DNA of 37,694 nucleotides from Deltaproteobacteria bacterium (GTDB lineage Bacteria > Desulfobacterota > Dissulfuribacteria > Dissulfuribacterales > QOAL01), in NCBI GenBank assembly GCA_026992735.1, contig JALWYO010000118.1:1-37694 (forward strand), given 5' to 3'. Below the pieces are notes generated by a model that was not told where the DNA came from, searched no databases, and worked only from the letters and a program-made list of their open reading frames with translations. This document shows positions 1-37,694 of this stretch, in pieces. Both the position numbers and the translations under genes were made by a program. The first letter of the stretch is position 1. The number at the start of each line of letters is the position of its first letter.

Positions 1-41
1 ATCGCTTCTCTATCAAAGAGGCTGAACCAAGGACAAGTGAG

Positions 42-74
42 ACAGAATGTATAGCTTAAATTCTGTTAAATTTT
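42..74 (+). terminator. weak hairpin, possible terminator of an upstream gene
   Basis: ACAGAAT (42-48) and ATTCTGT (60-66) form a perfect 7-bp stem with an 11-nt loop, followed by a short A/T-rich tail (TAAATTTTG). The stem is weak and the T-run imperfect, so this may be only a chance inverted repeat in the short region left of the first gene. Confidence 0.25.
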
Positions 75-236
75 GTCTTGACAATGGGGTCCACCTCAGA
101 GGTTACGGTCCATGCCAGCACAGGGCGATTATATGATGGAGTTATTTATGGACGCCTGCATGTGGGATGATTCCGGCAGCAGGCAAGCAGGAGATTCAAG
201 CCTTGAAGGCCCGCTGTTAAAACGCATGGAACAGCT

Positions 237-1061
237 ATGGGCATGGTGGCACGCCTTTCCCTTATAGATCCTGCCAGTAAGGATTTCAGGTCGGAGGGCT
301 GCAGGTCCATTCTTGATATAATAAGGTTTGTACATGAGTGCTCCATGAGAGAAATGTTTTCCATGGGGGCCAAGGGATCATCTGGAGGAAGGCAGGCCCG
401 GAAGCTGGCAAGTAACCTGCCCTTGACGTTTTATGTCCTGGATGTTGGCGGAGGACTTGCCAGAGATGCAGGGGATAATCGTGTTATTGATATAGAACAT
501 GTCTTATCATTGCCAATGAAGGCTTTCTGGAAAGGCCTGTCCGATCCTGCTATAAGGTGGTCCGATGCCGAGCATTTTGCATGGGGGGATTATGATGCCA
601 TAATGCTGGCAGGCGGCGTTGCAGGGCGTGATTCTGCTGCATTGTCAAGTTATGCGGTATTTGCTTCGGATTATATGAACTTGAATGTGCGTTTCGGCTA
701 CCATTTTGTTCAGGTCGATGCGCTGGCAGGGGAAGATGCAGCCCATAATTTTATTACATTCAGATTCTCTGGTGGTGGCGGTAACCCGGAAGGGAGAATG
801 TTGCGGAGCAAGTTTATCGGCGCTGTCTTGACAAGGCTTGGTTTCAAGGTGAACACAACGGGAGAACTCGTGGATGCCCAGTTGAAACACGAGGACAAGG
901 AGACAATCCTGTCAGCACTTGTGTCTGTGGGCCGTCTCGCAGGAGCTACACGGCTTATGGATATGTACCTGTCCCCAGATTCTTCTCCCGATATCATGGC
1001 CGAGGAATTTTTGGCAGGCCGTTCGGATTTTTCTTCTTTTTATCAAGGTGATAAAAAGTGA
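237..1061 (+). CDS. C-terminal fragment of a PEP/pyruvate-binding (PEP-synthase-like) protein, probably a broken gene
   Basis: The 274-residue product resembles the C-terminal region of the large PEP/pyruvate-binding proteins common in Desulfobacterota. Recognisable stretches are SLIDPASKDF followed by RSILDIIRFVHECSMREMF, the YVLDVGGGL strand, the GYHFVQVDA segment, and RSKFIGAVLTRLGF followed by DAQL. The ATP-grasp (PPDK_N) and swivelling phosphohistidine domains of a full protein are absent here. The homology begins almost at the first residue. Another frame, open from 82 with ATGs at 133/136, ends at a TAG at 250-270 and could encode the preceding residues (GPLLKRMEQLWAW). A frameshift near 240-260 would join the two. 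No good ribosome binding site precedes 237. The likeliest reading is a decayed or truncated gene. A free-standing C-terminal protein or an assembly error cannot be excluded. Confidence 0.55.
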   Translation: MGMVARLSLIDPASKDFRSEGCRSILDIIRFVHECSMREMFSMGAKGSSGGRQARKLASNLPLTFYVLDVGGGLARDAGDNRVIDIEHVLSLPMKAFWKGLSDPAIRWSDAEHFAWGDYDAIMLAGGVAGRDSAALSSYAVFASDYMNLNVRFGYHFVQVDALAGEDAAHNFITFRFSGGGGNPEGRMLRSKFIGAVLTRLGFKVNTTGELVDAQLKHEDKETILSALVSVGRLAGATRLMDMYLSPDSSPDIMAEEFLAGRSDFSSFYQGDKK

Positions 1062-1156
1062 TAAGATATGTCATTATGTATAAGGCAGTATAATGCAATA
1101 CTCGAATCGGGCTCTATTTTGATAACAGTAATAAAATTTCAAAGGCAGACAGCTCT

Positions 1157-2257
1157 ATGAGCAGCACATACGAATTGACATGGATTACGCCTGATCTCGC
1201 AGTGGGTTATGCCCCCATGTCCTATGAAGATTTGGAAAGGATAAAAGAGGCAGGCATTAGCGCAATAGTGAATCTTTGCGGAGAATATTGCGATCTCCAT
1301 GAAATAGAGGAGAATGCCAGTTTTGATGTCTATTATCTGCCAATACCTGACGAACACGCACCGGACATGGCTTCCATGGAAAAGGCCCTTGAATGGCTGG
1401 ATGAGGCCATTTCCCTTGGTAAAAAAGTGCTGGTGCATTGCAAGCATGGTATCGGCAGGACAGGCACATTTGTAACAGCTTATCTTATACGAAAAGGACT
1501 TGGTTACAAGGAAGCCAGCAGGCGTATGAAGGGGACCAGGTCAAATCCAAGCTGCTGGAGTCAATGGCGGCTTCTCAAAAAATACGAGAAGAGAGAGAAA
1601 CCACTTACCATCAGGGAGCCCAGCCTGGAAAGAGATGAGGGCGTTGACCTGTCTGTGTATTTTTCAAAATATGAAAAGATTCTACATGCTGTTGACAGGA
1701 ACCTTGCCAGTAGCAAGGGAACCGTTACGAAAGAGTGCGGCAAGGCTGGTAGTGATTGTTGCTCGAAATATTTCGAACTCTTTTTTCTCGAGGCCATTTA
1801 TCTTCATGCTGCAGTGAACAGACATCTGAAACTTCAGGACAGGAAACAGCTGATAGAAAGGTCAAACAGGGTTTATAGAGCGGAAAGGGCTTTAAAGTCA
1901 AATGCAGCCAGAAATTCCAGCGAATTTCTGGAGGCGATGCAGGGTCTTTATGAAAAACAGGGGCTCATCTGTCCCTTGTTCCATAGTAAAGCATGCATGC
2001 TTTTTGATCTGCGCCCTGTAAGATGCAGGGTGTACGAAAAGGGCATGGATCAGGATAGTTTGCAACGTATTTACGACCTTATTTTTGACATATCCCGTAT
2101 GTTGTTTTTTGCTCTTTCCGGCAGGTTTCTTCAGAAGGGCATGCTGCAGTTCTCCTGTGCCGAAGTGATTTCTGGCAGATTCATGGAGACGTATTTCAAA
2201 TACGCATCCAAGGCTGAGACGAGCGGGCTTGATGAAGGCATTCCCGGTTTGCCATGA
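1157..2257 (+). CDS. dual-specificity/tyrosine phosphatase fused to a YkgJ-like cysteine-rich domain
   Basis: Residues 1-145 form a DSP/PTP-type phosphatase. The P-loop is VHCKHGIGRTGT, with nucleophile Cys95 and Arg101, and an upstream Asp (PIPDEH, about D65) is a candidate general acid. Such enzymes hydrolyse phosphoesters through a cysteinyl-phosphate intermediate. Residues about 190-330 look like the YkgJ/UPF0153 zinc/iron-chelating family: C194, paired C201-C202, then CPLF (C272), C280 and DLRPVRCRVYE (C290), which matches the family's CPxL...C.hy..RP..CR.y signature. The protein is cytosolic, with no signal peptide or membrane segment. The gene overlaps the next one by 4 nt (ATGA), so the two are co-translated. 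No strong Shine-Dalgarno precedes the ATG. The phosphatase call is firm and the YkgJ-like call probable. The substrate is unknown; redox or metal control of the phosphatase is only a guess. Confidence 0.8.
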   Translation: MSSTYELTWITPDLAVGYAPMSYEDLERIKEAGISAIVNLCGEYCDLHEIEENASFDVYYLPIPDEHAPDMASMEKALEWLDEAISLGKKVLVHCKHGIGRTGTFVTAYLIRKGLGYKEASRRMKGTRSNPSCWSQWRLLKKYEKREKPLTIREPSLERDEGVDLSVYFSKYEKILHAVDRNLASSKGTVTKECGKAGSDCCSKYFELFFLEAIYLHAAVNRHLKLQDRKQLIERSNRVYRAERALKSNAARNSSEFLEAMQGLYEKQGLICPLFHSKACMLFDLRPVRCRVYEKGMDQDSLQRIYDLIFDISRMLFFALSGRFLQKGMLQFSCAEVISGRFMETYFKYASKAETSGLDEGIPGLP

Positions 2258-3435
2258 AGGCCGGCAGCAGCACAGTGCTGCGCATGTTTGCCATGTGTCC
2301 GCCAGGCTTGGAGGATATTCTATGCCGTGAGCTTGAAGGTCTCGGCATAGAACCTTGCAAAATATATGGCGGAGCTGAGTTTTCAGGAGATCTTTCCACC
2401 CTGTACTCGGCCAATCTATGGTCCAGGGTGGCAGGCAGAATATTGGTAAGGATAGGTTCCTTCCGGCTCGTTTCCCTGGATGCTGCGGCAGGCCGTTTTG
2501 CCAGGTATCCGTGGGAGATATACCTTGGCGGATATTCCAGGGTGCGTATCAGGGCCTCTGTCCATAAATCCAGGATTTATCACAGCGGCGCTTTGAAACA
2601 AAGGCTTCTTCAGGGTATCAGTGCACGGCTCGGCAGGGAGATACAGGCAGTGCCGGATAGACAGGGTTCCGACTATCCCCTGGTTTTTGTCAGGATGTCC
2701 AGGGATCGTTGCCTGTTAAGCCTGGATAGTTCAGGGGAACACCTTCATAAAAGAGGTTTTAAGAAGTACAGTGTTAAGGCCCCTCTCAGGGAGAACCTGG
2801 CTGCTGCCATGCTTTATATATCTGGATGGGACAGGCGTTCGCCATTGCTGGATCCTTTCTGTGGCTCCGGCACCATTCTTATTGAGGCCCTCCTAATGGC
2901 ATCTTCGATTCCTCCTGGCAGGCATCGCCGTTTTGCATTCATGGACTGGAGAAATTTCAGCAGGCACCTGTGGACACAACTTCTCAGGCGTGCTGACAGG
3001 CTTGTGCAAAGGCCTGATGTGGAGATAATAGGGCAGGACAGGTCCCCGGAAGCGGTGGAGGCAACACTTTTTAACATTGAAAATGCCGGGTTTTCGGGGC
3101 AGGCAAGGGTTGTTCAGGAGAATGTTTCAGCGGTTGGCAGGCATTGCATTCAGAATAATGGATTTATTGTCACCAATCCGCCTTATGGCCACCGTTTAAG
3201 AGGAAACTATGACATAATGGGTCTCTATTCGGTTTTTGGCAGGATTATACGTGCAAGGCTGCCCAAATGGCATCTTACGCTTCTTTACCCTGTCGAATTT
3301 CCAGGACTCAGGCGTGCTCTTGGCTTGAACCTTGCCACTGTCTGCCGCTTCTCCAATGGAGGAATCCGGGTTGCTGTTCTATCTCGCAATATCTTGTCAT
3401 CCAGTAGCCCATCATGCACATCTAATACTGCCTAA
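2254..3435 (+). CDS. THUMP-domain class I SAM-dependent rRNA methyltransferase (RlmL N-terminal-like)
   Basis: This is a probable 23S rRNA guanine-N2 methyltransferase of the RlmL/YpsC type. The N-terminal third carries the family start (CPPGLEDILCRELEGLG) and a THUMP RNA-binding domain, including RIYHSGALKQR and then LDSSGEHLHKRGFK. The Rossmann-fold methyltransferase has motif I in LLDPFCGSGTILIEA (about residues 200-214), an acidic motif II (GQDRSPEAVEATLFNIENAG) and the target-base motif IV VTNPPYG (about 310). Its 393 residues match single-enzyme members rather than the fused RlmKL of enterobacteria. The last dozen residues are serine-rich and poorly conserved. The start codon overlaps the stop of the phosphatase gene. 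The family assignment is solid; the exact modified base is not visible from sequence. Confidence 0.85.
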   Translation: MKAGSSTVLRMFAMCPPGLEDILCRELEGLGIEPCKIYGGAEFSGDLSTLYSANLWSRVAGRILVRIGSFRLVSLDAAAGRFARYPWEIYLGGYSRVRIRASVHKSRIYHSGALKQRLLQGISARLGREIQAVPDRQGSDYPLVFVRMSRDRCLLSLDSSGEHLHKRGFKKYSVKAPLRENLAAAMLYISGWDRRSPLLDPFCGSGTILIEALLMASSIPPGRHRRFAFMDWRNFSRHLWTQLLRRADRLVQRPDVEIIGQDRSPEAVEATLFNIENAGFSGQARVVQENVSAVGRHCIQNNGFIVTNPPYGHRLRGNYDIMGLYSVFGRIIRARLPKWHLTLLYPVEFPGLRRALGLNLATVCRFSNGGIRVAVLSRNILSSSSPSCTSNTA

Positions 3436-3501
3436 ATGGCTTTATCTATCCCTTAATCGACTCATTTTTAAGTGTCTATTCATCCCTGAAATGGCTGAAA
3501 C

Positions 3502-3531
3502 CAGCTGTTTTCCCTGAATAACAGCTGTTTT
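3502..3531 (+). terminator. Rho-independent terminator upstream of the dcw operon
   Basis: CAGCTGTT (3502-3509) can pair with AACAGCTG (3520-3527) around a 10-nt loop, followed directly by TTTT. The same bases also read as two CAGCTGTTTTC direct repeats 20 bp apart, because CAGCTG is itself palindromic. Its position just after the methyltransferase gene and before the mraZ promoter favours a terminator. Confidence 0.5.
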
Positions 3532-3579
3532 CTGCCTTATTGGTCATTTATTTCCGCCTATTTTTTAAAGAATTGTTTC

Positions 3580-3609
3580 TTGACAGGACAATGCTCTTTC
3601 CAATATAGT
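3580..3609 (+). promoter_or_regulatory. sigma70-type promoter of the dcw operon
   Basis: A perfect TTGACA (3580-3585) is followed by an 18-nt spacer and TATAGT (3604-3609), about 45 bp upstream of the mraZ ATG. The expected transcription start lies near 3616, inside the phased GTGG repeats. This is the only clear promoter for the following genes, which are closely packed to 19494. Confidence 0.75.
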
Positions 3610-3642
3610 GGCATTAGGTGGGGTAAAGTGGTAAAAAGGGGT
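3608..3642 (+). promoter_or_regulatory. MraZ operator: four GTGG-type repeats at an exact 10-bp period
   Basis: GTGGC (3608), GTGGG (3618), GTGGT (3628) and GGGGT (3638) recur at exactly 10-bp steps, so they all lie on one face of the helix. MraZ is known to bind tandem TGGGN-type repeats of this period upstream of its own gene in E. coli and related layouts elsewhere. The first repeat overlaps the -10 box and the rest cover the start site and leader. That is consistent with autorepression by the ring-shaped MraZ oligomer. The last repeat merges into the AGAGG ribosome binding site. Confidence 0.75.
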
Positions 3643-3651
3643 AGAGGTTAA

Positions 3652-4101
3652 ATGTTTAGGGGCAGATCAACCCATAACCTTGATGCCAAGGGAAGGCTTA
3701 GTATTCCTGCCAGGTTCAAGGATATTCTCAGGGCTAAGTATGATATGAAGCTCATTGTGACAAACCTGCCCTCCTGTCTTGCTGCTTACCCTGTTGAAGA
3801 ATGGAAAGCTGTTGAAGAACAGTTCAGCAGGTTCCGCTTTGGCCCTCCCAAGGTGCTTGCCTTTAAGCGTTATCTGCTGGGAGCTGCCATTGATTGTGCA
3901 CTTGATGGCCAGGGCAGGATCCTTCTGCCTGCAACTCTTCGTCAAGAGGCTGGAATTGTGAGGGAAGTAGTTCTGGTTGGCATGCTCAACTATTTTGAGA
4001 TATGGAGCAAGGATCTGCTTGAGAGTCAGTTGACGGAGACGAAAGAAAATTTTGATGCTATCAGCGATGACATCATTAAAGAATTCGGTATCGGGATCTG
4101 A
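3652..4101 (+). CDS. mraZ: transcriptional regulator MraZ
   Basis: MraZ is the first gene of the dcw cluster and a DNA-binding autorepressor of the operon with an AbrB-like double-psi fold. The 149-residue protein starts FRGRSTHNLDAKGRLSIPAR, the canonical first SpoVT/AbrB repeat with its DxKGR motif. The second repeat is LDGQGRILLPATLR, about residues 83-96, with the matching DxxGR motif. Length is typical of the family. AGAGG lies a few bases before the ATG. Its likely operator is visible directly upstream. The 3' end overlaps rsmH by about 50 bp, so translation of the two is coupled. Confidence 0.95.
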   Translation: MFRGRSTHNLDAKGRLSIPARFKDILRAKYDMKLIVTNLPSCLAAYPVEEWKAVEEQFSRFRFGPPKVLAFKRYLLGAAIDCALDGQGRILLPATLRQEAGIVREVVLVGMLNYFEIWSKDLLESQLTETKENFDAISDDIIKEFGIGI

Positions 4102-4990
4102 TCCTGCGGGGATACACGCTCCTGTTCTTGTCAGCGAGGTGATTGATGCCCTGTGCCCTTCTCCCGGAGATGTATTGCTGGATGCCACTGTTGGAATGGG
4201 AGGGCATTCTTCGCTGTTGTTGAAGCATGAGCCTGGCATCAAAAAGCTGCTGGCAATGGACTGGGATGAGCATGCTCTTGCCATGGCAAAAAAACGTCTC
4301 GGAGGCCATGGAAAGAGGGTCAGGTTTTATCAGGGCAACTTCCTTGATATGGATGCCATACTCCATGAAGAAGGCGAACCTGGTTTCAACGGGATACTCA
4401 TGGATTTGGGAGTCTCATCTTTTCAGCTTGACCAGTCTGGCAGAGGATTCAGTTTTTTAAGGGATGAGCCTCTGGACATGCGCATGGACCGTTCGGGTAC
4501 GATAACAGCTGCTGATATGCTGAACAAGTTGCCTGTTGAGCGCCTGGAGGAGCTGATACGGCTTTACGGCGAGGAAAGATGGGCAGGCAAGATTTCCAAG
4601 GCCATTCTGGCAAGAAGAAGCAAAAGGCCCATACTATCTACCAAAGAGCTTGCTGATATCATTGCTTCCTCGATACCAAAGCGTTTTCATCCAAAGAAAA
4701 TACATCCAGCCACAAGGACTTTCCAGGCGCTGCGTATAGCAGTGAACCGGGAACTTGAAAATTTGACAGGAGCCTTGGAAAAGGCAAGTGAATGTCTCCT
4801 GCCAGGGGGACGGTTGGTGGTGATAAGTTTTCACTCTCTCGAGGACCGGATTGTGAAGCACTATATCAAGAGGGACACCAGCCTGAAGGTGCTGACAAAA
4901 AGGCCTGTAGTTCCAGGTCCTGGAGAAACCGTTTTCAATCCAAGGGCCAGAAGCGCAAAACTTAGGGCCGCTGTCAAGTCAGAGCCATAA
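4052..4990 (+). CDS. rsmH: 16S rRNA (cytosine1402-N4)-methyltransferase RsmH (MraW)
   Basis: RsmH methylates N4 of C1402 in the 16S rRNA decoding centre using SAM. Diagnostic segments are HAPVLVSEVIDAL near the N-terminus, SAM motif I LLDATVGMGGHS, MDLGVSSFQLDQSGRGFSF, the DMRMD box, HPATRTFQALRIAVNREL and VVISFHSLEDRIVKHY. The C-terminus ends in the usual NPRARSAKLRAA. The family is typically about 310 residues, as here. The start is uncertain: TTG at 4052, ATG at 4055 and ATG at 4067 are all in frame inside the mraZ 3' end. GAAAG at 4041 favours 4055. Conserved homology begins about 20 residues later. Confidence 0.95.
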   Translation: MMLSAMTSLKNSVSGSDPAGIHAPVLVSEVIDALCPSPGDVLLDATVGMGGHSSLLLKHEPGIKKLLAMDWDEHALAMAKKRLGGHGKRVRFYQGNFLDMDAILHEEGEPGFNGILMDLGVSSFQLDQSGRGFSFLRDEPLDMRMDRSGTITAADMLNKLPVERLEELIRLYGEERWAGKISKAILARRSKRPILSTKELADIIASSIPKRFHPKKIHPATRTFQALRIAVNRELENLTGALEKASECLLPGGRLVVISFHSLEDRIVKHYIKRDTSLKVLTKRPVVPGPGETVFNPRARSAKLRAAVKSEP

Positions 4991-5005
4991 TATGGAGGTG
5001 AAAAT

Positions 5006-5365
5006 ATGACAAGCAAATCAGCCACTCTAAGGATGCCTCAGAGAAGGGTTTATTCGCCCCAAAACCGAAGGCGGAGGAAGGCGAGGCCTTCTATTTCGTT
5101 TTCTGTACCATGGTCTATGAAGACTGTTGCGGCAGTATTTTTAACCATTGCGCTCATTTCATTGTCTTTTTTTGCAAGCTACAAGATCAGGACCGTGGCT
5201 ATGGATACGCAGGTGCTTGAGGCACGATATCTTAACATTCAAAAAGAAAATGCACTTCTATCTGAAAAATATTCCAGCATGACCAGCCGGAAGCGACTGG
5301 CTGTCTTGGGTAAAAAGCTGGGACTGCATGCACCGGCAAAGGAGCAAGTCGTTACACTATACTAA
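5006..5365 (+). CDS. ftsL: cell division protein FtsL
   Basis: This is a small bitopic division protein of the FtsL family, which joins FtsQ and FtsB in the complex that activates septal peptidoglycan synthesis. The 119 residues have a basic cytoplasmic tail (QNRRRRKARP), one membrane segment at about residues 36-56 (TVAAVFLTIALISLSFFASY) and a periplasmic helix rich in charged and leucine heptads (VLEARYLNIQKENALLSEKY), a typical short coiled coil. It has a strong GGAGGTG ribosome binding site 8 nt before the ATG. Identification rests on position (rsmH-ftsL-ftsI) and architecture, because FtsL sequences are poorly conserved. A gap of 99 bp separates it from the ftsI-like gene. Confidence 0.85.
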   Translation: MTSKSATLRMPQRRVYSPQNRRRRKARPSISFSVPWSMKTVAAVFLTIALISLSFFASYKIRTVAMDTQVLEARYLNIQKENALLSEKYSSMTSRKRLAVLGKKLGLHAPAKEQVVTLY

Positions 5366-5464
5366 TCTGTAGCGTTGATTTAATGCACTGTAGTGCAAAT
5401 GCCTTTTGGGCAAGATTAAAGTTGTGTCAGGGACAGGGACGGACATAAAGAGGGTAATAGGGAG

Positions 5465-7054
5465 TTGACGAAGCGGACCACAATCCGGATTCTTGGGGCA
5501 GTAACCAGTTTGTTTTTTCTGGGCTTGATATTCTCAGGATGTTTCGGTGAAAAGGTCCCGGAGAGAGATGAAATGGAGGCTGATCTCCAGCCTGTCCCTG
5601 GCAGTGTTGTTTTAAAGACCTCTCTTAATAACAGGCTTCTTCACAGGTTGCCTATTGCAGACAGGACAGGGGCACTGTTGGCTGTATCCAGAGCGGATTC
5701 CTCTGGCAGGGTTGTGAGGTTTCATCCCAATGGTGGGCTCGGGCTTCCTGTGCTTGGCTATCTTGATAGTTATGGCAGAGGTCTTGAAGGCATAGAGTAC
5801 AGCTACGATGCTGTGCTTGCCTCCAGTGACCGCAAGCTGGTTGATGCGCTTTTTCTTTCCATTGATATAAAGGTCCAGGCTGAGACAGAAAAAAATCTCA
5901 GGTGGCAGATGAAGAGATTGAAGGCAGACAGGGGCTGTGAGATTATCATGGACCTTGAAAATGGCCAGATTCTGGCCATGGCAAGCCTGTCAAAAGACAA
6001 CACATCTGGAACAGGCACGCCAGAATTTTCCAATTATGGGATCAGGGAGGGCTTAAATCCCTGGGGATTGGTCATAAATCTTGCCTGGTTGATGCAGATC
6101 CAGGAACACCTTCAGGAGACCGGTCATGAGGCCGGCAATCTTAAGGGAAAAGACAATAAGCCTGCCCGCTTTAAAAAGGCATTTAATGTTCCATGGCACT
6201 GGATAGATGTTGGTGCTAAGGGCAAGCTCTGGACCAGATTGAAGACCAGAGACCTTGCGAGATTGCCCATGGACCAATCTATCTTAAAGCTTCTTATAAG
6301 GTTGGGAATGGGCCAGCCTACCGGTATTGATCTGCCAGGAGAACAGCAGGGCGGCCTGCCTGTGTCATTGCCCGTTTCAATGTCCGAAAGCATCGGGAGC
6401 GTGATAGACTCTGGTTTTAATGCCACTCCCCTGCAGACACTCTGTGTATTTTCTGCAATTATCAAGGCAGGCACCAGGCTCAGACCAAGCCTGGCAGTAA
6501 ACGGTGGGAAAAATAGCAGTATAGACTCATGTCCAGGGCTGTTCGATGTTACTGCGGTAAAGGAGTTTCTAAAGCGGGTTGGAAACGATCAAGGGCCATC
6601 CATTGCCTCGGTGACCATGACTACTGCTGCTGGCCACGTTGCTTTTCAAACCATAGGTATGGGAGTGTGGCCGTCAAAATCTCCGAGAATAAGTTATATT
6701 TCGGTCCTGGAAAATGCCAGGATAGATGCCAGCCAGAGGCGCGGGACTCTGGGCAGGACATCCCGTGTTGCCAGGCTTGCTGGATTGCAGCCCAGTGTGG
6801 CAGGGCCATTTAATATCAACGGCCGGAGCGCTGTCGTTGTTCGTGATGTTCAGAAAGCTGCTCTAGGTCTTGGAGCTTCCGGCGTTGTCATGCCTGACTT
6901 AAAGGGCAAATCCATGAGAAGTGCGCTGGAAATTGTCTCAGGCCTCGGGTTAAAGCTCAAGGTAAAGGGAGCGGGCTTGGTGAGGAAGCAGTATCCGAAG
7001 GCTGGTAAGCCAATAAAAAAGGGCGACAGTTGCACTATTATTTGTAAGCGCTGA
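5465..7054 (+). CDS. catalytically degenerate FtsI/PBP3-like protein with C-terminal PASTA domain
   Basis: The gene sits at the ftsI position. The 529-residue product keeps class B PBP landmarks: LPIADRTGALLAVS (usual RGxIxDRnGxxLA), GLEGIEYSYD, SIDIKVQAE, IIMDLENGQILAMAS, RLGMGQPTGIDLPGE..GGLP, ATPLQT and VLENAR. A PASTA domain occupies about residues 474-527 (VVMPDLKGKSMRSALEIV...). The three active-site motifs are gone. Where PGSTFKP should be there is NPWGLVI (198-204). The SxN segment is replaced by a shortened RLPMDQSILKLL. KTGT is replaced by TAAGHVA (387-393). It is also shorter than usual PASTA-bearing PBPs. The N-terminus is one hydrophobic segment ending FSGC (C26), either a lipobox or a membrane anchor. 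The start is TTG with AAGAGGG about 10 nt upstream. A scaffolding role in the divisome is inferred; transpeptidase activity is not expected. Confidence 0.85.
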   Translation: MTKRTTIRILGAVTSLFFLGLIFSGCFGEKVPERDEMEADLQPVPGSVVLKTSLNNRLLHRLPIADRTGALLAVSRADSSGRVVRFHPNGGLGLPVLGYLDSYGRGLEGIEYSYDAVLASSDRKLVDALFLSIDIKVQAETEKNLRWQMKRLKADRGCEIIMDLENGQILAMASLSKDNTSGTGTPEFSNYGIREGLNPWGLVINLAWLMQIQEHLQETGHEAGNLKGKDNKPARFKKAFNVPWHWIDVGAKGKLWTRLKTRDLARLPMDQSILKLLIRLGMGQPTGIDLPGEQQGGLPVSLPVSMSESIGSVIDSGFNATPLQTLCVFSAIIKAGTRLRPSLAVNGGKNSSIDSCPGLFDVTAVKEFLKRVGNDQGPSIASVTMTTAAGHVAFQTIGMGVWPSKSPRISYISVLENARIDASQRRGTLGRTSRVARLAGLQPSVAGPFNINGRSAVVVRDVQKAALGLGASGVVMPDLKGKSMRSALEIVSGLGLKLKVKGAGLVRKQYPKAGKPIKKGDSCTIICKR

Positions 7055-7206
7055 TGTTTTTCACAGGGTCAAGTGTCTGCTGTGCTGCTGCTGCCAAAGA
7101 ACTTCTTTCATAACCAGGTATGCTGTTTTTTTTAAGGGCTCAATAAATGGATCAGCGTTTTCATGCTTCAAACCAATGGTAAATCCGGCTACATGAGGTT
7201 TTTTTG

Positions 7207-10152
7207 ATGCAAGTAGATTTGTCAATCCTGCTGGAGAATACACAGGATGTTGTGGTAGAGAGGGGCAGGGGCAGAGGCCTCCCGATTACATCCGTGTGTT
7301 CGGATTCCAGAAAGGCAATTCCTGGTTCTCTGTTCGTTGCCCTTCCAGGAAGCAGGATTGATGGATCAGAATTTGTCTCAGATGCTGTGGCCCGCGGTGC
7401 TGTTGCGGTTTTTGTGCCTGATTCATCTGTAGACGACGCCCTTAGGCTTGTGCCTGATAATGTTGCTGTTCTGTCTTCCAGGCTGCCTAACCAGGTTCTG
7501 GGGCATCTTGCCTCTGCCTTTTACGGGCATCCCAGCCATTCATTGGAGGTTATCGGTATCACAGGTACCAATGGCAAGACAACCTGCTCGTTTTTAATAG
7601 AGAAGATTCTTCAGGCCGCAGGCCATCGGCCTGGCCTTTCAGGGACTATTTGCCAGAAGACAGGCACGGCACAGCATCCCTCGTCACTTACAACTCCTGA
7701 CGCGGTTTCTTTTCAGGAGTTTTTGGCCGCGATACGGGATGAGGGGTGCACTCATGCTGTTACCGAGGTTTCTTCTCACGGGCTGGTGCAGGGCAGGGTG
7801 GCCGGGTGCAGGTTCAGGGCAGCGGTATTCACTAACCTGAGCCATGATCACCTGGATTACCATAAAGACATGGAGAGCTATTTCCAGGCCAAAAAACTGC
7901 TGTTTTCCGCCTGTGCCCCGGAAATGGCAGTTATAAACATAGATGATCCCTATGGGGGCAGGCTATTGAAAGAGTACCGGGGTGCAAAGGTTTCATTTGG
8001 CCTGTCAGAACAGGCCATGGTAAGGCCAGACAGGTACGAGCTGGATATCAACGGCATAAAAGCTATGATAAAGATGCCGGGTCAGGTCATAGAGATACGC
8101 TCTTCTCTCATAGGGCTTCACAATCTTTCTAATATATTGGCTGCCACAGCAGTTGCTTATGTTCTTGGTATCGAGCCTGGCTATATCAGGCAGGGCATTC
8201 AAGCCCTCAGAGCTGTGCCAGGCCGCCTCGAACCTGTCGAGGCTCCCAGGGGTATTACTGCGCTGGTGGATTATGCCCACACTCCGGATGCCCTTCAGAA
8301 CGTCTTGTCTGGGCTTAGGGAGTTTGTTTCAGGCAGGTTGATTGTTGTTTCAGGCTGCGGTGGTGACAGGGACAGGACAAAGAGACCGGAAATGGCAAGG
8401 ATAGCTGCCAGGCTTGCGGATTTATGTGTTTTTACTTCTGACAATCCCAGATCAGAATCCCCTGGTGCCATTATTCAAGATATGCTGAACGGCATTGAGA
8501 ATGTGCCGAAGGCAGGAGTCAAGACCATTGTCAACAGGGAGGCAGCCATAAAATGGGCTGCAGAACAGGCCATGCCAGGTGATATTCTTCTGGTGGCTGG
8601 CAAGGGGCATGAAGATTACCAGTTGATAGGTGGCAGGACTATTCCGTTTGATGACAGAAAGGTCCTGTCTCAGGCATTTCGTGATCGGAAAGCTGTTGGC
8701 GTTTATCAACAGGATCGCAAGTTTCTGTTCAGTATGCAGCATGTTGCAGATGCCACTGGCGGCCAGCTTGTGCCTGGCAGCGGTGATGCATTGTTTTCAT
8801 CAATCAGCACGGACAGCCGCACAATACGCCCTGGAGAGCTTTTCTGGGCCATCAGGGGGGAACGCTTTGATGGCCACGCCTTTTTGGCTGCCGTGGCTGA
8901 CAAGGGGGCTGCAGGCGCCGTGGTAGAGTGGATTCCTTCAGATGCCCCGGAAGGTTTTCCATTGGTCAGGGTGACAGATTCCCTGTACAGCCTGGGAGAA
9001 TTTGCAAGATGGTACAGGAAACAGCTTGGATTCAAGGTGTTCGGTATCACAGGCAGCTGTGGCAAGACCACCACCAAGGAGCTGGTTGCCTCGGTGCTTT
9101 CCATGAAGTTCACAACTGCCAAGACAAAAGGCAATCTCAATAACCTGATAGGACTGCCCTTCACCATATTGAAAATTTCCCCAGATACTGAATGGGCAGT
9201 GCTGGAGATGGGTACCAATCAGCCTGGAGAGATCAGCCGGCTATGCCACATAGCAGTGCCGGATGCCGGTCTTATCACTTGTATCCAGCCGGTTCACCTG
9301 GAAGGTCTGGGAACTGTTGACAATATAGCAGCAGAGAAGTCTGCGCTCCTGGAGGCATTGCCTGCCAGTGGCACTGCGGTCATTAATATGGATGACAAAC
9401 TTATACGAAGCCGCATGTCCGGCCTTAAGTGCAATAATATCGTGGGATTTTCCTGCCGCAGTGGGGACATCGGAGAAAACTTGCCTCAAATGGTCAGGCT
9501 TATAAGTGCCAGGCAGGCCACCCATGGGCTTGAAGTGGATGTGGATGTCTCCGGGCAGGTGTTGAGTCTGAAGACCAGGCTCATGGGCAGGATAAACAGT
9601 TTCAATATTGTGGCTGCCGTGGCATCAGGTGTTGCACTGGGGCTGGATCTTGATCTTATAAAAAAGGGCATAGAGAAGGTCAGGCCTGCCGGGGCCAGGA
9701 TGAATCTTGAGCAGCTCCAGGGAGGCTGGCTGCTTCTTGACGATTCATACAACGCAAATCCCGTGTCCATGCAGGCTGCAATAGAGACAATGGGCGAAAT
9801 TGCCCAGGGAATCAGTAAAATTTTGATTCTTGGATCAATGCTGGAATTAGGGCCAATGGCCCCGGCATTTCATGAACAGGTTGGCGAAGTTGCTGCAATG
9901 GCACAGCCTGACATCCTGGTTACAGTAGGTAGTCTTGCTAGGCATTTGGCTTCAGGTGCAATAGCCGCAGGACTTCGTGAAGACAGGATTTTATCTTTTG
10001 ATGACAGGGAGCAATGCCTTGAATGGCTGGCTGGTGCAGAACAGGGATTTTTCAATGGCAACGCCAGGGCCGTGCTGGTCAAGGGGTCAAGAGGGATTGG
10101 CCTGGAAAGGATTGCAGGCCTTATCAGGCAGAGAGTACAGGATAGATATTAG
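7207..10152 (+). CDS. murE-murF: bifunctional MurE-MurF fusion: UDP-MurNAc-tripeptide synthetase / D-Ala-D-Ala ligase
   Basis: One 981-residue chain carries two consecutive cytosolic peptidoglycan-precursor ligases. The MurE half (about 1-490) adds meso-diaminopimelate to UDP-MurNAc-L-Ala-D-Glu. It has the P-loop GITGTNGKTT (about 118-127), the lysine in YFQAKKLLF likely to be carbamylated, and the meso-DAP specificity motif DNPRSE (about 413). The MurF half (about 510-981) adds D-Ala-D-Ala. It has the P-loop GITGSCGKTTTKE (about 613), KGNLNNLIGLP, LDDSYNANP (about 845) and LGSMLELG. No stop or frameshift separates the halves, and neither is missing a core motif, so both should work. The ATG at 7207 has GAGG 9 nt upstream; a TTG at 7204 is also possible. 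MurE-MurF fusions are known sporadically in bacteria. Confidence 0.95.
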   Translation: MQVDLSILLENTQDVVVERGRGRGLPITSVCSDSRKAIPGSLFVALPGSRIDGSEFVSDAVARGAVAVFVPDSSVDDALRLVPDNVAVLSSRLPNQVLGHLASAFYGHPSHSLEVIGITGTNGKTTCSFLIEKILQAAGHRPGLSGTICQKTGTAQHPSSLTTPDAVSFQEFLAAIRDEGCTHAVTEVSSHGLVQGRVAGCRFRAAVFTNLSHDHLDYHKDMESYFQAKKLLFSACAPEMAVINIDDPYGGRLLKEYRGAKVSFGLSEQAMVRPDRYELDINGIKAMIKMPGQVIEIRSSLIGLHNLSNILAATAVAYVLGIEPGYIRQGIQALRAVPGRLEPVEAPRGITALVDYAHTPDALQNVLSGLREFVSGRLIVVSGCGGDRDRTKRPEMARIAARLADLCVFTSDNPRSESPGAIIQDMLNGIENVPKAGVKTIVNREAAIKWAAEQAMPGDILLVAGKGHEDYQLIGGRTIPFDDRKVLSQAFRDRKAVGVYQQDRKFLFSMQHVADATGGQLVPGSGDALFSSISTDSRTIRPGELFWAIRGERFDGHAFLAAVADKGAAGAVVEWIPSDAPEGFPLVRVTDSLYSLGEFARWYRKQLGFKVFGITGSCGKTTTKELVASVLSMKFTTAKTKGNLNNLIGLPFTILKISPDTEWAVLEMGTNQPGEISRLCHIAVPDAGLITCIQPVHLEGLGTVDNIAAEKSALLEALPASGTAVINMDDKLIRSRMSGLKCNNIVGFSCRSGDIGENLPQMVRLISARQATHGLEVDVDVSGQVLSLKTRLMGRINSFNIVAAVASGVALGLDLDLIKKGIEKVRPAGARMNLEQLQGGWLLLDDSYNANPVSMQAAIETMGEIAQGISKILILGSMLELGPMAPAFHEQVGEVAAMAQPDILVTVGSLARHLASGAIAAGLREDRILSFDDREQCLEWLAGAEQGFFNGNARAVLVKGSRGIGLERIAGLIRQRVQDRY

Positions 10153-11232
10153 ATGCTTTTCCATCTGCTGTATCCACTTCATGAATACTGGGCTGCGTTT
10201 AACGTATTTCGTTACATTACTTTCAGGACTATATACGCTGCAGTCACTGCCCTTGCTATAACCTTGTTTCTTGGGCCCTGGTTTATTCGAAGGATAAAGG
10301 CCATGCAGTTCGGGCAGGTTGTCAGGGATGATGGCCCGGCAACCCACTTGAAAAAGACAGGTACTCCCAGCATGGGAGGTCTGCTGATAAATGGGGCCAT
10401 CATCTTTTCTGCCCTGCTATGGGCGGACCTTGGCAACCTGTATATATGGTTGTCCATTTTTATACTCGCAGGGTTTGGGGCAATAGGGGCCGTGGACGAT
10501 TACCTCAAGATCAAAAAGAAGAGCAGCGCCGGCCTTGCAGGGAGATGGAAGCTTATTATCCAGGCCGTGATAATAGGCCTGTGCGCCCTTATCCTGTGGG
10601 GAAGCGGTCACTGGGATACCCGTCTTAGCATACCTTTCTTCAAGGATGTGAGGCCTGACATAGGCTGTCTTTACGTATTCTTTGCCTTTATAGTAATCGC
10701 AGGATGCTCCAACGCCATAAACCTTACAGACGGCCTGGATGGCCTTGCAACCGGGCCGTTTGTGGTCTCGGCTGCAGTTTATACCCTGTTCTGCTACCTG
10801 GCGGGTCACTCTGCATTGGCCAGATATCTCAATATCCCGTATGTCGCAGGTGTAGGAGAGCTGGCTATCTTCTGCGGGGCCATGGTAGGGGCTGGCCTCG
10901 GGTTTCTATGGTACAACAGTTACCCTGCTGAGATGTTCATGGGCGATGTAGGTTCCCTTGCAATGGGAGGCGCTTTGGGAGCAGTGGCGGTATTGTCAAA
11001 ACAGGAGATACTGCTGGCAATAGTAGGCGGGGTTTTTGTTGCAGAGGCCCTGTCAGTGATATTGCAGGTCGGTTATTTCAAGGCTACTGGCGGCAGGCGT
11101 ATCTTTAGGATGGCACCGCTCCATCACCATTTTGAGATGCTTGGATGGCCTGAACCAAAAGTTATAGTCCGGTTTTGGATAGTCTCGGTCCTGCTTGGCC
11201 TGGTTGCCATAAGCACCTTGAAGCTCAGGTGA
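10153..11232 (+). CDS. mraY: phospho-N-acetylmuramoyl-pentapeptide-transferase MraY
   Basis: MraY is an inner-membrane enzyme that transfers phospho-MurNAc-pentapeptide from UDP to undecaprenyl phosphate, making lipid I. The protein has 359 residues and about ten membrane segments. Signatures are DDGPATHLKKTGTPSMGG, the cytoplasmic aspartate pair in AVDDYLK, NAINLTDGLDGLA, MFMGDVGSLAMGG and the HHH motif in APLHHHFE. Length and all motifs are normal. The ATG directly abuts the murE-murF stop codon, and its stop overlaps the murD start by one base. Confidence 0.97.
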   Translation: MLFHLLYPLHEYWAAFNVFRYITFRTIYAAVTALAITLFLGPWFIRRIKAMQFGQVVRDDGPATHLKKTGTPSMGGLLINGAIIFSALLWADLGNLYIWLSIFILAGFGAIGAVDDYLKIKKKSSAGLAGRWKLIIQAVIIGLCALILWGSGHWDTRLSIPFFKDVRPDIGCLYVFFAFIVIAGCSNAINLTDGLDGLATGPFVVSAAVYTLFCYLAGHSALARYLNIPYVAGVGELAIFCGAMVGAGLGFLWYNSYPAEMFMGDVGSLAMGGALGAVAVLSKQEILLAIVGGVFVAEALSVILQVGYFKATGGRRIFRMAPLHHHFEMLGWPEPKVIVRFWIVSVLLGLVAISTLKLR

Positions 11233-12683
11233 TGCAAAAGATGGATTTCACGGGCGCAAAAATAGCAGTTCTTGGAGTAGGCGAGGCAGGCCAGGCAGCA
11301 GCACGCTGGCTTCATTCCCGGGGTGCTGAGCTGCTCTGTTGTGATACTCTGGCTGTAAATGAATGGTCTCCGGAGTTTCTTGAATGGTGCAGGGCTTCTG
11401 GCATAAGGCTGTTGTGTGAGGACGATATGGACACTCAGGATGTGCCCAGCTGCCAGTTTGCAGTGGTTAGTCCCGGCATTCCACCCATTGCCAGGATGGT
11501 AAGGTCTTTCATGAAAAGAGGTGTCCCGGTCATTGGCGAACTGGCCTTGTCTGCATCCCTGTGGAAGGGCAGGCTTATAGGTATTACAGGCACCAATGGA
11601 AAGACCACCACCACGGCATTGACAGCTCACCTGCTTTCTTCTGCAGGTATTCCAAATGTCAAGGCCGGCAACATATCTCCACCCTTGTTCGAATGCATGT
11701 CACAGAAAAGTGAAGACATGACTGCAGTCCTGGAGATCAGTAGCTTCCAGCTGGAATATTTTCCTGGAGATTGGCCTGATGGCCTGATAAAGCCACGTTT
11801 TTCAACTGCCTGCATTCTTAACATAGCACCGGATCACATAGACAGACATGGAAACACGATGGAATATGCCAGGTGCAAGTTGAGGCTTTTGGAGTACCAG
11901 GGGCCTGGTGACATGGCAGTCCTGGGGCCTGTCGGCCAGGTTTCCATGCCGGATATGGATGCCGATATTTTCATGTTGCGTCCATCTGAAAGACATGGGC
12001 ATGGCGCTCACATGGATATTGCAGGCTCATGTCTTGCTATCGTATGGCCTGGAGGCGCTCGGGAAGAATATGATCTGTCGGGATGGAGGCTGTATGGCAG
12101 GCACAACCTGGAAAACCTGGCTACAGCTATTGTGGCAGCCAGACATGCTGGTGCAGGACACGATGCTGTTCAGAATGGTATCAATATCTTTCAGGCACCG
12201 GCTTACCGTCTCCAGAATTCCGGAACCTGGCGCGGGATACGGTTTATAAACGATTCCAAGGCCACCAATGTTGCAGCATTGATTGCAGCCCTGGAGTCTG
12301 TGCAGGGAGACGTGACCTTGATAGCCGGGGGCAGAGGCAAGGGAGAAGAGTTCAGCCGTATTGCAGAGTTTGTCCGTGCAGGTTCGAGTAATGGATACAA
12401 GGGAGGGATGCTTAAGTCCGCTGTCCTGATAGGCGAAGAAGCCGAGAGAATGGCATCTGTAATGCAGGGCATAGGTGTCAAGACGAAGGTGCTTTCAGGC
12501 ACAGACGGCGAGAAGACGATTCAAGAGGCAGTCAGGATTGCGGTTGCCATGAGCAGACCGGGCGATATCGTGTTGCTTTCTCCTGCCTGTGCGAGTTTTG
12601 ATATGTTTTCAAGTTACAGGCAACGGGGCAAGGCATTTGATAATGCTGTCAAGATCCTGGCTGATGGTGTTTTCAATGCTTAA
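11232..12683 (+). CDS. murD: UDP-N-acetylmuramoylalanine--D-glutamate ligase MurD
   Basis: MurD adds D-glutamate to UDP-MurNAc-L-Ala using ATP. The N-terminal Rossmann domain begins at FTGAKIAVLGVGEAGQAAA. The P-loop GITGTNGKTTTT lies at about residue 117, followed by the central-domain segment NIAPDHIDRHG and the C-terminal FINDSKATN and LSPACASFD motifs. At 483 residues it is slightly longer than the usual 440-460. The chosen ATG (11232) overlaps the mraY stop as TGATG; the reading frame is open further upstream inside mraY, but the conserved N-terminus fits this start. The next gene is murG, with which it overlaps, instead of ftsW. Confidence 0.95.
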   Translation: MQKMDFTGAKIAVLGVGEAGQAAARWLHSRGAELLCCDTLAVNEWSPEFLEWCRASGIRLLCEDDMDTQDVPSCQFAVVSPGIPPIARMVRSFMKRGVPVIGELALSASLWKGRLIGITGTNGKTTTTALTAHLLSSAGIPNVKAGNISPPLFECMSQKSEDMTAVLEISSFQLEYFPGDWPDGLIKPRFSTACILNIAPDHIDRHGNTMEYARCKLRLLEYQGPGDMAVLGPVGQVSMPDMDADIFMLRPSERHGHGAHMDIAGSCLAIVWPGGAREEYDLSGWRLYGRHNLENLATAIVAARHAGAGHDAVQNGINIFQAPAYRLQNSGTWRGIRFINDSKATNVAALIAALESVQGDVTLIAGGRGKGEEFSRIAEFVRAGSSNGYKGGMLKSAVLIGEEAERMASVMQGIGVKTKVLSGTDGEKTIQEAVRIAVAMSRPGDIVLLSPACASFDMFSSYRQRGKAFDNAVKILADGVFNA

Positions 12684-13827
12684 ACATGATGCCGGCAGGG
12701 ATAATACACCTGTCACTCTGGGGACAGGCAGGAAAAGCCTCAGGCTTGTAATTACCGGAGGAGGGACTGGTGGTCACGTCTTTCCGGGCGTTGCCGTTGG
12801 GGAAGAGCTGTCATCCATGTGCGATTTGAGCTGTTTATGGATAGGCACTGGCAGGCCTGTGGAGAAAAAGGCCCTGCAAGCATATGAATGGGACTACAAG
12901 GTATTAAACGTGCAGCCTCTCAAGGGACGGGGTCTTCTTGATGTTGCAGGTGCCCTGGCACACCTTCCGTTCTCTGTTATATCTGCCATGAGGCTTCTAA
13001 GGCGTTTCCGCCCTGATGTTGTCTTTGGGGTTGGCGGATATGTTTCAGGGCCTGTTATTGCTGCTGCAAGAGTATCTGGTATAAAGACAGCCATTCATGA
13101 GCAGAATATCCTGCCGGGCCTTGCAAACAGGCTGGCATCGCGTGTGGTTGACAGGATATTTATAAGCATGCAGGCATCCAGAAAATATTTCCGGAATTCT
13201 CATGTGGAATGCCTGGGAAATCCAGTGCGGAAACAGATAATTGAGCAGGCCGAGTCAGATTCGCCACAAAAATCTAATGGAGTGATGAACATTCTCATCC
13301 TTGGTGGGAGCCAGGGAGCATCCGGGTTGAACCGCCTTGCCAGTTCGGCCTTGAAAATTCTGCACCAGTCAGGATGCCATTTTTCAGTAGTTCACCAGTC
13401 AGGTCCGGCAGAATATGAGGAATTGCAGTCATTTTACAGTGAGGCAGGCATGGATGTGTCAGTAAGGGATTTTATCAGTGATATTGGCGTTGCATACTCC
13501 CATGCCAATCTGATACTTTGCAGGGCAGGGGCAACTACTCTTGCAGAAGTTACTGCAGTAGGAAGGCCTGTCATCTGTATCCCCTATCCTCATGCAGCCG
13601 ATGGGCACCAGGTCATGAATGCCAGGGCACTATACGATGCGGGAGCCGGACTGTATTTTGAAGAAGGAGAAGTTGGAGCTGTGCGCCTGGCATCGGAAAT
13701 AGAAAAATTGATTTCAGCTCCGGACAGGCTCCTGCAGATGACTGCCAGATCAAGGAGCCTTGGCAGGCCTGATGCAGCCAGAAAGATAGCAGAATCCATC
13801 ATGGAGTTGAGCCAGGCGGATGCATGA
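12676..13827 (+). CDS. murG: UDP-GlcNAc:undecaprenyl-PP-MurNAc-pentapeptide GlcNAc transferase MurG
   Basis: MurG is a peripheral membrane GT-B glycosyltransferase that converts lipid I to lipid II. The N-domain glycine loop is VITGGGTGGHVFPG (about residues 25-38). Next come VFGVGGYVSGPVIAAA, the second glycine loop ILGGSQGASGLN, and the donor-site region LILCRAGATTLAEV with IPYPHAADGHQ...NA. Length with the ATG at 12676 is 383 residues, close to the family norm of about 360. This start overlaps the murD end by 8 bp; another in-frame ATG is at 12664. The first 20 residues are non-conserved. The close junction with murD leaves no room for ftsW. Confidence 0.95.
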   Translation: MLKHDAGRDNTPVTLGTGRKSLRLVITGGGTGGHVFPGVAVGEELSSMCDLSCLWIGTGRPVEKKALQAYEWDYKVLNVQPLKGRGLLDVAGALAHLPFSVISAMRLLRRFRPDVVFGVGGYVSGPVIAAARVSGIKTAIHEQNILPGLANRLASRVVDRIFISMQASRKYFRNSHVECLGNPVRKQIIEQAESDSPQKSNGVMNILILGGSQGASGLNRLASSALKILHQSGCHFSVVHQSGPAEYEELQSFYSEAGMDVSVRDFISDIGVAYSHANLILCRAGATTLAEVTAVGRPVICIPYPHAADGHQVMNARALYDAGAGLYFEEGEVGAVRLASEIEKLISAPDRLLQMTARSRSLGRPDAARKIAESIMELSQADA

Positions 13828-13873
13828 TTATGCCATAATATTTGAGCAAATATAGGAGAATCAATCCAGAATT

Positions 13874-15268
13874 ATGTATAGGGAACAGCATATTCATTTT
13901 GTCGGTATCGGCGGAATAGGCATGAGCGGTCTGGCTCAGGTTCTTCTGAGCCTTGGTTATTCCGTATCCGGTTCCGATCTCAGGTCAACAGGCACTACGA
14001 AACAGCTTGCCACTAAGGGGGCTGTAATCTATTCCGGCCACAGTGCGGAGAATGTTCAGGATGCAGACGTGGTGGTCATGTCATCGGCAATCCGAGAGGA
14101 TAATCCAGAGCTTGTAGCGGCTAGAGAGCGTGGCATACCTATCATACCAAGGGCGGAACTGCTTGGTGAACTCATGCGTTTCAAGAAGTTCGGAATAGCT
14201 GTAGCAGGCGCTCATGGCAAGACCAGCACCACGTCTATGGTTGCGGCAGTGCTCGATCAGGGTGGTAAGGACCCAACGGTCATCATAGGCGGCAAGGTCA
14301 ATGGCATAGGGACAAATGCATACTGGGGCAAGGGCCAGTTCCTGGTAGCAGAGGCTGATGAAAGCGATGGGAGTTTTCTGCGGCTTACTCCCAGTATTGT
14401 AGTGATTACAAATATAGACAGGGAACATCTGGATTACTATTCAGGGCTTCATGATATAGAAGACGCCTTTTACAGATTTATGGAGAAAACACCATTTTAC
14501 GGTGTAACCATAGCCTGTGGCGATGACGAGATCCTGATGAGAGTCCTTTCCAGGAGCAACAAAAGGCGGTTTATTTACGGAACAGGTCCGGACTGTGAAT
14601 TAAGGGCCAGGAATATTAGGTCTGAGGGTCTTTTGTCCAAATTTGATGTAGAATTCAGAGGCGGCTTGTTGGGGAGCATTGAACTCCATGTGCCTGGCAT
14701 TCATCACGTGCGGAATGCCCTGGCAGCAGTGGCTGTAGGCCTTGAGCTCGAGGTGCCCTTTAAGGATATTAGCAGAGGTCTTTGCAGTTACAGTGGTGTT
14801 GGCAGGAGGTTTGACATACTCGGTACAGAAAAGGGCATTACCGTGGTGGATGATTATGCTCACCATCCTACTGAGATACGCGCCACTCTTGCTGCAGCGC
14901 GGAATGCCTGGCCTGACAGGAGGCTGATGGTGTTGTTCGAGCCTCACCGTTATAGCAGGACTCAGATGCTGATGGAAGAGTTTTCCACCGCTTTTACAGC
15001 AGCAGAAGAGCTTTGGATAAGCGAGATTTATCCGGCAAGTGAACCAGCAATAGTTGGTGTTTCAGGTGAACGGCTGGCACGTCTTATCAGAGAGACAACC
15101 GGCCAGAAAGTACATTTTGTAAAGGATGTGTCCGTGCTGCCTCAAGCCGTGGCCCCGGCTCTAAGGCCAGGAGACATTGTAATGACACTTGGTGCAGGTG
15201 CAATAGGCAGGATTGGCAACATGCTGCTGTCAGATATAAAGGGGAAACATGCTGCAGCCGCTATATAG
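13874..15268 (+). CDS. murC: UDP-N-acetylmuramate--L-alanine ligase MurC
   Basis: MurC adds the first amino acid, L-alanine, to UDP-MurNAc. The 464-residue protein opens with HFVGIGGIGMSGLAQVLL, the UDP-binding Rossmann motif. It has the P-loop AGAHGKTSTTS (about 111-121), VAEADESDGSFL, NIDREHLDYY, VVDDYAHHPTEIRATL and LFEPHRYSRT. All are standard for MurC rather than the related Mpl. AGGAG lies 15 nt before the ATG, a rather long spacing. Its 3' end overlaps murB by 20 nt. Confidence 0.97.
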   Translation: MYREQHIHFVGIGGIGMSGLAQVLLSLGYSVSGSDLRSTGTTKQLATKGAVIYSGHSAENVQDADVVVMSSAIREDNPELVAARERGIPIIPRAELLGELMRFKKFGIAVAGAHGKTSTTSMVAAVLDQGGKDPTVIIGGKVNGIGTNAYWGKGQFLVAEADESDGSFLRLTPSIVVITNIDREHLDYYSGLHDIEDAFYRFMEKTPFYGVTIACGDDEILMRVLSRSNKRRFIYGTGPDCELRARNIRSEGLLSKFDVEFRGGLLGSIELHVPGIHHVRNALAAVAVGLELEVPFKDISRGLCSYSGVGRRFDILGTEKGITVVDDYAHHPTEIRATLAAARNAWPDRRLMVLFEPHRYSRTQMLMEEFSTAFTAAEELWISEIYPASEPAIVGVSGERLARLIRETTGQKVHFVKDVSVLPQAVAPALRPGDIVMTLGAGAIGRIGNMLLSDIKGKHAAAAI

Positions 15269-16199
15269 AGACCTTTCCAGTATCAAGGACCTGGATGTCA
15301 AGAGAGATGTGGATCTGTCCAGGTGTACAACGTTCAGGATAGGCGGCAAGGCCGGTCTGTTCGTGATACCCCGGTCTATTCAAGCCCTGGAAGGGGCGGT
15401 GAGAAGTTTTTGTCATGCTGGTATCCCCTTGAGGATTCTGGGGAACGGGAGCAACCTCCTGATCTCTGATGCTGGTGTGCCTGCGGTCATAAATCTTTCA
15501 GGCCTTTACAAGCTTGAAGTCCATGGAGACCATTTGGTTGTCTATGCCGGTCTGCCTATATCCAGGCTGTTAAGATGGTGCCTTGAAAATGGATATGCTG
15601 GAATGGAGTGCCTGGCAGGCATCCCTGCCAGCCTTGGAGGCGCATTGTTCATGAATGCAGGCGCTGGCGGCTGTGAAACCGGAGACTTTGTTCAGGAGAT
15701 ACTCGTTACAGGTGCTTCAGGCAGTTCCTGGCTGGATGTGTCAGCGCTGGATTGCCACTACCGCAGTATTCACATAGAGCCGGGAACCATAATTTCAGCC
15801 CTTAAGATACCTCTCAATCATGAAGGTGTGTCTGGTGACAGCGCTGAAAAAAAGGCGCTTTATCCATGTAATGCGCAGAAGGTGCTGCACAAAATAAGGC
15901 ATGTGATGCATAGGCGAATAAACACGCAGCCTCTTGGAGAGCCCAGTGCCGGCTGTGTATTCAGAAATCCCGAAGGCAGATCCGCATGGTCTCTTATTGC
16001 CGCATGCGGCCTGCAGGGCTTTTGTAATGGCAGGGCACAGGTATCCAGGAAACATGCAAATTTCATAGTTAACAAGGGTGGTGCAGGTTTCTGCGAGGTC
16101 AGGGATTTGATATCCATTGTAAAAGAGAAGGTGCTGGAACAGACCGGCATCCTTCTAAAAGAGGAAGTGGTAATCTGGGAAAATGCGGTTCTCCACTAA
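15249..16199 (+). CDS. murB: UDP-N-acetylenolpyruvoylglucosamine reductase MurB
   Basis: MurB is an FAD enzyme that reduces UDP-GlcNAc-enolpyruvate to UDP-MurNAc with NADPH. FAD-binding segments are TTFRIGGKAGLFVIP, ILGNGSNLLISDAG, and GIPASLGGALFMNAGAGG (about 124-141). The proton-donor loop reads SAGCVFRNP with Cys236 where many MurBs have serine, and the late catalytic glutamate lies in LLKEEVVIW. At 316 residues, without the E. coli-type insertions, it resembles type II MurB. It overlaps murC by 20 nt and ftsQ by 17 nt. No ddl gene separates it from ftsQ. Confidence 0.95.
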   Translation: MLQPLYRDLSSIKDLDVKRDVDLSRCTTFRIGGKAGLFVIPRSIQALEGAVRSFCHAGIPLRILGNGSNLLISDAGVPAVINLSGLYKLEVHGDHLVVYAGLPISRLLRWCLENGYAGMECLAGIPASLGGALFMNAGAGGCETGDFVQEILVTGASGSSWLDVSALDCHYRSIHIEPGTIISALKIPLNHEGVSGDSAEKKALYPCNAQKVLHKIRHVMHRRINTQPLGEPSAGCVFRNPEGRSAWSLIAACGLQGFCNGRAQVSRKHANFIVNKGGAGFCEVRDLISIVKEKVLEQTGILLKEEVVIWENAVLH

Positions 16200-17031
16200 C
16201 AGGGAAATAAGGCGAAGGCGTAGTCAGCAGGGCCAGGAATCAAATTGGAAGAAAAGGACTTCAAAAATCCTGTTAGTCTTCTTTTTGTTGTTTGCCCTGG
16301 TCTCTGGAATAGCAGGTACTGTTTATGGGGTAAAGAAGTGGATGCATTCCTGCTCCTACTTCTTTATATCATCGATAAAGGTTCAAGGTGCCAGCAGGCT
16401 GACCAAAAAGGATATAGTAGATTTCAGTGGTATCAAGCAGGGTGATAACATATTTTCTGTTGATCTCAAGGCAGTTTCCGGGAGGCTCAACAGTCATCCA
16501 TGGATAAAGTTTGCAGAGGTGGAAAGGCGCCTGCCTGATACCATTTTGATCCGGGTGGACGAAAGGCAGCCTGTCGCGCTGGCCAGGGTAAATGGCACCC
16601 TGTTTCTGGTGGACAAGGATGGGACATGTTTTAAGCCTCTGGAGGAGTCAGATGCGTTTTCAGCACCTGTAATTACTGGAATAGGTGATGAGAATGTCAA
16701 GAATTCTGGAAACATAAAAGGCATTCCAGGTGTGGACAGCGCTAAAATGGCAGATGCACTGAGGATAATCAAGATGTCCCGGGCAGGTGTAAGGGCCCTT
16801 GGATACAATAATATAAGCCAGATCGATTTCCCGGATAAACAGGAAGTGGTTATATACACTGCTGACAAAGCCGTTCCATTTCATCTGGACAGGAGGGATA
16901 TCAAGCATCAGTTTTACCGGGCGGAGAAGATACTTTTCCAGCTGTACAATTCCGGACAATATCCCAGGGTTGTCAGTGTGACAGTAGATTATGGGAAGGA
17001 CATGGCCCTTGCCAGGATAAAGAAGAAGTGA
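16183..17031 (+). CDS. ftsQ: cell division protein FtsQ
   Basis: FtsQ (DivIB family) is a bitopic division protein that bridges early and late divisome parts and binds FtsL/FtsB. It has a basic cytoplasmic tail (REIRRRRSQQG), one membrane helix at about residues 28-50, and a POTRA domain (FFISSIKVQGASRLTKKDIV ... NSHPWIKFAEVERRLPDTI). A beta domain follows, starting with IRVDERQPVALARVNG and LVDKDGTCF. The length of 282 is typical. It starts inside the murB 3' end. The stop (TGA) is 3 nt before the ftsA ATG. Confidence 0.93.
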   Translation: MRFSTNREIRRRRSQQGQESNWKKRTSKILLVFFLLFALVSGIAGTVYGVKKWMHSCSYFFISSIKVQGASRLTKKDIVDFSGIKQGDNIFSVDLKAVSGRLNSHPWIKFAEVERRLPDTILIRVDERQPVALARVNGTLFLVDKDGTCFKPLEESDAFSAPVITGIGDENVKNSGNIKGIPGVDSAKMADALRIIKMSRAGVRALGYNNISQIDFPDKQEVVIYTADKAVPFHLDRRDIKHQFYRAEKILFQLYNSGQYPRVVSVTVDYGKDMALARIKKK

Positions 17032-17034
17032 TGA

Positions 17035-18264
17035 ATGGTTGAGAATACCTGTGACATAGTAGTAGGCCTTGACATAGGCACCACCAAGATCTGCGCTGTG
17101 GTGGGGGAACTTTCCGATGACGGTGTGGAGATAATTGGGGTAGGCAGTCATCCGTCAGTTGGCCTTAGAAAAGGCGTTGTCGTCAATATAGACAGCACCG
17201 TCAATTCCATCAGGTGTGCTGTCGAAGAGGCTGAACTGATGGCAGGCTGCGAGATAACATCTGTCTATATAGGTATTGCCGGCAGCCATATAAAGGGCCT
17301 GAACAGCCATGGAGTCATTGCCGTCAAGGGTGACGAGGTCGCTGAGGAAGACGTGGAAAGGGTGATTGATGCGGCCAGGGCTGTTGCCATTCCCATGGAC
17401 CGGGAGATTATACACATACTGCCCCAGGAATACATTGTGGATGACCAGGGTGGTATCCTGGACCCTGTCGGCATGATGGGCGTCCGTCTTGAGGCCAAGG
17501 TGCATATAGTTACAGCTGCGGTAACAGCTGCCCAGAATCTTGTTAAATGTGCAAACAGGGCAGGTTTGGAAGTGGAAGATATTGTACTCCAGCCACTGGC
17601 ATCGTCAAAGGCAGTCCTTACCGATGAGGAAAAGGAGATCGGGGTAGCTTTGGTGGATTTCGGTGGTGGCACAACTGATCTTGCCCTGCTCAGCGAAGGC
17701 GCTATAAAACACACGGCTGTTCTCGGCCTGGGCGGTAACAACCTGACCTACGATATATCCGTAGGACTGAGAACCCCCATGAATGACGCAGAGAAGATAA
17801 AGGTGAATCACGGGACCTGTTTGGTATCCATGGTGGGGCGGGACGAGATGATAGAGGTTCCCAGTGTTGGTGGCAGAAAGCCCAGGCAGCTTTCCAGGCA
17901 TATCCTTGCAGAGATATTGGAGCCAAGGATAGAGGAGATATTTACCCTGGTGGATCAGGAGATACAGCGCACCAGGCTTAAGGACCTGTTGGCTTCGGGA
18001 GTAGTGATTACAGGTGGTTCCGCCGCTTTGCCAGGTGTGTGTGAAATGGCTGACCAAATTTTTCAGCTTCCAGCCAGAATAGGGGTTCCCAGCAACATTT
18101 CCGGCCTGGTGGATGTGGTAGCCAGTCCCATGTATTCTACGGCCGTGGGATTGATACTGTTTGGTTTTGAAGACCGTTCACGGAGTTCTGGGACTTTCAA
18201 TAAGCAGGGTGAGAGTCTGATCACCAGGATGGCGGGTAAAATGAAATCTTGGTTCGGCATTTAA
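17035..18264 (+). CDS. ftsA: cell division protein FtsA
   Basis: FtsA is an actin-like ATPase that tethers FtsZ to the membrane and signals to the septal synthases. Actin-fold motifs are GLDIGTTKICAVVGE (phosphate 1), the SHA/1C region GCEITSVYIGIAGSHI, VDFGGGTTDLALL (phosphate 2) and GVVITGGSAALPGV (adenosine). The final residues RMAGKMKSWFGI form the amphipathic membrane-targeting helix. At 409 residues it is complete. It lies between ftsQ and ftsZ with gaps of 3 and 24 bp. Confidence 0.97.
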   Translation: MVENTCDIVVGLDIGTTKICAVVGELSDDGVEIIGVGSHPSVGLRKGVVVNIDSTVNSIRCAVEEAELMAGCEITSVYIGIAGSHIKGLNSHGVIAVKGDEVAEEDVERVIDAARAVAIPMDREIIHILPQEYIVDDQGGILDPVGMMGVRLEAKVHIVTAAVTAAQNLVKCANRAGLEVEDIVLQPLASSKAVLTDEEKEIGVALVDFGGGTTDLALLSEGAIKHTAVLGLGGNNLTYDISVGLRTPMNDAEKIKVNHGTCLVSMVGRDEMIEVPSVGGRKPRQLSRHILAEILEPRIEEIFTLVDQEIQRTRLKDLLASGVVITGGSAALPGVCEMADQIFQLPARIGVPSNISGLVDVVASPMYSTAVGLILFGFEDRSRSSGTFNKQGESLITRMAGKMKSWFGI

Positions 18265-18288
18265 TCAGGAGAAGAGGGAGAGTATTTC

Positions 18289-19494
18289 ATGTCGTTTGAA
18301 TTTGTAGAGAATAATGGTCTTTCAGCAAAGATAAAGGTTATTGGCGTTGGCGGTGGCGGCGGTAATGCTATTAACAATATGATAGCTTCTGAACTCATGG
18401 GAGTAGAGTTTATAGTTGCCAACACCGATGCCCAGGCGCTGGAAATGTCCAGGGCAGACACAAAAGTTCAGCTGGGCAGAACCCTTACAAAGGGGCTTGG
18501 AGCAGGAGCCAAGCCTGAAGTGGGCAGGGAGGCTGCTGAAGAAAGTGCCGACGAGATAAAGAAGGTTCTTGAAGGAAGCGACATGGTGTTTGTTACTGCA
18601 GGCATGGGTGGCGGTACGGGTACAGGCGCAGCTCCTGTAATAGCAGAGATAAGCAAGGAACTTGGTGCCCTGACAGTTGCTGTTGTAACCAGGCCGTTTG
18701 GCTTTGAAGGAAAGAAAAGGGGGCGCCAGGCAGAAGAGGGGATTGAGCGTCTGAAAGATGTGGTGGATACCATAATCACAATACCGAATGACCGTCTCAG
18801 GTCCCTGGCCCAGCCCAATACCCCTTTCCTGGAAATGTTTAAGAAGGCAGATGAAGTATTGTATTTTGCAGTCAGGGGTATTTCAGACCTCATAGTTGTA
18901 CAGGGGTATGTCAACGTAGATTTTGCAGATGTCAGGACAGTGATGGCAGAAATGGGCATGGCCCTCATGGGTACAGGTGTTTCAGCAGGAGACCGCAGGG
19001 CAGTCGAAGCTGTGCGAATGGCTATAGCGAACCCTCTCCTGGAAGATGTATCCATCAGCGGGGCCAGGGGAATCCTCATGAACATAACTGCCAGCAGTTC
19101 CACCCTTAGCATGGAAGAGGTGGACCAGGCCTCGTCGCTGATCCATGACGAGGCTCATGATGATGCAAACATCATATGGGGCACGGTATTTGATGACTCC
19201 ATGGGAGAAGAAATACGCATAACTGTAATTGCTACCGGAATTGGGAGGGAGCGGGTAATATCCACTCCAGAAGATTCTACTGTTACCCGCATCGAAGATG
19301 TCCGGAAGAAAAAACACGAGGAAGAAAAGAAGAGCAGCGAAGAGGCTCCGCAGATAACCCAGATGTCACAGCACGAAACCATAGCGGTAGAGAGGCAGTG
19401 CATGCCTGTCAGTAAAAAGCCTTTTGCAGGTTTTGATTCCCTGGATCAGGAAGAGCTGGAAATACCGGCATTTATGCGCAAGAAGGCGGATTAA
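18289..19494 (+). CDS. ftsZ: cell division protein FtsZ
   Basis: FtsZ is the tubulin-like GTPase that forms the Z ring. It has [13 protein letters not shown], the tubulin signature [29 protein letters not shown], and the T7 catalytic loop [11 protein letters not shown]. The C-terminal tail ends [12 protein letters not shown], a good FtsA/ZipA-binding peptide. A short charged linker ([15 protein letters not shown]) precedes it. Length is 401. AGAGGGAGAG precedes the ATG. It is the last gene of the dcw operon, and a GC hairpin follows. Confidence 0.98.
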
Positions 19495-19512
19495 GCATTA
19501 AGCCATTGTTTG

Positions 19513-19533
19513 CAGGGGGCATCGAGCCCCCTG
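19513..19533. terminator. GC-rich hairpin between convergent ftsZ and glmM
   Basis: CAGGGGGC (19513-19520) and GCCCCCTG (19526-19533) form a perfect 8-bp stem with a 5-nt loop. It sits between the ends of two convergent operons. Neither side has a proper T-run (TTGCATTG on the plus side), so termination may be weak or Rho-assisted in either direction. Confidence 0.5.
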
Positions 19534-19580
19534 TTGCATTGTATGGAGTGTCTTTCCGGTTCCCGCCTGTATTTGATTTA

Positions 19581-20932
<1,352 letters not shown>

Positions 20933-20936
<4 letters not shown>

Positions 20937-21868
20937 TGGGGCCTTTCTCTCTTCTGCTTCTTCACACTGACTTTGATTTCCTGCGGGATGATTTTTTCGA
21001 GTTTGAAACCGTCTGGCAGCAAGACCTTGGGAATAAGTTTGTAGGTGCCGGGTTTTAACTGGCTCACATCCAGATTCGCCTTTAAATCCTTGATTTTGAG
21101 TTTGTTCAGAGAAGGTTTTTCTCCCGAGATTTTCATGCTCACCTCACTCGGCCATATAGATACCTTGTAGTCTCCTTCTTTGAGCCTTATCGGGATATGG
21201 CTTATCTTTCTTTCACCTGTAACGGGTTTTATGAAGACCGTCACTGTGAACTTGCTGGGTCCTTCAACCGAAATGTGCAGGCCCTGCAGATTTATGCCAA
21301 CCTCCTGTACTATGGTTTCTCTTGCATCCTTGAGGTTTATAGGATTGAGTTCCAGATATTTCAGCTTGGATACTTCTTCGGCTGCACCACTTATCTGGGT
21401 TTCCCTGGGTTCTACATATACGCGCTCCACCTGATATCCGTCTGCTACAGAATTTGTCAGCACTGGTTTTACCGGCAATGTCTTTCTGAGTAGCGGCTGC
21501 AGGTCTATCTCCAGAATATTAGGCTTGATCCTGAGCACCTTCAGGCCCCTTGGCAAGGTGAAGTCATCCGGGGCAAGATGAATGAGTTCTTTCCCCGGAG
21601 TCGCATCTTTGAGATCTATGACCTCTGTGATGTTGCCCGTGGCAATATTCTTGATAATGCTTCTTGGGCCGAAGATGCGGACTTCTATGGAGGAGGGCAG
21701 ATCGTTGGCTATAACCAGGTTAGGTGGCAGGTTTACTATCTCCAGAGGTACAGAGATGGCAATCTCAGCCTTTTCCTGGCCCACGACAAAGGACCAGAGC
21801 AGTATTGAAAACGCCAGCGACAGGAGTTTCAGGTTCCAGTTTTTTGTAAAAATATCTCTCCACCACAT
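20933..21868 (-). CDS. cdaR: YbbR-domain protein CdaR, regulator of the diadenylate cyclase
   Basis: CdaR-type proteins are anchored outside the membrane and modulate CdaA. The N-terminus carries one membrane segment ([18 protein letters not shown], about 13-30) after the typical NWNLK start. The remaining 280 residues are extracytoplasmic, with several YbbR beta-repeats, for example [14 protein letters not shown]...[20 protein letters not shown] and [13 protein letters not shown]. The tail is basic. Stop and start are tightly spaced with cdaA (1 nt gap) and overlap glmM. The YbbR family is clear; the regulatory role is taken from studied homologues. Confidence 0.88.
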
Positions 21869-21869
21869 A

Positions 21870-22667
21870 TTACTTCAGCCTGAATCTCCACCAGGATTTT
21901 TCCGTTTCCTCAGGGGCAAAGCTGTTGTGCAGGATGCGTCTCAGGGTACCAGGATCAATGTCTCTGCTTATGCGTCCTGCCATCGCCACCGAGATGCTTC
22001 CTGTTTCTTCTGATACTATCACGGTTACGGCATCAGTTTGCTCGGTGATACCTATCCCGGCCCTGTGTCTGGTTCCAAGCTTCCTGCTTATGGACGGATT
22101 CGATGTCAGCGGAAGTACGCATCCGGCAGCAGCAAGCCGTCCTCCCTGGATAATCACAGCACCATCATGAAGAGGGGTCCCCTTGAAGAAGATGGTTTTG
22201 ATAAGCATCTGGCTTACCTCTCCATTTATCTTCGTCCCTGATTCCATGAATTCATTCAGCCCTACAGTCCTTTCAAGCACAATCAGGGCGCCGGTTTTGG
22301 TGCTGGACATATCGGAGGCGGCCTTGGACACTTCTTCCAGGGCCTGAAATGTCTTTACCTTGTATTTGAGGAATGGTGCCTGGCCGAATTGGGTCAGCAC
22401 CCTGCGTATGTCGTCCTGGAAGACAATGACCACCAGGAGAAAAATAGAACTGAGAGCAGTGCCGAGGAGCCAGTGCAAGGTGTAAAAACCCATTTCCCTG
22501 GCCACAAAATATATGAGGATAATGACCCCAAGCCCAGCTGCCATTTGTACGGCTCTTGTGCCTCGGATGAGCACCATTATTCTGTAGATGATAAAGGCTA
22601 CCAGCAGGATATCTACGATATCCTGCCATCTCATCAGGGGTATGTACTGGTGAAGGCTCTCTATCAT
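21870..22667 (-). CDS. cdaA: diadenylate cyclase CdaA (c-di-AMP synthase)
   Basis: CdaA makes cyclic di-AMP from two ATP. Three membrane helices fill residues about 15-85, and a DAC (DisA_N) domain follows. The catalytic DGA motif is LHDGAVII (Asp168-Ala170) and the ATP-binding GTRHRAGIG motif lies at 198-206. The length of 265 matches the CdaA class. It is immediately upstream of cdaR and glmM, with folP 33 bp before it. In other bacteria c-di-AMP controls potassium and osmolyte transport and cell-wall homeostasis; targets are not visible here. Confidence 0.95.
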   Translation of the reverse strand: MIESLHQYIPLMRWQDIVDILLVAFIIYRIMVLIRGTRAVQMAAGLGVIILIYFVAREMGFYTLHWLLGTALSSIFLLVVIVFQDDIRRVLTQFGQAPFLKYKVKTFQALEEVSKAASDMSSTKTGALIVLERTVGLNEFMESGTKINGEVSQMLIKTIFFKGTPLHDGAVIIQGGRLAAAGCVLPLTSNPSISRKLGTRHRAGIGITEQTDAVTVIVSEETGSISVAMAGRISRDIDPGTLRRILHNSFAPEETEKSWWRFRLK

Positions 22668-22700
22668 CGGATTGTTGCCTGGTCTATGTTTTCAGGCCTC

Positions 22701-23579
22701 CTATGCCGCAAGTGGTTCCAGGTGACCCGGGTCTTTGGTTTTTGTATAGGCATCGCCCCTGGATCTAAGCGCATCCGCTATTTTCAAGGCATCTGCCACC
22801 AATGCCGCATTGTGTACTCTGATTATGGAGGCGCCATTGAGTACGCAGGCTACAGCAGCGCCAGACGTGGCTATATCCCTGTCAGCAGGCTCTTCTCTGC
22901 CGGTTATCTTGCCGAGAAAGGCCTTTCTGGAAGGTCCAACCATTACAGGCAGTCCATGCCGGGTAAACTTTGCAAGGCCGTTTATTATATCCAGGTTGTC
23001 TTCAAACCGTTTCCCAAATCCAATGCCTGGATCGAGAATAATGTTTTCCTTTTTTATGCCGTTTTTCTGGCAGAATGCAATGCGTTCCTGAAAAAAATCG
23101 TCTATTTCTTGAAGGACGTCTTCATAGAATGGTGCTTCCTGCATGGTCTGGGGTGTGCCCTTCATGTGCATGATGACTACTGGAACATCTCTTTCAGCTG
23201 CCAGTTCCGGCATGCTGTTATCCATCCTTAGCCCGCTGATATCGTTTATCATGTTTGCCCCTGCCTCCAGGGCACACCGGGCCACTTCTGCCTTGGTAGT
23301 ATCAATGGAGATCAGGCAGTCTGTGACGGATCTGATTGCCGTAATGGCTGGGATGACCCGGTGCAGTTCTTCCTCCACAGAAACAGGCGCTGAAAACGGC
23401 CTTGTGGATTCACCTCCTATATCCAGGATGGTGGCTTCATCCTCGATGAGACGCAGGGCCTGATGTTTTACACTGTCGGGTGTGAGAAATCTGCCTCCGT
23501 CAGAGAACGAGTCGGGAGTCACATTTATTATTCCCATTATGACGGTATTTTTCATATCCGGCTGACAGAAGGTCTCCAT
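22701..23579 (-). CDS. folP: dihydropteroate synthase FolP
   Basis: FolP condenses p-aminobenzoate with dihydropterin pyrophosphate in folate synthesis, and is the sulfonamide target. TIM-barrel motifs are MGIINVTPDSFSDGG at the start, ILDIGGESTRP, MINDISGL, IILDPGIGFGK, VGPSRKAFLG and the closing IIRVHN. The length of 292 is normal. ATG at 23579 or ATG at 23555 (MKNTVIMG) could be the start; neither has a convincing ribosome binding site, and the second gives the shorter, more usual N-terminus. It follows ftsH by 17 bp. Confidence 0.96.
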   Translation of the reverse strand: METFCQPDMKNTVIMGIINVTPDSFSDGGRFLTPDSVKHQALRLIEDEATILDIGGESTRPFSAPVSVEEELHRVIPAITAIRSVTDCLISIDTTKAEVARCALEAGANMINDISGLRMDNSMPELAAERDVPVVIMHMKGTPQTMQEAPFYEDVLQEIDDFFQERIAFCQKNGIKKENIILDPGIGFGKRFEDNLDIINGLAKFTRHGLPVMVGPSRKAFLGKITGREEPADRDIATSGAAVACVLNGASIIRVHNAALVADALKIADALRSRGDAYTKTKDPGHLEPLAA

Positions 23580-23596
23580 TGTGGACGAAGCCGCAG

Positions 23597-25465
23597 TTAC
23601 CCGCGTTCAGAATCGTTTTTGTCCATGGGGGCGCTTTCATCCGGCTCACTGCCTTTTTGCCCTTCCGTGTCTGCCTGGCAGCTAGATAAGATCGTATCTA
23701 TTTCGCTGCTGTCAAGGGTTTCCTTTTCCAACAGTTCTTCAGCCAGCATATGGAGGCAGTTGATGTTGCTTTCCAGCAATTCTTTTGCCCTTGTATAGGT
23801 GTCACGGACAATTTTCTCAATTGCTATATCGATTTTCCGGGCAGTAGCCTCACTGTATTCCCTGGTATGCCCGAAATCCCTGCCGAGAAATACCTCGTCG
23901 TTTTGTTTGGCAAATGCCACGGGGCCGATATCATCACTCATGCCCCATTCGCATACCATTTTGCGTGCAAGGGCTGATACCCTTTCTATATCATTTCCTG
24001 CGCCAGTGGTAAGCTCGTTGAATACGATTTCCTCTGCAACCCTGCCTCCAAGGAGAATAATAAGGTTGTTAATGAGATAGCTTCTGGGATAGGTATGTTT
24101 TTCATCCTCGGGCAGCTGCTGGGTAAGACCAAGGGCCCTACCCCTGGGTATGATGGTAACTTTGTGGACTGGATCCGTATCTGGCAGCAACCTGGCAGCA
24201 AGACAGTGCCCGGCCTCGTGATAGGCGGTAATCTTCTTTTCCCTGTCAGAGATTATAATGCTCTTTCGCTCTACACCCATCAGGACCTTGTCTTTGGCCT
24301 TTTCGAAATCAACCATCTCCACCTTGTCTTTGTCTGACCTGGCAGCTAATAGTGCTGCTTCGTTGACAAGGTTTTCCAGGTCGGCCCCGGAAAAGCCAGG
24401 CGTTCCCTTGGCAATTACGGAAAGATCGACATCGTCTGCAAGCGGAATCTTGGTGGTGTGGACTTTCAGGATTTCTTCTCTGCCTCGGACATCGGGCACA
24501 GAGACTGTTACCTGCCTGTCAAATCTGCCCGGTCTAAGGAGGGCAGGGTCCAGGACATCAGGCCTGTTTGTCGCAGAGATTACTATGACCCCTTCCGAGG
24601 TCTCAAATCCATCCATCTCCACCAGCAACTGGTTGAGTGTCTGCTCGCGCTCATCATGGCCACCGCCCAGGCCTGCACCGCGGTGTCTTCCAACTGCATC
24701 TATCTCATCTATAAATATGATGCATGGTGCGTGTTTCTTGGCCTGGACAAACAGGTCCCTGACCCTCGATGCGCCTACGCCCACAAACATTTCCACGAAG
24801 TCCGAACCGCTGATACTGAAAAAGGGGACTCCTGCTTCACCGGCAATGGCTTTCGCAAGCAGGGTTTTCCCCGTCCCTGGAGGGCCTACCAGCAATACGC
24901 CTTTGGGAATCCTGCCTCCCAGTTTTGTGAATTTATTAGGATCTTTAAGGAAGTCTATTACCTCGGTAAGCTCCTCTTTTGCTTCTTCCACGCCTGCTAC
25001 ATCCTTGAATGTAACGTTGGTGTTCTGATTGTTAAGGAGTCTTGCCTTGCTCCTTCCAAAGGACATGGCCTTGCCCCCTCCTGTCTGCATCTGGCGCATG
25101 AAGAATATCCAGACAGCGATCAGAAGCAGCATGGGAAACCAGGATATGAGGAGTGTGAGATACCATGGAGATTCCTCCGGTGGTTTGACCTGTATTATAA
25201 CCCCTTTTGCCTTGAGCTCAGGAATAAGCTCTCTGTCCTGAGACGGGATAGCCGTGGTAAACTTGGCCTTGTTCAGGAATGTTCCTTCAACCTTTTCACC
25301 CTTCAGGACTACCTTGGCAACCTGACCCTTCTCAACATATGAGAGAAAGTCACTGTAGGTAATCTCCTGTGTCTTGATCTGTGGCTTGTTGAAGAGATTG
25401 AACAAGAATACAACTACCAGGCCGATAACCAGCCATAGACTCAGATTTTTATAAAATGTATTCAA
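23597..25465 (-). CDS. ftsH: ATP-dependent zinc metalloprotease FtsH
   Basis: FtsH is a membrane-anchored AAA+ protease that degrades unassembled membrane proteins and regulators. Two membrane helices (about 10-24 and 102-122) flank a periplasmic domain. Walker A is GPPGTGKT (194-201), Walker B is [11 protein letters not shown], the pore loop is FVEMFVG, and the zinc site is HEAGH in the C-terminal half. The SRH region ([20 protein letters not shown]) is intact. The start is a TTG preceded by a strong GGAGGA; no ATG fits the conserved N-terminus. It is 622 residues long and ends in a charged tail. Confidence 0.97.
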
Positions 25466-25523
25466 AAAGAATCCTCCAGACTTGAAAAGACAGAATTATT
25501 CTTGACTTTTACGAAGTTACGAC

Positions 25524-25553
25524 AATATAGAAATAATACTATAATTAAAACAA
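25524..25553 (-). promoter_or_regulatory. possible promoter upstream of ftsH
   Basis: On the minus strand TTGTTT (25553-25548) and TATATT (25529-25524) are spaced by 18 nt in the very AT-rich 175-bp gap between tilS and ftsH. The -35 match is modest. A promoter here would let ftsH and downstream genes be transcribed apart from tilS. Confidence 0.35.
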
Positions 25554-25640
25554 AAATTAAACTATGCTCGTGGACAAATGCAACTAAAAATGGGGAGAAT
25601 TTTCAAAATTCAGGTGGTTATCCGAAATAATCAAGAATAT

Positions 25641-27164
25641 TCAGGCAGGAGGCATAAAAAGCGATGCCCTTGGTCCCGGCATCCATGATACTAGCAGGCA
25701 TTTTGAGTCGTGGTCGCAAATTTTGGCATATTGGCTGATCTCGACTCCGATTACAGCCACAATTTTGCTGTTTTTCCGCAGCAGTGGCAAAATATCCCGA
25801 AGCTGCCTGGGAATATTCCTGTTAATAAGAAATTTTTTCAGTTTTACCGTATGGTCCATTCCAATGGGCTGAAAGCGGTCTCCTTTCATGCGGTATGTTA
25901 TCTCCATGGGGAACGCCTGGCTGGCGGGCATCCAGAGTGGACGGGGAAATGTCCTTGAAGGCGGGTTTTTGAAATCCGGGCAGGCATCTTCTCTTATTTC
26001 CACCCTTCCGGCATCTTTCGGCAGCATAAAGACACCCGGCCTTTCCACAATTATGGCCTGGCCTTCTTTCCTGCCAGTTTTCTGGATAGTTTTACCAGGA
26101 AGGTTCCTGTCACTGGAAAAATAAAGCCTGTCATAGTTTCTGACAACCATGCAGCCGTGAGGCAGGCAGTACCATGATGACGGCCTTCCATGTATGACGA
26201 TTTCGTCTATCTTTTCGAGATGATCATATCTAAGGCTGCCCGGTGACTGTCCCATACTGACCAGTATTTTCCTGTATATCCTTTTCCTGATGGCTGCAGG
26301 ATGGCTGCGCAGGCGGTATGTGTCCAGCATTTCCCCGGGAAGGCTGTCGATACTGCACCGGCATTCGGAGAGTGCCTTGCGGGTCATGAAGTTCATGGCT
26401 TCATCCTCTTCAGACAGAATTCTTCCTACCCTGAAGATTGCCTTCACTGCTGCCGGATTTATTTTTTGCTGGATAACCGGCAGCACATGGGCCCTTATCT
26501 TGTTCCTTGTGTATTTTGTATTCAGGTTGGACGAATCAGTTACAAACGGGATCGAATTTGCGTATAGATACTGGAGTATTTCTTCCTTCCTGGCAAACAG
26601 CAGGGGTCTTGCTATCCTGTCCGTCCTTTTTAGCCTTATGCCGGATAGCCCACCAGGGCCTGCTCCCCTGCAGAGCCTGAATATTATCTCTTCTGCCTGG
26701 TCGTCCATGGTATGGGCTGTGACGATGAGATCAAAGCCATGCCGGGAGGTTATCCTTTCCAGAAAGGAATAGCGGGCCCTTCTGGCCATGTCCTGTATGC
26801 AGAGCCCTTTTTCCTTTGCCATCTTACCTATTGCAGCCTTTTCGGTAAAAAATGGTATTGAATTGGCAGCGCAGATGGCCTTCACAAATTCACAATCTCT
26901 CCGGGATTCTTCTCCCCTCAGACAGTGATCAAAATGGGCAACTGATACAGAAAGTGCCCATGGATGTGAAAGCAAGACAAGCAGATTGAGAAGGCAAATG
27001 GAATCCGGGCCTCCTGATACGGCGGCAAGGATGGAGCTTTTCTTTGAGAAAAGCCCGTGTTTTTTTACAAAACCCTTGAATCTTGCAAGGAGTTGGGAGG
27101 AACTCCCCTTCTGTAAAGAGAGATCTTGCAGGGGCTGACCGCCCCTGTCATTTAGCAGGCTCAC
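25641..27164 (-). CDS. tilS: tRNA(Ile)-lysidine synthetase TilS
   Basis: TilS attaches lysine to C34 of the CAU-anticodon tRNA-Ile so that it reads AUA. That is relevant here because ATA codons are frequent in this window. The PP-loop ATPase motif is AAVSGGPDSICLLNLL (about 48-63), followed by VAHFDHCLRGEESRRD and TAHTMDDQAEEIIFRL. The C-terminal TilS_C domain includes VKLKKFLINRNIPRQLRDILPLL. At 507 residues it is slightly long. The GTG start overlaps the upstream gene's stop as GTGA. Confidence 0.95.
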   Translation of the reverse strand: MSLLNDRGGQPLQDLSLQKGSSSQLLARFKGFVKKHGLFSKKSSILAAVSGGPDSICLLNLLVLLSHPWALSVSVAHFDHCLRGEESRRDCEFVKAICAANSIPFFTEKAAIGKMAKEKGLCIQDMARRARYSFLERITSRHGFDLIVTAHTMDDQAEEIIFRLCRGAGPGGLSGIRLKRTDRIARPLLFARKEEILQYLYANSIPFVTDSSNLNTKYTRNKIRAHVLPVIQQKINPAAVKAIFRVGRILSEEDEAMNFMTRKALSECRCSIDSLPGEMLDTYRLRSHPAAIRKRIYRKILVSMGQSPGSLRYDHLEKIDEIVIHGRPSSWYCLPHGCMVVRNYDRLYFSSDRNLPGKTIQKTGRKEGQAIIVERPGVFMLPKDAGRVEIREDACPDFKNPPSRTFPRPLWMPASQAFPMEITYRMKGDRFQPIGMDHTVKLKKFLINRNIPRQLRDILPLLRKNSKIVAVIGVEISQYAKICDHDSKCLLVSWMPGPRASLFMPPA

Positions 27165-27640
27165 CCTCCGCCCCGGCTTGCATTTATGGCCCTTAGTATG
27201 TCAAAGCTGGTAGCAGCCCTTACAGAAACGATTCTTGCTTTGAGTTTCAGGTGCTTTCCAGCGGCAGGATGATTGAAATCAGCAAGTACACTGTTTTCCC
27301 TGATTTCTTTTACCATAAACCTTACTTCCTGACCCATTGGAGTGATTTCATGGTACATTTCCCCTTCCTTTAGCTGATCGGGCCTGGATATCTGAGACAG
27401 GGGGATCTCGTTAATTAGTGCCTTGTCATACCTGCCAAATGCCTGTTCAGGCGGTATGCTTACTTCCACCTCTTCGCCTTCTTCGTGATTAAATACAGCC
27501 TTTTCCAGCACCGGAATGACAGGATCCCTGCCAAATAGAAATTCTGCTTCGAATATCTTGCCGAGTTCCGGAGGAGTAACCCCATCCTCTACCTGGAGTG
27601 TGTATTGAACTTTGACGACTGTATCAGTGCCTACCTTCAT
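27161..27640 (-). CDS. SlyD-like FKBP-type peptidyl-prolyl isomerase
   Basis: This is an FKBP with an inserted-in-flap chaperone domain, as in SlyD, catalysing proline cis/trans isomerisation. It has VKVQYTLQVEDG, the FLFGRDPVIPVLEKAVFNHE active-site region, the flap segment VSIPPEQAFGRYD, and the insert domain starting near LKEGEMYHEITPMGQEVRFMV. The closing NHPAAGKHLKLKARIVSV is typical (NHPLAGxxL). It lacks the histidine-rich nickel-binding tail of E. coli SlyD. AGGAG at 27651-27655 sits 1 nt from the first in-frame ATG (27649) but 10 nt from the ATG at 27640, so the latter start is preferred. It is first of the minus-strand operon. Confidence 0.85.
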   Translation of the reverse strand: MKVGTDTVVKVQYTLQVEDGVTPPELGKIFEAEFLFGRDPVIPVLEKAVFNHEEGEEVEVSIPPEQAFGRYDKALINEIPLSQISRPDQLKEGEMYHEITPMGQEVRFMVKEIRENSVLADFNHPAAGKHLKLKARIVSVRAATSFDILRAINASRGGG

Positions 27641-27888
27641 TTCTTTCATTCTCCTGTTATTCTTCAGCCCTTAGGATAACCTGAATAAAGAATTTATTAA
27701 AGGGGTGTACTTACCATAATTTGTTGCATCTGTACAATCTATGCCTTAAAAAGCTGCCTGTTTCATTGGAAATTCCTGATGCTGATATGATAGGAAAAGT
27801 ACATAAAAATGGATTAGCCCTGATTCTCAAAAACATCACGGTTATCCAAAAGGTAGTGCTTGTAAAAAAACTTTTAGATTGATACGTT

Positions 27889-28206
27889 ATGTGCCCTATG
27901 AAACGAGGTCGGTGGGAAGCGATAGACAGGGCCAGGAGGCTTCTTGGACTTATGGACAAGGCCTCCAGGATGGAGATACGTGAGGCATACAAGAGGGCCT
28001 GCCGTCAGTGTCATCCTGATGTTTCCCAGGGCCCTGGCGGTGAAGAAAAGATGGCTAGAATAAATGCGGCTTACAGGTTGCTGATGGATTATTCAGATGG
28101 ATACCGGATCAGTTTTGAGCCAAACGAGGATGGCATGGATGATCACGAATGGTGGTTTTTCCGTTTTGGCCAGGATCCGATATGGGGTGGCAAGAAAGAG
28201 GATTGA
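27889..28206 (+). CDS. small J-domain (DnaJ-like) protein
   Basis: The 105-residue protein is essentially a lone J domain with the HPD tripeptide at residues 42-44 (RQCHPDVSQG) between helices II and III. It would stimulate the ATPase of an Hsp70 partner. The C-terminal HEWWFFRFGQDPIWGG is an aromatic tail seen in small J-proteins of deltaproteobacteria. There is no glycine-rich or zinc-finger region. It is 3 bp upstream of lysC, so probably co-transcribed. The client or function is unknown. Confidence 0.8.
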   Translation: MCPMKRGRWEAIDRARRLLGLMDKASRMEIREAYKRACRQCHPDVSQGPGGEEKMARINAAYRLLMDYSDGYRISFEPNEDGMDDHEWWFFRFGQDPIWGGKKED

Positions 28207-28209
28207 TCT

Positions 28210-29427
28210 ATGGCTCTGATTGTTCAGAAATATGGTGGCACTTCGGTCGCCAACTGCAGAAGGATAAAGAGGGTAGCTGAAAGGGTCATTTCCCGCACAG
28301 AACAGGGAGATGATGTCGTGGTGGTTTTGTCTGCCATGGCAGGGCAGACAAATTATCTTACAGATCTCGCCTTGGAGATGCAGTCCAATCCTGACAAGAG
28401 AGAGCTTGATGTGCTCCTTTCCACGGGTGAGCAGGTGACAATTGCCCTGTTTTCAATGGCGGTAAAGGCCATGGGCCATGAGGCAAGGTCATTCCTGGGA
28501 TATCAGGTGCCCGTGGAGACGGATGCTGCTCACAGTAAGGCCCGTATTCAGAATATACCTGCAGAAAAGCTGAAAAACGCCCTGAATAATGGAATAATAC
28601 CGGTTGTGGCTGGTTTCCAGGGAGTGACAGACAGTGGAGATATAACCACCCTGGGCAGGGGCGGATCAGATACCACGGCAGTCGCGGTAGCAGTTGCTAT
28701 TGGAGCAGATGTCTGCGAGATATACACCGATGTGGACGGGGTTTTTACCACGGATCCGGGCATATGCCCTACAGCGAAAAAGATAGACAGGATTTCTTAT
28801 GAGGAGATGCTGGAGATGGCCAGCCTTGGCGCAAAGGTGCTGGAGATCAGGTCTGTGGAATTCGCCATGCGTTATGACATGCCCATCCATGTCAGGTCGA
28901 GTTTTACCAACACCCCGGGTACCATGGTGGTGAAGGAGGATGAATTGATGGAAGATGTACTGGTTTCAAGCGTAACATACAGCAGAGATGAGGCACGCAT
29001 AACCATAAGTAAGGTTCCGGACAGGCCTGGCATAGCATCGGCAATATTCAAGCCTATCTCGGATGCTAACATTATAGTGGACATGATTATACAAAATGCC
29101 AGAGCCGGTGATCTTACAGATATGACATTCACAGTATCCAGGGCAGATTTTGACCAGGCCATGTCCATCCTGGAAGAGACTGCCAGCCAGATAGGTGCTG
29201 AAAGCGTTGCAGGCGATAAGAAGATAGCCAAAGTATCTATTGTTGGAGTTGGGATGAGGAACCATGCTGGAGTTGCAAGCAGTATGTTCGATATACTGGC
29301 CAGGCATGGTATCAATATACTCATGATCAGTACATCCGAAATAAAGGTTTCCTGCATAATTGATGAAAAATTTACAGAGCTTGCGGTGCGTGCCCTGCAC
29401 GAGGGATTCGGCCTTGATAAAGAGTAA
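28210..29427 (+). CDS. lysC: aspartate kinase
   Basis: Aspartate kinase catalyses the first step from aspartate to lysine, threonine, methionine and diaminopimelate, the last being a substrate of MurE. The kinase domain has [45 protein letters not shown] and [12 protein letters not shown]. Two C-terminal ACT domains (from about residue 265: [16 protein letters not shown] and [17 protein letters not shown]) suggest allosteric feedback control. The 405-residue length fits a monofunctional enzyme. The next gene, cimA, starts 75 bp downstream. Confidence 0.96.
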
Positions 29428-29502
29428 TCTCTGTTTTCCCATTCGGTTGTAAAGCCAGAGGGATGAAGCAGGATTTCTTGCAATTTCAATAGATTATACG
29501 AT

Positions 29503-31086
29503 ATGAACAAACAAATAGTAATCTATGACACTACACTGAGGGATGGCACTCAGGCGGAAAATTTCAACCTGTCTCTGGAAGATAAGATCCGCATAGCACT
29601 CAAGCTGGATGAGCTTGGGGTGGATTTCATAGAAGGAGGCTGGCCGGGTTCCAATCCCAAAGACCAGCGTTTTTTCCCTGAGATACGGAATTACAGGTTG
29701 AAACACAGCAGGCTTGCCGCCTTTGGCAGTACGCACATGGCGAAAAACAGGGCCGACCAGGACCCCAATCTCAAGGCTCTGGTGGATTCAAAGGCCCCTG
29801 CAGTCACTATCTTTGGCAAGAGCTGGGATATCCATGTGCGGGATGCCCTGAGGATAAGCCTTGAGAGAAACCTGGAGATAATAGAGAATTCCCTTTCCTT
29901 TCTAAAGTCCAGGGTGGAAGTGTTGTTCTATGATGCAGAGCATTTTTTCGATGGTTTCAAGGCAGACCCTGAATACGCCCTGGCGACCCTTAAGCGGGCG
30001 CAGTCCGCAGGTGCCGAATGCCTGATCCTGTGTGATACCAACGGTGGGACAATGCCGGGCGAGATCATGGATATCATAGGGAGGGTCCGCAGCGAGCTTG
30101 GAGATGCCAGCCTGGGCATTCATTGTCATAACGATTCCGACATGGCAGTGGCCAACTCCATTCTTGCTGTGACTGCCGGAGTTACACAGGTCCAGGGCAC
30201 CATGAATGGTTTTGGCGAGAGATGCGGAAATGCGAATCTCTGTTCCATAATCCCTGCTCTGGTGCTCAAGATGGGTTACACATGTGAGGCAGGCAGACAT
30301 CTCCAGAAGCTTACCAGCACTGCCAGGTATATTTATGAAATAGCCAACCTGGCACCCAACAAGTACCAGCCCTATGTTGGGGCCAGTGCATTTGCCCACA
30401 AAGGCGGCATACATGTCAGTGCTGTGCAGAGAAATCCCGAGACATATGAACATATCCGTCCGGAACTGGTGGGCAATATTCAGCGCATTTTGGTGTCAGA
30501 CCTGTCAGGCAAGAGCAACATACTGGCAAAGGCTCGCCAGTTTGGCCTGGATCTGGATAGCAAGGACCCGCTTGTGCTGGATATAGTGTCCAGGCTTAAA
30601 GACCTGGAGGCCCAGGGCTTCCAGTTCGAGGGAGCAGAGGCATCGTTTGAGCTCCTTATGAGGAGGGCTGGCGGTAACCTTAGGAAATATTTTGATCTTC
30701 TTGGCTTCAGGGTCATTGACCAGAAGATGAAGGAAGACGAGCCGCCGCAGGCTGAGGCCACGGTCATGGTCAGGGTTGGCGGAAAGATCGAACATACTGC
30801 GGCAGTTGGAAACGGCCCTGTCAATGCCCTGGATAACGCCATAAGAAAGGCACTGGAGACATTTTATCCGCAACTAAAAGATATGAGCCTGGTGGATTAC
30901 AAGGTCAGGGTGCTTCCCGATAGCCCCGGCACGGGTGCACGGGTAAGGGTGCTGATAGAGTCCAAGGACAAGAAGGACAAGTGGGGCACTGTTGGCGTGT
31001 CCCATGACATTATTGAGGCAAGTTGGCAGGCGCTGGTGGATGGAATCTGTTACAAGCTCCTCAAGAGCGATACAAACCGCAGGTGA
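29503..31086 (+). CDS. cimA: (R)-citramalate synthase CimA
   Basis: CimA condenses pyruvate and acetyl-CoA to citramalate, feeding isoleucine synthesis by the pyruvate route. The HMGL-like TIM barrel starts [15 protein letters not shown], with [35 protein letters not shown] and [24 protein letters not shown] follows. The C-terminal regulatory LeuA dimer domain extends to the end. The EGGWPGSNP signature and the length of 527 distinguish it from 2-isopropylmalate and homocitrate synthases. It follows lysC, both serving aspartate/branched-chain amino acids. Confidence 0.93.
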
Positions 31087-31102
31087 TACAGTCATCAACA
31101 GG

Positions 31103-31501
31103 ATGTTTTTGCTGATTGATCCAGCTCTTTTTCTGTTATTGGGGTTTATTTTGGTTGCCGCAGTTTGTCTAAGGGGCCTGGCAGGTTTTCCCGACATGTC
31201 TTCAGGCGACCATGATCCAGCACTGTTTTCACAGTGCTATTATGACGACGCCAGGGCCTTCCTGTTTTTTCAAAAGGCGGATGTGAACAATGTGGGCCTG
31301 GAAGAGCTGGCCCTCATACCTGGCATCGGCGAGAAGACGGCCGAGGAAATCCTGGACTTCAGACATGCTAACGGCTTTATCCTGGATATCCAAGAGCTGC
31401 AGCAGCCTCAAGGGCCTGTTAAGTCATGGAAAATGCCGGCTCTCAGGGCTTTTCTGTATACTGGCAGAGGTACTTCTGCAGACACTGTTCAAGGCCTGTA
31501 A
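31103..31501 (+). CDS. membrane-anchored helix-hairpin-helix (ComEA-like) protein
   Basis: The 132-residue protein has an N-terminal membrane segment (LFLLLGFILVAAVCL) and a ComEA-type helix-hairpin-helix motif at about residues 56-95 (VNNVGLEELALIPGIGEKTA). The HhH fold binds DNA non-specifically. ComEA is the periplasmic DNA receptor in natural transformation, but the minimal form here could have another role. The ATG at 31103 follows the cimA stop by 16 bp; the frame is open further upstream inside cimA, but only this start gives a sensible N-terminus. Confidence 0.75.
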   Translation: MFLLIDPALFLLLGFILVAAVCLRGLAGFPDMSSGDHDPALFSQCYYDDARAFLFFQKADVNNVGLEELALIPGIGEKTAEEILDFRHANGFILDIQELQQPQGPVKSWKMPALRAFLYTGRGTSADTVQGL

Positions 31502-31545
31502 GGTCAAGGGCTTAATAATCAGTAAACAGGAGGAACAGTCAAGAT

Positions 31546-32316
31546 ATGGCTTCCGGTCAAGGTGCAGATATAATTGCCATGGCAGGGAAGGGCGGTACCG
31601 GCAAGACCACCCTTACTGCCCTGCTGATAAAATACCTGGTAGAGACAGGCCGCACTCCTGTGCTGGCTGTGGATGCAGATGCAAATGCGAATCTGAACGA
31701 GTTGCTTGGGCTTAAGGTGGATATCACCCTTGGAGAGATAAGGGATCGGATGAAGACCGAAACTCCCCAGGGCATGACCAAGAACGAGTTCATGGAGTTC
31801 CATATAAATCAAGCCATCATTGAGGCTGCTGGATTTGACCTGCTTGTCATGGGACAGCCTGAAGGCCCTGGTTGTTACTGCATGGCGAATTCAATACTGG
31901 CCCAGGTCATGGAAAAACTTGCCAGGAATTACCGCTATCTCCTGGTGGATAACGAGGCTGGTATGGAACATCTCAGCAGGCTGAATCTCAGGAAGATACA
32001 CACACTCTTTGTGGTGTCAGATCCATCTGCTCGTGGCGTTATGACTGCTGCCCGCATAGCAGACCTTACCCGGGCCCTCCAGGTGGATGTCGGCCAAAAG
32101 GTGCTGGTAGTCAACAGGGTTCCCATGCCGGTCCCTGAAGCTCTTGACAGTCATGTGCGACAGGCAGTGGAAAAAACAGATCTTGAATTTGGTGGCTACC
32201 TGCCTGCCAGTGAAGAGATATTTCAAAAAGAGATGGCACAGGATTCCCTTATGGGCTTAGGGTTGGATGTTGAGGCTGTAAGGCAGGCTTACGAAATATT
32301 CAAGCGCTTTCTCTAA
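31546..32316 (+). CDS. cooC: CooC-type nickel-insertion ATPase (CODH maturation)
   Basis: This is a MinD/SIMIBI-class ATPase. It has a deviant Walker A MAGKGGTGKTT (about 12-22, with signature Lys15), DADANANLN, and the CooC metal motif PEGPGCYCMAN with Cys110-x-Cys112. In CooC1 this CxC pair binds nickel at the dimer interface and serves maturation of the NiFe4S4 C-cluster of carbon monoxide dehydrogenase or CODH/acetyl-CoA synthase. The switch region VDNEAGMEHLSR is also typical. No CODH gene is in the window, so the target must be encoded elsewhere. A good AGGAGG precedes the ATG. Confidence 0.9.
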   Translation: MASGQGADIIAMAGKGGTGKTTLTALLIKYLVETGRTPVLAVDADANANLNELLGLKVDITLGEIRDRMKTETPQGMTKNEFMEFHINQAIIEAAGFDLLVMGQPEGPGCYCMANSILAQVMEKLARNYRYLLVDNEAGMEHLSRLNLRKIHTLFVVSDPSARGVMTAARIADLTRALQVDVGQKVLVVNRVPMPVPEALDSHVRQAVEKTDLEFGGYLPASEEIFQKEMAQDSLMGLGLDVEAVRQAYEIFKRFL

Positions 32317-32447
32317 GGAGGCGGCATGCCTGTTACTGCTTGTTAAAATGAATCCCCAATCATTTTTTGACATGCCAGTAGTGCAGTAAAGGCTTGTTAA
32401 ATCAATATGTTGACTTTTTAATCCAAGAGTTGTGAAGAAAAGCTATA

Positions 32448-32475
32448 TTGACATTTGATTTTCAACAGGTATTTT
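32448..32475 (+). promoter_or_regulatory. possible promoter of the symporter genes
   Basis: TTGACA (32448-32453), a 16-nt spacer and TATTTT (32470-32475) precede the small-subunit ATG by about 35 bp. The 194-bp gap after cooC is AT-rich and holds two further TTGAC motifs (32367, 32410) without good -10 boxes. Confidence 0.4.
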
Positions 32476-32510
32476 TATCTACTAATTTCATTAGATAATG
32501 GGAGGAACAA

Positions 32511-32762
32511 ATGGAGAAGAACCTAAAGGAATACTGGAGCAAGAATGTGACGTTTATGTCTGTTCTGCTGGTCATATGGGCAGTAGTGTCCTATGGCTGT
32601 GGTATCATTTTTGTGGAACAGCTGAATGCCGTCAGATTCATGGGTTTCCCTCTGGGATTCTGGTTTGCCCAGCAGGGTTCCATCTACGTGTTCGTCTGTC
32701 TTATCTTCATATATTATATATATATGCAGAAGCTGGACAGGGAATACGACGTACACGAATAG
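32511..32762 (+). CDS. sodium/solute symporter small subunit (DUF4212)
   Basis: The 83-residue membrane protein has two helices (about 17-38 and 52-71). It shows the family pattern EYWSKNVTFMSVLLVIWAVV, then GFPLGFWFAQQGSIYVFV and LDREYDV. This small subunit is always paired with a large VC_2705-type sodium:solute symporter, and that gene follows 126 bp downstream. GGGAGG lies 5 nt before the ATG. Its exact role in the transporter is unknown. Confidence 0.92.
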   Translation: MEKNLKEYWSKNVTFMSVLLVIWAVVSYGCGIIFVEQLNAVRFMGFPLGFWFAQQGSIYVFVCLIFIYYIYMQKLDREYDVHE

Positions 32763-32792
32763 ATACACTGATAGTCTCGCCTGTTTTTTTGT

Positions 32793-32820
32793 CGGCTGCA
32801 ACGGCCGCAATTTGTTTTTT
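32793..32820 (+). terminator. possible attenuator between symporter subunit genes
   Basis: CGGC (32793-32796) and GCCG (32804-32807) can form a short stem followed by CAATTTG and a run of six Ts. The stem is too short for an efficient terminator. The whole spacer (32763-32888) is full of T-runs, so partial termination or pausing that favours the small subunit is possible but speculative. Confidence 0.25.
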
Positions 32821-32888
32821 TACATTTTTAAGCTGATTTTTTTCAAATATTTTTTATTGATAACTTTTTTTGAGAGGAGTCTACATCT

Positions 32889-34646
32889 ATGTCTATATTA
32901 ACCTGGACTTATATAATGGTAGGCCTCACTTTTGGCCTTTATATTTTTATCGCCTGGATATCGCGTGTCCGCGATACCAAGGGATTCTATGTGGCGGGCG
33001 GAGGCGTGCCCCCCCTGGCGAATGGTATGGCGACTGCCGCTGACTGGATGAGTGCAGCCTCGTTTATTTCAATGGCAGGCCTCATCTCTTTTCTGGGTTA
33101 CACGGGTTCCATCTACCTGATGGGATGGACAGGCGGCTACGTGCTCCTGGCCTTGCTGCTTGCGCCATATCTCAGAAAGTTCGGCAAGTACACCGTGCCA
33201 GATTTTGTTGGTGACCGTTATTATTCTGACATTGCCAGGGTTGTGGCCCTTATATGCGCAATTTTTGTTTCGCTTACATATGTTTGTGGCCAGATGAGGG
33301 GTGTTGGAATTGTGTTCAGCCGTTTCCTGGAAGTTCCGGTCAATACCGGTGTCCTGATTGGAATGGCCATCGTCTTTTTCTATGCAGGTCTTGGTGGCAT
33401 GAAGGGCATTACCTGGACCCAGGTTGCCCAGTATTCCGTGCTTATTGTTGCTTACATCATTCCCGCAGTCTTTATATCTATGAAGATTACCGGGACTCCG
33501 ATCCCTCAGATTGGCTTTGGCAGTCATGTTCAGGAAGGCCAGTATGCCGGGCAGTTTCTCCTGGATACCCTTGACAAGCTGAACCACGATCTGGGCTTTA
33601 CTGCCTATACCCAGCCAGGGGCCAAGTCCATGTTAGACGTGTTCTGCATTACCTTTGCCCTGATGGTGGGTACCGCAGGCCTTCCCCATGTCATCATCAG
33701 ATTCTACACGGTTCCAAGTGTCCGGGCAGCCAGACTCAGTGCAGGTTATGCCCTTCTGTTCATAGCCATCCTTTATACCACAGCTCCTGCAGTAGCAGCC
33801 TTTGCACGCTACAACATGATAGATACCATCAATAACAAACCCTATGCAGAGGCACCGTCCTGGTTCAAGAACTGGGAAAAGACAGGCCTGATTGCCTGGG
33901 TGGACAAGAACAAGGATGGCATAATCCAGTACAGGGCAGGCAAGGCCATAGTAGGCAAACCCAAGTTCATTGAAAAGGACGGCAAAAAGGTGCTGACCAA
34001 CAAGGTTACAAATTCACCCAATGAGTTGTATGTGGACAGGGATATCATGGTCTTGGCAAACCCGGAAATCGCCAATCTGCCAGCATGGGTTATTGCCCTT
34101 GTTGCAGCAGGAGGCCTGGCGGCAGCGCTTTCTACTGCATCAGGTCTGCTCCTGGTCATTGCCTCGTCCATTGCTCATGACCTTTACTACAGGATGATAA
34201 ACAGGAGAGCAACGGAGAAACAGCGTCTCATGGTTGGTCGTATAATGATCGGCCTGGCCGTGTGCGTGGCCGGTTACTTTGGTATAAATCCGCCAGGTTT
34301 TGTGGCGCAGGTGGTTGCATTTGCCTTCGGGCTTGCCGCATCTTCCTTCTTTCCCATTATTGTGCTTGGTATCTTTTCCTCAAGGACCAACAGGGAGGGG
34401 GCAATTTGCGGTATGCTTGTCGGCATCATCTTTACCGCAGCCTATATTATCAACATCAAGTTCATGCACGGTACTGCCTGGTTCTTGGGTATCAGTGCTG
34501 AAGGCATAGGAACAGTAGGTATGGTGCTCAATTTCATAGTAACCATCTTGGTATCTTCCCTTACCAAGGCTCCACCAAAGGAGATCCAGGAACTGGTACA
34601 GTCAATCCGTACCCCAAGGGGAGCAGGTGCTGCTGTAGATCACTGA
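32889..34646 (+). CDS. sodium:solute symporter large subunit (VC_2705/ActP-like)
   Basis: This is a secondary transporter of the SSS family, close to cation/acetate symporters, with about 13 membrane segments. The N-terminus has FYVAGGGVPPLANGMATAAD and WMSAASFISMAGLI, the characteristic sodium/substrate core. GTAGLPHVIIRFYTVP and the later LAAALSTASGLLLVIASSIAHDLY are strong family signatures. Between helices, about residues 315-395, is a hydrophilic insertion containing an EF-hand-like loop, DKNKDGIIQY. At 585 residues it is slightly longer than ActP because of this. GAGGAG precedes the ATG. Acetate or a similar short organic acid is the likely substrate, unproven. Confidence 0.9.
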   Translation: MSILTWTYIMVGLTFGLYIFIAWISRVRDTKGFYVAGGGVPPLANGMATAADWMSAASFISMAGLISFLGYTGSIYLMGWTGGYVLLALLLAPYLRKFGKYTVPDFVGDRYYSDIARVVALICAIFVSLTYVCGQMRGVGIVFSRFLEVPVNTGVLIGMAIVFFYAGLGGMKGITWTQVAQYSVLIVAYIIPAVFISMKITGTPIPQIGFGSHVQEGQYAGQFLLDTLDKLNHDLGFTAYTQPGAKSMLDVFCITFALMVGTAGLPHVIIRFYTVPSVRAARLSAGYALLFIAILYTTAPAVAAFARYNMIDTINNKPYAEAPSWFKNWEKTGLIAWVDKNKDGIIQYRAGKAIVGKPKFIEKDGKKVLTNKVTNSPNELYVDRDIMVLANPEIANLPAWVIALVAAGGLAAALSTASGLLLVIASSIAHDLYYRMINRRATEKQRLMVGRIMIGLAVCVAGYFGINPPGFVAQVVAFAFGLAASSFFPIIVLGIFSSRTNREGAICGMLVGIIFTAAYIINIKFMHGTAWFLGISAEGIGTVGMVLNFIVTILVSSLTKAPPKEIQELVQSIRTPRGAGAAVDH

Positions 34647-34682
34647 TTATAGCAGATAACTCTCGCTAAACCGGGTCATTAC

Positions 34683-34719
34683 ACCGGGCAGATTTCTATG
34701 ATCTCTGCCCGGTTTTTTT
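34683..34719 (+). terminator. strong Rho-independent terminator after the symporter operon
   Basis: ACCGGGCAGA (34683-34692) pairs perfectly with TCTGCCCGGT (34704-34713) around an 11-nt loop and is followed by a run of Ts to 34719. It lies 37 bp after the symporter stop codon. Confidence 0.9.
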
Positions 34720-34836
34720 GTTTGCAGGGTAGCTGTAGGTAAACGTATGCTCAAATGAAGCAGTGCTGTCACAGCAAGAAGATATAAAAGAGATTGTATC
34801 AGTATGGATTGTTTTCGATGGATATCGAGAGGATTG

Positions 34837-35409
34837 CTATATTGCTATCCCCTTGCCCTTGATAAGTTTCTTTTCCGCCCGTCTCCATTTCCACATGAAC
34901 CGGCCCTTAAGGTGTTCAGGAACCATAGAGGTCATAAGCCTGGCCACCTGGCTGACCCTTGGATAGAGGTATGAATTTTTTATAAGCTTGTTATTTTCAG
35001 GCAGGACAAGGGTCAATATGAAAATCAATGCGCCTCCAATCAAGGCTGCTTTTAAGAAGCCCAGTACACCTCCAAGCAGCTTGTCAAACCATGAAAGGCT
35101 GAGAACCTTGAAGAAACCGTGTATGAGGATACCTGCAATGGCAAACGCAAGATATATGGTAAGAAAAAGCATGAAAAAGGCCAGCAGAGTCCTGCCGGTT
35201 TCATTGGATATAAACGGCGCGAGCTGCCTGCCCACGAATTCATAGTGGTTTACTGCTACCCAGAAGCCAATAAGCACACCTGCCAGGCCTGCAGCAGCCC
35301 TACTGAAGCCAGTCATTATGCCCCTGGCAACCATGATGATGAATGTAAGGCCCAGGAACAGGTCAAGCCAGTTGATGTTGATGGAACTGATGATGTTTTG
35401 CAAATGCAT
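34837..35409 (-). CDS. CvpA family membrane protein
   Basis: The 190-residue protein has four hydrophobic segments in a CvpA/colicin V production pattern: NWLDLFLGLTFIIMVARGIMTGF, AGLAGVLIGFWVAV, LLAFFMLFLTIYLAFAIAGIL and GGVLGFLKAALIGGALIFILTL. The LDKLLGG-like turn (WFDKLLGGVLGF) is the best-conserved part of the family. The C-terminus is strongly basic (KWRRAEKKLIKGKG). Family members affect envelope homeostasis and biofilm or colicin V export in enterobacteria. It is last in a three-gene unit, 12 bp after the small helix-turn-helix gene. Confidence 0.85.
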   Translation of the reverse strand: MHLQNIISSININWLDLFLGLTFIIMVARGIMTGFSRAAAGLAGVLIGFWVAVNHYEFVGRQLAPFISNETGRTLLAFFMLFLTIYLAFAIAGILIHGFFKVLSLSWFDKLLGGVLGFLKAALIGGALIFILTLVLPENNKLIKNSYLYPRVSQVARLMTSMVPEHLKGRFMWKWRRAEKKLIKGKGIAI

Positions 35410-35421
35410 TCAACAAGTAAA

Positions 35422-35718
35422 TCAGATAAGCCCTTTTCTGGCAAGGATTCTTAACATCTTTTCAGTTTGTTTCGTAATAGAATAGTATGTGTGGTTCATG
35501 TGTTTGGGACGCCTGAATCCCCTCTTGAAGAGGAATGTACCCTTCACTCTCTCTGTCCAGCCCATGTTTTCCAGCTCTGACAGGATTGTCATGCATTCGG
35601 CCATGTCCATCCCGATGCGCCTTGAAAGGAATTTTGCGCAGTCAGGGCCGTTATGCCACAGGTCCAGGATGACCTGTCTATATGAATTGGCCAGATTTTC
35701 CCATTCTTTCATAATCAC
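35422..35718 (-). CDS. small winged-helix-like protein of unknown function
   Basis: The 98-residue protein has the pattern of a winged helix: an N-terminal helix (LANSYRQVILDLWHNGPD), a helix-turn-helix candidate (CAKFLSRRIGMDMAECMTILSELENMGW as helix-turn-recognition helix), then a basic wing (FLFKRGFRRPKHMNHTYYSIT) and a final helix. The YYSITKQTEKMLR ending is like that of many ArsR/PadR-type domains (YxIT..G). No metal or ligand site is evident. It overlaps the DUF374 gene by 4 bp and is followed closely by cvpA, so it may regulate them or act independently. Function is not recognised. Confidence 0.6.
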   Translation of the reverse strand: MIMKEWENLANSYRQVILDLWHNGPDCAKFLSRRIGMDMAECMTILSELENMGWTERVKGTFLFKRGFRRPKHMNHTYYSITKQTEKMLRILARKGLI

Positions 35719-36389
35719 TCCTGGACAATATCCCTGGCCTTTGATGTGGCGGCATTCAGAGCCTTTTCCAGCCTGCTACGGAAAGTCTCTATCACTTTGC
35801 CTTTGGCAGTGTCTGGCACATATATCGGAGTTCCATAAACCATGGCTATCCTCGAAAATACCATGGGAAGCACCATTCTATCCCAGCTGTTGAAATACTT
35901 GGCCTTGGCGGCGGCAAAACCTGTTGGGATTATAGGGAAACCGCTGTCTCTTGCCAAGATTACAGCACCTTTCTGAGCAATATATGCAGGTCCTGTGGCT
36001 CCGTCCGCCACTATTCCTGCCGAAATTTTGTTCTGTTGTAGAAGTTTGCTCATTTGTCTGATGGCAGCAACACCGCCTTTTTTTCTTGAGCCCCTGACTG
36101 GCACCTGTCCCCATATCTTCAAGGCATTTGCCACCCATTCTCCATCCTTGCTGGCGCTTACCATTATTGCAGCAGGGTTTTTTCTGAAGTGGTACAGGGT
36201 GTAAATAAGGGATGCATGCCAAAGAGTTACTATGGTTTGATGCCCTTCCATTAACATATCCATGGATTTTGGGTCCCCCTGGATATGCAGGCGGCAGGTA
36301 GACAAGTAGAATTCTACGCCTTTGAGGAGCATTTTGAGGCCTATCTCGCAGGCAGCCGGTTTGATCTTGTTTAGAATATCCTGGGTCAT
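35715..36389 (-). CDS. DUF374 lysophospholipid acyltransferase-like protein
   Basis: The 224-residue protein belongs to the DUF374 branch of the LPLAT superfamily. It has TLWHASLIYTLY, the histidine being the probable catalytic one, then VSASKDGEWVANALKIWG, VRGSRKKGGVAAIRQM, IVADGATGPAYIAQKGAV and ARDSGFPIIP. These match the family's SrskDGe, RGSs.rGg and DGPrGP blocks; here the third block reads DGATGP. Members acylate lipid A precursors or glycerolipids at the inner membrane, and some sit near KDO/LPS genes. The substrate is not determined. It is the first gene of the unit with the winged-helix gene and cvpA. Confidence 0.85.
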   Translation of the reverse strand: MTQDILNKIKPAACEIGLKMLLKGVEFYLSTCRLHIQGDPKSMDMLMEGHQTIVTLWHASLIYTLYHFRKNPAAIMVSASKDGEWVANALKIWGQVPVRGSRKKGGVAAIRQMSKLLQQNKISAGIVADGATGPAYIAQKGAVILARDSGFPIIPTGFAAAKAKYFNSWDRMVLPMVFSRIAMVYGTPIYVPDTAKGKVIETFRSRLEKALNAATSKARDIVQE

Positions 36390-36459
36390 CTAATGGTAAG
36401 TTTTACCGGCTTGATGAGGTGCATCGGTATCAAAATTCCGGGAATGTTTTGATGGCAGA

Positions 36460-37587
36460 TTAATTGTTCGCATTTTTTGATTGCTGGAATTTTTCTTCAA
36501 ATAACCTTTGAGCTTCTTGTTGTTTTGATTTGACATTTCCCAATATAGCATGAAAATTGTCTAACAGGATATCAACAATATATTTGTCAAGCGATTTATC
36601 AGTAGTTTTGGACATCAATACATATCTAATTTGTTTTTCATCCATGCTGTTTCTGTAGGGCCTATCTTCAGACAAGGCTGTAAAAATATCTGCGACACTT
36701 ATTATTCTTGATCCAATATTTATTTTGTCTGCCTTGAGATGAAAAGGATATCCTGATCCATCAAGTTTCTCATGATGAAAGGCCGCCCATTCTGCTATTG
36801 AATCAAGACCTCCGATAGTGCTCAAGACTGTATAAGTGAAATATGCATGTTGTTTGATTATCTCAAATTCCTTTTTTGTTAAACGTCCTGGTTTCTCCAA
36901 TATATAATTGGGTACCGCCAGTTTTCCCAAGTCATGTAAATGTCCTGCAATTTCTATTTGCGCTATTTCATGATCAGCAAATCCAAAATATTGTGCGAGC
37001 ATTACAGCACATTCTGCCACACCAGATGAATGTGTTGTGGTAAATTTTGATTTAAAATCAATAAGATGTCTAAAGGTATGGGCAATTGACAGGATATCAT
37101 TTTTAAATAATTGCGTCTGTCGGAACGGGCCGAAATGCAGCAGTAACGAATACAAACGGGATGAAACTAAATCGAACCAGAAATCTTCACTATGAGATAT
37201 TTCTATAAATATATCTACTATATCTGGGTGAATTTCGGAGCCAGACAGAGAGGCTACCTTGTCCCTAATTCTATCCACTTGATGAAAGATATATTGATTG
37301 CGGATAATGGATCTTTCAACTATATCTGCTAAAGCAACTATTTGAGATTCTGTAACATCAGGAGAGTCAATTGGCGCATCCCAGGTTTGCCATGATCTAT
37401 GATGATTTCTAACAATTTTAGCCGCTGGACTCAAGAGAGGAGATAATTTAAATAATGTCTCTCCAAGAATGCAATGTGTATCAATATTGATTTTCTCGAA
37501 ACCATTATGAAGTTGAATTTTTTCTTCTAATGACAATGCACCTATATCATGTAAAATAGCTGCTAAGATGAAATAGTCATGACTTAA
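36460..37587 (-). CDS. tandem HD / HD-GYP domain phosphohydrolase, 5' end interrupted
   Basis: The C-terminal half is an HD-GYP domain, a candidate cyclic di-GMP phosphodiesterase, with HLHDLGKLAVP, HHEKLDGSGYP and ISVADIFTALSEDRPYR. The N-terminal half is a second, divergent HD domain: LSHDYFILAAILHDIGALSLEEK (in two parts), DTHCILGETLF and RNHHRSW. Read backwards from a TTG at 37536, the frame stays open to the window edge, so that TTG is not a true start. Conserved sequence stops at about 37587, where an inverted-repeat element begins and the translation turns unrelated. Base composition is clearly more AT-rich than in neighbours, suggesting foreign origin. The gene is probably disrupted. 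Confidence 0.75.
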   Translation of the reverse strand, partial: LSHDYFILAAILHDIGALSLEEKIQLHNGFEKINIDTHCILGETLFKLSPLLSPAAKIVRNHHRSWQTWDAPIDSPDVTESQIVALADIVERSIIRNQYIFHQVDRIRDKVASLSGSEIHPDIVDIFIEISHSEDFWFDLVSSRLYSLLLHFGPFRQTQLFKNDILSIAHTFRHLIDFKSKFTTTHSSGVAECAVMLAQYFGFADHEIAQIEIAGHLHDLGKLAVPNYILEKPGRLTKKEFEIIKQHAYFTYTVLSTIGGLDSIAEWAAFHHEKLDGSGYPFHLKADKINIGSRIISVADIFTALSEDRPYRNSMDEKQIRYVLMSKTTDKSLDKYIVDILLDNFHAILGNVKSKQQEAQRLFEEKFQQSKNANN

Positions 37588-37694
37588 TCTGACATTCCGT
37601 GTATAGTAACGAGATGAAAGGCCCTGCCGAGTGCTGCCGAAGGCTAGTACGAAGGCGGGCCTAAGAAAAGGAGGAATGTCAGATGAATCAGCAA
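37587..37694 (+). mobile_element. left end of a probable insertion element with start of its gene
   Basis: ATCTGACATTCC (37587-37598) is repeated as its exact inverse GGAATGTCAGAT at 37673-37684, enclosing about 75 nt. An inner hairpin of GGCCC/GGGCC plus GCC/GGC lies between them. GGAGG (37670-37674) stands 8 nt before an ATG (37683, then AAT CAG CAA to the edge), so a plus-strand gene seems to begin here. The repeat covers part of this ribosome binding site and start codon. The element begins exactly where homology of the minus-strand HD-GYP gene ends. Identity of the element (insertion sequence, MITE or other) cannot be settled from 108 bases. Confidence 0.4.

Follow-up and report, generated by a model that had tools for sequence, protein, structure and literature searches.

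FtsW and FtsI are considered universally essential for septal peptidoglycan synthesis, with a reported exception in C. difficile (PMC10693644). In C. difficile, vegetative cells divide with no canonical FtsW/FtsI pair, the only SEDS-class B PBP pair that is essential is RodA-PBP2, and the enzymes of the dcw cluster are specialised for sporulation (PMC10693644). In B. subtilis, a catalytically inactive form of PBP 2B, an engineered point mutant relying on PBP 3, supports division, and PBP 2B has a structural role (PMC5656894). In S. aureus, the peptidoglycan-binding PASTA domains of PBP1 are needed for septal plate formation, and transpeptidase activity is also kept (PMC9426605). None of these precedents is a natural, order-wide dead FtsI, and no earlier report of one was found in the literature (open-licence papers).

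Here, we analysed a 37,694-nt stretch of DNA (the window), part of a 2.3-Mb draft genome of the order Dissulfuribacterales, phylum Desulfobacterota, in which the gene at the ftsI position encodes a homologue of FtsI that has lost its catalytic motifs. C. difficile is the nearest precedent: the genomes of the order also have no canonical FtsW/FtsI pair, and also have RodA-PBP2 as the sole SEDS-class B PBP pair, but here the SEDS gene of the dcw cluster is gone, a dead FtsI homologue survives, and the lineage is Gram-negative. As for PBP 2B, a class B PBP would serve division without catalysis, here, in contrast to the engineered mutant, after a natural, order-wide loss; as in PBP1, a PASTA domain is carried by a divisome class B PBP. 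The window protein resembles FtsI/PBP3 in its dcw position, head motifs, transpeptidase-fold stretches, and C-terminal PASTA domain, the last as in other Desulfobacterota FtsI, and differs from it in having no SxxK, SxN, or KTG motif, in residing in a genome without FtsW, and in having, as does the rest of its family, a lipoprotein-type N-terminus.

The dcw cluster of the window has the order mraZ, rsmH, ftsL, ftsI-position gene, murE-murF fusion, mraY, murD, murG, murC, murB, ftsQ, ftsA, and ftsZ. The ftsI-position gene (5465-7054, + strand) has a TTG start and encodes 529 aa in an uninterrupted reading frame (529 codons, zero internal stops), and is placed between ftsL (5006-5365, + strand; assigned from position and from blastp matches to other dcw clusters) and the murE-murF fusion (7204-10152). 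With the single sequence, the top match among solved structures in the PDB is FtsI (3e-16); with a family profile, P. aeruginosa FtsI ranks first (2e-46) and MrdA far below (1e-25); and, in an FtsI tree, the group of the window protein is nested among Desulfobacterota FtsI. On these comparisons the window protein is assigned as a descendant of the septal class B PBP FtsI, homologous to FtsI rather than to other PBPs, in agreement with the first-pass annotation, which had also recognised the intact frame. AlphaFold2 models were of low confidence (pLDDT 42 with a seven-sequence input, five of them PBP2, and pLDDT 34 with two orthologues), and both were set aside. The murE-murF fusion encodes 982 aa; the two genes are also fused in G023, G024, and family f25, and are separate, in the same order, in G022. 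Elsewhere in the window, an ORF at 1157-2257 combines a dual-specificity-phosphatase-like N-terminus with a Cys-rich C-terminal part.

A Pfam search of the 529-aa protein detects a PASTA domain (residues 474-522; 6884-7030, + strand; PF03793, E 3.1e-11) and the Transpeptidase domain in part only (residues 272-344; 6278-6496, + strand; PF00905, E 6e-8), the latter being a retained stretch with GMGQPTGIDLPGEQQG and conserved columns. A head/pedestal remnant (5642-5824, + strand) retains R61..D66R67.G69, R85..P88, and G98..G106..G109.E111; its conservation is as in active FtsI, yet it is shorter than in long homologues.

The three transpeptidase motifs are missing from the protein and from its orthologues throughout the order. 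When 40 orthologues, drawn from 11 families of Dissulfuribacterales, are aligned with 28 dcw FtsI from other families, none of the 40 carries SxxK, SxN, or KTG. Specifically, when compared with 26 active-type FtsI of the phylum, EPGSTFK (SxxK) falls on NPWGLVI (residues 198-204; 6056-6076, + strand), SSN falls on WTR (residues 256-258; 6230-6238, + strand), and gaps take the place of the KTGT block around TMTTAAGHVA, the region in which most gaps lie and where the KTG(T) position reads TAAGHVA (residues 387-393; 6623-6643, + strand). The first-pass annotation had read the SxxK and KTGT positions in the same way; it had described the SxN block as missing with a deletion, and here the motif is indeed absent, but the column is substituted, not simply deleted. 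Outside the order, SxxK and SSN are kept in 64 of 68 FtsI of the phylum, comprising 26 of the 28 FtsI in the alignment (25 of which also have KTGT) and 38 of a further 40 genomes. Intact FtsI is seen solely in these other families; sister genomes with intact motifs, which the first-pass annotation had proposed as a sign of sequencing error or recent pseudogene formation, were not encountered within the order. The window protein is predicted to be unable to catalyse transpeptidation. No ftsI was detected in G027, G033, or G037, which is explained by assembly gaps: locus L175 starts inside murE/F, and G033 and G037 have no true mraY match. In family f21, the G092 FtsI has KTAT in place of KTGT, though ftsW is present, and the G055 FtsI frame is split into ORFs of 428 and 257 aa, again though ftsW is present (f21 loci L103 and L217/L254).

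Nei-Gojobori dN/dS values for close pairs are 0.14-0.40 for the ftsI-position gene, near those for the adjacent active ligase murE/F (0.12-0.23; 0.06-0.30 for rsmH), indicating that the gene is, by this measure, under purifying selection. The branches of the pseudo-FtsI in the FtsI tree are long, which argues that constraint is partly relaxed. These long branches, together with severe shrinkage of FtsI in families f35 and f39 (below), would be consistent with a decaying pseudogene or a sequencing or assembly error; we consider this extremely improbable and reject it, since it is contradicted by the dN/dS values and by identical motif loss in open frames across 11 families, in independent genomes. 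Conservation within the window's family is highest in the head, the PASTA domain, and the stretch GFWP..RRGTLG, and lower in the former active-site zones and linkers; because the compared FtsI set is phylum-wide, the contrast for the active-site zones is conservative. Among the 40 orthologues, GLGQxTGIDLPGE and the head motifs are still conserved, and W402 and Y411 are newly conserved. The newly conserved residues could point to the old active site having been replaced by another, or to a different enzymatic function, but the zones of the former active site are comparatively poorly conserved, and the transpeptidase region of the 40 orthologues contains neither a Lys nor a Ser/Lys pair that reaches 70% conservation. 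A relocated active site is therefore unlikely; we reject a relocated Ser/Lys pair and regard a new function of any kind as very improbable. The order-wide motif loss, the dN/dS values, and the lack of a conserved Ser/Lys pair support the proposal of the first-pass annotation that the gene encodes an intact, selected, non-catalytic divisome protein.

The N-terminus of the window protein (MTKRTTIRILGAVTSLFFLGLIFSGC; 5465-5542, + strand) reads, by pattern match alone, as a lipoprotein signal and not as a plain membrane anchor: it comprises TKR..R, a hydrophobic stretch, and FSG directly preceding C26. A lipobox-like site of this type (G at −1 and C at +1, then F or L, closing the hydrophobic stretch) is present in all 27 readable N-termini from family f1, which is the window's, and most of family f2 (g6, g22); the same pattern matches 0 of 68 FtsI of other families and 0 of 15 other members of the order, and in most of the order's other families the N-terminus is a plain hydrophobic membrane helix without a lipobox. 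In E. coli, whether or not the residue after the lipoprotein Cys is Asp bears on outer-membrane placement. As the residue here is Phe or Leu, not Asp, an outer-membrane location is possible for the lipoprotein form, which would be a lipid-anchored protein of the periplasm. The PASTA domain, noted in the first-pass annotation as preserved, is preserved in the window protein but is kept in only part of the order, and most members without a lipobox are also without PASTA. Neither PASTA nor the lipobox can account for the mechanism in general, since several families of the order lack them.

The combination of lipobox and PASTA in the window's family, with PASTA better conserved there than in the wider FtsI set, and the loss of the FtsW-binding context, would also fit a protein that has left the divisome and has become a peptidoglycan-binding or peptidoglycan-sensing envelope protein, for example a tether between outer membrane and peptidoglycan, merely still encoded in the dcw operon. 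This is improbable: the FtsI head motifs are kept, in the clusters examined the gene is still flanked by ftsL and murE, and the members with a transmembrane-type N-terminus and no PASTA have the same core. We infer a divisome role for the dead FtsI from its position, its ancestry, and its retained partners FtsL, FtsQ, FtsB, FtsA, and FtsZ. Specifically, FtsL, FtsQ, FtsA, and FtsZ are all present in dcw clusters of the order (in the window, ftsQ at 16183-17031, ftsA at 17035-18264, and ftsZ at 18289-19494, all + strand), and an FtsB-like DivIC is present in 32 of 32 near-complete genomes.

The partner that is missing is FtsW. The survey covered 41 genomes of the order, of which 32 have a completeness of 90% or more and a contamination of 5% or less, and draft completeness limits claims of absence; each of the 41 has exactly one SEDS gene. 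A SEDS tree that includes FtsW and RodA of E. coli places the genes of the order on the RodA side (branch support 100). The single SEDS gene adjoins PBP2 in every locus examined, mreB is a few kb upstream of it in the loci where coordinates were compared, and PBP2, which has SxxK, is the only strong class B PBP. In E. coli and most of the phylum, ftsW is located at the murD-murG position; in the window, murD and murG overlap (12589-12683, + strand) without a SEDS gene between them, and the five clusters of the order in which this region was inspected all have murG immediately after murD. Within the limits of the drafts, FtsW is assigned as absent from the genomes of the order, and the remaining SEDS-class B PBP pair is assigned as RodA-PBP2. 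The first-pass annotation had missed the absence of ftsW, the motif-less or shrunken FtsI of four more families, the lipoprotein-type N-terminus, and the restriction of PASTA to part of the order. In G059, rodA is split into two overlapping frames (L227:3590-4123 and 3859-4785), so that the two SEDS hits in this genome are one gene. Some genomes also encode a single-domain transpeptidase of 430 aa that has SIFK, SIN, and KTGT (L003:1432-2724, − strand; G000:C34); it occurs in a large part of families f1 and f2 and in a few others, not across the order.

LpoA and LpoB are outer membrane lipoprotein activators. The window protein is like them in that it is non-catalytic, is putatively lipid-anchored in the periplasm, and could have a class A PBP as its target, and differs from them in deriving from FtsI; in a Pfam scan of 14 members, the LpoA/LpoB families are not among the matches listed. 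The class A PBP (PBP1A) might build the septum alone, with the lipid-anchored dead FtsI as an Lpo-type recruiter or activator and with RodA-PBP2 staying with elongation. Nearly every genome of the order has one class A PBP gene, the lipoprotein form is found in most of f2 as well as in the window's family, and C. difficile divides with a class A PBP, PBP1 (PMC10693644). We nevertheless consider this arrangement rather unlikely, in view of the plain membrane helix without a lipobox in most other families of the order and of the retention, in all genomes, of RodA-PBP2 with MreB, which could serve both processes.

The best explanation, which we judge moderately probable, is that the dead FtsI is a non-catalytic divisome scaffold and that RodA-PBP2, the single class A PBP, or both make the septal peptidoglycan. 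In this mechanism, once FtsW was lost, the membrane helix and active site of FtsI would no longer be needed for an FtsW-FtsI synthase. The dead FtsI would stay as a non-catalytic adaptor, with its head region kept and, where present, its peptidoglycan-binding PASTA domain. In other bacteria, the head region of FtsI is the part facing FtsQLB. The dead FtsI may help mark or regulate the septum, where RodA-PBP2, brought to midcell, and/or PBP1A would polymerise and crosslink septal peptidoglycan.

Paired losses are also found outside the order. In families f28 and f25, each represented by two genomes, FtsI is full-length and lacks the motifs; families f39 and f35 (two genomes each) have FtsI remnants at the ftsI position, of 336-340 aa and 248-267 aa, respectively; and all four families have a single, RodA-type SEDS gene and a dcw cluster without ftsW. 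Four further families without a dcw ftsW thus also have motif-less or shrunken FtsI, indicating that the two losses go together. A possible exception is G046 (f12), a fragmented genome with intact FtsI in which only RodA was detected; given this fragmentation and the two SEDS genes in two f12 members, we tentatively attribute it to a gap in the assembly. At the murD-murG position of f35, an ORF of 265 aa with multiple membrane spans is present (L170:2088-2897 and L171:2110-2910, both − strand); we considered it as a degenerate FtsW, an assignment that is not supported, as SEDS homology is undetectable.

A concatenated tree of six dcw proteins (FastTree) groups the order with f25 (1.00) and f28 with G074 (0.86), and places f39 alongside two genomes whose motifs are intact (0.94), a topology that implies three or four independent losses. 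Family f28 is beside the order in the FtsI tree (support 100) and in the SEDS tree (support only 54); this placement may be due to long branches, and a count of three or four events is therefore tentative. We tentatively propose, at somewhat below an even chance, that FtsW was lost and FtsI turned non-catalytic, and in places lipid-anchored, several times independently in Desulfobacterota, and that these FtsZ-using rods build the septum by RodA-PBP2 steered by a dead FtsI.

FtsW-FtsI is the standard enzyme pair building the dividing wall. In a whole order of sulfur-metabolising bacteria, and in four other families as well, FtsW has disappeared along with the active site of FtsI, and the remaining divisome proteins are kept together with a dead FtsI. 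An order without FtsW and with a dead FtsI suggests division by the machinery that other rods use for elongation. These bacteria provide natural separation-of-function material for the roles of FtsI besides catalysis and for an elongasome synthase in septation. Both are testable in a cultured member of the order, Dissulfurimicrobium hydrothermale Sh68T (Desulfobacterota, Dissulfuribacteria, Dissulfuribacterales), a motile short rod (PMC8780430), and the prediction is that division there would be insensitive to FtsI-specific beta-lactams.
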